64,000 nucleotides of DNA from Candidatus Desulfofervidus auxilii (GTDB lineage Bacteria; Desulfobacterota; Desulfofervidia; Desulfofervidales; Desulfofervidaceae), in assembly GCA_030262725.1 (NCBI GenBank), contig JAJSZS010000001.1, forward strand, positions 124,001 to 188,000, read 5' to 3'. Shown in pieces: positions 1 to 64,000 of this stretch. Made by a program: the position numbers and the translations under genes. How positions within the stretch are numbered: the first letter of the stretch is position 1; each line of letters opens with the position of its first letter. The notes under the pieces are model-generated. The model was given only the letters and a program-made list of their open reading frames with translations, ran no database searches and was not told the DNA's origin.

Positions 1-914
1 TGCTAAAAATAACTATATTAACATTATTGTTTATTCAGCCTGCTTTTGGCAAACTTTTAGATAGAGTTGTAGCTATTGTAAATGAAGATGTAATTACTCT
101 TTCTGAATTAAAAGATGCCATAAAACAGTTAACTCCCTTTACTGATCCTTCACCTGAGATAGAAAGGCAAGTGCTTGAAGAGTTGATTAATACTCATCTT
201 GCTGTTCAAGAGGCTAAAAAACGAGGTATTGAAATAAAAGAAAAAGAAGTAGAAAATACTATAAAAGAACTTATTTCACAAAAAGGTATAACATTAACAG
301 CATTTAAAGAAGAATTATTAAAAAATGGAATATCTTATGAAGATTATAAAAATTGGTTAAAATATCAATTAATTAAACGTCGATTAATAGGTTTAGAGGT
401 TCAAGGGAAGGTTACTGTTACAGAAGAAGAGATAAAAAATTATTATGAAAATAATAGAAAAAAATACAAAGGTTATACATTATTTAAATTACGCCATATT
501 TTGTTGCCTTTTCCGCAAACATTAACTCAAGAGAAAGAAATAAGAAAAATTCAAGAAAAAATTTTGAGAAAGCTCAAGATGGGTGTTTCCTTTTCAGAAT
601 TGGCTAAATTATATTCCAAAGCGCCTACTGCTTCTGATGGAGGAGATTTAGGTTGGTTTAAAGAAGAGGAATTAGCTCCTGTAATTAAAGAGACTGTAAA
701 GACTCTTAAAGTAGGTGAATATAGCTTATGGATAAAGACTGATGTAGGTTATCAACTTATACAATTGATAGAGAAGAAAAAAGTGCCTGAAAAGACTCTT
801 TCTGAAGTAAGGGAAGAGATATATAAAATTCTTTATCAAAAGAAACTAGAAGAAAGATATCAACGTTGGTTAAAAGAGCTTAGAGAAAAAGCATATATAA
901 AAATTTTGCTTTAA
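1..914 (+). CDS. SurA-like periplasmic peptidyl-prolyl isomerase (5' end cut by window)
   Basis: Periplasmic chaperone/parvulin that would assist outer-membrane protein folding. The frame is open from base 3. Bases 1-2 are 'tg', so an ATG whose A lies one base before the window is the likely start. The codons that follow read LKITILTLLFIQPAFG, a signal peptide, before mature sequence beginning near KLLDRVV. A SurA-type N-terminal helical domain covers about residues 20-130. A PpiC rotamase domain covers about 160-255, with the family signature around LRHILLPF and the GGDLGWF turn. At about 304 residues with one PpiC domain it is shorter than E. coli SurA, which has two. pyrE follows with no gap. 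The exact SurA/PrsA subfamily is uncertain. Confidence 0.85.
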   Translation, partial: LKITILTLLFIQPAFGKLLDRVVAIVNEDVITLSELKDAIKQLTPFTDPSPEIERQVLEELINTHLAVQEAKKRGIEIKEKEVENTIKELISQKGITLTAFKEELLKNGISYEDYKNWLKYQLIKRRLIGLEVQGKVTVTEEEIKNYYENNRKKYKGYTLFKLRHILLPFPQTLTQEKEIRKIQEKILRKLKMGVSFSELAKLYSKAPTASDGGDLGWFKEEELAPVIKETVKTLKVGEYSLWIKTDVGYQLIQLIEKKKVPEKTLSEVREEIYKILYQKKLEERYQRWLKELREKAYIKILL

Positions 915-1481
915 ATGAGCTCAAAAGACAAATTATTTCAATTACTTTATAAAAATTCTTTTCTTTATGATCCAAATAAGAGATTTAAACTTTCTTCTGG
1001 AAAGTATAGTGATTTTTATATTGATGGTAAAAAAACAACGCTTACTGGTGAAGGGATGGCATTAGTAGGTGAAGTGATTTGGAAGGAAATAAAAAATCTT
1101 AACATAGATGCTGTTGGTGGTTTAACACTTGGAGCAGATCCTATTGTTTGTGCGGTAGTTATGCAGGCTTTTAAAGATGGGAAAAAGATAGATGGTTTTA
1201 TTGTACGTAAAGAGCCTAAAGGGCATGGTACAAAAAGCTGGATTGAGGGAAATATTAAGAAAGGCATGAAAGTAGTTATTGTTGAAGATGTTGTTACTAC
1301 GGGTGCATCAGCTCTTAAGGCTATTGAAAGGGCTGAAGAGGCTGGGCTTAAAGTAATAAAAGTGATAATATTAGTAGATAGAGAAGAAGGTGGAAAACAG
1401 GCGATAGAAGAAAAAGGTTATGATTGTTTAGCTATTTTTAGCCGTTCAGATTTTATGAAATTACATAAAAAAGATGCCTGA
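915..1481 (+). CDS. pyrE: Orotate phosphoribosyltransferase
   Basis: Makes OMP from orotate and PRPP in de novo pyrimidine synthesis (cytoplasm). The 188-residue length is normal for bacterial PyrE. The PRPP-binding motif VVIVEDVVTTGAS lies near residues 117-129, and the FxLxSGxxSxxYID-type N-terminal segment is seen as FKLSSGKYSDFYID. The ATG follows directly after the stop of the SurA-like gene, and the 3' end overlaps mnmG by 8 bases, so the three genes are probably translationally coupled. No other pyrimidine gene lies nearby. Confidence 0.95.
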   Translation: MSSKDKLFQLLYKNSFLYDPNKRFKLSSGKYSDFYIDGKKTTLTGEGMALVGEVIWKEIKNLNIDAVGGLTLGADPIVCAVVMQAFKDGKKIDGFIVRKEPKGHGTKSWIEGNIKKGMKVVIVEDVVTTGASALKAIERAEEAGLKVIKVIILVDREEGGKQAIEEKGYDCLAIFSRSDFMKLHKKDA

Positions 1482-3345
1482 AGTCTTTGATGTTATAGTT
1501 GTTGGAGCAGGTCATGCTGGTTGTGAGGCGGCTTTAGCTGCTGCCCGTATGGGTCATCTTACTCTTTTGCTTACTATCAATATTGAACGTATTGCCCATA
1601 TGAGCTGTAATCCTGCTATAGGTGGATTAGCTAAAGGGCATTTGGTAAAGGAGATAGATGCCTTAGGTGGGGAGATGGCTAAAAATATTGATGCCACAGG
1701 TATTCAATTTAGGCGTCTAAATACTAAAAAAGGGCCTGCTGTCTGGTCATCTCGTGCTCAAGCAGACAGAGAGCTTTATCGGCTTAGGATGAGATCTGTT
1801 TTAGAAAAGACAGAAAATTTGTTTATAAGGCAGGCTAAGGTAAGTGAAATTTTGGTTGAAAATGGTGTAGTAAAGGGGGTAAAGACAGGTATTGGTGAGG
1901 TTTTTCTAGGCAAAACAGTGATTTTGACTACAGGCACTTTCCTTACTGGTCTTATTCATATTGGACTTACCAATTTCCCTGCTGGTAGAATGGGGGATCC
2001 ACCTTCAAATCGTCTCTCTCAAAATTTAGCAAAACTTGGTTTTCATATTGGAAGATTTAAGACAGGAACACCTCCAAGACTTGATGGAAGAACAATAGAT
2101 TTTTCTCGTCTTACACCACAATATGGTGATGACCCTCCACATCCATTTTCATTCTCTACTGAAAAAATAGATAGACCTCAATTACCTTGTTATATTACTT
2201 ACACCAATCAAAAGACTCATGAGATTATAAGAAGTGGACTTGACCGCTCTCCACTTTTTACTGGCGTGATAAAAGGAACAGGGGTAAGATATTGTCCTTC
2301 CATTGAAGATAAAGTAGTCCGTTTTCCAGAAAAAGAACGCCATCAAATATTCATTGAGCCAGAAGGAATAAATACTGTAGAGTATTATCCAAATGGCATT
2401 TCTACCAGCCTTCCTATAGACATTCAGATAAAAATGGTAAGAAGCATAGAAGGTTTAGAGCATGCAGAGATAATGAGACCTGGATATGCTATTGAGCACG
2501 ACTATGTTGATCCTACACAATTGAAACCTTCACTTGAGACAAAATTAATAAAGGGGCTTTTTTTTGCAGGTCAGATAAATGGTACAACCGGTTATGAAGA
2601 AGCCGCTGCTCAAGGTATTATAGCCGGTATAAATGCTGCCCTCTATATCAGGGGAGAATCTCCAATTATTCTTGACCGCTCTCAGGCATATATAGGGGTA
2701 TTAATAGATGATTTGGTAACAAAAGGTACAAATGAGCCATATCGGATGTTTACTTCAAGAGCAGAGTATCGTTTACTTTTAAGGGAAGATAATGCAGATT
2801 TAAGACTTATGCCTATTGGTTATAAACTTGGGTTAATTGGTGAAGAACAATATAAACGATTTTTAGAGAAAAAAGAGGGGATTGAAAAGACTATTGAACG
2901 TTTATCAGAAATAAAGATAAAGCCCACAAAGGAAACAAATGAGAAATTAAAACAAATAGGTACAACCCCTATCAAAAACCCTATGACTTTAAGAGAATTA
3001 TTGAGAAGACCTGAGGTAGATTTTTATAGCTTGAAAATTTTTGATGAGACATTAGAGAGAGTTAGAAAAGATGTAGCAGAAGAAGTAAGTTTTCAAATAA
3101 AGTATGAAGGATATATAAAAAGACAAGAAGAACAGGTTGCCCGTTTCAGACGCCTTGAAGAGGTGCGACTTCCTGAAGATATAGATTATTATAAAATTCC
3201 GGGTCTTTCTAATGAGGTAAGGGAAAAGCTTTCTCGTATTCGTCCTTTGTCCCTTGGACAAGCAGCTCGCATCTCTGGCATTACTCCTGCTGCCATCTCT
3301 ATATTGCAAGTCTATCTAAAAAAACATGGGTCAAGACTAACTTAA
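1474..3345 (+). CDS. mnmG: tRNA uridine-5-carboxymethylaminomethyl modification enzyme MnmG (GidA)
   Basis: FAD-dependent partner of MnmE that modifies the wobble uridine (U34) of certain tRNAs. Residues 11-16 form the GAGHAG dinucleotide-binding loop. The family blocks MSCNPAIGGLAKGHLVKEID and FKTGTPPRL are present, and the C-terminal helical domain includes the IPGLSNEVREKL region. The 623-residue length is typical. It starts inside the end of pyrE. Its last 9 bases overlap the 3' end of the convergent acyl-CoA synthetase gene, with no terminator hairpin visible. Confidence 0.96.
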   Translation: MPEVFDVIVVGAGHAGCEAALAAARMGHLTLLLTINIERIAHMSCNPAIGGLAKGHLVKEIDALGGEMAKNIDATGIQFRRLNTKKGPAVWSSRAQADRELYRLRMRSVLEKTENLFIRQAKVSEILVENGVVKGVKTGIGEVFLGKTVILTTGTFLTGLIHIGLTNFPAGRMGDPPSNRLSQNLAKLGFHIGRFKTGTPPRLDGRTIDFSRLTPQYGDDPPHPFSFSTEKIDRPQLPCYITYTNQKTHEIIRSGLDRSPLFTGVIKGTGVRYCPSIEDKVVRFPEKERHQIFIEPEGINTVEYYPNGISTSLPIDIQIKMVRSIEGLEHAEIMRPGYAIEHDYVDPTQLKPSLETKLIKGLFFAGQINGTTGYEEAAAQGIIAGINAALYIRGESPIILDRSQAYIGVLIDDLVTKGTNEPYRMFTSRAEYRLLLREDNADLRLMPIGYKLGLIGEEQYKRFLEKKEGIEKTIERLSEIKIKPTKETNEKLKQIGTTPIKNPMTLRELLRRPEVDFYSLKIFDETLERVRKDVAEEVSFQIKYEGYIKRQEEQVARFRRLEEVRLPEDIDYYKIPGLSNEVREKLSRIRPLSLGQAARISGITPAAISILQVYLKKHGSRLT

Positions 3346-4998
3346 ATTTTGCTTTTTCAACTTTGCTAATTCTCTTTCTCTTAGTTCTACTCGCCTAATC
3401 TTCCCACTAATGGTTTTTGGCAATTCAGAAACAAATTCAATCTGTCTAGGATATTTATAAGGAGCAGTATTATTTTTTACATGTTCTTGCAATTCTTTTA
3501 TTAATGTATCTGAAGGGGTATAACCAGGTGTTAAAACTACAAATGCCTTGACAATTTGCCCTCTGATGGGATCAGGCACACCGATAACAGCCGCTTCAGC
3601 TACAGCTGGGTGTTCAATTAAAGTGCTTTCTACCTCAAAAGGACCAATACGATAACCTGAACTCTTTATAACATCATCTGCTCTGCCAACAAACCAGAAA
3701 TAACCATCTTCATCTTTATAAGCACGATCACCAGTAAAATACCAACCATTTTTAAATACATTAGCACTCTTCTCTTTATCCTTCCAGTAACCTTTAAATA
3801 ACCCTACTGGATAATTTTCCTTCACATACACAGCAATATTTCCTTCTTCATAAGCCCCTAGCTCATTGCCATCGTCATCTACAATAGCCACCTTCCATCC
3901 TGGCACAGGCTTGCCCATAGAACCAGGTTTAATTTCCATATTTTTGAGGTTAGCAACCATAACTACTGACTCTGATTGACCGTATCCTTCATAAATCTTT
4001 ATGCCAGTTTCTCTTTCCCAAACTTTGATGACTTCTGGATTTAGAGGCTCACCAGCACTAGTAGCATGACGTAACTCACTCAGATTGTATTTTTTTAAAT
4101 CTTCTAAAATCATCATGCGATAAGCAGTAGGAGGGGCACAAAAGGTTGTAATGGCATATCTATCCATTAATTCTAACACCTTTGCAGGATTGAACCTTCC
4201 CCTTTCATCATAGACAAATACAGCAGCTCCCATGATCCACTGTCCATAAATCTTTCCCCAAGCTGCTTTAGCCCAGCCTGTATCAGACAATGTCCAATGC
4301 AGGTCATTTGGAGTTAAGTCATGCCATAAACCAGCAGTAATCACATGCCCTAAAGGATAAGAATGATCATGGAGTACCATTTTCGGATAACCTGTCGTGC
4401 CGGAAGTGAAGAAAATAATATAAGGATCAGTGGCTAAAGTTTTGTAATTACCATCTAGACTAATCCAATATCTCGAAGCTGTTTTCATCTCCTCTTCATA
4501 ATTGATCCAGTTAGGATGCGGCTTACCAATATTTATTAATATCTGCAAAGTGAGACATTGAGGGAGTATTTTTTCTACCTTTTCTATATGCTCATCAGTA
4601 GTAATAATAGCCTTTACTTTAGCAGCTTTTACACGATAAAGAATATCTCTTGCTTGTAGCATAGTAGTAGAAGGAATGATAATAGCACCAACTTTTGTCA
4701 AACCCAAAATTGCTTCCCACCACTCTGGAATGCGAGGGAGCATAATCAACACCCTATCCTTTTTGCCAATTCCTAAACCCTTTAAGATATTGGCAAACTG
4801 GTTGGAACGAGACATTAAGTCCCAAAAAGAGAATTTTCGTTCTTCTCCTTTATCATTGACCCAGATTAAAGCCAGTTTATTTCTTTCCTTTTTTGCCCAT
4901 TCATCCACCACATCTATGGCATAATTAAAATATTCAGGCACTTCCAATTTGAAATTTTCTAAGTCTAAATTGATATAGGGTTTTAGAGTTTCTAACAT
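3337..4998 (-). CDS. AMP-forming acyl-CoA synthetase (medium-chain/ACSM-like)
   Basis: Adenylate-forming ligase that activates a carboxylic acid to its CoA thioester through an acyl-AMP. The ATP-binding loop FFTSGTTGYPK spans residues 197-207. YEGYGQSE, the hinge GRADDVIKSSGYRIGPFEVE and the C-terminal catalytic lysine K533 in SGKIRR are intact, so it should be active. The overall pattern matches ACSM/medium-chain ligases better than acetyl-CoA synthetase. Substrate cannot be told from sequence; fatty or aromatic acids are plausible in an anaerobe. A GAGGAG ribosome site precedes the ATG, and a TTGACA box lies further upstream at 5050-5055 on the minus strand. It is a single-gene unit. Confidence 0.88.
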   Translation of the reverse strand: MLETLKPYINLDLENFKLEVPEYFNYAIDVVDEWAKKERNKLALIWVNDKGEERKFSFWDLMSRSNQFANILKGLGIGKKDRVLIMLPRIPEWWEAILGLTKVGAIIIPSTTMLQARDILYRVKAAKVKAIITTDEHIEKVEKILPQCLTLQILINIGKPHPNWINYEEEMKTASRYWISLDGNYKTLATDPYIIFFTSGTTGYPKMVLHDHSYPLGHVITAGLWHDLTPNDLHWTLSDTGWAKAAWGKIYGQWIMGAAVFVYDERGRFNPAKVLELMDRYAITTFCAPPTAYRMMILEDLKKYNLSELRHATSAGEPLNPEVIKVWERETGIKIYEGYGQSESVVMVANLKNMEIKPGSMGKPVPGWKVAIVDDDGNELGAYEEGNIAVYVKENYPVGLFKGYWKDKEKSANVFKNGWYFTGDRAYKDEDGYFWFVGRADDVIKSSGYRIGPFEVESTLIEHPAVAEAAVIGVPDPIRGQIVKAFVVLTPGYTPSDTLIKELQEHVKNNTAPYKYPRQIEFVSELPKTISGKIRRVELRERELAKLKKQNLS

Positions 4999-5114
4999 AA
5001 ATTCATCTCCTCAAAATACTACGAGGCTTTTTATAAAGAATTTTTTGGTTGTCAACCCTGATAAAACTAGGAGCACAAAAAATATTTTCTAGATTTTTTC
5101 CTTTATTGTTAAGT

Positions 5115-5143
5115 TTGAATGTGTTATATAACTGTTTTAATAA
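5115..5143 (+). promoter_or_regulatory. Putative sigma-70 promoter for the phasin-like/ubiB pair
   Basis: TTGAAT (5115-5120) and TAATAA (5138-5143) are separated by 17 bases, about 16 bases before the ATG at 5160, with an AGGAGG ribosome site between. The match to consensus is moderate. Confidence 0.35.
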
Positions 5144-5159
5144 AATTAGGAGGAATGAA

Positions 5160-5477
5160 ATGTTGGAATGGGTTAAAAAAGGTTTTTACACTAGTCTTGG
5201 TTTGGTTTTAATTACAAAGGAAAAAGCAGAAGAATGGGCAAAGGAGTTGGTTAAAAAAGGAGAGCTTTCAGAAAAAGAAGGGCGAAGTTTTGTGGAAGAA
5301 TTATTAAAAAAATCAGAAGAAGCTCAACAGGAGTTAGAAAAAAAGATTGAAACATTGGTAAATAAGGTCTTAAAGAAAATTGATATTCCTACTAGACAAG
5401 ACTACATCGCTATTAATCAACGTTTAGCCAAATTAGAAGAAGCTCTTGAAGAGTTAAAAAAGAAAATCTCTGAATAA
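5160..5477 (+). CDS. Phasin-like coiled-coil protein (PhaF/PHA granule-associated type)
   Basis: Small 105-residue, highly charged helical protein. The N-terminal WVKKGFYTSLGLVLITKEKA segment followed by Lys/Glu-rich coiled coil is typical of the phasin/poly(hydroxyalkanoate) regulator family found beside ABC1/UbiB kinases. The frame is open further upstream to 5049, but ATG 5160 has an AGGAGG site 5 bases ahead and gives the family's usual N terminus. Its stop is followed immediately by the ubiB-type ATG, so the two are one unit. The role is unknown; no PHA synthase is nearby, so granule binding is not implied. Confidence 0.75.
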   Translation: MLEWVKKGFYTSLGLVLITKEKAEEWAKELVKKGELSEKEGRSFVEELLKKSEEAQQELEKKIETLVNKVLKKIDIPTRQDYIAINQRLAKLEEALEELKKKISE

Positions 5478-7172
5478 ATGTTTTCTCTAAGAAAGTTACA
5501 TACAATCACTCGTACTTATCGCCATTTTCGTCGCTACCAACAGATTTTAAAGGTTTTAGTTAAATATGGATTTAGTGATATTCTTGCTCAACTTCATCTC
5601 TATCGGGTAGTAGAAAAGTATCTTCGTTTCTTTAAAAGAGAGCAAGAGACTGAAATAACACGATTGTCTCGGTATGAGCGTATTCGTTTGACTCTAGAAG
5701 AGTTAGGTCCTACTTTTGTCAAACTAGGGCAATTGCTTAGTACAAGACCAGACTTAGTACCTCCCACTTTAGCAGAAGAATTGGGAAAGCTTCAAGATAA
5801 AGTTCCACCTTTTTCTTTTCTTGAAGCAAAGAAAATCATTGAATCTGAACTAGGACGTCCACTGGAAAAAATATTTTCTAGATTTGAAGAAATGCCAATA
5901 GCAGCTGCTTCTTTAGGTCAAGTGCACCGCGCCTGGTTGAAGAGCGGAGATATGGTAGCTGTTAAAATACAGCGACCCAATATCCGCCGTATAATAGAAG
6001 TTGATTTAGACATTATGTTGTATCTTGCTGGTTTATTACAAAAACATATTGTTGAAGTGGAGTGGTATGACCCAGTAGGTATTGTAAAAGAATTTGCCAA
6101 GAACATTGCGAAAGAGCTGGATTATACCCTTGAGGCTTCAAATATTGAACGATTTGCCAAAAATTTTAAAGATGACCCCACAATTTATGTTCCCCGTGTT
6201 TATCGTGATTATTCAACAGAAAAAGTGCTTACCATGGAATATATTGATGGTATCAAGATATCTGAAATAGGGAAATTAGAAGCAGCAGGATATGACCGCA
6301 AATTGATCGCCAGGCGAGGAGCAAACCTGATTTTGAAGCAAATATTTGAACACGGTTTTTTTCACGGAGATCCACATCCAGGTAATATTTTTGTTTTGCC
6401 TGATAATGTTATTTGTTTTTTGGACTATGGCATGATGGGTCGTATAGATGAAGAAATCAAAGAGAATTTGGCATTGCTAATAAAAGCCTGTATTGATAAA
6501 GATATTTCAGAAACAACACGATGGTTTTTAAGACTTTATCCTGCTAAAAAAGTCAATCTTAGAGAATTTAAACTAGATATATGGGAACTGCTTGATCAAT
6601 ATCATGGCGTACCCCTTAAACAAATTGAATTAAAAAGGGTCTTTCGACAAGTGCTTTATCTTGTTGAGAAGCATCATCTCAAGATACCACCGGACTTATT
6701 TTTACTTAACAAGGCATTGGTTTCTTTGGAAGGTATAGGTAGATCACTTGATCCAGATTTTAATGCAGTAGAGCAAATTCAGCCATTTGTCAAAGAGATT
6801 ATTCTAAAAAAATTCAGTCTTCGCAACATCATACACAAGGGGCAAAAAAGTTTTTGGGAGCTCTTTGTTCTTTTCCAAGAATCTCCACAAGAAATTAGAG
6901 AATTTCTTTCTTTGTTGAAAAAGGGCGAGATAAAAGTGAAATTTGAACATAAAGGTTTAGAGACATTCATTGCTAAACAAGATCAGGTTAACAATCGTTT
7001 GTCCTTTGCCATCATTTCTGCCTCATTAATCATTAGCTCAGCCCTCATTGTGCTTTCAGATATACCACCTTTCATTTTTGGGATTCCTATTATTGGTCTT
7101 ATCGGTTTCTTAGTTGCTGGTTTCATGGGCTTATGGCTTCTTATTGCTATCTTTCGCTCAGGAAAATTTTGA
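5478..7172 (+). CDS. ubiB: ABC1/AarF (UbiB-family) atypical protein kinase-like ATPase
   Basis: UbiB-family ATPases support quinone biosynthesis or lipid extraction at the membrane. The diagnostic KxGQ motif is seen in KLGQLLSTRPDLVP. The Ala-rich nucleotide loop appears as AAASLGQVHRA, the catalytic loop as HGDPHPGNIF and the metal site as DYGMMGR. Two hydrophobic C-terminal helices (about residues 505-560) should anchor it in the inner membrane. Length (564) is typical. With aminofutalosine menaquinone genes at 52-56 kb, a role in menaquinone metabolism is a reasonable inference. It shares a transcript with the preceding phasin-like gene. Confidence 0.9.
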   Translation: MFSLRKLHTITRTYRHFRRYQQILKVLVKYGFSDILAQLHLYRVVEKYLRFFKREQETEITRLSRYERIRLTLEELGPTFVKLGQLLSTRPDLVPPTLAEELGKLQDKVPPFSFLEAKKIIESELGRPLEKIFSRFEEMPIAAASLGQVHRAWLKSGDMVAVKIQRPNIRRIIEVDLDIMLYLAGLLQKHIVEVEWYDPVGIVKEFAKNIAKELDYTLEASNIERFAKNFKDDPTIYVPRVYRDYSTEKVLTMEYIDGIKISEIGKLEAAGYDRKLIARRGANLILKQIFEHGFFHGDPHPGNIFVLPDNVICFLDYGMMGRIDEEIKENLALLIKACIDKDISETTRWFLRLYPAKKVNLREFKLDIWELLDQYHGVPLKQIELKRVFRQVLYLVEKHHLKIPPDLFLLNKALVSLEGIGRSLDPDFNAVEQIQPFVKEIILKKFSLRNIIHKGQKSFWELFVLFQESPQEIREFLSLLKKGEIKVKFEHKGLETFIAKQDQVNNRLSFAIISASLIISSALIVLSDIPPFIFGIPIIGLIGFLVAGFMGLWLLIAIFRSGKF

Positions 7173-7178
7173 AGTAAC

Positions 7179-7226
7179 TTGACATATTGGAATTTTTATT
7201 CCAATATAGAATAAATATTCCAATAT
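7179..7226 (+). promoter_or_regulatory. tetR promoter with overlapping operator half-sites
   Basis: A consensus TTGACA (7179-7184), a 17-base spacer and CAATAT (7202-7207) form the promoter. Within it lies the inverted repeat ATATTGGAAT (7184-7193) and ATTCCAATAT (7198-7207), spaced by four T. The same ATTCCAATAT half-site recurs at 7217-7226 and runs into the ATG at 7225. The arrangement fits autorepression by the TetR protein encoded just downstream. Confidence 0.7.
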
Positions 7227-7842
7227 GTCTTTAGGTCGGCGAGAACAAGAAAGGCAGTGGCGGCGTCAGTATATCTTAAAAGTGGCAGAGCGTTTATTTG
7301 CACAAAAAGGTTATCATCAAACAACTATGGCTGAGATTGCCAAAGCTTCAGAATTTGGAATGAGTACAATATATCAGTTTTTTGAAAGTAAAGAAAAAAT
7401 TTATTTAACGCTTTTTAATGAAAAATTAGATACATTACTTGAATTAGTCAAAGATGCTGTCAAGAATGCCAATACTGCTACTGAAAAGATAAAGGCAATT
7501 TTAAAAGTTGAATTTGATTTTTTTCAAAAAAATAAAGATTTTTTCAGACTTTATGCTATGGAAAGAGAAGCTGTTACGGTTATTGTAAGAGAAGAGTTGG
7601 GTAGAGAAGTAAATAAAAAACATGAAGAAGGGTTAGCTCTTTTAAAACAAATTATTGAAGAAGGTATTAAAAATAAAGAATTTTATCCATTTCCTCCGGC
7701 AGAAGTAGCTATTTTATTTAGTGGAATGACTCAAGCATACATTCATGATTGGATTAAAAGTGGGAAAGAGATTAATTTAGATGAAAAAATAAAAATTATT
7801 ACTAATTTTTTCTTTAAAGGGATTCATTGGAGGGAAAAATGA
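7225..7842 (+). CDS. TetR/AcrR-family regulator of the RND efflux operon
   Basis: DNA-binding repressor, 205 residues. The N-terminal helix-turn-helix (about residues 15-60) contains the classic AERLFAQKGYHQTTMAEIAK and GMSTIYQFFESKE signatures. The C-terminal ligand domain is diverse. There is no Shine-Dalgarno sequence before the ATG, which sits inside an operator half-site, so the transcript leader is about 11 bases at most. It overlaps the efflux outer-membrane gene by an ATGA junction. It most likely senses an efflux substrate and controls the six-gene operon. Confidence 0.9.
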   Translation: MSLGRREQERQWRRQYILKVAERLFAQKGYHQTTMAEIAKASEFGMSTIYQFFESKEKIYLTLFNEKLDTLLELVKDAVKNANTATEKIKAILKVEFDFFQKNKDFFRLYAMEREAVTVIVREELGREVNKKHEEGLALLKQIIEEGIKNKEFYPFPPAEVAILFSGMTQAYIHDWIKSGKEINLDEKIKIITNFFFKGIHWREK

Positions 7843-9143
7843 TAAATTTGCTTATACTTATTTTAATTTTGTTTTCTATAAATGTTCAAGCCGAAACTCT
7901 TAATTTAAAAAAAAGTATTGAATTGGCATTAAAAAATAATCTACTCATTCAAGAAAAATTGGCTCAAATTAAGGCTGCCACTGAAAGTGTAAAGGTAGCA
8001 AAAAGTGAATTTTTCCCAAAGCTTCAAACATCTTATAGCTATACAAGGCTTGGAGAAGAACCTTATATGATTGCTAAAAATGTTCCAGGACAACCAAAGT
8101 TTGTTATGGGTCCTCAGGACAATTATACTTGGGATATAGGTTTTATCCAGCCTATTTTTACTGGTTTTTATTTGAGCAGTCAGTATCGTCTAAGCAAATT
8201 AGGTGTGGATATCTCTAAATTAGAAAAAATTGAAGCAGAACAGGAGGTGATTCGTCAGGTAAAGGTGAGCTATTTTAAAGTGCTTTTGGCAGAAAAATAT
8301 AAAAAAGTAGCAGAAATTGCAGTTAAAAATCTTTCTGCTCATCTTAAAGATGCTAAGGCATTGTATGATATTGGTATTATTCCACTAAATGATTTATTGA
8401 AATCAAAAGTAGCACTTGCCAATGCCAAACAGGATTTGGTCAGAGCAGATAATAACTTACAAACTGCTATATCTGCTTTTAATATTCTTTTGCGTTTTGA
8501 CATTAATCATCCCACTAAAATTGAAGATATATTAACCTATAAGCCCTTAAACTTAACCCTTAATGAAGCTATGAAAATCGCAATTAAAGAGAGACCTGAA
8601 ATAAAACAGATTGCAAAAAGGCTTGAACAGATGGATGTTCAAATCAAGATGGCAAAGTCTGCCTATTATCCTCAGATAGCCATGGTAGGAAGATATGAAC
8701 GTATTGGTGATGACCCTGGAATTGATGGAACTGGTTATCGTAATCCAGACCAATTTTATCTTACTTTAGAAGCAAAATGGACATTTTGGGAATGGGGAAA
8801 GACAAGAGCAAAAGTAAAGAGTCTAATCTGGAGGAAAAAAGCATTAGAAAAAATTTTAGAACAATTAAAAGATCAAATAAAATTTCAGGTTAAACGGGCT
8901 TATTTAAATTTAAAGGAGGCTGAAAAAAATATTGAGACAGCCAGAATTTCAGTGGAACAGGCTAAAGAAAATTATCGTCTTACTGACTTACAGTATAAAA
9001 ATCAAATTACTACTTCTACTGAAGTTTTGGATGCTCAAACCTTACTTACACAGGCACAAAATAACTATTATAGTGCCCTTTACCGCTATAACACAGCCAT
9101 TGCAGATTTAGAGAGGGCGATGGGAAAGTTGGTTAGTCATTAA
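7839..9143 (+). CDS. TolC-family outer-membrane efflux channel
   Basis: Outer-membrane exit duct of a tripartite pump. The start at 7839 (ATGA overlap with the tetR stop, GGAGG just upstream) gives a signal peptide MINLLILILILFSINVQA with cleavage near residue 18. The mature part is two repeated OEP domains with long amphipathic helices rich in Ala/Lys/Gln. The 434-residue length is normal. It is followed by the adaptor and the RND pump, so the system is complete within one operon. Confidence 0.88.
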   Translation: MINLLILILILFSINVQAETLNLKKSIELALKNNLLIQEKLAQIKAATESVKVAKSEFFPKLQTSYSYTRLGEEPYMIAKNVPGQPKFVMGPQDNYTWDIGFIQPIFTGFYLSSQYRLSKLGVDISKLEKIEAEQEVIRQVKVSYFKVLLAEKYKKVAEIAVKNLSAHLKDAKALYDIGIIPLNDLLKSKVALANAKQDLVRADNNLQTAISAFNILLRFDINHPTKIEDILTYKPLNLTLNEAMKIAIKERPEIKQIAKRLEQMDVQIKMAKSAYYPQIAMVGRYERIGDDPGIDGTGYRNPDQFYLTLEAKWTFWEWGKTRAKVKSLIWRKKALEKILEQLKDQIKFQVKRAYLNLKEAEKNIETARISVEQAKENYRLTDLQYKNQITTSTEVLDAQTLLTQAQNNYYSALYRYNTAIADLERAMGKLVSH

Positions 9144-9160
9144 TTCTTAGGAGGCATTTA

Positions 9161-10291
9161 GTGAAAAAGATTATTGTTGCCATTATCATTATTATTTTAG
9201 CAAGTTTGGCTGGTTATCGGATTTATAAAAATATTCATAAAAAAGAGATTGAAATAACAATTACAAAAATACCAGTAGAAGTGAGTAAGGCAGATTATAA
9301 AGAGATGACATGGCACTTGGAATTAACTGGAAATATTTTACCTAAGCAGGAAGTTGATGTTTATCCAAAAGTGGGTGGAGAAATTTTAGAAAAACTCTAT
9401 GTTGAAAAGGGAGATAGAATAAAGGCAGGACAGATTATAGGGATCATAAATAGGGAAACCATTACTGCCAAATTAAATAAAGCCAAGGCAGCTTTAAATT
9501 CAGCTAAAGCAAATTTAACTCAAATTGAAGCAAATCTTAAAAGTATAAAAAAAGATTATGAACGCATAAAAAAATTATATGAACAAAAGGTAGTTCCAAA
9601 ACAAAGACTTGATCACATTACTGCTCAATATGAAGCTACTTTAGCAGCAAGAGAATTAGCTATTGCTCAAATTAATCAGGCAAAAGCAACATTAAAGGAG
9701 ATAAAAATCATTTATAACAATCATACCATTACAGCCCCTATTTCTGGTCTTGTTACTGCCAGATATGTAGATGAAGGAGCAATGATGGATAGAAAGAAGC
9801 CAGTAATAAGGATTACTGATGATAGCATAGTAAAAGTAAATGTGGCTATTAATGAAAAGGATTTACCTTATGTTAAAATAGGTCAAAAGGCTTATATTTA
9901 TGTTGATGCCTATCCAAAAAAGGTTTTTAAAGGTGAGATAAAAATTATTAATCCTAGAGTGGATCCTGCTACCCGCACTGTAAATGTAGAAATACACATT
10001 CCCAATCCAAAGCATTTGCTAAAATCAGGTATGTTTGCCCATGTAAAATTGATTTTAGGCAAAAAACAAGTTTTAGCTATTCCAAGAGATGCTTTGCAAA
10101 AACTTCCAGGCACAGGTGTTTATTATGTATTTGTTATAAAAGAGAATAAGGCATATCTAAGGAATGTAAAAATAGGTATAAATGAAGGGAATTTAGTAGA
10201 GATAAAAGAAGGTTTAAAAGAAGGCGACTTAGTAGTTATAAAAGGTCAAAATCGTTTAAGAGAAGGATTACCAGTAGAGATTATTAGTTAA
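9161..10291 (+). CDS. RND efflux periplasmic adaptor (MFP/HlyD family)
   Basis: Bridges the inner-membrane pump and the outer-membrane channel. It begins with GTG at 9161 behind an AGGAGG site. An N-terminal membrane anchor (residues 4-22) is followed by a barrel-sandwich/lipoyl half-motif (VYPKVGGEILEKLYVEKGD), a long alpha-hairpin (about residues 100-180) and beta-barrel and membrane-proximal domains ending in GLKEGDLVVIKGQNRLREG. The 376-residue length is typical. The RND gene starts two bases after its stop. Confidence 0.9.
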   Translation: MKKIIVAIIIIILASLAGYRIYKNIHKKEIEITITKIPVEVSKADYKEMTWHLELTGNILPKQEVDVYPKVGGEILEKLYVEKGDRIKAGQIIGIINRETITAKLNKAKAALNSAKANLTQIEANLKSIKKDYERIKKLYEQKVVPKQRLDHITAQYEATLAARELAIAQINQAKATLKEIKIIYNNHTITAPISGLVTARYVDEGAMMDRKKPVIRITDDSIVKVNVAINEKDLPYVKIGQKAYIYVDAYPKKVFKGEIKIINPRVDPATRTVNVEIHIPNPKHLLKSGMFAHVKLILGKKQVLAIPRDALQKLPGTGVYYVFVIKENKAYLRNVKIGINEGNLVEIKEGLKEGDLVVIKGQNRLREGLPVEIIS

Positions 10292-10293
10292 AA

Positions 10294-13200
10294 ATGAAAT
10301 TACCTGAATTTGGTGTTAAGAGACCTATTGCAACTTTAATGCTTTTTTCAGCATTAATTTTAATGAGTATTACTGCTCTTTTTAAACTAAATATTGATCT
10401 CTTTCCAGAAATTGAACCCCCTATAATAAGTGTTCTTACTTATTGGCCTGGGGCAAGCGCAGAGGATGTTGAAAAGAATGTAACTAAATATTTAGAAGAT
10501 CAGCTTATTACTGTTAACAATTTAGATGAATTAACTTCAAAATCCATTACTAATCTTTCTTTAATACAATGTAAATTTGAATGGGGCACAGATTTAGATA
10601 CTGCCAGCAATGATATACGTGATAAAATAGAGCTTGCTAAAAGGGATTTGCCACCTGATATAGAGAAACCTGTCTTATTTAAATTCAGCAGTGCTACTGC
10701 CCCAATTTTGTTTATGACTGTAACTGCTGATGTTTCTTGGCCAAGACTTTATTATATTACTGATAAGATTATTGGTGATGAATTGCGTCGTGTACCTGGA
10801 GTAGGTGCAGTTATCCTTTATGGTGGAGATAAACGTCAAATCAATGTCTATTTTGATTTAGACAAAATAAAGGCTTACAATTTATCTCTTTATAAAATAA
10901 GAGAAATCTTAAAATCAGAAAATTTAGATATACCAACAGGCAGTATCAAATTAGGTAAAAGGGAATATTATCTGCGCATTCCTGCCCGTTATAAAACAGT
11001 TGAAGAGATTAAAAATTGTGTAGTGGGTTATTTTCATGGTAATCCGATTTATCTGAAAGATATTGCTCAAGTAAGTGATAGCTTTGAAGAAAGGATAATG
11101 AATGGCTGGGGAGATGGGAAACCTGCCATTGTTGTTTTGTTACAAAAACAAACTGGAAAAAATACAGTAGAAGTAGCTGATAGAGTGAAAGAAAAGTTAA
11201 AGAAAATAGAAAAAATCCTCCCTCGTGATGTCAAGATTAATATTGTGGAAGATAATTCTGAATATATTAAAACTGCTTTAAATCAATTAAAAAATACTTT
11301 ATTTCAAGCTATTATTTTAGTTATTATAGTTGTTTTTGTCTTCCTTTTGAATATAAGAAGTGGAATTATCGTTGCTATTACTATCCCTTGTTCGCTTATT
11401 ATTTCCTTTTTATTGCTCTATTTAGGTGGCTATACAATAAATGTTGTCTCTCTTATGTCTATGGCAATCGCATCAGGTATGGTAGTGGATAATGCTATTG
11501 TAGTGGTTGAAAATATTACAAAGCATGTAGAAAGAGGCAGCTATCCACATATTGCAGCCATTTATGGCACATCAGAGATGGGTATGGCTATTACTGCCTC
11601 TACTTTTACTACCGTAGTTATCTTTATTCCATTAATGTTCGTTACTGGTATTACTGGTATTATGTTTAAACAATTAGGCTATGTTATTACCGCTACATTA
11701 TTAACTTCTCTTTTTACTGCCCTTACCCTTACCCCAATGCTTTCTTCAAAGTTTTTGACTTTAGAATCTAAAAAAAATTCTTTTACTAAAAAGATACATA
11801 AGAGTTTGGATAAGCTAGATGAAAGATATAAATCTCTACTTACTTGGGCATTAAAACACAGAAAAACCGTTATCGCTATTTCTTTATTGATATTTATTCC
11901 AACAATATTTCTTCTTAAATTTATTGGTACTGCCTTTGTACCTGAACCAGATGCAGGTTTTGTTAGTATCAGTTTTCGTTTGGCTGAAGGGACAAGATTA
12001 GAAGAAACAAGCAGATTAATAGATAAAATAAATCAATGGATTGCCAAAGAGATAAAACCAGAAGAATTACGTCATACTTATGGTTTTGCTGGACAGACAG
12101 AAAAGGGATTTGGTGAGGCATTAGGTTTTGAAGAAGGCAGCAATTGTGGAGAGGTTGGGCTTAAATTAGTGGATAAAAATAAAAGAAGACGTAGTGATAA
12201 AGAGATTGCTGCTATTTTAAGAGAATATTTAAAACATGTACCTGGCATAACAAGAACAAAAGTAATTGCAACAAATCCTATTTCTGCCGTTCTTATGGGA
12301 GGCACAAAACCTATAGTGATTGAAGTGCTTGGTTACAATCTAGAAGAAAGTCTTAAAGTAGCAAGAAAAATTAAAAAAATAGTTCAAGAAATACCAGGTG
12401 CTGTGGATGTGAGTCTTTCCTTTAAAGACCCAAGACCTGAGATATGGATAGAGGTAGATAGAAAGAAGGCGGCTAGTTTGGGCTTAAATATTGCCATAAT
12501 TGCTGATGCAGTCAGGACTTATTTTTATGGAAATAATCCTACAGATTTTCGTGATGCAGGAGAAGATTATGATATTTTTGTTAGGCTTACAGATAAAGAC
12601 AAAAATCGTTTGGAAACCCTACCTGAAGTGCCCATTTTCACACCAGATGGACGTATGATTTTATTAAAAAATATTGCTCATATTAAAGAAGGCACTGGAT
12701 TAACAGAGATAGAAAGAAAAAATAGACAAAGAATTATCAAAGTGGAAGCTGATACTTATAAACGATCTTTAGGGGAGGTTACAAGAGATATAAAGAAAGA
12801 ATTAGAAAAATTAAATCTTCCCCCTGGTGTTACTATTCAATTTGGTGGTTATATAAAGGAGCAAAGAGAGGCTTTTAAAGATTTAAAATGGTTATTGCTT
12901 TTAGGTATTATTTTAACCTACATGGTAATGGCTTCTTTATATGAAGGATTTTTAGACCCATTTGTTATCATGTTTTCTGTGCCTTTTGCCTTTACAGGAG
13001 TAATTTGGGCATTTTTAATTACTGGTATTATTTTAAATATTATTAGCTTTATGGGTATAGTTATGCTTACAGGCATTGTAGTAAACAATGCTATTGTTCT
13101 TTTAGATTATACTCATTTATTACAAAAACGTGGATTATCTCTTTATGAAGCTATTATAGAAGCAGGAAGGTCTAGACTAAGACCAGTGCTTATGACAACA

Positions 13201-13377
13201 TTAACAACTATATTTGGTATGTTGCCTATGGCTTTAGATAAGGGTGTAGGTTCTGAAATCTGGAATGCTTTGGGCATTACAGTTATTGGTGGTCTTTCTT
13301 TATCTACTTTAATAACTTTAATTTTAATACCAACACTTTATTCTATTTTAGAAGAGTGGCGGAAAAGAATAAAATAG
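10294..13377 (+). CDS. RND-family efflux permease (AcrB/MdtB-like)
   Basis: Proton-driven inner-membrane efflux pump of 1027 residues with the twelve-helix, two-porter-domain RND layout. The helix-4 proton-relay motif reads GMVVDNAIVVVENI, so the second Asp of the AcrB DD pair is Asn (D399-N400). This VDN variant occurs in many COG0841 pumps and does not by itself mean loss of function. The pump is close to HAE-type rather than metal (CusA) pumps. The substrate is unknown. The next gene's GTG lies within its last 22 bases. Confidence 0.9.
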   Translation: MKLPEFGVKRPIATLMLFSALILMSITALFKLNIDLFPEIEPPIISVLTYWPGASAEDVEKNVTKYLEDQLITVNNLDELTSKSITNLSLIQCKFEWGTDLDTASNDIRDKIELAKRDLPPDIEKPVLFKFSSATAPILFMTVTADVSWPRLYYITDKIIGDELRRVPGVGAVILYGGDKRQINVYFDLDKIKAYNLSLYKIREILKSENLDIPTGSIKLGKREYYLRIPARYKTVEEIKNCVVGYFHGNPIYLKDIAQVSDSFEERIMNGWGDGKPAIVVLLQKQTGKNTVEVADRVKEKLKKIEKILPRDVKINIVEDNSEYIKTALNQLKNTLFQAIILVIIVVFVFLLNIRSGIIVAITIPCSLIISFLLLYLGGYTINVVSLMSMAIASGMVVDNAIVVVENITKHVERGSYPHIAAIYGTSEMGMAITASTFTTVVIFIPLMFVTGITGIMFKQLGYVITATLLTSLFTALTLTPMLSSKFLTLESKKNSFTKKIHKSLDKLDERYKSLLTWALKHRKTVIAISLLIFIPTIFLLKFIGTAFVPEPDAGFVSISFRLAEGTRLEETSRLIDKINQWIAKEIKPEELRHTYGFAGQTEKGFGEALGFEEGSNCGEVGLKLVDKNKRRRSDKEIAAILREYLKHVPGITRTKVIATNPISAVLMGGTKPIVIEVLGYNLEESLKVARKIKKIVQEIPGAVDVSLSFKDPRPEIWIEVDRKKAASLGLNIAIIADAVRTYFYGNNPTDFRDAGEDYDIFVRLTDKDKNRLETLPEVPIFTPDGRMILLKNIAHIKEGTGLTEIERKNRQRIIKVEADTYKRSLGEVTRDIKKELEKLNLPPGVTIQFGGYIKEQREAFKDLKWLLLLGIILTYMVMASLYEGFLDPFVIMFSVPFAFTGVIWAFLITGIILNIISFMGIVMLTGIVVNNAIVLLDYTHLLQKRGLSLYEAIIEAGRSRLRPVLMTTLTTIFGMLPMALDKGVGSEIWNALGITVIGGLSLSTLITLILIPTLYSILEEWRKRIK

Positions 13378-14231
13378 TTGAACTTTACATTAAAACTTTA
13401 CCTATTCATATTATTTCATTTATTTATGTCTTTCTTATGGCTATAATTACTATTTTTTTTAAAGAAAACATTCCTTCATGGCAAAATTATTTAATTGTTT
13501 ATCTTTCCTATGCTGCATTTGTAATTGTTATTATGCAAATTGTTAAATATTTTTCTAACCCTTTATTAGAATTTATTGCTATTATGTATCCATTGTTTTC
13601 TGTACCAAATTTTTATGAATTGTTACGTCATTATATTCATGCTATTTTTCCTAATCTTTTTGATTCTTTTATTCACAATTTTGAATTAACTATTTTTGGT
13701 GTTCATCCAACTGTTTATTTACAAAAATTTATTTCACCTTTACTTACAGAAATCATGGCTTTTGGTTATTTTTCTTATTATCTAATTTTTCTTTTCCCTC
13801 CTTTTATTATTTATTTTTTTAAAAGAAAAGGAGCTCCCCCTCTTATTTTTGGCATGAGTTTAGTTTATTATTTTTGTTTTATTCTTTTTGTTTTAATCCC
13901 TGTAGCAGGCCCAAGGTTTACTTTAGCAGATAAATATACAGTGCCAATTATAGGCTATTTTTTACCTAAAATTCAAGCAAAAATGATGGCTAAATTTGCT
14001 TTAAAAGGGGCAGCCTTCCCATCTTCTCATGTAGCAATGGTCATGGCTTCATCATTTATAGTTAAAAAATACATGCCATGGCTTTTTAAAATACTTTTCC
14101 CCTTAGCTATCATGGTTGCTTTAGGGGCAGTATATGGAAGGTATCATTATGTAACAGATGCAGTCGCTGGAGTTATTGTAGGTATAACAAGTGTTATGAT
14201 TACATATAAGGTGTATAAAAAGAGGATATGA
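13356..14231 (+). CDS. PAP2-superfamily membrane phosphatase/lipid phosphotransferase
   Basis: Integral membrane protein of about 291 residues with six or so hydrophobic segments. The PAP2 catalytic signatures are visible as AFPSSHVAM and GRYHYVTDAVAG near the C terminus. Enzymes of this fold dephosphorylate undecaprenyl or phosphatidyl phosphates, or transfer phospho-head groups. The arrangement resembles the inositol-phosphorylceramide-synthase-like branch. The GTG start overlaps the RND gene by 22 bases and no in-frame ATG gives a better start. Being in an efflux operon suggests envelope remodelling; substrate unknown. Confidence 0.72.
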   Translation: MAEKNKIVELYIKTLPIHIISFIYVFLMAIITIFFKENIPSWQNYLIVYLSYAAFVIVIMQIVKYFSNPLLEFIAIMYPLFSVPNFYELLRHYIHAIFPNLFDSFIHNFELTIFGVHPTVYLQKFISPLLTEIMAFGYFSYYLIFLFPPFIIYFFKRKGAPPLIFGMSLVYYFCFILFVLIPVAGPRFTLADKYTVPIIGYFLPKIQAKMMAKFALKGAAFPSSHVAMVMASSFIVKKYMPWLFKILFPLAIMVALGAVYGRYHYVTDAVAGVIVGITSVMITYKVYKKRI

Positions 14232-14518
14232 AAGTCATTATAATTATTTATCATGTTGAATATGATGAAGAATTAATGGCTATTTTAGAAAAGACAGGTA
14301 TAAAGAATTATTCCAAATTGGAGCGAGTTTTGGGTAAAGGAAAGAATTCTGAGCCTAGATTGGATACAGCAGTTTGGCCTGGATTTAATAATGCTTTGAT
14401 TATTGGTGTTAATGAAGAAGAAAAAGAGACATTGCTTAAAGAACTAAAGAAATATTCTGATAAACGTCAAGGAAAGGGAATTTGCGTTTTTATTATGCCT
14501 TTAGAAAAAATCATTTAA
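14228..14518 (+). CDS. PG0541-type transporter-associated PII-like small protein
   Basis: A 96-residue alpha/beta protein with the ferredoxin-like PII layout. It resembles the PG0541 family of transporter-associated proteins, which are found beside RND pumps. It shares an ATGA overlap with the PAP2 gene, so it is the last gene of the efflux operon. Function is unknown; a nucleotide- or ion-sensing role is possible by fold analogy. Its last 8 bases overlap smpB on the opposite strand. Confidence 0.65.
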   Translation: MKVIIIIYHVEYDEELMAILEKTGIKNYSKLERVLGKGKNSEPRLDTAVWPGFNNALIIGVNEEEKETLLKELKKYSDKRQGKGICVFIMPLEKII

Positions 14519-14969
14519 TTTTGTATTCTCTTCTCATAATTCTTTCTTCATCTCTTCTTTTTATCTCTTCTCTCTTGTCAATTTTCCTTTTACCTCTTGC
14601 CAATCCTAATTCTACTTTAGCCTTTCCATCTCTGAAATAAATGCGAAGAGGGATTAAAGTTAAACCTCTTTCTTTAAGTTTTCCAATCAATCGTTTAATT
14701 TCTTTTTTATGCAAAAGTAATTTGCGAGGACGTAATGGCTCATGTTGAGTATGAGTAGCAAAAGGATAAGGAGCAATATGGCAGTTAATAAGATATGCTT
14801 CATTATTTTTTATTTCAGCATAACTATCACCAAGACTTACTCTTCCAAGTCTAAGTGATTTTACTTCTGTACCTTTTAAAACCATACCTGCCTCAAATGT
14901 CTCTTCAATTTGATAATTATAATAAGCACGTTTATTAGTACAAATAATCTTTTTATGTTTTTCCTTCAT
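14511..14969 (-). CDS. smpB: SsrA-binding protein SmpB
   Basis: Partner of tmRNA in rescue of stalled ribosomes. The 152-residue OB-fold protein shows the family blocks KKIICTNKRAYYNYQIEET, GTEVKSLRLGRVSLGDSYAEI and YFRDGKAKVELGLARGK, plus a basic C-terminal tail. The start overlaps the end of ptsI by 17 bases. The tmRNA gene itself is not in the window. Confidence 0.96.
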   Translation of the reverse strand: MKEKHKKIICTNKRAYYNYQIEETFEAGMVLKGTEVKSLRLGRVSLGDSYAEIKNNEAYLINCHIAPYPFATHTQHEPLRPRKLLLHKKEIKRLIGKLKERGLTLIPLRIYFRDGKAKVELGLARGKRKIDKREEIKRRDEERIMRREYKIK

Positions 14970-16743
14970 AAACCAAACTTATTCTTTCTGTAAGAATATC
15001 TTCTAGTGTTTCTTTAAACCAATTTTGTACTATATTTAAATAACACTGTTTTATTTCTTTCACACTTCCCATATTAATCAATTCTTTTACAAGCTCTCTT
15101 ACTTCCTGGAAGGAAATAGAACGGATGGTCTTTTTTATTAAAGCAATATTTTGAGCATTTAAACTTATTTCATTTATTCCCATCCCAACAAGAATAGGTG
15201 TATATATAGGATCTCCTGCCACCTCCCCACATACACTAACAGGAAGACGTAATTTTCGAGCAGTTTCTACAATAGTATAAATCATTCTTAGTACTGCTGG
15301 ATGCAAAGGTTCATAAAGATAAGCTACTTGCTCATTACCACGGTCTATAGCCAAAGTATATTGAATGAGGTCATTTGTACCAATACTTAAAAAATCCACT
15401 TCCTTTGCCAAAAATTCAATAAGTGTAACAGCTGAAGGTACTTCTACCATAATTCCTAGAGGAATATGAGAAGCAACAGGATAACCAGATACTTTTAATT
15501 CAGCTTTTAACTTTTCTAAAAATTCTTTTGTTTCTTTAATTTCCTCAAGTCCTGAAATTAATGGTAATAATATACGTATTTGTCCATGTGCACTTGCTCG
15601 CAAAAGGGCACGTAATTGTGTACGAAATATATCTTTTTGTTTTAGACAAAATCGGATAGCCCTTAGTCCCAATGCTGGATTTAATGCAGGAGTAAATTCT
15701 AAGGCTGAACTAAGCTTATCACCACCAAGGTCTAAAGTACGAAATGTTACAGGATATGGAGCCATTGCCTTTACAACTTTGGCGTAATATTCATAAAGTG
15801 TCTCTTCATCAGGCAATTCTTTTTGTTGAAGATAAAAAAATTCTGTACGAAAAAGACCAATACCTTCTGCACCAGCATTAAGTATTGAAGGAATTTCTTC
15901 AAAAAGTTCCACATTAGCCATAACTTTAAGAGTATAACCATCTAATGTTTGAGCTGGTAAAAAAGCAAAATGTTCAATTTCTTGACAATATTCTTTATAT
16001 TTTTTCTGTTTTTCTTGATATTTTTTAAGTGTATCTGATAATGGATTTACAATTACCTCACCACTTAAACCATCTACAATTATCAATTCACCTACTTTTA
16101 CCTTTTGACTAATTTCTTTGGCACCCAAAACAGCAGGTAATTTTAAAGCTTGAGCAACAATAGCAGTATGTGAAGTCCTCCCACCTGTTTCTGAGACAAA
16201 TCCTACTACTTCTCCAGATAAAAAGCGTGTCATTTCAGGAGGAGATAGATCATAGGCTACAATGACACTTTGAGCTGGTACTTGTCTACTAATTTCTTGC
16301 CGCGATTGCAATTTAGTAAGAATGCGATTAACTACATAATGAACATCTTGTACTCTTTGTTTTAAATAATCATCCTCAATTTCACCAAATATTTTTTCAA
16401 TTCCTTCTAAAGACTTTGCTAAAGCCCATTCAGCATTAACTTTTTCTTCTTTAATACAATGAATTGTGGTTTTAAATAATAAAGGGTCAGAAAGAATACT
16501 GATATATGTTTCAATAATTTGTTTTACTTCTTTAAATGGAGTTTTTTTGAGATTTTTAATAAGTTGTTTAAACTCTTTTTTTACTTCATCTACTGCCTTT
16601 TTAAATCTTTCTACTTCTTTTTTTACTTCAGATTCTTTTAATAAAAATTCATAAACAAAGCGAGGTTCTTTTCTTTCAAGCAATACCACTTTACCAATAC
16701 CAATGCCAGGAGAAGCTCCAATTCCCTTAAATCTTTCTTCCAT
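14953..16743 (-). CDS. ptsI: Phosphoenolpyruvate-protein phosphotransferase (PTS enzyme I)
   Basis: Takes phosphate from PEP and passes it to HPr. The active-site histidine H192 lies in ETGGRTSHTAIVAQ. The PEP-binding barrel includes GIGLFRTEFFYLQQ and LSIGTNDLIQYTLAIDRGN, and the C-terminal cysteine block VSVCGEVAGDP is present. The 596-residue length is normal. It overlaps ptsH by 17 bases. No EIIA/B/C gene is nearby, so a regulatory PTS feeding EII proteins elsewhere is possible. Confidence 0.95.
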   Translation of the reverse strand: MEERFKGIGASPGIGIGKVVLLERKEPRFVYEFLLKESEVKKEVERFKKAVDEVKKEFKQLIKNLKKTPFKEVKQIIETYISILSDPLLFKTTIHCIKEEKVNAEWALAKSLEGIEKIFGEIEDDYLKQRVQDVHYVVNRILTKLQSRQEISRQVPAQSVIVAYDLSPPEMTRFLSGEVVGFVSETGGRTSHTAIVAQALKLPAVLGAKEISQKVKVGELIIVDGLSGEVIVNPLSDTLKKYQEKQKKYKEYCQEIEHFAFLPAQTLDGYTLKVMANVELFEEIPSILNAGAEGIGLFRTEFFYLQQKELPDEETLYEYYAKVVKAMAPYPVTFRTLDLGGDKLSSALEFTPALNPALGLRAIRFCLKQKDIFRTQLRALLRASAHGQIRILLPLISGLEEIKETKEFLEKLKAELKVSGYPVASHIPLGIMVEVPSAVTLIEFLAKEVDFLSIGTNDLIQYTLAIDRGNEQVAYLYEPLHPAVLRMIYTIVETARKLRLPVSVCGEVAGDPIYTPILVGMGINEISLNAQNIALIKKTIRSISFQEVRELVKELINMGSVKEIKQCYLNIVQNWFKETLEDILTERISLVYEGKT

Positions 16744-17011
16744 TTATTTTTTCTCCTATTTCTGCTTCAAACAATTTACATATCAACCAAAAGGCTTTAT
16801 CTTCATCTTCTCCTTTTACTTCAATTTTTATTTTATCATCAAATTGACATGATAATGTTAATAAGTCTAAAATGCTTTTTGCATCTGCCTCTTTTTTCCC
16901 TTTAACAATCTTTATTTCTGAATTAACTTCCTTAGCCAAATCAACTAATCGTGCTGCTGGGCGAGCATGAAGCCCTAATTTATTTTTTATTCTAAAATAG
17001 CCAACTTTCAC
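16727..17011 (-). CDS. ptsH: Phosphocarrier protein HPr
   Basis: Small phosphocarrier of 94 residues. The phosphorylatable H15 is in GLHARPAAR. The regulatory Ser46 of the HPr-kinase site is also present (AKSILDLLTLS), so control by HprK is possible. The start is GTG at 17011, with no Shine-Dalgarno sequence. A -10-like TAAAAA ends six bases upstream, which suggests a leaderless mRNA. It is the first gene of ptsH-ptsI-smpB and is divergent from tolQ. Confidence 0.93.
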   Translation of the reverse strand: MKVGYFRIKNKLGLHARPAARLVDLAKEVNSEIKIVKGKKEADAKSILDLLTLSCQFDDKIKIEVKGEDEDKAFWLICKLFEAEIGEKINGRKI

Positions 17012-17017
17012 AGGAAA

Positions 17018-17046
17018 TTTTTAGCATAAAGGTCTAATTAGGTCAA
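17018..17046 (-). promoter_or_regulatory. Putative ptsH promoter (leaderless)
   Basis: On the minus strand, TTGACC (17046-17041) and TAAAAA (17023-17018) are exactly 17 bases apart. The -10 ends six bases before the GTG start, so transcription would begin at about the first codon. Confidence 0.5.
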
Positions 17047-17051
17047 TGAAA

Positions 17052-17080
17052 TTGACTTTTCTTCATTTTTACTCTAATAT
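17052..17080 (+). promoter_or_regulatory. tolQ operon promoter
   Basis: TTGACT (17052-17057), a 17-base spacer and TAATAT (17075-17080) form a good sigma-70-type promoter, followed by a GGAG ribosome site before ATG 17104. Its -35 lies back to back with that of ptsH inside an inverted repeat, GTCAAT-gaa-ATTGAC (17042-17056). Confidence 0.65.
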
Positions 17081-17103
17081 TTCACTCTAAAAAAGGAGTG
17101 ATT

Positions 17104-17799
17104 ATGTCTTTTCCTATTCTTCAAAAAAGTCTTTTTTATCAAATGATTCTGCATGCTGGCCCCATGGCCAAATTTGTTCTTATTATTCTTACTTTAATGT
17201 CCCTTATATCTTGGGCTATTATTATCAATCGTTTGTTTGTATTTAAGCGAATTAAAAATCAAGGTAAAAAATTTTTAGAAATTTTTTGGAGTACTAATGA
17301 TTTAAAGATTCTTTTTACAGAATCACGCAATTATGGTGCTTCTCCAATCAGTTTAATTTATCAATCTGCTTTTACAGAATTAAAAAAATGGTCTAGAGAA
17401 GGATTTATTGAAAAAAATATGTTTTTAGAAAATTTGACAGAAACTATGCGTAAAACTGCTCAATTTGAATATTTACGTTTACGTCAGGGTTTGACCTTTC
17501 TTGCCACTGTTGGCAATACTGCTCCATTTGTAGGGCTCTTTGGTACTGTTTGGGGCATTATGCGTGCCTTTCATGATATTGGTTTAAAAGGTTCAGCTTC
17601 ATTAGCTGAAGTAGCTCCTGGTATTTCAGAAGCTCTTGTAGCTACTGCCTTTGGTTTAGTTGCAGCTATTCCTGCAGTAATCGGTTATAATTATTTTACT
17701 CAGCGTGTTATGGAACAAAAAACTATTATGGAAAACTTTATTACTGATATGCTTAACCGTATAAGGAGAGGGTATATAAGAAGTGAGAAATCTAAATGA
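17104..17799 (+). CDS. tolQ: TolQ (MotA/TolQ/ExbB proton-channel protein)
   Basis: Inner-membrane proton-channel subunit that energises Tol-Pal and so helps outer-membrane constriction at division. Three transmembrane segments are seen: about residues 20-40, and two in the C-terminal half around FLATVGNTAPFVGLFGTVWG and GLVAAIPAVIGYNYF, the signature of the family. ATG 17104 is chosen over GTG 17098 because GGAG sits five bases ahead of it. It overlaps tolR by 17 bases. The tol order with pal and cpoB supports TolQ rather than ExbB. Confidence 0.92.
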   Translation: MSFPILQKSLFYQMILHAGPMAKFVLIILTLMSLISWAIIINRLFVFKRIKNQGKKFLEIFWSTNDLKILFTESRNYGASPISLIYQSAFTELKKWSREGFIEKNMFLENLTETMRKTAQFEYLRLRQGLTFLATVGNTAPFVGLFGTVWGIMRAFHDIGLKGSASLAEVAPGISEALVATAFGLVAAIPAVIGYNYFTQRVMEQKTIMENFITDMLNRIRRGYIRSEKSK

Positions 17800-18190
17800 A
17801 GACCCATTTATGTCAGATATTAATGTTACCCCATTAGTAGATGTAATGTTAGTATTGCTTATTATTTTTATGATCACTGCCCCCATGCTTACTTATGGAG
17901 TAAGAGTGGATTTGCCTACTGTTACTACCAAACCAATGAAGATGAGAAAAGAGCCAATTATTATTACTATAGATAAAAAGAAAAATATATTTATTGATCG
18001 TTATACTGTATCATTAAAAAAATTAAAAGAAAAAATTTCTTCTATTATTAAATCTCATCCTTATCAAAAAATATTATTACAAGCTGATAAAAATGTGCCA
18101 TATGGTTATGTTATGGAAATAATGGCTGAAATAAAGGCAGCAGGTGTAGAGCAAGTGGGACTTATTACCCAGCCTAAAAAGAAAAAATGA
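17783..18190 (+). CDS. tolR: TolR (ExbD/TolR family)
   Basis: Partner of TolQ with one N-terminal transmembrane helix carrying the conserved proton-relay Asp (MSDINVTPLVDVMLVLLIIF) and a periplasmic domain. The 135-residue length is typical. It starts with GTG inside the end of tolQ and overlaps the next gene by ATGA. Confidence 0.92.
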   Translation: MRNLNEDPFMSDINVTPLVDVMLVLLIIFMITAPMLTYGVRVDLPTVTTKPMKMRKEPIIITIDKKKNIFIDRYTVSLKKLKEKISSIIKSHPYQKILLQADKNVPYGYVMEIMAEIKAAGVEQVGLITQPKKKK

Positions 18191-18903
18191 GTTTTAAGGT
18201 TTCATTATTGATTTCTTTTCTGTTTCACGTTTTTCTTTTAACAATCATCTTTTATGCATCTATTGAACGCACACAATATTTCTCTTTTTCACCTGTATAT
18301 CAAGTAAATATTGTAGAAATTCCTCCAGTAAAAAAAGTTAAAGCAAAAAAAACTTCTTTTAAAAAAGTTTCTAAAAAAATTTCTAAAAGAAATATTACTA
18401 AAACAACTTCAAAGGCAATTTCTATAAAAAAGAAAAAAACTGGCAAAAATAATTGGGAGGATTTTTTAGCTCAACGGATTAAAAGTATAGAAAAGAAGGT
18501 GAAAAAAAGAAAAATTACAAAAGTTGCTGAAGAGATAAAAGAAGGGATAAGTGGTGAGGTATTAGGGGAATTTATAAGTAACAATTTTAATAATAAATCT
18601 TTAAGTTTAGCCTTTCAGGTTTATTATCGTAAAGTTTGGGAAAAAATTAAAAAAAATTGGATATTACCCACTTTTTTATTAAAAGAAGCAAATCAACTTG
18701 AAGCTATTGTTGTGTTGAAAATTAATAGGCAAGGGAAAATTATATCAAAATATTTTGAAAAATCTTCTGGTAATATAATATTTGATCGTTCAGTAAAAGA
18801 AGCTATTGAAAAATCTGTTCCTTTACCTGCTTTGCCAAAAGATTATACTAAAAATTTTCACGAAATAGGGGTACGGTTTCGGTGGTTAAAAGAAAATACT
18901 TAA
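18187..18903 (+). CDS. tolA: TolA-like energy transducer with TonB C-terminal domain
   Basis: Inner-membrane-anchored rod protein expected to link TolQR to TolB/Pal. It has an N-terminal transmembrane helix (about residues 6-24), a Lys-rich linker (about 45-115) and a C-terminal TonB/TolA domain (about 135-235) with the KIKKNWILPT and FDRSVKEAIEKS blocks. At 238 residues it is short for TolA. Gene order, not sequence alone, favours TolA over TonB. Confidence 0.82.
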   Translation: MSFKVSLLISFLFHVFLLTIIFYASIERTQYFSFSPVYQVNIVEIPPVKKVKAKKTSFKKVSKKISKRNITKTTSKAISIKKKKTGKNNWEDFLAQRIKSIEKKVKKRKITKVAEEIKEGISGEVLGEFISNNFNNKSLSLAFQVYYRKVWEKIKKNWILPTFLLKEANQLEAIVVLKINRQGKIISKYFEKSSGNIIFDRSVKEAIEKSVPLPALPKDYTKNFHEIGVRFRWLKENT

Positions 18904-20144
18904 TTAGTCTCTTTTTTCTTTTCTTTTCTAATCTTTGTTTTGCTCGAGTCTATATTGATATTGAAGCGCCTGGACAAGAAAAAATTCCTATAGCTATAAG
19001 CTATTTTGTAGGTGAGAGAAAAATAGCTTTAGAAGCAAGAACAATTTTACAAAAAGATTTAGAATATACTGGTTTTTTTGAGATATTAAAACCAGAAACC
19101 TTTTTGGAAGAAAAACCTACTTTGGAAGTAGATTTTAAAAAATGGCAATTGATTGGTGCTTATCTTTTAATAAAAGGACAGATAAAAATTTTGGAAAAAG
19201 ATTTAGAAATTAAACTCTATCTTTATGATGTTTATAAAGGCATGAAACTTCTTGGTAAACGTTATGAAGGTAAAATAAATTTCTTACGTTACATGATACA
19301 TCGTTTTTCAGATGCTATAATAGAAATACTCACTGGAAAGCCAAGTATTTTTCAAACAAAGATTGCCTTTGTTTATGAAGAAAAAAATACAAAAGAAATT
19401 TATATCACAGATTTTGATGGCTATAATTTTTATCCTCTTACTAAATTTAAAAATATTTGTTTAAGTCCTAGATGGCACCCTAAAGGTAATAAGCTTCTTT
19501 TTACTAGTTATAAAAAGGGAAGACCTGAGGTTTATCTTTTAGATTTAAAAAAACCAGAGGTAATTAGACTTATCCATTATCCAGGACTTAATATCAGTCC
19601 TGCTTGGTCGCCAGATGGCGAATATATTGCTGTTACTTTAACAAAAGCAGGTTATCAAGGAATATATTTAACAGATAATAAAGGAAAGGTTATAAAATGT
19701 TTGGTACGTTCTAAAGGTATTAATGTTTCTCCTACTTTTTCTCCAGATGGGAAAAAGATTGCCTTTGTTTCTGATCGAAGTGGTAGTCCTCAAATTTATA
19801 TTTTAGATATAGTTTCAGGTAAAATTAGACGTTTAACTTTTGAAGGAAATTATAATACTTCACCAGCTTGGTCACCTAAAGGAAATTATATTGCTTATAG
19901 TGGAATGAGGGATGGACATTTCCATATATTTGTGATAAAGTCCGATGGCAGTGAGATAAAACAATTGACATATGATGAAGCGAACCATGAAAGCCCCAGT
20001 TGGTCACCAGATGGTCATTTTATTGCTTTTAGTCAAAATGGGAAAATTTATATTTTACGTATGGCAGATGGATGTAAGTTTCCTGTTTTACCAAAATTAC
20101 CAGGCAGACAGACACAGCCCAATTGGTCACCCTACTTAAGATAA
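18882..20144 (+). CDS. tolB: Tol-Pal beta-propeller protein TolB
   Basis: Periplasmic protein that binds Pal. The GTG start at 18882 (overlapping tolA) gives a signal peptide ending near LCFA. An N-terminal alpha/beta domain (to about residue 160) is followed by a six-bladed propeller with repeated SPAWSPDG- and [17 protein letters not shown]-type WD40-like repeats. The 420-residue length is typical. Confidence 0.94.
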
Positions 20145-20154
20145 GGAGGAAATG

Positions 20155-20751
20155 ATGAAAAAGAAAATTTTGTTAATATTTGGATTAATAATTTTTCTTG
20201 GATGTGCTAAAAAACCTTTAGTTACGGTTGCCCCACCTGTGGAGGAAGTGCCCACAGTTGAAGAGAAAGAAAAACCAGCAGAAAAAGTAGAAATGCAAAA
20301 GACTCCAATAGAGGAAATGCCTCCTGTAAGTGGTATTACTGAGGAAAAGATTACAGAAGAAAAAATTAGTGCTGAAGAATTGATTAGAAAACAACTTGCA
20401 GAGGAAATTAAGAGATTTGAAGCAGAAGATATTCATTTTGATTTTGACAAATATAATATTCGACCTGATGCTGCTAAGATTTTAAAGAAAAAAGCAGAAT
20501 GGTTGCTTAAAAATCCACAAGTACATATTTTGATTGAAGGGCACTGTGATGAGAGGGGTACAGAGGAGTATAATTTGGCATTAGGAGAAAGAAGGGCAAA
20601 TAGCGCAAAACGTTTTCTTGTCAATTTAGGTGTTGACCCTGAAAGAATTTCTATTATTAGTTATGGAGAAGAAAGACCTCTTGATCCAAGACATTGTGAA
20701 GAAGCTTGGGCTAAAAACAGAAGGTGTCATTTTATAGTCATTAAGTATTAA
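20155..20751 (+). CDS. pal: Peptidoglycan-associated lipoprotein Pal
   Basis: Outer-membrane lipoprotein that binds peptidoglycan. ATG 20155 is preferred over 20152 because of its spacing from AGGAGG. The lipobox IIFLGC puts the lipidated Cys at residue 17. A Glu/Pro-rich linker is followed by an OmpA-like domain with [16 protein letters not shown], the [20 protein letters not shown] block and ISYGEERP. Length is 198 residues. Confidence 0.95.
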
Positions 20752-20753
20752 TT

Positions 20754-21584
20754 ATGAAAAAAATAATATTTTGTTTTTTACTTTTATTAGGTTGTGCTAC
20801 AAGACAAGATTTAATTGGTTTAGAACAACATATTGTTAATCTGCATGAAAGGGTTAGTCGTTTAGAAAAGACCCATGTAAAGGATTTGGAAAAAAGAGTA
20901 AAAAAATTGGAGACAACGATTAAAACTCTTAATGCAATTTCTTCTCGTCAAGTAGATTTATTAGTGCAGATTGATAGTTTGCAAACAGCCTTAAATGAAT
21001 TGAATGGAAAAGTAGAAGAAACTACATATCAGTTAGAAATATTAAAAGAAAACTTAAATAAAGATATTGAAAATTTAAATAATCAAATTAAAGATCTGCA
21101 AAAAAGAATTAATGATCAAATTTCCTGTTTAGAAAAAATAGAAAAAAGATTAAAAATAATTGAAAGAGAAAAACAAATAAAAAGAGGAAAGACAGAAAAA
21201 CAATTATATCAAGAAGGTCTAGCTTATGCTAGAAAAGGAAAACTTAAAGAAGCAATAAAGGTTTTTAATCAATTTCTTAAGCTTTATCCTAAATCAAATT
21301 TAGCAGGAAATGCTCAATTTTGGTTAGGAGAATGTTATTATTCTCAAAAAAAGTATGAGGAAGCTATCCTTGCTTATCAAAAAGTTATAAAAAATTATCC
21401 AAAGAGTCCTAAATTGCCACCTGCCCTTTTTAAACAGGCAAAGGCATTTCTCAAGTTGGGCGATAAAGAAACAGCGCGTATTTTATTTGAACAGTTGATT
21501 AGAAGATACCCAAAAGCAGAAGAAGCAAAATGGGCAAAAAACGAGTTGATAAAATTAGCTAGCCCTGAATTAAGCACTCAATGA
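20754..21584 (+). CDS. cpoB: Tol-Pal system protein CpoB/YbgF
   Basis: Coordinates outer-membrane constriction with peptidoglycan synthesis in species studied. The N terminus is a lipoprotein signal, LLLLGC, with Cys at residue 14, whereas E. coli CpoB is a soluble periplasmic protein. A long coiled coil (about residues 20-140) is followed by tetratricopeptide repeats (about 150-270), such as YQEGLAYARKGKLKEAIKVF. It is the last gene of the tol operon. Its final 7 bases overlap the convergent radical SAM gene. Confidence 0.88.
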   Translation: MKKIIFCFLLLLGCATRQDLIGLEQHIVNLHERVSRLEKTHVKDLEKRVKKLETTIKTLNAISSRQVDLLVQIDSLQTALNELNGKVEETTYQLEILKENLNKDIENLNNQIKDLQKRINDQISCLEKIEKRLKIIEREKQIKRGKTEKQLYQEGLAYARKGKLKEAIKVFNQFLKLYPKSNLAGNAQFWLGECYYSQKKYEEAILAYQKVIKNYPKSPKLPPALFKQAKAFLKLGDKETARILFEQLIRRYPKAEEAKWAKNELIKLASPELSTQ

Positions 21585-22849
21585 AGAAATCGATTAAAAT
21601 ATCCAAATGTTAATTGTGGGAAGTTATCTTTTAATTCTTTTAATAGGTATTTCATTCCCAAACCAGCAGTATAGGGAAAGTCCATTTTGCGGCAATATAA
21701 AAAAGGATCAATATTTAAATTTTTTAATTGAATTAAATCAATCTCTGTTTCCTCAATAAGTCTTTTTAACGCATCAATTTCCTCTTTTGTATCAGAAAGT
21801 CCAGGGAAAGTAAGATAATTTATCATGACAAAGAGCCCTTTTTCTTTAGCAATTTTAATTGTTTTCTTTACATCTTTAAAATTGTAATTTAAAGGTCGAT
21901 AATAACGTTGATAAAGAATATCTTGTGCACTATTCAAACTAATGCGAATGCTATCTAGACCAGCATCAGCTAATTTTGCTACTACTTCAGGTAAGCTACC
22001 ATTAGTATTAAGATTTATAGTACCACGATTTGTTCTTTTACGTAAATCTTTTATAATTTTTTCAATCAATTTTCCTTGTAAAAGAGGTTCACCTTCACAT
22101 CCTTGTCCAAAACTGATTATAGGTTCTTCTGCCTCAAGGAGATGAGGTAAAACAAATTCAATGACTTCTTCTACTGAAGGGATAAATGAAATTCGATGAT
22201 GAGAAGGTGGACAACTCCCTTCTTGCCAGGAAAGGCAGCCAAGACAACGAGCATTACAAGTAGGAGAGATAGGTACAGGCAATTCCCAACGTTTATAAAA
22301 AGCATTTTTAGCAGCAAAACAATGAAATTCTGTGGCACAGATTTTTAAATGTTTTATAAGACGATTATTTGGAAACTGTTTAATTTTTTCTTTTAATTTT
22401 GGTAATAAAGTGCGGTCATCATACTGTGAAGGGTGCCAATGTGGATTATCTTCAACTAATATTCCTGCCACCCAATATTTCCCTTCATACCAGCCTACAG
22501 CTGTATAGCCCCAAAGAGGTAGGATATAATCTTTTTGTGAATAATCTACAGCAGGCAAAAGTGTACGTAAATAACCAGGAGACATAAAGGCTGCTACACC
22601 ATGACAGGGTTTCCATTTAGAAAATGGTAGGTTTTCTATAAGGTAGATATGGCCTCTTTTTTCATCATAACCAAGAGGAGGACATTTTGGCAAAAAAAAG
22701 AGTTTACTTCCCTCAGGTAATGGGATGAAATCTTTAGGTTCAGGAATAACAATTTGTTCTCCAGACTTTCCCAAAACTTTTAAATAGGGATGATTATAAA
22801 TCCGACCTTGATCATCTGCATAGACCAAATATGGTAATTCTTTAAGCAT
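21578..22849 (-). CDS. Radical SAM protein of unknown function with a large N-terminal domain
   Basis: The 4Fe-4S/SAM motif is C198-x3-C202-x2-C205, in SPTCNARCLGCLS, placed unusually late: about 190 residues of a separate domain come before it. The barrel continues with ISFGQGCEGEPLLQG (the glycine-rich SAM-binding turn) and LDSIRISLNSAQD. No SPASM cysteine cluster is visible at the C terminus. I do not recognise the N-terminal domain. It overlaps the upstream Ntn-hydrolase gene by 8 bases and belongs to a three-gene minus-strand operon. The substrate is unknown. Confidence 0.75.
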   Translation of the reverse strand: MLKELPYLVYADDQGRIYNHPYLKVLGKSGEQIVIPEPKDFIPLPEGSKLFFLPKCPPLGYDEKRGHIYLIENLPFSKWKPCHGVAAFMSPGYLRTLLPAVDYSQKDYILPLWGYTAVGWYEGKYWVAGILVEDNPHWHPSQYDDRTLLPKLKEKIKQFPNNRLIKHLKICATEFHCFAAKNAFYKRWELPVPISPTCNARCLGCLSWQEGSCPPSHHRISFIPSVEEVIEFVLPHLLEAEEPIISFGQGCEGEPLLQGKLIEKIIKDLRKRTNRGTINLNTNGSLPEVVAKLADAGLDSIRISLNSAQDILYQRYYRPLNYNFKDVKKTIKIAKEKGLFVMINYLTFPGLSDTKEEIDALKRLIEETEIDLIQLKNLNIDPFLYCRKMDFPYTAGLGMKYLLKELKDNFPQLTFGYFNRFLH

Positions 22850-24077
22850 TCCTTTCTACTGGAATTGTTTTTTCTAAAAAAGTAGCTAATGTAATTAGTG
22901 TTTTTCTAAAAGACTTTTTTAAAAGAGGATTTATGGGTTTATTGACTTTTAAAAATTTTTTATTTGAAAAAAATACAGATTTATAATGATGATTGCAAGG
23001 ATTACCAGAACATGTGTGAATTATTAAAGAATTTGGTTCAATAATGATAGAACCAACTGTTTTCCCCATTAAATAAGTTTCTATTGCCCTTTTAAGATTA
23101 CCTTCCCTTAAATATTTTTTAAGATGCCAATAATGTACACATATAGTACCATCATCAATTAACTCTCTATGTTTATAATTATTTACATGTTCCTTTTCTA
23201 ACTCATGATCAGCCATTATTTTTTTGATTAATTCTAAACCTATTTTACCTCTATTTTTTCTAAGTAAATTCCACATTCTTCCTAATCGACAATAAGAGCC
23301 AGCAATAGAAGGTAATTCATTAGGTGTGGGAGAACCTGTTAATTTTTGAATAAATTGATGATGATTTGCAATGGCAAGGATACCTTCTTTGGCAAATTCA
23401 AAGTGAAGATAATTTGATGAATGTTCAATTAAAACTCCATTTCCAAAATTATCTGCCCATATACAATTTAAATTTAAAAGTGCACCAGCTGTTATTCCTG
23501 GAAATGAGTATAATTTAGTGCTTTTGTAAATATGGCAAACTTCTTCTATATTCTTGCTCTTTTCCATACATAAAGGGATTATTTCAGCATCCATAATACC
23601 TTCTCCACCTCCATCTTTCATTCCTACTGAGGCTGAAACTACAGCTAATCCAAATTCATTTATAATAGGCACAGCAATAAGTCCAGGAATACCAAATGCA
23701 AGATAACAATAAGTATTAGGTATGCTAACTAAATAAAATCTAAAAAATTTTTTAATTTTTTCAGATGCTTTTAAAAAATCAATATTCCAAAAAAGATAAG
23801 TTTTTCCATCCTTGCTTGCACTTGGAGCACAAAAGCCAGCAGTACATCCTTTTATTAAAGTGAATAAATAAACTACATTAGTATAAAGCTGTTTAATATT
23901 TATGCCCAAAATATCTGCTAATCCTTTTAATCTTTGCCATCTTTGTGGATAAATTTCCTTTAAATATAAAAGAAATTTTGAGACATCAAATTTAATATTT
24001 AAATGCAAAATATCTTTATAAATTTTTTTAAACAAATTGCCTATTTTAAATCCATAGTTATAATCATCTCTTTTCAT
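22842..24077 (-). CDS. C45/acyltransferase-like Ntn-hydrolase family protein
   Basis: 411 residues. The segment LIKGCTAGFCAPSASKDGK near residues 75-93, followed by TYLFWNIDF, resembles the autocatalytic Gly-Cys site and following strand of the C45 (acyl-CoA:6-aminopenicillanate acyltransferase-like) Ntn hydrolases, with C78 the candidate nucleophile. I chose ATG 24077 because it forms an ATGA overlap with the nitroreductase stop; the frame is open to an ATG at 24095. No signal peptide is visible, so it should be cytoplasmic. Known relatives cleave or transfer acyl groups on amides; the substrate here is unknown. Confidence 0.65.
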   Translation of the reverse strand: MKRDDYNYGFKIGNLFKKIYKDILHLNIKFDVSKFLLYLKEIYPQRWQRLKGLADILGINIKQLYTNVVYLFTLIKGCTAGFCAPSASKDGKTYLFWNIDFLKASEKIKKFFRFYLVSIPNTYCYLAFGIPGLIAVPIINEFGLAVVSASVGMKDGGGEGIMDAEIIPLCMEKSKNIEEVCHIYKSTKLYSFPGITAGALLNLNCIWADNFGNGVLIEHSSNYLHFEFAKEGILAIANHHQFIQKLTGSPTPNELPSIAGSYCRLGRMWNLLRKNRGKIGLELIKKIMADHELEKEHVNNYKHRELIDDGTICVHYWHLKKYLREGNLKRAIETYLMGKTVGSIIIEPNSLIIHTCSGNPCNHHYKSVFFSNKKFLKVNKPINPLLKKSFRKTLITLATFLEKTIPVERNA

Positions 24078-24712
24078 TCTATCCAATGTACACATTCTTT
24101 TAGATCTATTTTTGTTGCCCTAAATTTATTGATATAAAGAGAATTATCTGGATAACCAAGAGCAATAGTTAAAACTAATTCAAGTGTATCAGGCAAAGAT
24201 AATGTTTCTTTAATAATATCTTCATATCTTAAAGTAAGTCCAATAGGACATGTGCTTAGTCCAAGACTTTGAGCCATAAGCATAAGATTTTGTACAGCCA
24301 AACCAATATCTAAAAGTCGTAAATAAGCTATTTCTTTATGTTTGGCAACAATGATAACTACTGGAGCATTATAAAAGCTTAAACTCCCCTGCCATGTATC
24401 AAAATTTGGTGTTTTTTCTGCAAAGGGCTTTATTGCTTCAAAAAGCTGTTTCATTCTATTTTTATATTTTTCTGGCATAGAAGCTTGTGTTCTAGATGGT
24501 CTTTTTTCTTTTTTATAAGCAGAAAGCAATGCTTTAACTAAATTTTCTTTTGCTTTTCCTTTAATGACAATGAATTCCCAAGGTTGTATATTGCAAGCTG
24601 AAGGTGCTTGAATAGCAGCTTTTAGAATTTCAATAATAAGCTCATTATCAACAGATTTAGATAAAAATCCTCTAATACTTTGACGTTTATAAATAGCTTC
24701 TTTTACTTCCAT
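24074..24712 (-). CDS. Nitroreductase-family flavoprotein
   Basis: FMN-dependent oxidoreductase fold of 212 residues. The N-terminal YKRQSIRGFLSKSVDNE with APSACNIQPWEFIVI is the FMN-phosphate-binding pattern, and GLSTCPIGLTL with LALGYP-type C-terminal sequence is also typical. A GGAG site lies seven bases before the ATG. It is the first gene of a three-gene operon with the Ntn-hydrolase-like and radical SAM genes. The family covers many reactions, so the substrate is not known. Confidence 0.85.
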   Translation of the reverse strand: MEVKEAIYKRQSIRGFLSKSVDNELIIEILKAAIQAPSACNIQPWEFIVIKGKAKENLVKALLSAYKKEKRPSRTQASMPEKYKNRMKQLFEAIKPFAEKTPNFDTWQGSLSFYNAPVVIIVAKHKEIAYLRLLDIGLAVQNLMLMAQSLGLSTCPIGLTLRYEDIIKETLSLPDTLELVLTIALGYPDNSLYINKFRATKIDLKECVHWIE

Positions 24713-24738
24713 CTATTTTCTCCAAAATTTTTTGCAAA

Positions 24739-24767
24739 ATCATATCAGAAACCATCTAAGGTAGCAA
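24739..24767 (-). promoter_or_regulatory. Putative nitroreductase operon promoter
   Basis: On the minus strand, TTGCTA (24767-24762), 17 bases and TATGAT (24744-24739) lie upstream of the ATG at 24712. The same two hexamers at the same spacing precede the aminotransferase gene at 40.3 kb. Confidence 0.5.
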
Positions 24768-24779
24768 TGGGAAGATAAG

Positions 24780-24807
24780 TTACAAAATGGACATTTTGTG
24801 ATATTAT
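24780..24807 (+). promoter_or_regulatory. Promoter and embedded palindromic operator for the heme cluster leader gene
   Basis: TTACAA (24780-24785) and TATTAT (24802-24807) are 16 bases apart. The inverted repeat ACAAAATG-ga-CATTTTGT (24782-24799) fills the spacer, the usual place for a repressor site. The ATG at 24813 follows five bases after the -10. Confidence 0.45.
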
Positions 24808-24812
24808 TTAAT

Positions 24813-25472
24813 ATGTTTAAAAACAAAATTTTTTGGGAATTTGCTTTTAAATCTATGAAACGCAGGTTGGGATTTGAAATTCTAGGAAGATTATTTCTTG
24901 CTCATCCAATAAGCTCAATTAAAGGGCTTTTAAAATATCAATTATCTAAAAAAATAAAGCCATATTCTTTTTCTCATCCATTAATTATAGGGGCATATTG
25001 TCAAAAACCTCTTGATTGTCCAGCAAAAAGATTTAATCATCGCTGTTTGTTTGCTGAGAATTTAATTATTTATCCTGCTTGCAAAAAGTGTGAATTAAAA
25101 GAGATGGTAAAGATGGCTATAATGTTTAAATCTCCTTTTTATATTATGACCACTGCTTTAGATGTGCTTTTTGATGTATTTCTGAAAAAAAGATTTTCTT
25201 ATTTTCTTACAACAATATGCCCTTATGCTAAACAGCTCTTTTTATTTCCAGCCCTTGTCTTTGATATGAAAGGTTATTTTTTCCTTTTAGGAAAAGGGAG
25301 CTGTAAAAGTTATGATGAATTTTTATTAGCTGATAAAGGATATAAAAAAACTCAAACCTTTCTCTCTCCTTTAGCTAAAAAAAGATTTATGAAAATTTAT
25401 AATAAAATTAATTTTGATATAAACAATCCTTTAATTTTTAAAGGAAATTTTTATGAACCTCAGTTTTCTTGA
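24813..25472 (+). CDS. Uncharacterised cysteine-rich protein preceding ahbC
   Basis: 219 residues, not recognised. Cysteines at 63, 69, 78, 90 and 93 (YC, DCP, RC, PACKKCE) plus ICP and SC further on could bind zinc or an Fe-S cluster. The CxxC spacing is only loosely reminiscent of DUF116 proteins. Basic and hydrophobic stretches are mixed, with no clear signal peptide. The ATG at 24813 is chosen over GTG 24798 because the latter lies within a palindrome. It lies 31 bases before ahbC on the same strand, so a role in tetrapyrrole handling is possible but unproven. Confidence 0.6.
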   Translation: MFKNKIFWEFAFKSMKRRLGFEILGRLFLAHPISSIKGLLKYQLSKKIKPYSFSHPLIIGAYCQKPLDCPAKRFNHRCLFAENLIIYPACKKCELKEMVKMAIMFKSPFYIMTTALDVLFDVFLKKRFSYFLTTICPYAKQLFLFPALVFDMKGYFFLLGKGSCKSYDEFLLADKGYKKTQTFLSPLAKKRFMKIYNKINFDINNPLIFKGNFYEPQFS

Positions 25473-25503
25473 CGATTTAATAAGAATGATTTAAAAACCA
25501 ATT

Positions 25504-26688
25504 ATGATTGGTGTATCAAAGCTATATTGTGGTACAGTTGAACCATCTGACCCTCTACGTTATGGAAGAAAGACAAAACATTTACCTTCCCATCTCTTGC
25601 AATTTGCTTTAGATAAAAAGCCTATTGTTGTTTGGAATGTTACTAGACGTTGCAATTTAAAATGTAAGCACTGTTATGCTGTTTCTGAAGATAAGGATTA
25701 TTCAAATGAATTAACGACAAAAGAAGGAAAACATTTAATAGATGATTTAGCCCAATTTGGCTGTCCTGTATTATTGCTTTCTGGTGGTGAACCTTTGATA
25801 AGACAAGATATATTTGAATTGGCTGAATATGCAGCTAAGAAAGGATTAAGGGTAGTCTTTTCTACAAATGGTACACTTATTACAAAAGAAGTAGCAAGAC
25901 GTTTAAAAGAGATTGGGACATCTTATGTAGGTATAAGTCTTGATGGTGGTGAAAGAGTGCATGATGAATTCCGTGGTATTAAAGGTGCATTTAAAAAGGC
26001 AATAGAAGGGGCAAGGAATTGTAAAGAATTGGGACTTAAAGTAGGACTTAGATTTACTATTTTTAAAGGAAACGCAAAAGAGATACCAAAGATCTTTGAG
26101 ATTGCTGAAAAAGAAGAGATAGATAGAATCTGTTTTTACCATCTAGTTTATACAGGCAGGGGGAGCAGTTTAATTGAACAAGATTTATCTCATGAAGAAA
26201 CAAGAAAAGTAGTAGACCAAATTATTGACCTTACTTATGACTTATTTAAACGTGGGAAGAAAAAAGAGGTTTTAACTGTAGATAATCATGCTGATGGCCC
26301 TTATATCTATTTAAGGATGTTAAGAGAAAAAAATCCTAGGGCAAAAGAAGTATTGGAATTATTAAAAATGAATGAGGGAAATAGCTCTGGGGTAGGGATT
26401 GGCTGTGTTAGTTGGGATGGTGAGGTTTATGCAGACCAATTTTGGCGTAATCATAGCTTTGGCAATGTAAGAAAAAGACCTTTTAGTGAAATCTGGATGG
26501 ATACATCAAATCCATTAATGGCAAAATTAAAAGAGAAGAAAAAGTATGTTAAAGGGCGTTGTAGTAAATGTAAATGGCTTGATGTATGTGCAGGAAACTT
26601 TCGGGCAAGGGCAGAGGCATATTATGGAGATATTTGGGCACCTGACCCTGCTTGTTATCTCACAGATGAAGAGATTGGGCTAAAATAA
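25504..26688 (+). CDS. ahbC: 12,18-didecarboxysiroheme deacetylase AhbC (radical SAM)
   Basis: Removes the acetate side chains of didecarboxysiroheme to give Fe-coproporphyrin III in the siroheme-dependent heme route. The radical SAM motif is C50-x3-C54-x2-C57 ([14 protein letters not shown]), and a C-terminal SPASM-like cysteine cluster follows ([18 protein letters not shown]). The 394-residue length and the order ahbC-hemB-ahbD match the alternative heme clusters of sulfate reducers. There is no Shine-Dalgarno sequence. A TTGACG (25469-25474), 17 bases, TAAAAA (25492-25497) pair ends six bases before the ATG, so it may also be read from its own leaderless transcript. Confidence 0.9.
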
Positions 26689-27662
26689 TGTATTTCCCAA
26701 GGTATCGTCCAAGAAGATTAAGACGAAATGAAAATCTTAGAAGGATGATAAGGGAGACACATCTATCTATTGATGATTTAATCTTCCCCCTTTTTGTCTT
26801 GCCTGGCAAAGGTATTAAAGAACCTATCTCTTCTATGCCTGGGAATTATCGTTTTTCCATAGATGAGTTAATAAAAGAAGTAAAAGAGGTTTATGATTTA
26901 GGTATTCCAGCCATTATTTTATTTGGTATCCCAGAAAAAAAGGATGAATTTGGTAGTGAGGCATATGCAAAGGATGGGATTATTCAAAGGGCAATTAAGG
27001 CAATTAAAGACAAAGTGCCAGATATAATTGTTATTACAGATGTTTGCCTTTGTGAATATACAAGCCATGGTCATTGTGGGATTATTAAAAATGGTGAAGT
27101 AGATAATGATGCTACTTTAGAATTATTAGCAAAAACAGCTGTATCACATGCTGAAGCAGGTGCAGATATAGTTGCCCCATCCGATATGATGGATGGAAGG
27201 GTAAAGGCAATTAGAGAGGCATTAGATAATACAGGTTTTAAAAATATCCCTATTATGTCATATGCAGTAAAATATGCATCTGCCTTTTATGGGCCATTTA
27301 GGGAAGCAGCTGAATCTGCACCAAAATTTGGTGATAGACGTAGTTATCAGATGGATCCACCAAATGCAAGAGAGGCAATAAGGGAGGCAGAATTAGATGT
27401 AGCTGAAGGGGCAGATATTATTATGGTTAAACCTGCATTGCCCTATCTTGATATCATCTATCGCATACGTCAGAAAATAAATCGTCCTATCGCTGCCTAT
27501 AATGTTAGTGGTGAATTTTCTATGTTAAAGGCAGCTATTTTAAATGGCTGGCTTGATGAAAAAAGGGTTATTTTAGAAGCCTTAATAGGTATTAAAAGAG
27601 CAGGGGCGGATTTAATTCTAACTTATTTTGCCAAAGATGTAGCTAAATGGTTGATGAGATAA
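26688..27662 (+). CDS. hemB: Delta-aminolevulinic acid dehydratase (porphobilinogen synthase)
   Basis: Condenses two 5-aminolevulinates to porphobilinogen, the first common tetrapyrrole step. The N-terminal [20 protein letters not shown], the metal site around [13 protein letters not shown], and the Schiff-base lysines in [11 protein letters not shown] and [11 protein letters not shown] are all intact. The 324-residue length is standard. The ATG overlaps the ahbC stop by one base and its 3' end overlaps ahbD by 16 bases. Confidence 0.96.
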
Positions 27663-28711
27663 AGGTTCCTTCACTTCGTCTTGTTGCTTGGGAATTAACT
27701 AAGGCATGCAATCTTGTTTGTAAACATTGTCGTGCTGAAGCAATTAATAAACCTTTATCTGATGAGCTTACTACACAGGAAGGTAAAGCTATTCTGGATG
27801 ATATTGTTAGTTTTTCCAAGCCCATTATTATTTTAACTGGTGGTGAACCCTTAATGAGAGAAGATATCTTAGATTTAGCTGCATATGGTACAGAGAGGGG
27901 ATTGCGTATGGTATTGGCGACAAATGGTACATTATTGGACGATAATTGGGTAAAGGAATTAAAAAAAGTGGGCATAAAACGAGTGAGTGTAAGTATTGAT
28001 GGTGCTAATGCAGAAAGCCATGATAATTTTAGAGGTGTTTCTGGTGCATTTGACAAAACATTAGGAGGGATTGAGGCATTAAAAAGGGGAGGGCTTGATT
28101 TTCAAATAAATACTACAGTGACAAAGACAAATTTAAAGGAAATTTCAGATATTCAAAAATTGGCTATTAAGCTTGGTGCAATTGCCCATCATATTTTTCT
28201 CTTTGTACCTATGGGTAGGGGAAAGGATATTAAAGAAGAGGTAATTACACCTAAAGAATATGAAGAAATATTGAGTTGGCTTGCTGAACAAAGGAAAAGG
28301 GCAATTATTCAAGTAAAAGCAACCTGTGCACCTCAATATTATCGTATTTTAAGGCAAAAGGCAAAAGAATGGGGTGAAAAGGTTACATTTGAAACTTATG
28401 GTCTAGATGCAATGACAAGAGGTTGTTTAGCAGGGATAGGATTTTGCTTTATATCTAGTACAGGCAAGGTTCAAACTTGTGGCTATTTAGATATTGAATG
28501 TGGACATATAAGAAAAGAGCCTTTATCTAAAATATGGAAAAATTCTTTAATATTTATTAAATTAAGAGATAAATCTCAATATAAAGGTAAATGTGGACGC
28601 TGTGAATATTGGCATGTATGTGGGGGTTGCCGAGCTAGGGCATATGCCTTAACAGGCGATTATTTAAGCGAAGAGCCTATGTGTTTATATCAACCAAAAC
28701 ATTGGGAGTAA
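27647..28711 (+). CDS. ahbD: Heme synthase AhbD (radical SAM Fe-coproporphyrin III decarboxylase)
   Basis: Converts two propionates of Fe-coproporphyrin III to vinyl groups, giving heme b. The radical SAM motif is C21-x3-C25-x2-C28 ([12 protein letters not shown]). A SPASM-type C-terminal cluster includes [17 protein letters not shown]. The 354-residue length and the position after hemB and before a siroheme decarboxylase gene support AhbD rather than another SPASM peptide-modifying enzyme. Confidence 0.9.
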
Positions 28712-28714
28712 ACT

Positions 28715-29161
28715 ATGGATACAATTGACCGTAAAATTATGAATGAACTTCAATTTCATTTTCCAATCACTTCTCGTCCTTATGCAGAGATAGGGGAAAG
28801 GCTTGGTATTAGTGAAAAGGAAGTAATTGAGAGGATAAAAAGATTGAAAAGGGACGGTTATATTCGCCGTATTGGAGCAAATTTTAATTCAGATAAACTT
28901 GGTTTTGTTAGCACTCTTTGCGCAGCTAAAGTCCCAAAGGAAAAGATTGCTGAGTTTGTTAAGATAGTAAATCGATATAAAGGTGTTACACATAATTATC
29001 AAAGAAGGGATGAATTTAATATCTGGTTCACATTCATTGCTCCAACAATGGAAGAAGTGGAAAAGGCATTAGAGGAAATACGTAAGGAGACAGGGATAGA
29101 AGAAATATATAATTTTCCCGCCACAAAGACTTATAAGATAGAAGTAAAATTTAAAGTTTAA
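28715..29161 (+). CDS. Siroheme decarboxylase subunit (AhbA/AhbB, Lrp/AsnC-like)
   Basis: AhbA and AhbB together remove two carboxylates from siroheme. The protein has a winged-helix N terminus (residues 4-60, Lrp/AsnC-like) and an RAM-like C-terminal domain. The GVTHNYQRRDEFNIWFTF block is characteristic of AhbA/AhbB/NirDLGH proteins and not of transcriptional Lrp. Only one subunit is in this window, so the other must be elsewhere or the enzyme must be a homomer. Which of AhbA or AhbB it is cannot be settled here. Confidence 0.85.
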   Translation: MDTIDRKIMNELQFHFPITSRPYAEIGERLGISEKEVIERIKRLKRDGYIRRIGANFNSDKLGFVSTLCAAKVPKEKIAEFVKIVNRYKGVTHNYQRRDEFNIWFTFIAPTMEEVEKALEEIRKETGIEEIYNFPATKTYKIEVKFKV

Positions 29162-30129
29162 TGAATCTGTCTGTTGCTAAGATTAGAGAAATAGCTGGTT
29201 GTTTTTGGCAGTCTCGTATTCTTTTAACTGCTGTAGAATTAAAGCTTTTTGATGTTTTTGGCGATTTTCTTTCATCAGAAGAAGTGGCAAAAAGACTAAA
29301 AATTAATGAAAGAGCTATTGAAATTTTGCTTCATGCACTGGCAGCTATAGGTGTACTTGAGAAAAAAGGAGAAAAATTTGGTTTAACTGAAGCAGCAGCT
29401 ATTTTCTTACGCACAGATAGTGAAGAATATCCTGGTGGTGGTCTTAGACATATGGCTCATTTGTGGAAAGACTGGTCTAAATTAACTTCTATTATAAAGA
29501 GTGGTTGTCCAATAAAAAGAAGAAAAAGGATAAATAGGGATTTTATTTTGGGTATGGAGCATTTAGCAAAAGAAGTAGCAGAAAAGGTAGCTAATTTAAT
29601 AGATTTAAGTGAAGCTAGGCTTATGTTGGATTTAGGTGCTGGTTCAGGTGCTTATAGTGTAGCTTTTTTAAAAAGGTATCCGAAATTAAAGGCTGTGCTT
29701 TTTGATCTTCCTGGACCAATAAATGTTGCTAAAGAGTTGATTAAAAAAAAGAAAATAGAGAAAAAAAGGATAAAATTTATAAAAGGTGATTTTTTAAAAG
29801 ATGATTTAGGTAATAATTATGATTTTGTATGGATGTCTTCAATTATTCATATTTTTGGTGAAAAAGAGAATAAATTTCTTTTAAAAAAGGTTTATCAATC
29901 TTTAAATAATAAAGGAAAGATTGGAATACGTGATTTTTTATTAGATGAATCAGGTCTTAATCCTCCTTGGGCGGCTATTTTTTCCGTTAATATGCTTATT
30001 CATACTCAAAAAGGCAGAAGCTATAAAGAAAAAGAAGTAATTTATTGGGTAAAAGAATTGGGCTTTGATAGTATAAAAACAATTCCTTTAGATGAAAGGT
30101 CAAAGATTATTTTGGCAATAAAACCTTGA
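29161..30129 (+). CDS. SAM-dependent methyltransferase (O-methyltransferase family 2 type)
   Basis: 322 residues. An N-terminal winged-helix dimerisation domain (about 1-100, with FLSSEEVAKRLKINERAIEILL) is joined to a Rossmann methyltransferase domain with the SAM motif LDLGAGSGAYSVAFLKRYP and FDLPGPI. This is the plan of hydroxyneurosporene/acetylserotonin O-methyltransferases. It starts on the last base of the siroheme decarboxylase gene, so it is part of the heme operon. The substrate is not known; tetrapyrrole or quinone are guesses. Confidence 0.8.
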   Translation: MNLSVAKIREIAGCFWQSRILLTAVELKLFDVFGDFLSSEEVAKRLKINERAIEILLHALAAIGVLEKKGEKFGLTEAAAIFLRTDSEEYPGGGLRHMAHLWKDWSKLTSIIKSGCPIKRRKRINRDFILGMEHLAKEVAEKVANLIDLSEARLMLDLGAGSGAYSVAFLKRYPKLKAVLFDLPGPINVAKELIKKKKIEKKRIKFIKGDFLKDDLGNNYDFVWMSSIIHIFGEKENKFLLKKVYQSLNNKGKIGIRDFLLDESGLNPPWAAIFSVNMLIHTQKGRSYKEKEVIYWVKELGFDSIKTIPLDERSKIILAIKP

Positions 30130-30153
30130 CACACTTTATTTTTATGATATAAG
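30126..30153 (+). promoter_or_regulatory. rpsT promoter
   Basis: TTGACA (30126-30131), 16 bases and TATAAG (30148-30153) lie just ahead of rpsT, and the -35 box includes the stop codon of the methyltransferase gene. A GAGG ribosome site follows before the GTG at 30181. Confidence 0.6.
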
Positions 30154-30180
30154 CAAGCAAAATTTAAGTGAGGAAAAAAG

Positions 30181-30465
30181 GTGGCACATCATAAGTCAGC
30201 TATTAAACGGATTAGACAGATTGAAAAAAGGCGAATGCGTAATCGTTTTTATAAAACAAGGGTAAAAAATGTTATTAAAAAAGTACATCAAGCAATTGCA
30301 TCTAAGTCTTTAGAAGAGGCAGAAAAGGCATTACAAGAAGCTGTATCAGTGATTTCTAAAGCATCTTCAAAAGGTGTATTACATTGGCGAAATGCTTCGC
30401 GTAAAATTTCTCGCCTTTCTAAAAAAGTTCATCTCTTAAGACAAAATTTACAAAAAGCTGCTTAA
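30181..30465 (+). CDS. rpsT: 30S ribosomal protein S20
   Basis: Binds 16S rRNA in the small subunit. The 94-residue, strongly basic helical protein begins VAHHKSAIKRIRQIEKRRMR after a GTG start and ends in the family's [14 protein letters not shown]-type tail. It has its own promoter. Its last 4 bases overlap the 3' end of lptE. Confidence 0.95.
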   Translation: MAHHKSAIKRIRQIEKRRMRNRFYKTRVKNVIKKVHQAIASKSLEEAEKALQEAVSVISKASSKGVLHWRNASRKISRLSKKVHLLRQNLQKAA

Positions 30466-30986
30466 ATTCCCATAATTAATCCTTCATAAATTCTCTCAGC
30501 TAATCGGTCGAGAATGCGCTGTAAGGCAATTTCTCGATTACTTTTTGTTTCTGAAGGATTATTAGTTACTTGATATTCTTCTTGATCAGAGATAGTTTTT
30601 TGCCAAAGTATTTTGCCTTCTCTATCTTTTAAAATTGCCTTTACAGTTAAACTTATACGTCCAGTAGCTGTGTATTCTCCTTTTGTATAAGCAATGCCTG
30701 TAGCCCTATAACCAGTAAGTTCACCTAAAAGAAATGCTTCTGCTTCTGTTTTTTTAACGATTTGAAGTCCTTTTCCTGTATTAAATTCATATACAAGGGC
30801 ATTTAAAAAATTGTTTTCTAATCCACGCTTTGGTGTATGATTTTGAAAAAGTTGTATGTAAATTTTTTCTACTCCTAAAGAAACTTCAGAAATTGCTTTT
30901 GCTCTTCGAGCTTCAATTAAGCTAAAATGATAACCACAAGCGATGAAGTGAAATGGAATTAAAAAGATAAAAATATATTTTATCAT
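30462..30986 (-). CDS. lptE: LPS-assembly lipoprotein LptE
   Basis: Outer-membrane lipoprotein that plugs LptD and helps insert lipopolysaccharide. The lipobox [10 protein letters not shown] places the lipidated Cys at residue 17, as in the LptE (RlpB) family, and the body contains the [16 protein letters not shown] and [17 protein letters not shown] blocks. The 174-residue length is typical. It overlaps the leuS stop by 4 bases, the leuS-lptE order being common. Confidence 0.85.
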
Positions 30987-33565
30987 ACTACAATATTCAC
31001 AATCTTTTTAGGTACCCAAATAATTTGCTTTATTTCTTTTCCTGACAAAAGTTGTTTTATCCTTTCATGGTTTAATGCTTGTTCTTTAACTTCCGTCTCA
31101 GATATATTAGCAGGAACTTCTATTCTTGCTCTTACTTTACCATTAATCTCAATAACTATTAATATAGTTTCTTCTTTAATAGCCTCTTCATCCCACTTAG
31201 GCCAAGGTTCTTCTATTAACCAATTTTTATGTCCTAACTCTCGCCATAATTCTTCAGTAATATGTGGGACAAAAGGTGAGAGAAGAATAATAAATTTTTC
31301 TATAGCTTCTTTTAATACTGCACAACTTATTTTATCTCTTAGCCCTTTTTGCCAAAATTCTGATATTTCATTTAAAAGTTCCATTAATGCACTAATAGCA
31401 GTATTGAAGTGAAATCTTTCTATGTCTTCAGTAACCTTTTTAATAGTTTGATGTGTTTTACGGCGTAATTTTTGTTGTTCTTTATTTAATTTATTGTGAT
31501 CATAATTGCTTTTCTCTTTTATAAAAGGTAAAGCATCATTTACTAAACGCCATAATCGATTTAAAAAGCGATGAGCTCCTTCAACACCCTGAGCACTCCA
31601 TTCTAAATCCCTTTCTGGCGGAGCAGCAAAAAGGATAAATAATCTAACTGTATCTGCTCCATATTGATCAACTATATATTCAGGATCTACAATATTTTTT
31701 TTGGATTTTGACATCTTTTCTAAACGACCAATCTCTACTTCTTTGCCACAGTATTTACAAATCTTTTTCCCATTTTTTTCCTCTACTTCTTCATCTGGTA
31801 TAAGATAACCATGTTTTTTGCATCGATAAGTTTCCTTGCATACCATTCCTTGAGTAAGAAGATTAATAAATGGTTCATCTATTTCAAGCCATCCTAAGTC
31901 CCTAAGTACCTTTGCAAAAAATCTTGCATAAAGTAAATGCAAAACAGCATGTTCAATGCCTCCAATATATTGGTCTACAGGTAACCAATATTTTACCTTT
32001 TCTTTATTAAGAGGTGCATTATTTTCATCAGGACAGGCATAACGAGCAAAATACCAAGAAGATTCTACAAATGTGTCCATTGTGTCTGTTTCTCTTCTTG
32101 CTTTTGTGCCACAATAGGGACAAATGGTTTCATAAAAAGATGCATGTTCAGAAAGGGGATTACCCTTTCCTTTTACAGTTACATCTAAGGGCAAAATAAC
32201 AGGTAATTTTTCTTTTGGTACAGGGACAATACCACATTTTGGGCAATAAATAATAGGTATAGGTGCTCCCCAATAACGCTGGCGTGAAATGCCCCAATCC
32301 CTCAAACGATAAGTTATGGTTTTTTTACCAAGTTTTCTTTCATCCAAATATTGAGTAATAATTTCTTTTGCCTTTTTGCTATTAAGTCCATTAAATGGGC
32401 CAGAATTTATAAGAATACCCTCTTCAGTATAAGCTTCTTTCATTGTTTCTGGATCTAAATTTTCATTTGGTGGTTTGATAACTAAAATAATAGGTAAGCC
32501 ATATTTTTTTGCAAATTCAAAATCACGCTGATCATGAGCAGGTACACCCATAACAGCCCCTGTACCATATTCCATTAAAACAAAATTAGCTACATAAATA
32601 GGAATCTTTCTATCTAATAAAGGATGCTTACAGTATGCGCCAGTAAATACTCCTTCTTTTTCTGCTGTTTCTGCCATCCTTTCAACATGGCTCATTTTCT
32701 TTATTTTCTCTATAAATTCCATTACTATTTTTTCCTGTGAAGTATTTTTCACTAGTTTTAAAACTAAAGGATGTTCAGGTGCTAAAGACATAAATGTAAC
32801 GCCATAAAGAGTGTCAGGACGGGTAGTGAAAACAGTGATATAATCATCTATTCCTTCTAATGGAAATTTTATTTCTGTTCCCTCACTTTTTCCAATCCAA
32901 TTACGTTGCATTACAAGCACTTTTTCTGGCCAACCTTTTAACTTATCGCAATATGAAAGTAATTCTTCAGCATAAGCTGTAATTTTAAAAAACCATTGTT
33001 CTAATTCTCTTGTTTCTACTTCAGCCCCACAACGCCAACATCTCCCTTCTTCTACTTGCTCATTTGCCAAAACAGTTTGACAACTAGGGCACCAATTTAC
33101 TGGAGCCTTCTTTCTATAAACAAGACCTCTTTTAAACATCTCTAAGAAAAATAATTGTTCCCATCGGTAATATTCAGGGTCACAAGTAGCAAATTCTCTA
33201 TTCCAATCATAGCTAAATCCTAAACGTTTTAATTGACGTCGCATATAATTAATATTGTCATATGTCCATTTGGCTGGATGAATGTTATGTTCAATAGCGG
33301 CATTTTCAGCAGGTAAACCAAAGGCATCCCAACCCATAGGGTGAAGGACATTAAATCCTTGCATTTTTTTATATCTAGCCAAAACATCACCAATGCAATA
33401 ATTGCGCACATGACCCATATGTATACGACCAGAAGGGTAAGGAAACATTTCTAAAATATAATATTTTGGCTTTTTATTATCTTCAGTTACTCTATAGATT
33501 TGTGCTTTTTCCCACTCATTTTGCCATTTTTTCTCTATTTCATGTGGTGAATAGGTTTCTTTCAT
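30983..33565 (-). CDS. leuS: Leucyl-tRNA synthetase
   Basis: Class I aminoacyl-tRNA synthetase of 860 residues. The HIGH motif is HMGH within [18 protein letters not shown] and the KMSKS motif is [10 protein letters not shown]. The inserted CP1 editing domain is complete ([20 protein letters not shown]). Several CxxC pairs are visible: NWCPSCQ with CWRCG, YCPKCG with CPYCG, and CKYCG just before KMSKS. It is preceded by nusB in the same operon. Confidence 0.97.
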
Positions 33566-33576
33566 TTCTTTCCCCT

Positions 33577-34017
33577 TTAAGAATTTTGTTTTTCAAATTC
33601 TTTATGAAAAACAGCGTCTAAAATTCCATTGACAAAGGTACTGGAAGTTTCACTGCCATACATCTTAGCTAATTCAATGGCTTCATTAATACTGACTTTT
33701 GGAGGCACATCTGGAATATGAAACATTTCATAAATAGCTAATCTTAAAATGTTTCTTTCTATTAAAGAAATACGTTCTAATCGCCAATGTAAGGCATATT
33801 TTTCTATCAATAAATCTATATAAGTTTGATACTCTGTAACTCCTTGCACCAATTGCCAGGCATAATCTAAAGCTTCTGTTGGTGGTTGATAATGTTTGCA
33901 AAAATCTTTCCATACTATTTCTAATGGTTCTCTACTAACATCCTTTTGATAAAGTACTTGAAGGGCAATCTCACGCGCTTTCTGTCTTGTTGCTATTATC
34001 GATGGTAGTATTTCCAT
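33577..34017 (-). CDS. nusB: Transcription antitermination factor NusB
   Basis: Helical RNA-binding factor that with NusE acts on boxA sites of rRNA operons. The 146-residue protein shows [37 protein letters not shown] and [28 protein letters not shown], the conserved blocks of NusB. It follows ribH directly, a common arrangement. Confidence 0.95.
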
Positions 34018-34018
34018 T

Positions 34019-34483
34019 CTAAAATTTTTTTAAAACATTTATCATTTCAATAGCAGCTATAGCAGCTTGCCAACCTTTATTTCCTGCCTTTGAACCAGCT
34101 CTTTCAATAGCCTGTTCAATTGTATCTGCAGTAATAATACCAAATCCAATAGGTATTCCTGTCTCAAGTTGTACCTGCGCAATCCCTTTCGCTACTTCTG
34201 TAGCTACATAATCAAAGTGTGGAGTAGCACCTCTAATAACTACTCCTAACGCAACAATAGCATCATATTTTTTTGAATTAGCCATGACCTTTGTCATTAA
34301 TGGGATCTCAAATGCCCCAGGTACTCGTACAATTTCTATGTCTTCTTCTTTTGCCCCATGGCGAATTAAGGCATCTAGAGCACCTTCTAAAAGTCGCTGT
34401 GTCATAAATTCATTAAATCGACTAACTACAATACCAAATCTTAAGCCACTTGCTAATAAATCTCCTTCCCATATCTTAGGCAT
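34019..34483 (-). CDS. ribH: 6,7-dimethyl-8-ribityllumazine synthase
   Basis: Penultimate riboflavin enzyme, forming lumazine from the ribityl-aminouracil and dihydroxybutanone phosphate. Conserved segments [48 protein letters not shown] and [20 protein letters not shown] are present. Length is 154 residues. It sits three bases after ribBA. Confidence 0.96.
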
Positions 34484-34486
34484 GGA

Positions 34487-35731
34487 CTACTCCTTATTTT
34501 TTCTTTCTTCAGACTCATCTAAAATTGTAAGTAAATGTCCCATTTTCCTTTTTTTTGTTAAAAGATAGAAAAAATTTTCTTTACATGGTGGAATCTCTAT
34601 AGGTATTCGTTCTACAATTTCTAATCCATAACCTTGTAAGCCTACAATTTTTTTAGGGTTATTAGTCATAAGTCGCATTTTCTTTACACCTAAATCCCTT
34701 AAAATTTGAGCTCCAATACCATAATTTCTCAAATCTGGTTTAAATCCAAGGGCAATATTTGCCTCTACTGTGTCATAACCCTTATCTTGGAGAGCATATG
34801 CCTTAAGTTTATTTACAAAACCAATTCCTCTACCTTCTTGTCGCATATAAACCAAAACGCCTTTTCCTTCTTTTTCAATCATTTTAAGAGCTGTATGCAA
34901 TTGAGGGCCGCAATCACAACGTAAAGAACCAAAAACATCACCAGTTAAACATTGAGAATGTACTCGTACAAGAACTGGTTTATCTTGATATATTTCACCT
35001 TTTACTAAAGCCAAATGATGATTAGGATCTACATCACTTTCATAAACAATTGCCTTAAACTCTCCAGCAATAGATGTTGGCAAGAATGTTTCAACTACTC
35101 TACGCACAAGACATTCATTTTTTAATCGATATGAAATCAAATCAGCAATAGTTACAATTTTAAGTCCATGCTTTTGAGCAAATTTTTCTAAATCTGGCAA
35201 ACGGGCCATAGTTCCATCATCATTCATTATTTCACAGATTACAGCTGCTGGCTTTAATCCTGCTAGACGTGCTAAGTCTACAGATCCTTCAGTATGTCCA
35301 GCACGCACTAAAACACCACCAGGACGAGCACGTAAAGGAAATACATGTCCAGGTATGACTAAATCTTCTGGCTTAGCATCATCAGCAATAGCTGTTAAAA
35401 TTGTTACTGCACGATCATGAGCAGAAATACCAGTAGTTACTCCTTTTCTTGCTTCAATAGAAACAGTAAAAGCAGTCCCATGAGGTGGACTAGGATGTGT
35501 ATCACTAGACATTAAAGGTAATTTTAATTGTTCAACCTTTTCTGCTGTAAGAGCAAGGCAGATTAAACCACGTCCATATTTTGCCATAAAATTGATGATT
35601 TCTGGTGTTACTTTTTCAGCCGCAACACATAAATCACCTTCATTTTCTCTATCTTCATCATCAACAAGAATAATCATTTTACCTTGACGAATATCTTCAA
35701 TAGCTTCTTCAATTGTAGCAATAGGCATCAT
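34487..35731 (-). CDS. ribBA: Bifunctional dihydroxybutanone-phosphate synthase / GTP cyclohydrolase II
   Basis: Supplies both riboflavin precursors. The N-terminal RibB domain (about 1-200) has [12 protein letters not shown], and the C-terminal RibA domain (about 205-400) has the zinc cysteines in [21 protein letters not shown] and RQEGRGIGF. The 414-residue length is normal for the fusion. ribD and ribE are not in the window. An AAAAGGAGG site precedes the ATG. Confidence 0.96.
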
Positions 35732-35754
35732 TTACCTCCTTTTAAGAATAATAC

Positions 35755-35783
35755 ATAATAATTTGCTTCATTTAGAAATGCAA
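35755..35783 (-). promoter_or_regulatory. ribBA operon promoter
   Basis: On the minus strand, TTGCAT (35783-35778), 17 bases and TATTAT (35760-35755) predict a leader of only about 17 bases before ribBA, which leaves no room for an FMN riboswitch. Confidence 0.55.
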
Positions 35784-35915
35784 GAGTATCCCAAAATCCG
35801 CAATTGATTTTTGTTAAAGAAGATATTTCTTTTCTGCTAAAATAGCCGTTGCTCTAAATCAAGCGTTTTAGATGAAAGCAATTTTTCAAAATTCGATAAA
35901 CTTTTTTATGATTTA

Positions 35916-35941
35916 TGGATTGCTCCCCGTTTTTTGGACAT
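35916..35941 (+). repeat. Solo IS3-like end (direct repeat, copy 1)
   Basis: Twenty-six bases from TGGATTGCTCCCC to TTTTTTGGACAT, repeated exactly at 36475-36500. The TGnnnTGCnCCC...TTGGACA pattern resembles terminal inverted repeats of IS3-family elements. Bases 35784-35957, which hold this repeat, otherwise show no gene. Confidence 0.55.
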
Positions 35942-35957
35942 CCCATATTTTTATTCA

Positions 35958-36398
35958 TTAAGCTATTTTTCTTTTGATTTCTTGCATCTCATACTCTAAC
36001 CGAGTAACACGTTCTTCAAGCCTTACATGCTCATCCCTTCTTACTATAACCTCATAGAGTCTATCTAGTCTTTTATTGGTTTCATCAATCCTTTTATTTG
36101 TCTCATCAATCCTTTTATTCAACTCTTCTCTTATTGAATCAATCCTTGCATTTAATTCCTCTCTTACCGAATCAATCCTTTTATTTGTCTCATCAATTCT
36201 TTTATTTATCTCATCAATCCGTCTACTCTGATCTGCTAAGTGAATATTTACATCATCAAGCCTTTTATTTACATCATCAAGCCGCTTATTAATAAAGGCA
36301 AGATAATTTTTTATCTCCTTATTTTCCTCCTTAATCTTCCCCAATTCAGGCAAAATCAATTCCTTAAATGTATTAGTGATAATCTCTTTTAACTCCAT
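35958..36398 (-). CDS. Heptad-repeat coiled-coil protein of unknown function
   Basis: 146 residues, soluble and almost wholly coiled coil. From about residue 40 to 115 it is built of repeats such as DETNKRI, DDVNKRL and DSIREEL, encoded by near-identical 21-base units, which suggests growth by tandem duplication. ATG 36398 is preferred to TTG 36410 because GGAG lies seven bases upstream. The gene lies between two copies of an IS3-like end sequence and may have moved with them. Function unknown. Confidence 0.65.
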   Translation of the reverse strand: MELKEIITNTFKELILPELGKIKEENKEIKNYLAFINKRLDDVNKRLDDVNIHLADQSRRIDEINKRIDETNKRIDSVREELNARIDSIREELNKRIDETNKRIDETNKRLDRLYEVIVRRDEHVRLEERVTRLEYEMQEIKRKIA

Positions 36399-36474
36399 TT
36401 TTTTCTCCAAATTTCTCTTTCTAAAATATACTTAAAAGAAAGAAAAAAATCAACTGAAGTAGTCTAACTGAAAC

Positions 36475-36561
36475 TGGATTGCTCCCCGTTTTTTGGACAT
36501 GTAAAATGTTAGGGGTTATTATAACGACCCCCTAACAGTGTCCAAAATTTGGGGCATCCTA
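36475..36561 (+). mobile_element. MITE-like remnant with IS3-type inverted ends
   Basis: The left end at 36475-36500 matches the solo copy at 35916. The right end, TGTCCAAAATTTGGGGCATCC (36539-36559), is an imperfect inverted copy of it. Between them lies a hairpin TGTTAGGGG (36507-36515) with CCCCTAACA (36529-36537), whose loop contains a second small palindrome GTTAT-t-ATAAC. No transposase is encoded. Bases 36399-36474 between the coiled-coil gene and this element show nothing further. Confidence 0.5.
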
Positions 36562-36604
36562 TCAAAATCGCCTCTTGTATAACAAACAAGGATTTAGGTA
36601 TTAC

Positions 36605-36633
36605 TTGACTATAAAAAAAGAGTAAGATAGTTT
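36605..36633 (+). promoter_or_regulatory. Putative kdsB promoter (leaderless)
   Basis: TTGACT (36605-36610), 17 bases and TAGTTT (36628-36633) end seven bases before ATG 36641. There is no Shine-Dalgarno sequence. The -10 match is weak. Confidence 0.35.
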
Positions 36634-36640
36634 TTAAAAG

Positions 36641-37498
36641 ATGGCTATAATTTGTCCTAAATGTGGGAGACAATATGATGTAGTATTATTTGATTTTCAA
36701 TCATATATACTGTGTGATTGTGGGTATAAAATTACAAAGAAAGATTTACATCGGCGTTTTTTATTAACATCTGCAGTTTATGTTATTATTCCAGCTCGCT
36801 ATCAAAGTACACGTTTTCCAGGAAAAGTTTTAGTTAAATGGCAGAAAAAACCATTAATTCAACATGTTTATGAATGTGCTAATAAATCCCCTTTACCTAA
36901 AGCAGTTTTTATTGCTACAGATGATAAGCGTATTGCTAATTGTGTGAAAACATTTAAAGGCAATGTGATTATGACTTCATCTAAACATCCATCTGGTACT
37001 GATCGTCTAGCTGAAGCAGCCCAATTGTTAAAACTTTCTCCAACAGATATTATAGTTAATGTTCAAGGAGATATGCCTTATTTTCCTCCTCAAATAATTG
37101 AGGAAGTAGCCAATCCTCTATTAAATAATCCCTTTTTAACTATGGCTACTCTTGTCTGTAAGATTACTAATACTAAGGAAATTTATGACCCAAATTGTGT
37201 TAAAGTAGTATTTTCTCAGAATGGTAGGGCTATTTATTTTTCTCGCTCTCCTATTCCTTATTATCGAGATGAGACAAAAACAATTTATTATAAGCATATA
37301 GGAATTTATGCTTATCGTAAAGCTTTTTTAGATAAATATATCAAACTCTCACAAACACCTTTAGAAAAAGCAGAATGTCTTGAGCAACTTCGTGTATTAG
37401 AACATGGTTATACTATTTATATAAATATTACTGAACATGAAGTTATAGATATAAACACTCCGGAAGATTTAAAAAAATTAGAAAAAATTAATTTTTAA
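36641..37498 (+). CDS. kdsB: CMP-KDO synthetase KdsB with N-terminal zinc-ribbon extension
   Basis: Activates KDO with CTP for lipopolysaccharide inner-core synthesis. From about residue 46 the sequence is a standard KdsB: YVIIPARYQSTRFPGKVL, MTSSKHPSGTDRLAEAA, VNVQGDMPYFP, and YRKAFLDKYIKLSQTPLEKAE. It is unusual in starting with an extra domain holding C5-x2-C8 and C25-x-C27, a zinc-ribbon-like pattern. No in-frame ATG lies near the usual KdsB start, so the extension should be real. Total length is 285 versus about 245-250 usually. Its 3' end overlaps the HAMP gene by 11 bases. Confidence 0.88.
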   Translation: MAIICPKCGRQYDVVLFDFQSYILCDCGYKITKKDLHRRFLLTSAVYVIIPARYQSTRFPGKVLVKWQKKPLIQHVYECANKSPLPKAVFIATDDKRIANCVKTFKGNVIMTSSKHPSGTDRLAEAAQLLKLSPTDIIVNVQGDMPYFPPQIIEEVANPLLNNPFLTMATLVCKITNTKEIYDPNCVKVVFSQNGRAIYFSRSPIPYYRDETKTIYYKHIGIYAYRKAFLDKYIKLSQTPLEKAECLEQLRVLEHGYTIYINITEHEVIDINTPEDLKKLEKINF

Positions 37499-38027
37499 CT
37501 TTAAATATTGCTATTGTTTCTTTTAATTCTGTGGAAGCAGAACGAGCAGCATCAATGTCACCTTTTTCTAAAGCAATATTAAGTTTTTCACAATTAAGTT
37601 TTAACAATTTTACTTTTTCATTCAAATTTTTAATCATTTCATTTATAACAGAAACCAAATCTTGAAGTTCATCATTTTTCCTTATACGTAAATTTAAAGT
37701 TAAATCTCCTTCTCCTACTTTTTTAAGTTCTTTTTCTATTCGATAAAGAGGGCCAGCAATTGGTTGAGGGAAAAAGAGGGCAACTAAAAAACCTACAAGA
37801 GAGCCAACTAAGATACCACCAATAATAACAGGTAATAACAATTCTTGAAAACTTTTTATCCGAATATGAGCCTGATAATAAGTTTCTCCTAACTCTTGAC
37901 GGCTAATAATATAAAAAATCAAAAGAGATGAGATAACACTAATTAGTACAATAATGAAAACTTTAAATAATAACCTTAATTGGAATTCTCTTTTAATAGA
38001 AAAATTAAGGCGTTTCCTTCTTTGCAT
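37488..38027 (-). CDS. Membrane protein with HAMP domain and no output domain
   Basis: 179 residues. Two transmembrane helices (about 20-42 and 65-88) flank a short extracytoplasmic loop, followed by a HAMP domain (about 90-140, PLYRIEKELKKVGEGDLTLNL) and a C-terminal coiled coil. There is no methyl-accepting, kinase or cyclase domain. It lies nine bases after the pentaheme cytochrome gene, so the two are probably co-expressed. It could pass a redox or ligand signal to a separate partner; this is inference. Confidence 0.72.
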   Translation of the reverse strand: MQRRKRLNFSIKREFQLRLLFKVFIIVLISVISSLLIFYIISRQELGETYYQAHIRIKSFQELLLPVIIGGILVGSLVGFLVALFFPQPIAGPLYRIEKELKKVGEGDLTLNLRIRKNDELQDLVSVINEMIKNLNEKVKLLKLNCEKLNIALEKGDIDAARSASTELKETIAIFKVKN

Positions 38028-38036
38028 AATCCCTCC

Positions 38037-39092
38037 TCAATAATTCTTATGACAACTTACACATAATTCACTACGATGAGATTTACGTAAGAGATATTCA
38101 AGTTTGGCACCATGTGGGTTATGACAAGTAGCACAAGTAATACAACCATTAGCTAAAGGAAGGTGAGAAGACTTTTTCATTTCTGCTGGTAATGGAAGAT
38201 CCACAGGATGAGTAAGACCTAATTTTTCTGAAGAGTGACAACGATAACAGGCATTTAGTCCTGCTTCCTTTTTGCTTGCCAAGACAATATGGGCAACTTT
38301 TTCTGTTTTGTCTTTTGGTCTTAATTCTACTTCACCAGTTGTTAAAACATTGGTTTCCCAACTAATGAGTATTTTTCTTTGAGGAGTTCGATAATATTTT
38401 ATTCTTTTTATCTCTAAAGGAACTGATGGATTTTCCATTTCCTGCGTTTTCTTAGAGAGTATCATAGGAATAACTTTAAATTTCATTTCTGGGCTACTTG
38501 TTATATTACCACAAGCATCTGCTGAGTGTACTTGAAATGAATAAGAAGCACCACCTTCCAATCCAGCAATAATTACTTCATGTTTATAAACTAAATCTTC
38601 ATTTTCAAGTTTATTTTCATGCAATTTCTTTTCCCCCCAAGTAACAATAGAAGTAGCAGGTTCATTTGTTTCCCAATATATTGTAGCTGTCCAAAATATA
38701 CCTCGTTCAATTCTTACAACTTGTACAGATTTTATTATAGGAGGTTGTCTGTCTTTTTTTAAAGGTAGATTTTTAATATCTATCTCAATTTTTTTCTGAG
38801 CAAATTGTCCTCTTTTATCCTTTACTTTAATCCAGCCTTCATAAGAACTTTTAGAAGATAATTCAAGTAAGACAAAGTGTTTTTTACTTAAGGGTGTATA
38901 TTTGCTTATGACTTTTGTCTCTCTCTGAATTTCTGAACCATGACAAATACAGCACTTTCCTTCTAAAATAGGAGGGTGTGGATATGGCTCTGATTTTATT
39001 TGGTCTTTATGACAATTAAGACAATTTTCAGAAAAACAAACAGTAGCAGAGAAGATACTTAAAATAATAATTATTAAAATCATCTGTCTCAT
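38037..39092 (-). CDS. Pentaheme c-type cytochrome with central fibronectin-III-like domain(s)
   Basis: Exported multiheme cytochrome of 351 residues with a signal peptide ending near residue 21. Five CXXCH heme sites are present: 24-28, 47-51, 282-286, 320-324 and 344-348. Between the second and third sites lies a roughly 200-residue beta-rich region with WETNEPATSIVTWG and WETNVLTTGEVEL, which look like two fibronectin/purple-acid-phosphatase-type repeats. Two hemes at the N terminus and three at the C terminus are thus separated by a spacer. It should act in periplasmic electron transfer. Confidence 0.82.
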   Translation of the reverse strand: MRQMILIIIILSIFSATVCFSENCLNCHKDQIKSEPYPHPPILEGKCCICHGSEIQRETKVISKYTPLSKKHFVLLELSSKSSYEGWIKVKDKRGQFAQKKIEIDIKNLPLKKDRQPPIIKSVQVVRIERGIFWTATIYWETNEPATSIVTWGEKKLHENKLENEDLVYKHEVIIAGLEGGASYSFQVHSADACGNITSSPEMKFKVIPMILSKKTQEMENPSVPLEIKRIKYYRTPQRKILISWETNVLTTGEVELRPKDKTEKVAHIVLASKKEAGLNACYRCHSSEKLGLTHPVDLPLPAEMKKSSHLPLANGCITCATCHNPHGAKLEYLLRKSHRSELCVSCHKNY

Positions 39093-39145
39093 ACAACTTT
39101 TATTTTAGTATATTATCGGAAATTTTTTATCTCTGTTCGGCTGAA

Positions 39146-40321
39146 TTAAAGAAGTTTTTCAATAGATTTTTTAATCCTTTCTATAGCCTTTTCAAGGAGT
39201 TCTAAAGATGTAGCAAAAGAAATCCTAATGTATCCTTCTTTACCAAAAGCTATACCTGGCACAACTCCTACATGTGCTTTTTCAAGAAGATATTCAGCAA
39301 GTTTTACAGAATCAGATATATCTTTATTAAGATAAGCACTTATATTGGGAAATGCATAAAAAGCACCTTTTGGCTCAAAACAACTTATTTTTGACATTTC
39401 TTTTAAAAGAGAGAGAAGTCTTTTTTTTCTTTCCTTAAAGGCATTTAACCAATCTTTAAGAAAATCCTGTGGGCCATTAAGTGCTGCTAAAGCTGCTTTT
39501 TGAGCAATAGAAGTTGGATTTGATGTGCTTTGACCTTGTAAACGAGTAGCAGCACGGATAATTTCCTTATTACCTACAAGAAATCCTATGCGCCAACCAG
39601 TCATAGAATAAGTTTTTGAGACAGCATTTATAATAAATGTTTTTTCTTTTAATTCATCAATATTAGCTATAGAAAACCATTTAAGATTGTCCTCTAATAG
39701 AATTTTATGATATACATCATCAGAAACAATCCATATATCTTTACCTATCAATACTTCAGCTAATGCCTCTAATTCTTTTTTTGTATAAACACTTCCAGTT
39801 GGATTTGAAGGACTATTAATTATAATAGCCTTTGTCCAAGGAGTAAGATAAGATTTTAAGATTTCAGGTGTTAATTTAAATCCTTTTTTTTCTTCTGTTT
39901 CTACAATTACTGGTTTCCCACCAGCAAGAAGTATCATAGGTGGATATGAAACCCAATAAGGAGCTGGTACGATTACTTCATCACCTGGATTTAAAATAAC
40001 TTGAAAAAGATTATAAAGGGCATGTTTACCACCACAGGAAATAAGTACTTCTTCTGGAGAATAATTCAGTCCATATTCTTTTGCTATATAATTTACAACA
40101 GCTTCTTTTAACTCTGGTATACCACCAACAGCAGTATATTTAGTAAAACCATCTTTAATTGCTTTTATAGCAGCTTCTTTGATATGCTCAGGTGTATCAA
40201 AATCAGGTTCTCCAGCAGCAAGAGAGATGACATCTATACCAGCTGCTTGCATAGCCTTTGCTTTTGCATTTATTGTAAGAGTGGGAGAGGGTGGAATGTT
40301 TTTAATTCGATTTGAAACCAT
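39146..40321 (-). CDS. aspC: Aspartate aminotransferase family (class I PLP aminotransferase)
   Basis: PLP enzyme of 391 residues of the subgroup I-gamma AspAT family. Family motifs include SLAAGEPDFDTPEHI, SPSNPTGSVY, the PLP lysine in SKTYSMTGWRIGF and the C-terminal arginine in GYIRISFATS. It would transfer amino groups between aspartate (or prephenate) and 2-oxoglutarate. A GAGGAGG site precedes the ATG, which has its own promoter. Confidence 0.9.
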   Translation of the reverse strand: MVSNRIKNIPPSPTLTINAKAKAMQAAGIDVISLAAGEPDFDTPEHIKEAAIKAIKDGFTKYTAVGGIPELKEAVVNYIAKEYGLNYSPEEVLISCGGKHALYNLFQVILNPGDEVIVPAPYWVSYPPMILLAGGKPVIVETEEKKGFKLTPEILKSYLTPWTKAIIINSPSNPTGSVYTKKELEALAEVLIGKDIWIVSDDVYHKILLEDNLKWFSIANIDELKEKTFIINAVSKTYSMTGWRIGFLVGNKEIIRAATRLQGQSTSNPTSIAQKAALAALNGPQDFLKDWLNAFKERKKRLLSLLKEMSKISCFEPKGAFYAFPNISAYLNKDISDSVKLAEYLLEKAHVGVVPGIAFGKEGYIRISFATSLELLEKAIERIKKSIEKLL

Positions 40322-40361
40322 TTTTATACCTCCTCACTTGACACATGTTTTCAGAAAAGGC

Positions 40362-40390
40362 ATCATAACGAAAAGCATACTTTTTAGCAA
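40362..40390 (-). promoter_or_regulatory. aspC promoter
   Basis: On the minus strand, TTGCTA (40390-40385), 17 bases and TATGAT (40367-40362) form a good promoter. A plus-strand TTGACA (40338-40343), 17 bases, CATCAT (40361-40366) overlaps it and could serve the divergent exoribonuclease gene. Confidence 0.5.
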
Positions 40391-40411
40391 GGGTTTAATT
40401 AAAATTAAATT

Positions 40412-42388
40412 ATGGAAGGTAAAATTGTTGAATATATAGATGCTAGGAAGGTGATAGCTGCTATTTGTTTAGAAGAAAAAAAAGAAAAAGTACGTCTTTT
40501 AACAGCCCAAAATCGTGAAACAGTACTTAATAAAAACCGTATTTGTCATATTTCAAAAGAAAAAATATCATTAAAACAATCTCGAGAAATATTGCTTTCT
40601 ATCTTAAAAGAAGAAATTGAAAAACGTAATGCTTTAAAAAATACTATTGATGTTTTAGGTCTTTGGGAATTATTAGCTCCTGAGGGAGGTGTATATTCTA
40701 TTAAAACATTAGCTGAATTTTACTTTCCAAATACCCCATCTTCTACTCAAGAGGCTGCTCTTTTTAGAGCTCTTTTTGAAGAAAAATTAAGATTTAAATT
40801 TAAAGGAGATGGTTTTGAGGTTCAATCTCCAGAAAAAGTAAAAGAAATTTTAAAACAAAAGGCAAGGGAAGAAGAAAGGAAAAAGAAGATAGAGGAGGCA
40901 GCAAACTGGTTTAAAGCCATTTGGACAGGTCAAATGATTAAACCTCCTGCTAATTCTAAAGAATATATTCAACTTTTAAAAGAGTGGTGTTTCTGGAAAG
41001 AAGATGCAAAAGATGCAAAGATTATTAAAGAAATTTTAGAAAAAGCTGGACTTAATACTGAAGATCATCCTTTTTTACTTTTAGTAAAATTGGGTGTATT
41101 TTCTAAACATGAAAATATTCTTCTTCATCGTCTTCGCATTCCTATTGTATTTTCTGAAAAGGTAAAAACTGCTATACAAATTCTTATTCAACAAAAACCA
41201 TCTTATTTTCATAATCGAGAGGATTTACGTGATCTTTATACCTTTACTATTGATGGCCCTGAAACAAAGGACTTTGATGATGCACTTACTCTTTATCGTG
41301 ATGGTGAAAAGTTTATAATAGGTGTACACATTACTGATTTAACTCCATTTATTAAACCAGGAGACATATTAGATGAAGAAGCAAAAGAAAGAGGAACAAG
41401 TATTTATCTTCCTGAAAAAAGAATTCCTATGTTACCTGAGCCAATTTCTGACCATCTTGCTAGCCTTAAAGTAAATGAGACAAGACCTGCATTAAGTTTT
41501 TTGATTGCCTTAAATGAGAATGCTAAAATTCTAAATTATAGAATTTTACCAAGTATTATTTGTGTTGATCGTCATTTTACTTATGATGAAGTTAATTGCC
41601 TTCTTACACAAGATGAAACCTTTAACATTCTTTATCAATTGGCTTTAAAATTTAGAAAAAAACGCCTTGAACAAGGTGGAATGATTATTGCTTTACCTGA
41701 GTTAGTATTTTCCTTTATTTCAGATAATGTAGCAGAGATAAGACAACGTGATCCAGAACAACCTGCACGTATTCTTGTGGCAGAATTTATGATTATGGCT
41801 AATTATTTAATGGCAAAATTTTTGGAAGAAAAATCTATTCCAGCTCTTTATCGTTTACAACCTCCTCCTAAAGAACGAATTATGAATGGTATTTCAAGGG
41901 ACATTTTTACTTTATATCTTCAACGCAAATTACTTAATCGTTCCCAATTAGATACAAAACCTGCATTTCATTACATTTTAGGATTAGAAAAATATACAAG
42001 TGTAACATCACCTTTAAGACGTTATCTTGACCTTTTAATACAAAGACAAGTTATGTGTTTTTTACAAAAGGGAGAACCTTTTTATAGTGAAAAAGAACTT
42101 TCTTTTTTAATCCCTCATCTTGAAGAAATAAGCCGACGCACACATATGCTTTCTACACAAAGGATAAAGTACTGGATTTTAACTTATTTAAAACAACGGA
42201 TAAAAGAAGTAACAGAAGGTTATATATTAGAGAAGACATCAAAGGGCTATAAAGTATTATTACCTGATTATCTTTTAGAAGCAGATTTATTACTAAATAA
42301 AGGAGAACTTCAACAAGGAGATAAAGTAAAAATAAGGATTGAAACAGTTAATCCAGTTAAAGATTTATTAAGAGTAGTATTGGGATGA
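40412..42388 (+). CDS. RNB-domain exoribonuclease (RNase II/R family)
   Basis: Processive 3'-5' exoribonuclease of 658 residues. The RNB core has the metal-binding run DGPETKDFDDALT, IGVHITDLTPFIKPGDILDEE and the LTSP-like segment YTSVTSPLRRYLDLLIQRQ. The N-terminal region (about 1-270) is a helical/OB region rather than typical tandem cold-shock domains, and the C-terminal S1 domain is short. It is nearer the RNase II-like proteins of delta-type bacteria than classical RNase R. It starts a long plus-strand run and overlaps the next gene by ATGA. Confidence 0.88.
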   Translation: MEGKIVEYIDARKVIAAICLEEKKEKVRLLTAQNRETVLNKNRICHISKEKISLKQSREILLSILKEEIEKRNALKNTIDVLGLWELLAPEGGVYSIKTLAEFYFPNTPSSTQEAALFRALFEEKLRFKFKGDGFEVQSPEKVKEILKQKAREEERKKKIEEAANWFKAIWTGQMIKPPANSKEYIQLLKEWCFWKEDAKDAKIIKEILEKAGLNTEDHPFLLLVKLGVFSKHENILLHRLRIPIVFSEKVKTAIQILIQQKPSYFHNREDLRDLYTFTIDGPETKDFDDALTLYRDGEKFIIGVHITDLTPFIKPGDILDEEAKERGTSIYLPEKRIPMLPEPISDHLASLKVNETRPALSFLIALNENAKILNYRILPSIICVDRHFTYDEVNCLLTQDETFNILYQLALKFRKKRLEQGGMIIALPELVFSFISDNVAEIRQRDPEQPARILVAEFMIMANYLMAKFLEEKSIPALYRLQPPPKERIMNGISRDIFTLYLQRKLLNRSQLDTKPAFHYILGLEKYTSVTSPLRRYLDLLIQRQVMCFLQKGEPFYSEKELSFLIPHLEEISRRTHMLSTQRIKYWILTYLKQRIKEVTEGYILEKTSKGYKVLLPDYLLEADLLLNKGELQQGDKVKIRIETVNPVKDLLRVVLG

Positions 42389-42759
42389 GTTTAGATGAAT
42401 TAATAAATAAAATAAAAAATTGTTCTCGGTTTTCGGAAGTAGGAATGATTGCATGTCATTTAGGTATAGTAAGAGGATATTCTCGGAATGGTGAGCCAGT
42501 GAAAAGGATAAAAATTCAAGTAAATCAAAAAATAGTAAAAGAAATTATAAGTGAAATAAAGAATTTACCAGGAATTTTAGAAGTATTAGTAGAGGTTAAA
42601 GAGGGGATTTTTACAGTTGGAGAGCCTATTATGGCAGTGGCTGTAGCTGGAGATTTTAGAGAACATGTCTTTCCAGCTTTGGAAAAGTTGATAAATTCTA
42701 TAAAGACTAAAGCAGTTAAGAAACAGGAAGAAATAAAAGGAGGGAAAGATGGCCAGTGA
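42385..42759 (+). CDS. MoaE-like protein (divergent molybdopterin synthase large-subunit family)
   Basis: 124 residues. The fold pattern matches MoaE: GIVRGYS with the conserved Arg, a central IKNLPGILEVLVEVKEGIFTVGEPIMAVAVAG block, and a C-terminal KTKAVKKQE that resembles the catalytic Lys region. The usual HR pair is replaced by FR and the PxWKKE Trp is missing. No moaD or other cofactor gene is nearby. It overlaps both neighbours, so it is translated with the RNB gene and the EF-G paralogue. Real molybdopterin synthesis is uncertain. Confidence 0.6.
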   Translation: MSLDELINKIKNCSRFSEVGMIACHLGIVRGYSRNGEPVKRIKIQVNQKIVKEIISEIKNLPGILEVLVEVKEGIFTVGEPIMAVAVAGDFREHVFPALEKLINSIKTKAVKKQEEIKGGKDGQ

Positions 42760-44833
42760 AGTAAAAAATATCCGTAATATTGGTTTTATTGCTGCTAGTG
42801 GGGCAGGTAAAACTTCGCTGGCTGAAGCTATGCTTTTTATGGCTAAGGCTACTGAACGTTTGGGTAGTGTGGATAAAGGGACAAGTGTATTGGATCATGA
42901 GCCAGAAGAAATAAAAAGGCATATAACAATAAGTGCTGCTTTTCATCATTATGAATGGGATGGTTGTTGGGTAAATCTTATTGATACTCCAGGTGATGGC
43001 AATTTTATTTCTGAAGCCTTAATTGCCTTACAAGGAGCAGATGGTGTTATTTTAGTAGTAGATGCAATAGAGGGAGTAAAATTTCAAACAGAAAGACTTT
43101 TTAATTATGTTAAAGATAATGAATTACCTTGTATTATTTTTATATCTAAAATAGATAAAGAACACGCATCATTTGAAAAAACACTTGAGGATATATCTGT
43201 TTCTCTTGATATCAAACCAATGCCTGTTTGTTTGCCTATTGGTGAAGGGGAGAATTTTGAAGGAATTATTAATCTTTTGACTATGCAAGCTTGGTTTTAT
43301 AAAAAAGATGGCTCAGGCAAATTTTCTTGTAAGGAAATTCCTTCAGAATTAGAAGATAAGGCAAATGAATTTAGAGAAAAGATGATTGAATTTTTAGCTG
43401 AAACAGATGATGTTTTGTTGGAAAAATATTTAGAGGGAGAAGAGATAAAAGATGAAGAATGGCAAAAGGCTTTACGTGAAGGAACAATAAAACGAATGTT
43501 TGCACCAGTAGTATGTGGTTCAGCTATTCTCAATATAGGTACTCAGCTTTTATTAAATCTTGTCAATCAATGCCTTCCTTCTCCTTTAGAAAGGGGAGCA
43601 ATAAAAGGTTATCATCCAAATACAAAAGAAGAGATTAAAAGAAAGCCTGATCCTTCTGAGCCATTTTCAGCTTTAGTGATAAAAACCATTTATGATCCCT
43701 TTGCTGGACGTATTAATGTATTTAGGGTTTTTTCTGGAACATTAAAAACAGAAAGTACTGTTTTAAATGCAACTAAAGGTTATAAAGAGAAAATAGGTCA
43801 ATTGTTTGTCTTAGCAGGAAAAACACAAAGGCTTCTTCAAGAAGTAAAAGCAGGAGATATTGCTGCTGTAGCCAAATTGAAAGAGACCTTGACTGGTGAT
43901 ACTTTAAGTGATGAAAAATCTCCTATTGTTATCAGAGCAGTTGAGCCAATTAAACCAGTAATCTCTTTTGCTATAGAGCCTAAAGGAAAGGCAGATGAAG
44001 AAAAAATATTTTCTTCCCTTGTACGCTTAGCTGAAGAGGATCCAGCCTTACGTTTGGAAAGAGATCCACAGACAAAAGAACTTCTTATATCTGGTACAGG
44101 TCAACAACATATTGAGAATACTATTGAAAAACTAAAACGCAAATTTGGAGTAGAAGTGCTATTGAGGAGTCCAAAAATTCCTTACAAAGAAACAATTAAA
44201 GGAAAGGCTAGAGCACAAGGGAAATATAAAAAGCAAACAGGTGGTCGTGGACAATATGGTGATGCTTGGATTGAGATTGAGCCATTACCAAGAGGAACTG
44301 GTTTTGAATTTATAGATAAAATTGTTGGTGGAGTGATTCCTAAAAATTATATTCCTGCTGTAGAAAAAGGAATAAAAGGGGCTATGGCAGAAGGTATTTT
44401 AGCTGGGTTTCCAGTAGTAGATGTGCGAGTTTATTTAGTGGATGGAAGCTATCATCCAGTAGATTCTTCAGATCTTGCTTTTCAAATTGCTGGTTCGCTT
44501 GCTTTTAAAAAGGCATTTATGGAAGCAAAGCCTATTTTATTAGAACCTATTATGAAATTAACTATTACTGTTCCTGATGAGTTTATGGGTGATGTAATTG
44601 GAGATCTCAATGGAAGACGTGGTAAAGTGCTTGGTATGGAGGCTAAATCAAAATATCAGGTTATTACAGCTCTAGTGCCAATGGCTGAAGTACTTACTTA
44701 TGCCTCTGATTTGACCTCCATTACAGGAGGTAGAGGTTCTTTCACTATTGAATTTTCCCATTATGAGGAAGTACCGGCAGCTCTAGCAGAAAAGATTATT
44801 CAGCAAGCAAAGGCAGAAAAGGAAGAAAGCTAA
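42749..44833 (+). CDS. EF-G-like translational GTPase (EF-G paralogue)
   Basis: 694-residue five-domain EF-G homologue. G1 is AASGAGKTSLAEA; switch I retains RHITIS. The G3 motif is DTPGDGNF, with Asp83 where canonical EF-G has the catalytic His (DTPGHVDF), and G4 is SKID rather than NKMD. The domain IV/V blocks GGRGQYGDAWIEIEPL and MGDVIGDLNGRRGKVLGME are intact. This matches EF-G paralogues rather than the str-operon factor. It may act in recycling or under stress; the true fusA is presumably elsewhere. Confidence 0.88.
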   Translation: MASEVKNIRNIGFIAASGAGKTSLAEAMLFMAKATERLGSVDKGTSVLDHEPEEIKRHITISAAFHHYEWDGCWVNLIDTPGDGNFISEALIALQGADGVILVVDAIEGVKFQTERLFNYVKDNELPCIIFISKIDKEHASFEKTLEDISVSLDIKPMPVCLPIGEGENFEGIINLLTMQAWFYKKDGSGKFSCKEIPSELEDKANEFREKMIEFLAETDDVLLEKYLEGEEIKDEEWQKALREGTIKRMFAPVVCGSAILNIGTQLLLNLVNQCLPSPLERGAIKGYHPNTKEEIKRKPDPSEPFSALVIKTIYDPFAGRINVFRVFSGTLKTESTVLNATKGYKEKIGQLFVLAGKTQRLLQEVKAGDIAAVAKLKETLTGDTLSDEKSPIVIRAVEPIKPVISFAIEPKGKADEEKIFSSLVRLAEEDPALRLERDPQTKELLISGTGQQHIENTIEKLKRKFGVEVLLRSPKIPYKETIKGKARAQGKYKKQTGGRGQYGDAWIEIEPLPRGTGFEFIDKIVGGVIPKNYIPAVEKGIKGAMAEGILAGFPVVDVRVYLVDGSYHPVDSSDLAFQIAGSLAFKKAFMEAKPILLEPIMKLTITVPDEFMGDVIGDLNGRRGKVLGMEAKSKYQVITALVPMAEVLTYASDLTSITGGRGSFTIEFSHYEEVPAALAEKIIQQAKAEKEES

Positions 44834-44863
44834 TAATTATTTTCTCAAATATCTGATCTTAAA

Positions 44864-46396
44864 ATGCAATCACGAGCAAGGTGGGCAACAAAAATTGGGA
44901 TGATTCTTGCTACAGCAGGTGCTGCTGTTGGACTTGGTAATCTTTTGCGTTTCCCAGTACAAGCTAGTCAACATGGTGGTGGCGCTTTTATGATTCCTTA
45001 TTTTTTCTTCCTATTCATCATGGGCATTCCCATGATGTGGGTGGAATGGACAATTGGACGTATGGGGGGTAAATATGGACATGGAACAGCACCAGGGATT
45101 TTTAATCTTCTTTGGTCACACCCTCTTTCACGTTATCTTGGCGTCTTAGGATTAGTCACACCTTTAATCTTATGTATGTACTATCTTTATGTCTGCTCTT
45201 GGACTTTGGCTTTTTCTTTCTTTTCATTAGGTAAACTTTATTATGGACTTAATGATTTAGAAAGTATGAAAGATTTTTTACAAAGCTTTCAAGGTGTGAA
45301 AAAGGGTTATTTTCAATCTATTTTACCTGCTTATTTATTTTTTTTAGTAGCATTTTTTGCCAATTTTTTTATTATGTATCATGGTTTAGCTAAAGGTATA
45401 GAGCGTCTTTGCAAATTGGCTATGCCTACTTTATTTTTAGTTGCTATCTTACTTATTATACGCTCTCTTACTTTAGGTACACCAGACCCCAATCATCCTG
45501 AAAGAAGTGCATTAAATGGACTTGGTTTTCTTTGGAATCCAAATTTTTCTGAATTAAAAAATGCTGATACTTGGTTAGCAGCTGCTGGTCAGATATTTTT
45601 TACTTTAAGCCTTGGTTTAGGAACTATTCATTGTTATGCTAGTTATTTAAGAGAAAAAGACGATATTGTCCTTTCAGGATTGACAGTAACTTCATTAAAT
45701 GAAACAGCTGAAGTTATATTAGGTGGTTCTATCGCTATCCCTGCAGCTGTGGCCTTTTTTGGTATTGAGCAGATTGCTCAAGGAGGGGCTTTTGATTTAG
45801 GTTTTCTTTCTATGCCTTTAGTGCTTAGTCGTTTACCTTTTGGTGAATTTTGGGGTTTTTTGTGGTTTATTTTGCTTTTTTTTGCTGGTTTAACTTCTTC
45901 TGTTTCTATAATTCAACCTTTTGTTTCTTTTCTAATAGATGAACTTAAGCTCCCTTGGAAAAGAGCAGTTATTTTTACTGCTATTGCTGTTTTTATTCCT
46001 ACACATTTAGTTATCTTTTTTCTAAAATATGGTTTTTTAGATGAACTTGATTTCTGGATTGGGACAGTAGGAATGCCCTTATTTGGTCTTATTGAACTTA
46101 TACTTTTTGCTTGGATTTATGGTATAGATAAGGGATTTAAAGAAATGCATAGAGGTGCATTACTTACAGTGCCAAAAATTTATTGTTTTATCCTTAAATA
46201 CATTACTCCTACTTGTCTATTTATTATATTTTGTGTTTGGATTTGGCAAAGTGGTTTGAAGCTTTTTTTATTAAAAGGAATACCAGAAAGAGATATACCT
46301 TATAGATTGATGGCAAGAGGGCTTATTCTTATTAGCTTTTTAATTTGTGTATTTTTAGTACATTTTGCATGGAAAGGTAAGAAAAATGAAGCTTAG
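44864..46396 (+). CDS. Sodium-dependent NSS/SNF-family transporter
   Basis: Inner-membrane sodium:amino-acid symporter of 510 residues with about twelve hydrophobic helices. The signature helix-1 segment reads GAAVGLGNLLRFPVQASQHGG, with the ion-site residues of LeuT-type proteins. It overlaps a tiny downstream ORF that matches the small subunit of MetP-type transporters, so a two-component NSS system is likely. The substrate is not known; methionine or other neutral amino acids are plausible. Confidence 0.9.
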   Translation: MQSRARWATKIGMILATAGAAVGLGNLLRFPVQASQHGGGAFMIPYFFFLFIMGIPMMWVEWTIGRMGGKYGHGTAPGIFNLLWSHPLSRYLGVLGLVTPLILCMYYLYVCSWTLAFSFFSLGKLYYGLNDLESMKDFLQSFQGVKKGYFQSILPAYLFFLVAFFANFFIMYHGLAKGIERLCKLAMPTLFLVAILLIIRSLTLGTPDPNHPERSALNGLGFLWNPNFSELKNADTWLAAAGQIFFTLSLGLGTIHCYASYLREKDDIVLSGLTVTSLNETAEVILGGSIAIPAAVAFFGIEQIAQGGAFDLGFLSMPLVLSRLPFGEFWGFLWFILLFFAGLTSSVSIIQPFVSFLIDELKLPWKRAVIFTAIAVFIPTHLVIFFLKYGFLDELDFWIGTVGMPLFGLIELILFAWIYGIDKGFKEMHRGALLTVPKIYCFILKYITPTCLFIIFCVWIWQSGLKLFLLKGIPERDIPYRLMARGLILISFLICVFLVHFAWKGKKNEA

Positions 46397-46490
46397 TGGT
46401 TTAATTTTTATGTTAATTGTTTGGCTAGTTATTTTAGGCTTAGATATTTTTTGTTTTTATCGGATCTTAACAAAAGAAAGCGAGGAATAA
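46386..46490 (+). CDS. MetS-type small subunit of the NSS transporter
   Basis: A 34-residue protein (ATG 46386 to TAA 46490) that overlaps the transporter gene by 11 bases. It is one hydrophobic helix (LIFMLIVWLVILGLDIFCFY) followed by RILTKESEE. Position, size and composition match MetS, the tiny partner of bacterial MetP transporters. The overlap implies coupled translation. Confidence 0.75.
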   Translation: MKLSGLIFMLIVWLVILGLDIFCFYRILTKESEE

Positions 46491-46491
46491 A

Positions 46492-47415
46492 ATGAAATAT
46501 ATCTTTGGACCAGTGCCATCTCGCCGTTTAGGTTTTTCTTTAGGTTTAGATTTAGTGCCATTTAAGACATGTAGTTATGATTGTATTTATTGTGAATTAG
46601 GAAGAACAACTCATTTAAGCATTGAACCAGCTTATTATGTAACAGCTAAAGAGATTTTAAAAGAATTAGAGGATTTTTTTGCAGAAAATCATCCTCATAT
46701 AGATTTTATTACTATTGGTGGCTCTGGTGAGCCTACTCTTAATAAACATTTAGAAGAAATTATATTAAGTGTAAAGGCTTTAAGTAAAGTTCCAGTAGCT
46801 GTACTTACAAATGGCTCTCTTTTTTGGCAAAAAGACATTATTAAAGCTGTCTCTTTGGCTGATGTTGTATTGCCATCTTTAGATACAGTTTCTTATGATA
46901 CTTGGAAACGTTTAAATAGACCTCATCCAATGCTAAAGCTTGATAAAATTATTGAAGGATTAAAAGATTTTAGACAACAATATGATGGGAAAATTTGGCT
47001 TGAAATTTTATTTGTTAAAGGGATTAATGATAATGAATCAGAAATTTTTGCTTTAAAATCCGTTTTAAACGAAATTTTGCCAGATAAGATACATTTAAAT
47101 ACAGTAGTGAGACCTCCTGCTGAAGCGAATGTTTTAGCATTAAATTTTGAAGAAATGAAAAAAATTAAAGAAATGATTGGTGAAAAAGCAGAGATTATTG
47201 TAGATTTTAAAGGGGAAATTATAGATACTGGAACAAAGGATATAGAAGAAAGACTTATTGCCATTTTAAAACGTCGCCCTTGCACTCTAAATGACATTAT
47301 TTATGCTTTAGGTGTAAGAAAAACAACAGTTATCAAATTATTAGAGTTATATCAACGAAAAAAAAGGATTGACAGTTACTTATATCAGGGGCAAAAATAT
47401 TATTTAATAAGATGA
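46492..47415 (+). CDS. Radical SAM protein (COG0731-like) with C-terminal winged-helix tail
   Basis: 307 residues. The N-terminal KYIFGPVPSRRLGFSLGLD is a highly diagnostic opening of the COG0731 family. The cluster motif is C27-x3-C31-x2-C34 (CSYDCIYC), and FITIGGSGEPTLN is the SAM-binding glycine turn. The last 70 or so residues look like a winged helix (RRPCTLNDIIYALGVRKTT). Function is unknown. It shares an ATGA overlap with the activase gene. Confidence 0.8.
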   Translation: MKYIFGPVPSRRLGFSLGLDLVPFKTCSYDCIYCELGRTTHLSIEPAYYVTAKEILKELEDFFAENHPHIDFITIGGSGEPTLNKHLEEIILSVKALSKVPVAVLTNGSLFWQKDIIKAVSLADVVLPSLDTVSYDTWKRLNRPHPMLKLDKIIEGLKDFRQQYDGKIWLEILFVKGINDNESEIFALKSVLNEILPDKIHLNTVVRPPAEANVLALNFEEMKKIKEMIGEKAEIIVDFKGEIIDTGTKDIEERLIAILKRRPCTLNDIIYALGVRKTTVIKLLELYQRKKRIDSYLYQGQKYYLIR

Positions 47416-50400
47416 TGAGTAAGTTATATCTTGGACTAGATGTAGGTTCTACAAGTGCCTGCACTGTTATTTTAGATGAGAAGATAAACATACTTTATGA
47501 AGATTATCGGCGTACTTATGGGCAACCTTTACGTACTGTTGCAAATATTTTAGAAGAAATTATCCAAAAATTTTCTCTAACTGATATTGTTTCTCTTTCT
47601 TTTACAGGTTCTGGTGGAAAAACATTTTTATCATTATTAGGTGGTGAGTTTATTAATGAAATTATTGCCCATGGTAAAGCAGTAGCCTTTTATTATCCAG
47701 AAGTAAGAACTGTTATTGAAATTGGTGGTGAAGACAGTAAGCTTATCTTCTTAGCACCAGATGAAACAGGAAGACCAAGGATTGTAGATTTTGCTATGAA
47801 TACACTTTGTGCTGCTGGTACAGGTGCTTTTTTAGATCAACAAGCACATCGTTTAGGATTAAAAATAGAAGAATTTAGTTATTTAGCTCTTAAGGCTAAA
47901 ACAATTCCTAGAATTGCTGGGCGTTGTGCGGTATTTGCTAAATCAGACATGATTCATCTCCAACAAGAAGGTACTCCTTTGCCAGAAATTGTTGCGGGAT
48001 TATGTTATGCTTTAGCTAGGAATCTTCGTAGCAATATAGGTCGAGGAAAGCCATTTCATAAGCCAGTTGCTTTTCAAGGAGGGGTAGCAGCTAATTTAGG
48101 TATGCGTCGTGCTTTTTGTGATATTTTGCGATTAAAGCCAGAAGAATTGATTATTCCAAAGCATTATCTTACTATGGGAGCGATTGGCGCAGCTTTAGAT
48201 GCTATTGAGAGAAAAAAGGAAGATTATCACTTTCCTGGTTTGGAAAAATTATATGCTGCCATAAAACAAGAAAGAGAAATAAAGTATTTTTATCCTCCTT
48301 TAAAATTGGAAAAATCTTGTATTAAAAAGACTGAGACTCACATCATTTCTCAAGAAAAAATACCTGCATATTTAGGTGTTGATGTAGGTTCTGTTAGTAC
48401 AAATTTAGTGTTAATAGATGAAAAAGGGCAATTATTGGCAAAAGAATATCTAATGACAGCTGGTCATCCTCTTGAAGCGGTAAAAAAAGGTTTAAAAAGT
48501 TTAGGAAAAAAATGGAAAGATAAAGTAGAGATTTTAGGAGCTGCAACTACTGGCTCTGGTCGTTTTTTAGTAGGAGATTTTATTGGAGCAGATGTAATAA
48601 AGAATGAAATTACAGCCCAGGCTACAGCAGCTGTAGCTATAGATCCAAAGGTAGATACTATTATTGAAATTGGAGGACAAGACTCAAAATTTATTCGTCT
48701 TAAAAATGGGGCAATTATAGATTTTGAAATGAATAAAGCTTGTGCAGCTGGTACTGGTTCTTTTTTAGAAGAGCAAGCTGATAGCTTAAGTATTTCTATT
48801 TATAAAGAATTTTCTGATTTAGCTCTTTCTGCAAAACATCCTGCTCCATTGGGAGAACGTTGTACAGTATTTATGAAATCAGACCTTGTCCATTATCAAC
48901 AAAAAGGTTTACCTAAAGAAGATCTTGTAGCTGGACTTTGTTATGCCATTGCCTATAATTTTATCAATAAAGTAGTATCTAATAGAACTATTGGTAATCA
49001 TATTTTCTTTCAAGGTGGTGTAGCTGCTAATAAAGGCGTTGTAGCTGCTTTTGAACAGATTTTGAAAAAGCCTATTATTGTACCACCTCATCATGAAGTA
49101 ACAGGGGCAATTGGAGCAGCTTTATTAGCAAAAAAAGAAAAAAATTGGGAGAAAAGTAAATTTAAAGGTTTTGATTTAGCTCATCTAAATTATCAGATAA
49201 ATACATTTGTCTGCAAAGCTTGTCCAAATCAATGTGAGATAAAAAAAGTTACTATTGAAGGACAAAAGGAAGTATATTACTATGGTGGTCGTTGTGAAAA
49301 ATATGAAATTGCTCATAGAGATATTTCTCCTGCTCCTGATCTTGTCAAAGAAAGGGAAAAATTACTTTTAGAATATGTTGAAAAAGCAAAAGGAGGAGAT
49401 AGAGGAGAAATTGCCATTCCCTATGCCTTTTTCTTACAAGATTTTTTGCCATTTTTTGCTACATTATTGAATGAATTAGGTTTCAAAGTAGTTGTTTCTG
49501 CCCCTACAACAAAAGAGACTATTCAGGCTGGAGTAGAAAGTGTTTTAGCTGAGACTTGTTATCCAGTAAAAGTAGCACATGGACATGTTTCTGTTTTAAT
49601 TAAATCAGGATACAAACGCTTATTTTTCCCAAATGTTATAGATCTTCCTTCTCGTTCCCCAGGTTTTGTATGGGGGATGGTGTGTCCTTATGTTCAAGGA
49701 TTGCCTTATATGCTTAAATCAGCTTTTAATTTTGAAAAAGAAGATATAGAGTTTTTACACCCTGTTGTATATTTAGGTAGAACTGGTTGGTATTATAGAC
49801 AAAGTATTAAAAATTTAAGTGAAGCTTTAAGAATATCAAAAAAGAAAGTAGAAAAGGCATGGGAAAAGGCAAAGATTGCACAAAAAGAATTTGAGGAAAA
49901 AATTGTAAAAAAAGCAAAAAAAATAATTTCAAATTTAAGACCCAAAGATATAGCTATTGTTATTGTTGGTCGCGCTTATAATAGCTTTGACAGTGGTACA
50001 AACCTTCGCATTCCTCAAAAACTTTCTCAAAGAGGTGTACCAGTTATCCCTTTAGATGCTCTACCACTTGAGACAGTAAGGATAAAAGATGCTTGGCCAC
50101 ATATGTACTGGCGATATGGACAACATATATTAACAGCAGCTGCTTATATTAGAGATCATCCTCAACTTTATCCTATTTATATTACAAATTTTGCTTGTGG
50201 TCCTGATTCTTTCATTCTTCACTTTTTTAAAGAAGAGATAGGTAAAAAGCCATTTCTTGAAATAGAAATAGATGAACATAGTGCCGATGCTGGAGTAATA
50301 ACAAGGCTTGAGGCATTTTTAGACAGTATTAAAGGGAAAAAACAGACAAGTAAAGCTCAAAGACGTTATTTTATTTATAAAAAACATTATCATGATGCTT

Positions 50401-51575
50401 GTGTTTATATTCCTTATATGTGTGATCATTCTTATGCTTTAGCTGCTGTATTTGAGGGTTGTGGAGTAAAAGCAAAGGTAATGTCTCGTACGGATGAAGA
50501 AAGTTTTATTTTAGGTAGACAGGCAGTTTCTGGTAAAGAGTGTTACCCTTGTCTTCTTACAGCAGGTGATATGTTAAAAACACTAAAACAGCCTGATTTT
50601 GATCCAAAATATGCTGCCTTTTTTATGCCTACTGGTAGTGGTCCATGCCGCTTTGGTCAATATGCTCATTTTCACCGCCGTGTATTAGATGAATGGGGAT
50701 ATACAGAAATTCCTATTTTTTCGCCGAATCAGGATGGAGAATATTATGAAAAACTTGGTATGGTAGCAAATGATTTTATCCTTTGGGCATGGAGGGGTTT
50801 AGTGGCTGTAGATATTTTAGAAAAATTTTTAAGACATACCCGCCCATATGAGAAAAAGCCAGGTGAAGCTGACAGAATTTATCAAAATTATCTTGAAAAA
50901 ATATGTGAATATTTACGCCAAAAAGAAGAGCCATTACCTTTATTGATTCAGGCAGCAAATGATTTTGAAAAGATTCGTGATAATGCAATATCTAAACCTA
51001 CTGTAGGTATTGTGGGTGAAATTTATTTACGCAGTAACCCATTTGCTAATGAAAATCTTATTAGAAGATTAGAAGCTCTTGGGGCAGAAGTATGGCTTCC
51101 ACCTTTAGGTGAATGGATTTTTTATACAAATCATACTGCCATACTTCGTTCTTGGCGTCAGCGTTATTTAAAAAGATTATTGAGACTTTTGATTACAACT
51201 ATTATTCAACATAAGGAAGAATGGCGATTTGTTAAAAAAGTGGCTTCTAAAATAAAACATGCTCATGAACCTTTTATTGTGCAACTTCTTCATTGGGCTA
51301 AACCTTATCTTCACCCTGCTTTTGAAGGTGAAGCAGTTTTAAGTATTGGTAAGGCTATTGATTTTCTAAAAAAAGGCACAAAAGGTATTATTAATGTTAT
51401 GCCATTTACCTGCATGCCTGGTACTATCACCCAAGCAATATTTTCAAGATTACAAAAAGAAAAAGGTGGTTTTCCTTGTCTTCATTTAGCCTTTGATGGA
51501 CAAGAACAAACACATATTCAAACTCGTTTAGAGGCATTTATGCATCAAGTATATAATTTTTTTGCTTTATTATGA
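47412..51575 (+). CDS. Giant fused acyl-CoA dehydratase activase (two BcrAD/BadFG domains plus DUF2229/HgdB-like region)
   Basis: 1387 residues. Two ASKHA-type ATPase domains repeat in tandem: residues 1 to about 285 (LGLDVGSTSACTVI, CAAGTGAFLDQQA) and about 319 to 573 (LGVDVGSVSTNLV, CAAGTGSFLEEQA), each keeping the cluster-binding CAAGTG region. A Cys-rich link CKACPNQCEIKK (about 600-611) leads into a DUF2229 and HgdB-like part (about 660-1387). Such proteins are related to the activators of 2-hydroxyacyl-CoA dehydratase and benzoyl-CoA reductase. No dehydratase alpha/beta genes are adjacent, so the target is unknown. Confidence 0.85.
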   Translation: MMSKLYLGLDVGSTSACTVILDEKINILYEDYRRTYGQPLRTVANILEEIIQKFSLTDIVSLSFTGSGGKTFLSLLGGEFINEIIAHGKAVAFYYPEVRTVIEIGGEDSKLIFLAPDETGRPRIVDFAMNTLCAAGTGAFLDQQAHRLGLKIEEFSYLALKAKTIPRIAGRCAVFAKSDMIHLQQEGTPLPEIVAGLCYALARNLRSNIGRGKPFHKPVAFQGGVAANLGMRRAFCDILRLKPEELIIPKHYLTMGAIGAALDAIERKKEDYHFPGLEKLYAAIKQEREIKYFYPPLKLEKSCIKKTETHIISQEKIPAYLGVDVGSVSTNLVLIDEKGQLLAKEYLMTAGHPLEAVKKGLKSLGKKWKDKVEILGAATTGSGRFLVGDFIGADVIKNEITAQATAAVAIDPKVDTIIEIGGQDSKFIRLKNGAIIDFEMNKACAAGTGSFLEEQADSLSISIYKEFSDLALSAKHPAPLGERCTVFMKSDLVHYQQKGLPKEDLVAGLCYAIAYNFINKVVSNRTIGNHIFFQGGVAANKGVVAAFEQILKKPIIVPPHHEVTGAIGAALLAKKEKNWEKSKFKGFDLAHLNYQINTFVCKACPNQCEIKKVTIEGQKEVYYYGGRCEKYEIAHRDISPAPDLVKEREKLLLEYVEKAKGGDRGEIAIPYAFFLQDFLPFFATLLNELGFKVVVSAPTTKETIQAGVESVLAETCYPVKVAHGHVSVLIKSGYKRLFFPNVIDLPSRSPGFVWGMVCPYVQGLPYMLKSAFNFEKEDIEFLHPVVYLGRTGWYYRQSIKNLSEALRISKKKVEKAWEKAKIAQKEFEEKIVKKAKKIISNLRPKDIAIVIVGRAYNSFDSGTNLRIPQKLSQRGVPVIPLDALPLETVRIKDAWPHMYWRYGQHILTAAAYIRDHPQLYPIYITNFACGPDSFILHFFKEEIGKKPFLEIEIDEHSADAGVITRLEAFLDSIKGKKQTSKAQRRYFIYKKHYHDACVYIPYMCDHSYALAAVFEGCGVKAKVMSRTDEESFILGRQAVSGKECYPCLLTAGDMLKTLKQPDFDPKYAAFFMPTGSGPCRFGQYAHFHRRVLDEWGYTEIPIFSPNQDGEYYEKLGMVANDFILWAWRGLVAVDILEKFLRHTRPYEKKPGEADRIYQNYLEKICEYLRQKEEPLPLLIQAANDFEKIRDNAISKPTVGIVGEIYLRSNPFANENLIRRLEALGAEVWLPPLGEWIFYTNHTAILRSWRQRYLKRLLRLLITTIIQHKEEWRFVKKVASKIKHAHEPFIVQLLHWAKPYLHPAFEGEAVLSIGKAIDFLKKGTKGIINVMPFTCMPGTITQAIFSRLQKEKGGFPCLHLAFDGQEQTHIQTRLEAFMHQVYNFFALL

Positions 51576-51587
51576 CCACCTGGTCAT
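51552..51587 (+). promoter_or_regulatory. -10 box and operator palindrome at the second tetR gene
   Basis: A perfect TATAAT (51552-51557) has no convincing -35. The palindrome ATGACCA-cc-TGGTCAT (51572-51587) contains the stop of the activase gene and the first two bases of the tetR ATG at 51586, so it could be the autoregulatory operator. Confidence 0.5.
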
Positions 51588-52236
51588 GAAAAATAAATTT
51601 CAACCTCAAAAAACATTTTTTTCATTAGCAGCAGAAAAACAAGAACGTTTACTTAAAGTTGCTACAGAGGAATTTGCTACTCAAGGTTATCAGAAAGCAA
51701 GCATTAACCGTATTATTGAGAAATTAGGAATTGCTAAAGGTTCTCTTTATCAATACTTTCGCAATAAAGAGCATTTATTTCTTTTTATTTTTTCACAAGG
51801 TATCTATTTAGCAAAAAAAATATTAAAACCTATTAAAGAAGAAAAAGGTGATGTTTTTTTTAAAATTAAAACTTCTTTAAAAGCAGGAATTGAATTTATA
51901 AAAAAACATCCTCATATTTTTCATATTTACTTAAAAATTCTTTTTGAAGATAAAGTACCTGTAAGGGAAAATCTTTTAAAAGCTATTCGTTTTTATTCTA
52001 GAGATTATCTTCTTCCAATTTTAGAGGAAGGAAAAAGAAAAGGGGAAATTAGAGAAGATATAGATTTGGAAATGGCAGCTTTTATGTTAGATGCCATGAT
52101 AGAACGTTTTTTACAAGCACATGTGTTACCTTATTTAGATGCTATTTCTATTTATCAGGCAGATGAAAAAGTATTGGAAAAAAAGATAGATATCTGGATA
52201 GACATTTTAAAAAAAGGATTGGCAAGAAATGTTTAA
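51586..52236 (+). CDS. TetR/AcrR-family transcriptional regulator
   Basis: 216 residues from ATG 51586, chosen because the 8-codon longer frame would read through the palindrome. The helix-turn-helix is EEFATQGYQKASINRIIEKL with GSLYQYFRNKEHLF. The C-terminal domain is of the fatty-acid/acyl-CoA-sensing style, but the ligand is unknown. It lies between the fused activase and the menaquinone genes and overlaps mqnE by 8 bases, so it may control either side. Confidence 0.88.
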   Translation: MKNKFQPQKTFFSLAAEKQERLLKVATEEFATQGYQKASINRIIEKLGIAKGSLYQYFRNKEHLFLFIFSQGIYLAKKILKPIKEEKGDVFFKIKTSLKAGIEFIKKHPHIFHIYLKILFEDKVPVRENLLKAIRFYSRDYLLPILEEGKRKGEIREDIDLEMAAFMLDAMIERFLQAHVLPYLDAISIYQADEKVLEKKIDIWIDILKKGLARNV

Positions 52237-53290
52237 AGAAATTGTGCATAAGGTAGAAAGTGGAGAAAGACTTAGTTTTAATGATGGTCTTTTTCTTTAT
52301 CAAGCACCTTTATTTTTTCTTGGAGAATTAGCAAAAATTGTAAGAGAAAAATTACATGGGAAAAGGGCATATTATGTTTATAATCAACATATTAATTATA
52401 GCAATATTTGCATAAATCTTTGCAAATTTTGTGCTTTTGGTAAACCAAAAGGAGATCCAAAGGCATTCACTTTGAGTTTAGAGGAAATAGAATCTAAGGT
52501 TAAATCTCGTTTGAATGAACCTATAAAAGAGATTCATATTGTTGGAGGACTTAATCCTGAACTTCCCTTTGAATATTATATTGAGATTATAAAGATTGTG
52601 CGCTCAATTCGTCCAGATGTCTGCATTAAAGCCTATACAGCTACTGAAATTGCCCATTTTTCTAAAATAACAGGCAAAAATATTGAAGAAGTTTTATCAA
52701 TTTTAAAAGAAGCAGGTTTAAATATTTTACCTGGTGGTGGAGCAGAAGTATTTAGTGATAGAGTAAGAAGGGCATTATGTCCTAAAAAGCTTTCTGGTAA
52801 AGAATGGTTAGAGGTTATCAAGACCGCCCATCGCTTAGGCATACCTACAAATTGTACTATGCTTTATGGTCATATTGAGACCATTGAGGAACGTCTTGAG
52901 CATTTAATTGCCTTAAGGAATGCACAAGATGAAACAGGTGGTTTTCTTTGTTTTATTCCACTTTCATTTCATCCAAAAAATACAAGATTAGATTACTTGC
53001 CAGGGCCAACTGGTATAGAAGATTTAAAGACAATTGCTATTTCTCGACTTATGCTAGATAACATTCCTCATATTAAGGCATATTGGGTCATGCTTACACC
53101 AAAGCTTGCGCAGGTTGCTTTAAATTTTGGAGCAGATGATATGGATGGTACTATTATTGAAGAAAAGATTACCCATATGGCAAAAGCAGAATCCCCACAA
53201 TGTTTAACAAAAAAGGAATTAGAAAGTTTAATAAGAGAAGCAGGTTATGAACCAGTAGAAAGGAATGGATTTTTTGAAAAAGCAAGATAA
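52229..53290 (+). CDS. mqnE: Aminofutalosine synthase MqnE
   Basis: Radical SAM enzyme that joins an adenosyl group to 3-[(1-carboxyvinyl)oxy]benzoate to make aminofutalosine. The motif C61-x3-C65-x2-C68 (CINLCKFCAFG) is followed by LPGGGAEVFSDRVR, TNCTMLYGHIET and GGFLCFIPLSFHPKNT, the MqnE pattern. Length is 353. It overlaps mqnC by 26 bases. Confidence 0.93.
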   Translation: MFKEIVHKVESGERLSFNDGLFLYQAPLFFLGELAKIVREKLHGKRAYYVYNQHINYSNICINLCKFCAFGKPKGDPKAFTLSLEEIESKVKSRLNEPIKEIHIVGGLNPELPFEYYIEIIKIVRSIRPDVCIKAYTATEIAHFSKITGKNIEEVLSILKEAGLNILPGGGAEVFSDRVRRALCPKKLSGKEWLEVIKTAHRLGIPTNCTMLYGHIETIEERLEHLIALRNAQDETGGFLCFIPLSFHPKNTRLDYLPGPTGIEDLKTIAISRLMLDNIPHIKAYWVMLTPKLAQVALNFGADDMDGTIIEEKITHMAKAESPQCLTKKELESLIREAGYEPVERNGFFEKAR

Positions 53291-54338
53291 AAAACTGATT
53301 GATAAAATTTTAAATGGTGAGCGACTTAAAAAAGAAGAAGCTATAAGACTATTTGATTTAGATTTGATTTTACTAGGTAAACTGGCACATCAAATAAGAT
53401 TACGTTTACATCCAGAGCCTATAGTAACTTATATTGTTGATCGTAATATTAATTATTCAAATATTTGTATTTCTTGCTGTAAATTTTGTGCATTTTGGCG
53501 TCCAAAAGGACATCCAGAGGCATATGTTTTGAATAAAAAAGAATTAGCTAAAAAAATAGAAGAAACTATTGAATTAGGTGGTATTCAAATTTTATTACAA
53601 GGAGGATTGCATCCTGATTGGACTATTTCTGATTATGAAGAGATGCTTTTTTGGATAAAAAAACATTATCCAAATATTCATATTCATGGTTTATCTGCTC
53701 CAGAAATAGCACATATTGCTAAAAAATCTAATTTAAGTATTGAAGAAACTTTAATAAGGCTTAAAAAAGCAGGTCTTAATTCTATCCCTGGTGGAGGGGC
53801 AGAGATCTTAGTAGATAGAGTGCGTAAAATTCTTTCTCCAAATAAATGTGATGTATTTACCTGGCTTAAAGTTATGGAAACAGCACACAAATTAGGAATA
53901 AAAACCACTGCTACAATGATGTTTGGCCATATAGAAACTTATGAAGAACGTATTGAACATTTGTTTAAGATTAGAGATTTACAAGATAAAACACATGGTT
54001 TTACTGCTTTTATTCCTTGGACATTTCAACCCAAAAATACAGCTCTGAATTATTTAAAACCAGTAGGTGCTGTTGAATATTTAAAAACATTGGCAATTTC
54101 TCGAATTATTTTAGATAATATTCCCAATATTCAAGCCTCATGGGTTACACAAGGGGCAAAAATTGGGCAAATTTCCTTATTTTTTGGGGCAAATGATTTA
54201 GGTAGCCTTATGATAGAGGAAAATGTAGTTGCTGCTACTGGTGTGAAATTTCGTATGAATGAAAAAGAAATGTGTTATTTAATAGAAAAAGCAGGTTTTA
54301 AACCACAGAGAAGAAACATGTATTATGAATGGGTTTAA
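53265..54338 (+). CDS. mqnC: Cyclic dehypoxanthinyl futalosine synthase MqnC
   Basis: Radical SAM cyclase of the futalosine route. The DRNINYSNICISCCKFCAFW region has C68, C72 and C75 of the CX3CX2C motif. SIPGGGAEILVDRVR and TAFIPWTFQPKNTAL distinguish MqnC from MqnE. Length is 357. AAGGA lies directly before the ATG, so a TTG three codons on (53274) is a possible alternative start. Confidence 0.93.
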   Translation: MDFLKKQDKKLIDKILNGERLKKEEAIRLFDLDLILLGKLAHQIRLRLHPEPIVTYIVDRNINYSNICISCCKFCAFWRPKGHPEAYVLNKKELAKKIEETIELGGIQILLQGGLHPDWTISDYEEMLFWIKKHYPNIHIHGLSAPEIAHIAKKSNLSIEETLIRLKKAGLNSIPGGGAEILVDRVRKILSPNKCDVFTWLKVMETAHKLGIKTTATMMFGHIETYEERIEHLFKIRDLQDKTHGFTAFIPWTFQPKNTALNYLKPVGAVEYLKTLAISRIILDNIPNIQASWVTQGAKIGQISLFFGANDLGSLMIEENVVAATGVKFRMNEKEMCYLIEKAGFKPQRRNMYYEWV

Positions 54339-55500
54339 AATTCATCGTGCTAAATGGATATTGCCTATATTTTGTCCACCTATTGAAAATGGTGCTATAG
54401 CTATAAGTCAAGGAAAAATTTTAGAAGTTGGCAATTATAAAGAAATAAGAAAGAAAATAAATGGTGAAGTTATTGATCATGGTGAAGGGATATTGTTTCC
54501 TGCTTTAGTAAATGTCCATACTCATTTAGAACTTTCGGCATTAAAAGGTATTAAAAAAGATAATTTTGTTGATTGGTTAAGCTCTATCATTGTTGCAAAA
54601 ATGGGATTAAAAAGAGAAAAACGTAAGGAAGCAGAAAAAAAAGCATATAATGATTTAAAGATTACAGGTACAGCCCTTTTTGGAAACATAAAAAATATAC
54701 CAGAAAATGATAATCTTCCTGGAGAAGTAATTTTTTTTGAATTTATTGGTTTTAATGAAAATATAGCTCAAAAACGCTGGAAAAACTGGCTAAATTTTAT
54801 AGAAACTTATCCAAAAGTAATGCCATCTGCTCATTCTCCTTATAGTGTACATCCAAAATTTTTAAAAAAAATTAAAAAATTAGCTAGGGAAAATAAAAAA
54901 ATATTTTCTATTCATGTAGCAGAAAGTGAGGCAGAAGTAGAATTTTTACTTACTGGAAAAGGTAAAATTGCCTCTTTGCTTAAAGAAAAAGGTGTTTGGG
55001 AAGATGGGCTTATACCTAAAAAAAGACCAATAGATTATTTAGAATCTCTTAAGATACTTGACTCTAATACTTTATGTGTACATTGTATAGAGGTGACACA
55101 AAAAGAGATTGAGATTTTAAAAAAATATAAAGTAAAAATTTGTATCTGTCCCAGAAGTAATGCTAATTTGGGTTTAAAAAAACCTCCTCTTTTTCTTTTT
55201 AAAAAATTTGGTCTATTTCTCTGTTTAGGTACAGATAGTTTAGCTAGTAATGAGGATTTAAATCTTTTTAAAGAAATGGGCTATTTATTAAATGAAGGCA
55301 TTTTTTCTCCTAGTGAATTGTTAGAGATGGGAACATGGAAAGGTAGTATTGCTTTAGGATTTGGATGCCGTTTTGGTACATTTTTCCCTCATGCAGAGGC
55401 AAAGATATTGTTTTCTCCAATTATTGGAAAAAATTTGGCAGAGGCTGTAATTATAGCTGGAATAGAAAGAAAAGTAAGATGGATAGAAAATTACGCTTAG
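54325..55500 (+). CDS. mqnX: Aminofutalosine deaminase, amidohydrolase family (MqnX-like)
   Basis: Deaminates aminofutalosine to futalosine. It is a 391-residue TrzA/AtzA-type metal hydrolase with the HxH site in LVNVHTHLELSALKG, HVAESEAEVEFL, VHCIEVTQKEI and the final Asp in LCLGTDSLASNEDL. The assignment to MqnX rests on its position between mqnC and mqnA as well as sequence. It overlaps both neighbours. Confidence 0.85.
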   Translation: MNGFKIHRAKWILPIFCPPIENGAIAISQGKILEVGNYKEIRKKINGEVIDHGEGILFPALVNVHTHLELSALKGIKKDNFVDWLSSIIVAKMGLKREKRKEAEKKAYNDLKITGTALFGNIKNIPENDNLPGEVIFFEFIGFNENIAQKRWKNWLNFIETYPKVMPSAHSPYSVHPKFLKKIKKLARENKKIFSIHVAESEAEVEFLLTGKGKIASLLKEKGVWEDGLIPKKRPIDYLESLKILDSNTLCVHCIEVTQKEIEILKKYKVKICICPRSNANLGLKKPPLFLFKKFGLFLCLGTDSLASNEDLNLFKEMGYLLNEGIFSPSELLEMGTWKGSIALGFGCRFGTFFPHAEAKILFSPIIGKNLAEAVIIAGIERKVRWIENYA

Positions 55501-56294
55501 GTAAATTTCCATTTTTAAATTGTGTACCAATCTATTATGGTCTAGAAACAGGTAAAATAAAATGCAAAGAGGAATTTCATTTAATTTCTGCTCCTCCAAC
55601 AAATCTTAATAATCTTCTTAAAAAAGCTAAATTAGATATAAGCCCTATTTCCTCAATAGCATATGTTGACATAGTTAATGAATGTTTAATTTTGCCAGAA
55701 CTTTCTATATCTGCTAAGGGAAAAGTAAAAAGTGTAGTACTTTTTAGTCGTGTGCCAATAGAAGAACTTGATGGGTGTCCTGTTTTTGTTACTAAACAAT
55801 CAGCCACTTCCGTTGCCCTTTTAAAGCTTATTTTAAAAAAAGAATTTGGCATTAAACCTATTTATAAAAAAGGCGAGATTATTAAATTTAATGGGACAGT
55901 TATAGCTGGATTAGCTATTGGTGATGCAGCCTTAAATCTTAGGGCAAAAAGAATCTATCCTTATCAGCTTGATTTAAGCGAGATTTGGCAAAAATGGACA
56001 GGTTTACCATTTGTATTTAGTTTTTTTGTGGTAAGAAAAACATTTTGGGAAACGCATAGAAGGAAAATCATAAACATTTGGCAAGCACTTCTTGCCTCAA
56101 AAAAATGGGGTCTTTCTCATTTAAATATCATTGCCACATTATATAAACATTTAGATAATCCAATTGCCTACTGGCAATGTTTAAATTATGATTTATCCTC
56201 TTTGCACTTAGAGAGTTTAAGGCTATTTTTTTATCACTTAAAGGAAATGGAAGAGATTGTAACTATACCCGAAATAAAATTAATGGAAATTTAA
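55479..56294 (+). CDS. mqnA: Chorismate dehydratase MqnA
   Basis: Removes water from chorismate to give 3-[(1-carboxyvinyl)oxy]benzoate, the first futalosine-route step. ATG 55479 gives the family N terminus RKLRLGKFPFLNCVPIYYGL. ISPISSIAYVD, VFVTKQSATSVALLKL, IGDAAL and GLPFVFSFFVVR are typical. Length is 271. It overlaps the deaminase gene by 22 bases and is followed by topA. mqnD and the later UbiA/UbiE-type steps are not in the window. Confidence 0.92.
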   Translation: MDRKLRLGKFPFLNCVPIYYGLETGKIKCKEEFHLISAPPTNLNNLLKKAKLDISPISSIAYVDIVNECLILPELSISAKGKVKSVVLFSRVPIEELDGCPVFVTKQSATSVALLKLILKKEFGIKPIYKKGEIIKFNGTVIAGLAIGDAALNLRAKRIYPYQLDLSEIWQKWTGLPFVFSFFVVRKTFWETHRRKIINIWQALLASKKWGLSHLNIIATLYKHLDNPIAYWQCLNYDLSSLHLESLRLFFYHLKEMEEIVTIPEIKLMEI

Positions 56295-56295
56295 G

Positions 56296-58485
56296 ATGAA
56301 ATTACTTATTGTTGAATCTCCAGCAAAGGCAAGGACTTTAAAAAAACTTTTGAAAAATTTTGTAGTAGAGGCTACTATTGGTCATATTAAAGATTTGCCA
56401 AAAAATAAATTAGGTGTAGAGATTGAAAATCAATTTAAACCTATTTATGTAATTTTACCAGGGAAACAAAAAATTATAAAAAAATTAAAAACATTAGCAA
56501 AAAAAGCAGAAGAAATCTATCTTGCCTCTGATCCAGATAGAGAAGGAGAAGCTATTGCTTGGCATATAGCAGAAGAAATAGATAAAAAAGGGGAGAGAAT
56601 TAAACGTGTGCTTTTTCACGAAATCACGCCTATTGCTGTAAAAGAAGCATTAAAAAATCCTACATCCCTTGATTCAAATAAATATGGCTCACAACAAACC
56701 AGACGTATTTTGGATAGACTTGTTGGCTATAAAATTTCTCCACTTTTATGGGAAAAGGTAAAAAGGGGTCTTTCAGCAGGTAGGGTGCAATCAGTAGCCT
56801 TGAGATTGATATGTGAAAGAGAGAAGGCTATTCAGAACTTTGTATCAGAAGAATATTGGGAAATATCTGTTTTATTAGAAGCAAAAAATCCTCCTCCTTT
56901 TGAGGCAAAACTTATTAAAATTAAGGATCAAAAATGTCATTTAAGAACAGAAGATGAAGCAAAAAAGATAATTCATGATTTAAAAGAGCCTTTTATTGTT
57001 GAAAAAATCACATCCAAAGAGAAAAAAAAGTATCCTCCTCCTCCATTTATTACTAGCACAATGCAACAGGAAGCAGCAAAAAAGCTTGGTTTTTCAGCTC
57101 AAAAAACAATGTTTATTGCTCAGCAACTTTATGAAGGCATAGATTTACCTGAAGGTAGAGTGGGTCTTATTACTTATATGCGTACAGATTCGGTACGCAG
57201 TGCTGAAATAGCTATTAAAGAAGCAAGAAAATTTATAAAAGAAAAATGGGGAGATAAGGCTATTCCTAAAAATCCATATTTTTATAAGAATAAACGAGAG
57301 GCTCAAGATGCTCATGAAGCAATAAGACCTACCTCTGTTTATCGCACTCCAGAAAGTATTTCTAATTGGCTTAACTCTGATCAAAAAGCACTTTATGAAC
57401 TTATCTGGAAACGTTTTATTGCTTCTCAAATGGCTCCTGCTATTTATGATCAAACAATAATAGAAATTACTTGTGGAGATTATCTTTTTAAGGTTACTGG
57501 TAGCATATTAAAAGATTATGGTTTTAAATATATTTATGAGGAAACCGAAGATAAAGATAAATCTGTTATTTTGCCATTATTAGAAGAAGGAGAAAAATTA
57601 AAATTAAAAAAGATTTTGCCTTCTCAACATTTTACTAAACCACCAGCTCGTTATACAGAAGCATCTTTAATAAAAGAACTAGAAGAAAAAGGTATAGGGC
57701 GTCCTAGTACATATGCTACCATACTTACTACTATTCAAGAAAGAAAATATGTTGTGAAAGATAAAGGAAAGTTTAAACCAACAGAATTAGGTTTTATTGT
57801 AAACGAATTACTAATAAAAAATTTTCCTGAAATTGTAGATGTCTCTTTTACTGCTAAAATGGAAGCTGAGTTAGATGAGATAGAAGAGGGAAAAAAGCTT
57901 CCTTTAGAAACACTTACAGCTTTTTATGAGGTTTTTAATCAAGCGCTCAAACAGGCAGAAATAAAAATGCTTGATGTAAAAAGGAAAGGAATTGAGACAG
58001 AAATAAAGTGTGAGAAATGTGGTGCTAAAATGATAATAAAGATTGGCAAAAATGGTGTATTTCTTGCTTGTTCTCGTTATCCGGTATGTAAAAATACAAA
58101 AGATTTTGTTAGGAACGAGAATGGAGAGATTGTTATTCTAACAAAAGAGACAGAAGAAATTTGTCCAGAATGTGGTCGTCCTCTTATCAAAAAACAAGGT
58201 CGTTATGGTCTATTTCTTGCTTGTTCAGGTTATCCTGAATGCAAATATACTGCTTCTATTACATTAAATATTGTTTGTCCTCAATGTGGTTTAGGAAAAC
58301 TTGTAAAACAAATTTCTAAAAAGAAAAAGATTTTTTATCGTTGCAGTCGTTATCCACAATGTCAATTTATTTTATGGAATGAACCTATAGCTAAATCATG
58401 TCCAAATTGTGGGGCTGCATTTAGAATTTTAAAAAAACAACAACTTATTTGTCTTAAATGTGGATATAAAGAAAAATATTCTTAA
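56296..58485 (+). CDS. topA: DNA topoisomerase I with four C-terminal zinc ribbons
   Basis: Type IA topoisomerase that relaxes negative supercoils. The Toprim start is MKLLIVESPAKARTLKKLL and the metal site DPDREGEAIAWH. The catalytic Tyr is in GLITYMRTDSVR (about residue 294). Four Cys4 zinc ribbons end the 729-residue protein, each with CxxCG-type pairs (CEKCGAKM, CPECGRPL, CPQCGLGK, CPNCGAAF). It starts right after mqnA. Confidence 0.97.
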   Translation: MKLLIVESPAKARTLKKLLKNFVVEATIGHIKDLPKNKLGVEIENQFKPIYVILPGKQKIIKKLKTLAKKAEEIYLASDPDREGEAIAWHIAEEIDKKGERIKRVLFHEITPIAVKEALKNPTSLDSNKYGSQQTRRILDRLVGYKISPLLWEKVKRGLSAGRVQSVALRLICEREKAIQNFVSEEYWEISVLLEAKNPPPFEAKLIKIKDQKCHLRTEDEAKKIIHDLKEPFIVEKITSKEKKKYPPPPFITSTMQQEAAKKLGFSAQKTMFIAQQLYEGIDLPEGRVGLITYMRTDSVRSAEIAIKEARKFIKEKWGDKAIPKNPYFYKNKREAQDAHEAIRPTSVYRTPESISNWLNSDQKALYELIWKRFIASQMAPAIYDQTIIEITCGDYLFKVTGSILKDYGFKYIYEETEDKDKSVILPLLEEGEKLKLKKILPSQHFTKPPARYTEASLIKELEEKGIGRPSTYATILTTIQERKYVVKDKGKFKPTELGFIVNELLIKNFPEIVDVSFTAKMEAELDEIEEGKKLPLETLTAFYEVFNQALKQAEIKMLDVKRKGIETEIKCEKCGAKMIIKIGKNGVFLACSRYPVCKNTKDFVRNENGEIVILTKETEEICPECGRPLIKKQGRYGLFLACSGYPECKYTASITLNIVCPQCGLGKLVKQISKKKKIFYRCSRYPQCQFILWNEPIAKSCPNCGAAFRILKKQQLICLKCGYKEKYS

Positions 58486-58534
58486 TTTATTTCAAATTCA
58501 ACTTTGCCAGTACCAAGATAATAGGAGTCAATTA

Positions 58535-59494
58535 ATGTTTGTGCTTGCTTTATTGGGTAGTCCTAGGAAAGGAGGAAATACAGAAAGTCTTCTTTTTGCC
58601 TTTTTAGAAGGTATAAAAGAAATGGGAGGAGAAATAAAAGTATTAAATATTGCAGAAAAGAGGATTTTTCCTTGTATAGAGTGTGGAAAATGTGAGGAAA
58701 ATGGTTTTTGTTTTATTAAAGACGATATGGAAGAAATTTATTTTCTTCTGAGGCAAGCTGATGCAGTGATTCTTGCTACACCTGTTTTTTTCTATAATGT
58801 TCCTGCTCAATTAAAGGCCTTTATTGATCGTTGTCAAGTATTTTGGGTAAGAAGATATATTTTAAATCTTATAGATCCAAAAGCCACTTTCCGTTTAGGC
58901 TTTTTGCTTACAGTAGGAGCGACAAAATGTAAAAATCTTTTTTTTGGTATTGAGCTTACAGCCAAATATTTTTTTAAAGCTATTGGAGCAAAATACAAAA
59001 AAAAGCTTGGTTTTAAAAGAATAGAAAAAAAGGGAGATATAATTTATCATCCAACTGCATTAAAAGAAGCCTATTTAGAAGGGAAAAAATTTATAAAATC
59101 TTTTAAAAAAAGAAAAAAAATAATCTTTATTTCTCAAAAAAACGCTTGCCGTAGCCATATGGCTGAAGCCTTTTTACAATATTATGCTGGAAAATACTTT
59201 GATGTAAAAAGTGCTGGTATACAGCCAGCTTCAAATATAGATCCATTAGTAATAAAAGTTATGGCAGAAAAAGGGATTGATTTAGTTTATCGTCGACCTA
59301 AAAAAATAGAAGTTGTGCAGGAAGATTTATATGATCTATTAATTCAAATGGATGAGGGATATAAAGCTATTATTTCTGCTAATAAAGTAGAAAATTGGAA
59401 TATAAAGAAAAAAGAAAAAAATATTAAAAACATACGCCAACTGCGAGATGAGATAGAAAAAAGAATAAAAAATTTAATAAAAAATTTAATTTAG
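58535..59494 (+). CDS. Iron-sulfur flavoprotein fused to a phosphatase/arsenate-reductase-like domain lacking its catalytic Cys
   Basis: 319 residues from ATG 58535, with AGGAG seven bases ahead. The N-terminal half is an NADPH:FMN reductase/Isf-type flavodoxin fold (LGSPRKGGNTESLL) with cluster ligands C47, C50, C53 and C59 (PCIECGKCEENGFC). From about residue 190 a low-molecular-weight phosphatase/ArsC domain follows. Its P-loop reads ISQKNACRSHMAEAF: Ser200 stands where the nucleophilic Cys of CxxNxCRS should be, while Asn203, Cys205 and Arg206 remain. The second domain is therefore likely a pseudo-enzyme or a binding module. No ars gene is near. Confidence 0.8.
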   Translation: MFVLALLGSPRKGGNTESLLFAFLEGIKEMGGEIKVLNIAEKRIFPCIECGKCEENGFCFIKDDMEEIYFLLRQADAVILATPVFFYNVPAQLKAFIDRCQVFWVRRYILNLIDPKATFRLGFLLTVGATKCKNLFFGIELTAKYFFKAIGAKYKKKLGFKRIEKKGDIIYHPTALKEAYLEGKKFIKSFKKRKKIIFISQKNACRSHMAEAFLQYYAGKYFDVKSAGIQPASNIDPLVIKVMAEKGIDLVYRRPKKIEVVQEDLYDLLIQMDEGYKAIISANKVENWNIKKKEKNIKNIRQLRDEIEKRIKNLIKNLI

Positions 59495-59516
59495 GGGGCT
59501 TTAAGCCCCCTTTTTT
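59494..59516. terminator. Intrinsic terminator between convergent genes
   Basis: GGGGGC and GCCCCC with loop tttaa, followed by six T (59511-59516). It overlaps the last base of the flavoprotein stop and the slyD stop on the other strand. On the minus strand there is no long T-run, so it is strongest for plus-strand transcripts. Confidence 0.85.
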
Positions 59517-60021
59517 AATCACAAGGCTCACTACAAGAAGCACATCCACCAGGGATACAAACAGAACTAGCTTCTGCTAATTCTTCTGCTGTGGCAGGAC
59601 GTACACTAACTACAGAAACCTTAAAATGGAGATTTTCACCTGCTAAAGGATGGTTAAAATCAAGAATGGCTGTTTTGTCTGTTTTTTCTCTGATAGAAAA
59701 ATACATTGGATTTCCTTGTGCATCTACTGTGCGATACATATGTCCTACTTCTATTTCTAAATCTGGTGGAAATTCAGAAAGAGGTACTTCTCTCATTAAT
59801 TCTGGTCTTCTTTCGCCAAAACCTTCAGCAGGAGTAAGTGTAACTTCCATTGTATCGCCAGGTTTAAGCCCTTTTAATTTCCTTTCTAATGCTGGAAAGA
59901 TCTGTCCTTTACCAAAAATGAAAGAATAACGCGCTGGTTCCTTTGCTCCTTCCACCACTTCACCAGAATCCAAGGTTACTGTGTATTGAATTTCCACTAC
60001 CATGTCAGTATCAATCTTCAT
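59515..60021 (-). CDS. slyD: SlyD-like FKBP peptidyl-prolyl isomerase with Cys-rich tail
   Basis: Cytoplasmic folding factor and metallochaperone. The 168-residue protein has the FKBP core with VEIQYTVTLDSGEVVEGAKE and IFGKGQIFPALERKLKGL, an inserted chaperone flap (about residues 70-120) and a C-terminal tail SVCIPGGCASCSEPCD with four Cys, expected to bind nickel or zinc. An AGGAGG site precedes the ATG. Its mRNA is predicted to begin with a stem-loop. Confidence 0.92.
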   Translation of the reverse strand: MKIDTDMVVEIQYTVTLDSGEVVEGAKEPARYSFIFGKGQIFPALERKLKGLKPGDTMEVTLTPAEGFGERRPELMREVPLSEFPPDLEIEVGHMYRTVDAQGNPMYFSIREKTDKTAILDFNHPLAGENLHFKVSVVSVRPATAEELAEASSVCIPGGCASCSEPCD

Positions 60022-60047
60022 CTTTACCTCCTAAAAAATTAAAAATC

Positions 60048-60100
60048 ACTTGGGCATACCCAAGTAAGTCCACTATAAATTATTTGCTGAATAGTGTCAA
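60048..60100 (-). promoter_or_regulatory. slyD promoter and 5'-terminal stem-loop
   Basis: On the minus strand, TTGACA (60100-60095), 17 bases and TATAGT (60077-60072) make a near-perfect promoter. Its predicted +1 is near 60065, exactly where the hairpin ACTTGGG-tatg-CCCAAGT (60065-60048) begins. A U-rich stretch follows before the AGGAGG. Confidence 0.65.
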
Positions 60101-60118
60101 TGAATAAAATGTTTACCC

Positions 60119-60147
60119 TTGTCTTTAAATAGGCTTTTTGTTAAAAA
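60119..60147 (+). promoter_or_regulatory. Putative tatA promoter
   Basis: TTGTCT (60119-60124), 17 bases and TAAAAA (60142-60147), followed by AAGGAGG before ATG 60175. The consensus match is weak. Confidence 0.3.
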
Positions 60148-60174
60148 GTTGAAAGTCTATAAGGAGGCTTATCA

Positions 60175-60414
60175 ATGTTTAGTATTGGTATGCAGGAATT
60201 AATAATTATTTTAATTATTGCCCTTCTTGTTTTGGGCCCAAAGAGATTGCCTGAAGTAGCTCGTGCATTAGGTAGAGGAGTAAAGGAGTTTAGAAAAGCA
60301 ACAAGAGAGGTGAAAGAAAGCATTGATATAGAGGGAGAATTAAAAAAAATAGAAGATGAAATTATTTCTGAGGAGATAGAAGAAAAGGAAAAAGCTAAAA
60401 ATGGGCGAAAATGA
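60175..60414 (+). CDS. tatA: Twin-arginine translocase subunit TatA/E
   Basis: Pore-forming Tat component of 79 residues, with an N-terminal transmembrane helix (MQELIIILIIALLVLGPKRLPEV), the hinge FxxG-type turn seen as LGPKRLPE, and an amphipathic helix ARALGRGVKEFRKATREV. It overlaps tatC by 14 bases. A separate TatB is not present, so a TatAC system or a TatB elsewhere is implied. Confidence 0.92.
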   Translation: MFSIGMQELIIILIIALLVLGPKRLPEVARALGRGVKEFRKATREVKESIDIEGELKKIEDEIISEEIEEKEKAKNGRK

Positions 60415-61153
60415 AGAATTAAAATTACCTTTTACTGCTCATCTAGAGGAATTACGTCAACGTTTATTTATCTGTCTTATAGCTATTGCTTTAGGGGCAG
60501 CCATTTCTTTTTTCTTTTCTAAAAAATTATTTTATTTTCTTGCTCAGCCATTAGTAAAACTCCTACCACCTGACCAACCTATGATTTTTACTGCCCTCAC
60601 AGAAGCTTTTTTTACTTATTTTAAAGTCTCTTTACTTTTTGGTTTTATATTTGCTTCACCTATTGTTTTTTATCAACTCTGGAAGTTTGTTGCTCCAGGA
60701 CTTTATGAACATGAAAAAAAGTTTGTTATTCCCTTCGTAATTTCTTCTACTTTTTTCTTCTTATTAGGTTGTGTTTTTGCCTATTATGTAGTATTTCCTT
60801 TTGGTTTTAAATTTTTTTTAGGTTTTTCTACTGATTATTTAAAACTTTTACCAAAAATGAATGAATATTTTTCTTTAAGTTTAAAGCTTCTTTTTGCTTT
60901 TGGTCTTATTTTTGAGTTGCCAGTCTTTACATTTTTTTTAGCAAAGATGGGAATTATTGATAAAGAGACTTTGGCTTCAAAAAGGCGTTATGCTATTGTT
61001 CTTAGTTTTATAATAGCTGCTATTCTTACTCCTCCTGATGTTGGTACTCAGCTTCTTATGGCTGGTCCTTTAATTTTGCTTTATGAAATAAGCATTTGGG
61101 TAGCAAAGATTTTTGCTCATAAGCCAAAAGTTATTTCAGAATCATCTAAATAA
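60401..61153 (+). CDS. tatC: Twin-arginine translocase subunit TatC
   Basis: Receptor for twin-arginine signal peptides, six transmembrane helices over 250 residues. Diagnostic blocks are LPFTAHLEELRQRL at the N terminus, SPIVFYQLWKFVAPGLYEHEKK and the C-terminal YAIVLSFIIAAILTPPDVGTQ. It follows tatA and is directly followed by a tiny membrane ORF and a polyferredoxin gene. Confidence 0.96.
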   Translation: MGENEELKLPFTAHLEELRQRLFICLIAIALGAAISFFFSKKLFYFLAQPLVKLLPPDQPMIFTALTEAFFTYFKVSLLFGFIFASPIVFYQLWKFVAPGLYEHEKKFVIPFVISSTFFFLLGCVFAYYVVFPFGFKFFLGFSTDYLKLLPKMNEYFSLSLKLLFAFGLIFELPVFTFFLAKMGIIDKETLASKRRYAIVLSFIIAAILTPPDVGTQLLMAGPLILLYEISIWVAKIFAHKPKVISESSK

Positions 61154-61154
61154 A

Positions 61155-61292
61155 ATGAGAAAAATTAATTTAACATGGTTTTTTATCTTTCTTGGTTTAT
61201 TCTTTATAATTTTTGGTCTCTATTTTGGTGAGGTAAAAATACTTCTTAAAAAAGCTACAAATATTTGTTTAAGTTGTATGGGTATTGGTTAA
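61155..61292 (+). CDS. Tiny membrane protein with CXXC tail (CD1871A-like)
   Basis: A 45-residue protein, ATG 61155 to TAA 61292. One transmembrane helix (WFFIFLGLFFIIFGLYFG) is followed by a tail ICLSCMGIG. Size, topology and the terminal CxxC-x-GIG match the CD1871A family of CXXC proteins, which sit beside 4Fe-4S NapH-type proteins. It begins one base after tatC. The role may be thiol or cluster transfer; that is inference. Confidence 0.7.
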   Translation: MRKINLTWFFIFLGLFFIIFGLYFGEVKILLKKATNICLSCMGIG

Positions 61293-61296
61293 TATT

Positions 61297-62166
61297 ATGA
61301 GACGTCGAATTCAATTTCTTTGGCTATTTTTTAATAATGGTTATTGGGCATTCTTAGGTAAAGAGAAAATTTATACAGGACCTTTAAAAGCCTTCTGTGC
61401 ACCAGGTCTTAATTGTTATTCTTGCCCAGCTGCTACTTTAAGTTGTCCTATTGGTGCTATTCAACACTTTCTTTCTGAATTAAGGTTTAACTGGCACAAT
61501 AGTATTTATGTTTTCGGCATTTATGTTTTAGGAACAATGATTATTATCGGTGCCTTTGTTGGTCGTATGGCTTGCGGTTGGGCTTGTCCTTTTGGTCTTT
61601 TACAAGAAATTATTTTTAAGTTACCTACACGCAAATTTTCTTTACCTAAATATTTTTCGCTTTTTAAATATGCAATTTTATTATTTTTTGTTTTTTTATT
61701 ACCTATTTTAATTATAGACAAAATGGGTTATGGTGAAGCATGGTTTTGTCGTTATCTATGTCCTGTTGGTACATTAGAAGCAGGTTTGCCTCTTTTAATA
61801 TTAATACCTAGTTTAAAACAGCAGATTACTTGGGTTTTTTATCATAAACTAATAATTTTATCGATATTTTTAATAATGACTATATTTTTTAAACGTCCTT
61901 TTTGCCATATACTTTGTCCATTGGGTGCTTTTTATGGTTTATTTAATCGTTTTAGTCTTTTACAAATGCATGTAGATAAAACAAAGTGTAAAAAGTGTGA
62001 TATTTGTTACAAATATTGTCCAATGGGAATTAAGATTTATGAAAAACCAAATCAATTAGATTGTTTGAGATGTCTTACTTGTTACAATGTTTGTCCTGAA
62101 AAGGCTATTTCTTTAACTTTTGGAACTCATCACACCATGTTGTTAAAGGACAAACATCACATTTAG
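61297..62166 (+). CDS. NapH/NosR-like membrane polyferredoxin
   Basis: Integral membrane 4Fe-4S protein of 289 residues with about four transmembrane segments. Cysteine motifs include NCYSCPAATLSCPIGA, CGWACPFG, CRYLCPVG and CHILCPLG, followed by two ferredoxin clusters (CKKCDICYKYCP and CLRCLTCYNVCP). It should pass electrons across or along the membrane to a periplasmic partner. It follows tatC and the CXXC peptide in the same operon. The 3' end overlaps nth by 62 bases. Confidence 0.85.
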   Translation: MRRRIQFLWLFFNNGYWAFLGKEKIYTGPLKAFCAPGLNCYSCPAATLSCPIGAIQHFLSELRFNWHNSIYVFGIYVLGTMIIIGAFVGRMACGWACPFGLLQEIIFKLPTRKFSLPKYFSLFKYAILLFFVFLLPILIIDKMGYGEAWFCRYLCPVGTLEAGLPLLILIPSLKQQITWVFYHKLIILSIFLIMTIFFKRPFCHILCPLGAFYGLFNRFSLLQMHVDKTKCKKCDICYKYCPMGIKIYEKPNQLDCLRCLTCYNVCPEKAISLTFGTHHTMLLKDKHHI

Positions 62167-62737
62167 GTTGACGTGATTTACAGATTGTACGTCCATGCCA
62201 AGTTAATTGCAAAGAGAATTTTGTCCATTTCTCCCTAGGTATGATTGCCATTAAATCTTGTTCTATTTTTAAAGGATCTCTTTGTTTTGTTAATCCTAAA
62301 CGTTTAGCTAAACGGCGGACATGAGTATCTACTACAATGCCAGGTATATTAAAGGCATTACCCAACACTACATTTGCTGTTTTTCTTCCTACTCCTGGTA
62401 AATTTGTAAGTTTTTCAAGATCAGGAGGGATTTCTCCATTGTATTTTTCCAATAATGCTTGACAACAGGCTTTTATATGTTTTGCTTTATTTTTATAAAA
62501 TCCTGTAGGTTTAATATCTTCTTCTAAAGTCTTTAAATCTGCTTCAGCATAATCTTTGGCTGTTTGATACTTTTTAAAAAGATAAGCTGTTACTTGATTT
62601 ACTCTTTCATCAGTACATTGTGCAGAAAGAATGGTTGCTATTAATAATTCTAATGGATTTGTATAGTTAAGAGCTACTTTTACATTAGGATAGTGCTTAT
62701 CAAGTACTTCTAGTATGCCTTTAATTTTTTCTTGCAT
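62105..62737 (-). CDS. nth: Endonuclease III
   Basis: Base-excision repair glycosylase/AP lyase of 210 residues. The helix-hairpin-helix and catalytic Lys lie in LPGVGRKTANVVLG, the catalytic Asp in VDTHVRRLAKRLGL, and the C-terminal 4Fe-4S ligands in CKSRQPKCDVCPLTTWC. It overlaps the convergent polyferredoxin gene by 62 bases. AAAGCTTTTT and AAAAAGCTTT (62739-62763) form a hairpin just upstream of its start. Confidence 0.95.
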   Translation of the reverse strand: MQEKIKGILEVLDKHYPNVKVALNYTNPLELLIATILSAQCTDERVNQVTAYLFKKYQTAKDYAEADLKTLEEDIKPTGFYKNKAKHIKACCQALLEKYNGEIPPDLEKLTNLPGVGRKTANVVLGNAFNIPGIVVDTHVRRLAKRLGLTKQRDPLKIEQDLMAIIPREKWTKFSLQLTWHGRTICKSRQPKCDVCPLTTWCDEFQKLKK

Positions 62738-62812
62738 AAAAGCTTTTTAACAAAAAAAGCTTTATTTTGTCAATTATTGCTTTATTATTAAAATTTTTGT
62801 AAAGTAGATTAT

Positions 62813-64000
62813 ATGTTAAAAATATTAGCTATGGTATTGGCTGGTGGGAAGGGAGAAAGACTTTATCCTCTTACTGCTCACCGTACCAAACCAGCTGTTC
62901 ACTTTGGTGGTATTTATCGATTGATTGATTTTGTCTTAAGCAATCTTGTTAACTCCGGTATTTATTCTATATATGTTTTAACTCAATATAAAGCACAATC
63001 TCTTTTAAGACATCTTCAATTAGGTTGGGTAGGTGCTTATCCTATGGATAGTTTTTTTATCTTACCAGTGCCTGCACAAATGCGTTTAAGAGAAAGTTGG
63101 TATTTGGGTACTGCTGATGCTATTTATCAAAATACATATCTTATAAAACAATTTAAGCCAGATTTAGTCCTTATTTTTGGTGCTGATCATGTGTATTTTA
63201 TGGATGTTCGCCAAATGATAGATTATCATTTAGAAAAAAATGCTGAAGTAACTGTAGCTACAATTCCCTATCCTATTTCTGAATGTTATCAATTTGGTGT
63301 AGTAGTTGTTGACGAAAATTGGCAAATTAAAAAGTTTCAAGAAAAATCTTCTAATCCTATTGCTATGCCTGGAGATCCTAATAAAGGATTAGTTTCTATG
63401 GGTAATTATGTTTTTAATACAGATGTGCTTTTAGAAGAATTGGAAATTGATGCTGAGGATAAAGATAGTTCTCATGATTTTGGTAAAGATATTTTGCCAA
63501 GAATTTGTCAAACTAGACGTGTATTTGCTTATGATTTTTGCAAAAATAAAGTGCCTGGTTTAGAAAAACAACCTACTTATTGGAGAGATGTAGGTACTAT
63601 TATTTCTTATTATGAAGCTAATATGGATTTAAAAAATCCGTTACCTAAATTAAATCTTTATAATCCAAAATGGCCAGTGCGTTCAGTTAAATATCATGAT
63701 CCTCCAGCAAAGGTAGTAGTAGATGCCGAGGGTCGTATTGGGCATCTTGAGAATAGTCTTATTGCTGGTGGTTCTATTGTAAGTGGAGGTTGGGTAAGGG
63801 ATTCTGTTATTGGACGTAATGTATTTGTTGGTAGCCGTGCTTTAGTTGAAGAATCTGTTCTTATTGGAGATGTTATTGTAGAAGAAGGAGCTCAGATTAG
63901 AAGAACAATTGTGGATGAAGGTAATATCATCCGAAGGGGTGAAAGGATTGGTTATGATTTAGAAAAAGATGCTGAAAGATTTTATCTTGATCTTACATCG
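62813..64000 (+). CDS. glgC: Glucose-1-phosphate adenylyltransferase (3' end beyond window)
   Basis: Makes ADP-glucose for glycogen synthesis. It is open from ATG 62813 to the end of the window (396 codons, no stop). The N terminus AMVLAGGKGERLYPLTAHR with KPAVHFGG is the nucleotide-binding signature, FGADHVYFMD and YWRDVGTI are conserved, and the C terminus begins the left-handed beta-helix. There is no Shine-Dalgarno sequence; a weak TAAAGT (62800-62805) ends seven bases before the ATG, as in a leaderless gene. Confidence 0.93.
   Translation, partial: MLKILAMVLAGGKGERLYPLTAHRTKPAVHFGGIYRLIDFVLSNLVNSGIYSIYVLTQYKAQSLLRHLQLGWVGAYPMDSFFILPVPAQMRLRESWYLGTADAIYQNTYLIKQFKPDLVLIFGADHVYFMDVRQMIDYHLEKNAEVTVATIPYPISECYQFGVVVVDENWQIKKFQEKSSNPIAMPGDPNKGLVSMGNYVFNTDVLLEELEIDAEDKDSSHDFGKDILPRICQTRRVFAYDFCKNKVPGLEKQPTYWRDVGTIISYYEANMDLKNPLPKLNLYNPKWPVRSVKYHDPPAKVVVDAEGRIGHLENSLIAGGSIVSGGWVRDSVIGRNVFVGSRALVEESVLIGDVIVEEGAQIRRTIVDEGNIIRRGERIGYDLEKDAERFYLDLTS

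Follow-up and report, generated by a model that had tools for sequence, protein, structure and literature searches.

An Isf-type iron-sulfur flavoprotein fused to an ArsC-like domain with a recurrently lost active site

Iron-sulfur flavoproteins (Isf) carry their cluster on a compact CX2CX2CX4-7C motif. Archaeal Isf reportedly interacts with O2 and H2O2 (Cruz and Ferry 2006). For the second domain of the protein described here, the best solved relative is PDB entry 3t38, an arsenate reductase (ArsC) of Corynebacterium glutamicum. The Isf proteins of Methanosarcina thermophila and Archaeoglobus fulgidus are the subject of work (Zhao 2001, Andrade 2005, Cruz and Ferry 2006) cited in PMC3164229 and PMC4338226. 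In Entamoeba cells that are resistant to metronidazole or were treated with it, a type A flavoprotein increases along with the Isf genes (PMC4419850). This joint rise is an independent hint of a link between Isf and flavodiiron proteins. The Isf and ArsC halves are known families; their fusion, with recurrent catalytic loss, is apparently undescribed. In the open-access literature we found no description of an Isf–arsenate reductase fusion or of an ArsC pseudoenzyme, although absence there is not proof.

The window analysed here is a 64,000-nucleotide stretch of a contig of Candidatus Desulfofervidus auxilii, in which a single open reading frame (58,535–59,494, plus strand) encodes a 319-residue protein of two domains, an Isf-type iron-sulfur flavoprotein followed by an ArsC/low-molecular-weight (LMW) phosphatase-like pseudoenzyme. 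The fusion, proposed in the original prediction, is real: the FMN_red and LMWPc matches both lie well over their Pfam cut-offs, and homologues extend over its full length. The N-terminal domain (residues 1–190; 58,535–59,104, plus strand) has the FMN_red/flavodoxin fold with the FMN-site motifs GSPRKGGNT and TPVFFYNVPAQLKAFIDR (FMN_red over residues 1–102, 3.6e-24, 85.5 bits against a cut-off of 24), and in the alignment 69 of its 77 conserved positions are kept. Its compact cluster motif, CX2CX2CX5C, is complete, as originally read, with C47, C50, C53 and C59 all present (58,673–58,711, plus strand). From these motifs the protein is predicted to hold FMN and one [4Fe-4S] cluster. The C-terminal ArsC/LMW protein tyrosine phosphatase (PTP)-like domain comprises residues 192–319 (59,108–59,491, plus strand; LMWPc over residues 196–300, 1.1e-18, 68.2 bits against 23.2). 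On the same strand, a Shine-Dalgarno-like AGGAG lies 7 nt 5' of the ATG (58,523–58,527), and a terminator-like hairpin with a T tail lies directly 3' of the stop codon, where two convergent genes meet (59,493–59,511). GC3 is 0.163 in the N-terminal half, 0.162 in the C-terminal half and 0.148 in topA; thus, the fusion is one native gene. A structure prediction for the protein from three sequences had a mean pLDDT of 48 and was not used as evidence.

Intact relatives read CRENACRSQMA at the P-loop, MGCxxxCP at the resolving cysteines and WDLxDPxG at the general acid, and in the window protein none of the three elements (P-loop Cys, CX3C pair, DP) is left. Its degenerate P-loop (59,132–59,155, plus strand), aligned with 34 and then with 153 fusions (consensus CRENACRS), reads S200-QKNAC-R206-S207. 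The nucleophile is replaced by Ser200 (codon tct) and N203, C205, R206 and S207 are kept, exactly as the original prediction stated, and K and H replace E202 and Q208 of the family loop. At the site of the resolving/redox Cys pair the protein reads MD-EGYKA (59,345–59,377, plus strand), and where relatives carry WDLxDP, with the general-acid Asp-Pro of the ArsC/LMW-PTP fold, it reads WNIKKK (in WNIKKKE; site at 59,408–59,413, plus strand). Measured against LMW protein tyrosine phosphatase, both the CX5R nucleophile and the DP general acid are therefore lost. The earlier description of a redox module with a catalytically dead partner domain holds, including the absence of the later redox Cys pair. 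The loss extends further than was seen, in that the general acid had been missed; the scaffold is kept. Because several independent active-site positions have changed together, one sequencing error cannot account for the loss, and with native codon usage as well, sequencing or assembly error was ruled out.

The C-domain of a live fusion aligns to the arsenate reductase 3t38 at 95 bits, with P-loop Cys, CX3C and DP in register. The best reading is that the domain descends from a three-cysteine, thioredoxin-type arsenate reductase of the LMW-PTP fold, formerly catalytic and, to judge by the residues, still so in most relatives. Against the NCBIfam equivalog models the window protein scores 53.1 (cut-off 174.3, TIGR02691) and 64.2 (cut-off 157.6, TIGR02689), and intact fusions likewise fall below the cut-offs, at 70–86 bits.

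A search for homologues with the same two-domain order, followed by alignment of their P-loops, found matches over both domains in 35 of the 395 phylum genomes sampled, the window genome included. The fusions of the 34 other genomes are 41–54% identical to the window protein (fusions overall, typically 40–54%), and beyond them lie matches to the N-domain only. One order gave matches at 1e-62 or better in 257 of 390 genomes, and among the matches listed nearly all span both domains; the nearest group is one order, with the fusion in 8 of 10 genomes. The closest proteins from the family to which the window genome belongs are Isf-type flavoproteins that stand alone, without the C-domain. The window genome has a stand-alone Isf paralogue of its own on another contig (C69), and no second LMWPc protein was found in it or in its family members. 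A scan of wider genome contigs, a limited probe for fusions outside the phylum, yielded N-domain relatives only, from Zixibacteria. Spread of the fusion by plasmids or phages was rejected, the full-length fusion being absent from the plasmids and viral contigs searched.

Across 154 non-redundant fusions, the P-loop Cys, CX3C pair and DP are all present in 99, all absent in 33 and mixed in 22, the bimodal pattern expected if one catalytic loss frees the other elements. The mixed members include one (L080) in which C200 has become Ser and the rest of the site is intact, and five (L118, L119, L131, L137 and L178) in which C200 is kept and the Cys pair is lost. The P-loop Cys is missing from 46 of the 154, replaced by Ser, Gly, Asp or Ala. 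Its losses fall into 22 all-dead clades on a tree of the N-domain and 20 on a tree of the full protein minus the site columns, with at least 20–21 changes; these are quick FastTree trees without an inferred root, in which weak nodes could merge or split clades, so that "about twenty" is approximate. We take the intact site as ancestral because repeated regain of three elements is improbable. All four cluster cysteines are present in 96 of the 154 fusions. In the other 58, which include both live and dead ArsC members, the second is lost (C50 to Tyr, Leu, Phe or Asp; e.g., L029, L036, L038, L040, L042 and L044), and these proteins may have a cluster with a non-Cys ligand, or no cluster.

Such a distribution could reflect ongoing decay, the C-domain being a useless passenger that is slowly lost behind a functional Isf. 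The relaxed dN/dS of dead C-domains, the existence of Isf without the C-domain in genomes of the same family, and the lack of a flavodiiron protein, Acr3 and any other ArsC in the window genome all point in this direction. By the Nei-Gojobori method, eight disjoint dead pairs, drawn from two dead clades to which the window lineage (with no close relative in the collection) does not belong, gave dN/dS values of 0.137 (N-domain), 0.343 (C-scaffold) and 0.406 (site segments), compared with 0.135, 0.172 and 0.123, respectively, for 29 live pairs. The values for dead C-domains are thus 2–3 times those of live ones, yet still, at about 0.34, far below 1, which indicates that constraint is relaxed but clearly present. 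Several further observations argue against decay: (i) Dead fusions retain their full length. (ii) Among 30 dead representatives, A210, A212, D249 and W288 are present in all 30, and G228, P231, M243 and P255 in 87–97%; C274, D292 and P293 are down to 13–37%. The invariance of D249 and W288 in particular argues against decay. (iii) In the window protein, 11 of 18 conserved site positions are lost versus 4 of 26 in the scaffold (p=0.003); active-site loss is concentrated in the site segments and the scaffold is kept. (iv) On the window branch, which is long (0.69 in the N-domain), the ratio of C-scaffold to N-domain length is 0.77, compared with 1.15 for the whole tree, so the scaffold has evolved no faster than the N-domain. 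We therefore regard decay as doubtful. The original prediction had held that Cys in the homologues and Ser in this genome only would signify recent decay. Most homologues do carry Cys, but the loss is recurrent and the dead domain is under purifying selection, which argues against simple recent decay. Because the fold has been kept after some twenty separate losses of the site, the domain probably has a non-catalytic job.

One such job, favored in the original prediction, would be that of a sensor in which the P-loop, with Ser200, N203, R206 and S207, binds arsenate, phosphate or a phosphorylated partner and relays this to the flavin/Fe-S half. P-loop Cys-to-Ser mutants of PTP-type enzymes bind substrate without turnover, and N203, R206 and S207 are retained in the window protein. 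Oxyanion binding as the retained function would require that the P-loop Asn, Arg and Ser be kept. However, N203 is kept in 43%, R206 in 60% and S207 in 57% of the 30 dead representatives, compared with 93–100% in live members, and the dead family thus lends the sensor no support. In the window protein itself the change of E202 and Q208 to K and H also counts against it, and no regulator, sensor or kinase recurs at most loci, the exception being a histidine-kinase-like gene at three loci of one clade. The window genome lacks an Acr3 pump, which makes a link to arsenate unlikely. We consider a sensor improbable, although the window protein, from its kept N203, R206 and S207, might bind an oxyanion weakly. 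Alternatively, catalysis could have been altered rather than lost, with Ser200 or Cys205 as a new nucleophile or the Cys205 thiol as a redox relay with the flavin domain. C205 is kept in the window protein, and the fusion does place a fold for thiol chemistry onto a flavin/Fe-S donor. However, some live members have G, Y or R in place of C205, dead ones vary at this position, the general acid is also lost, and loss of the P-loop Cys mostly comes with loss of the whole site. Altered catalysis therefore appears highly improbable.

Gene neighborhoods, read over flanks of up to 5 kb from open reading frames or, for L057, L070 and L074, by tblastn, point instead to oxygen defense and Fe-S assembly. 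Neighbor identities were confirmed by Pfam on representatives, except for SufC, which was named from its sequence. Among the 35 fusion loci, a flavodiiron protein is found at 17, rubrerythrin at 13, desulfoferrodoxin at 14, SufB at 10 and SufC at 9. At least one of flavodiiron protein, rubrerythrin and desulfoferrodoxin occurs at 19 of the 35 fusions versus 2 of 20 loci with a stand-alone Isf (p=0.0013 by Fisher's test, a value that ignores shared ancestry). A flavodiiron protein is near all five dead non-window loci examined (in G253, G162, G108, G230 and G294), which suggests that this context is independent of ArsC chemistry. The nearest relatives of the window protein are located between sufCB-DUF166 and purL: in their clade (L051, L060, L061, L062 and L063) the gene order sufC-sufB-DUF166-fusion is kept with purL downstream, and in three of these loci a kinase-like protein with a ferritin-like N-terminus lies between the fusion and purL. 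At L048, L070 and L072 a gene for the catalytic chain of ferredoxin-thioredoxin reductase adjoins the fusion and could supply reductant to a thioredoxin-type ArsC.

The window gene itself has topA upstream and an FKBP gene downstream, with no oxidative-defense neighbor. The latter encodes a SlyD-like, FKBP-type peptidyl-prolyl isomerase (59,515–60,021, minus strand) with a short Cys-rich C-terminal tail, CIPGGCASCSEPCD, which possibly binds metal. Elsewhere in the window, three adjoining genes (53,265–56,294, plus strand) resemble those of menaquinone synthesis by the futalosine pathway, namely a radical SAM protein (MqnE/MqnC/CofH-like), an amidohydrolase (a possible aminofutalosine deaminase) and a VitK2_biosynth protein (MqnA/D-like), and a NapH-like membrane ferredoxin (61,285–62,163, plus strand) directly follows tatA-tatC. 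In the window genome, no Acr3 pump was found, and no flavodiiron protein scored over the cut-off in a search that was positive in two sister genera. An ars operon context was rejected, as the genome has neither Acr3 nor another LMWPc protein.

Our preferred reading, to which we assign a probability of roughly 0.6, is that the window protein is an Isf-type redox protein of oxygen and Fe-S stress defense, with a retired ArsC domain that persists as a structural or docking module. The N-terminal FMN/[4Fe-4S] unit, most likely comparable to archaeal Isf, would pass electrons in the network by which an anaerobe handles oxygen and peroxide and maintains its Fe-S clusters. The ancestral C-domain may have been an arsenate reductase, or a related thiol enzyme, fed by thioredoxin and perhaps by the flavin; in the window lineage and about twenty others its thiol chemistry would then have been lost and its fold kept. 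A dead C-domain could presumably only bind, dimerize or hold, and by exclusion we would guess that it now serves, without catalysis, as a dimerization or docking platform for the flavoprotein half. Counting against this reading are the window gene's lack of an oxidative-defense neighbor, the lack of a flavodiiron protein over the cut-off in its genome, the position of its nearest relatives beside SufCB and PurL instead, and the relaxed constraint in dead C-domains. For the family as a whole, which is widespread in the phylum, we suggest more tentatively, at a little short of even odds, that a thiol-redox domain has become a non-catalytic partner some twenty times, with a structural or docking role in electron transfer under oxygen stress.

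Pseudoenzymes are best known among eukaryotic kinases and phosphatases. If our reading is true, the Isf-ArsC family would provide a natural replicate series for the passage from fused enzyme to pseudoenzyme, and its dozens of intact and dead members, with many separate losses, would make it possible to test directly how a redox enzyme domain functions after its chemistry is gone. The results also suggest that an ArsC-like domain behind a flavoprotein in this phylum should not be annotated as arsenic resistance, because many of these domains lack the residues and their neighbors are genes for oxygen defense or Fe-S assembly. The fusion is, in addition, a concrete candidate for an electron-transfer partner beside flavodiiron proteins in anaerobes.

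In comparison with known systems, the N-domain of the window protein resembles Isf in its FMN_red/flavodoxin fold, its compact Cys motif and its length of about 190 aa, and the protein differs from Isf in the extra 130-aa ArsC-like domain at its C-terminus. With 3t38 and pI258-type ArsC it shares the LMW-PTP fold (by sequence), the P-loop frame, the W and the C-terminal helix, to which intact fusions add the P-loop Cys, CX3C and DP; unlike these enzymes, it lacks the P-loop Cys, both redox cysteines and the general acid, and is fused behind a flavoprotein. Intact Isf-ArsC fusions of the same phylum (e.g., L014, L016 and L021) have the same domain order and length and are 50–54% identical to the window protein, but keep a complete ArsC active site. 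Other dead fusions (e.g., L032, L038, L040, L042, L044, L134 and L192) represent separate losses by the tree, have often lost the P-loop N/R/S and in some cases lack the second cluster Cys, yet they share both the architecture of the window protein and its kind of loss.
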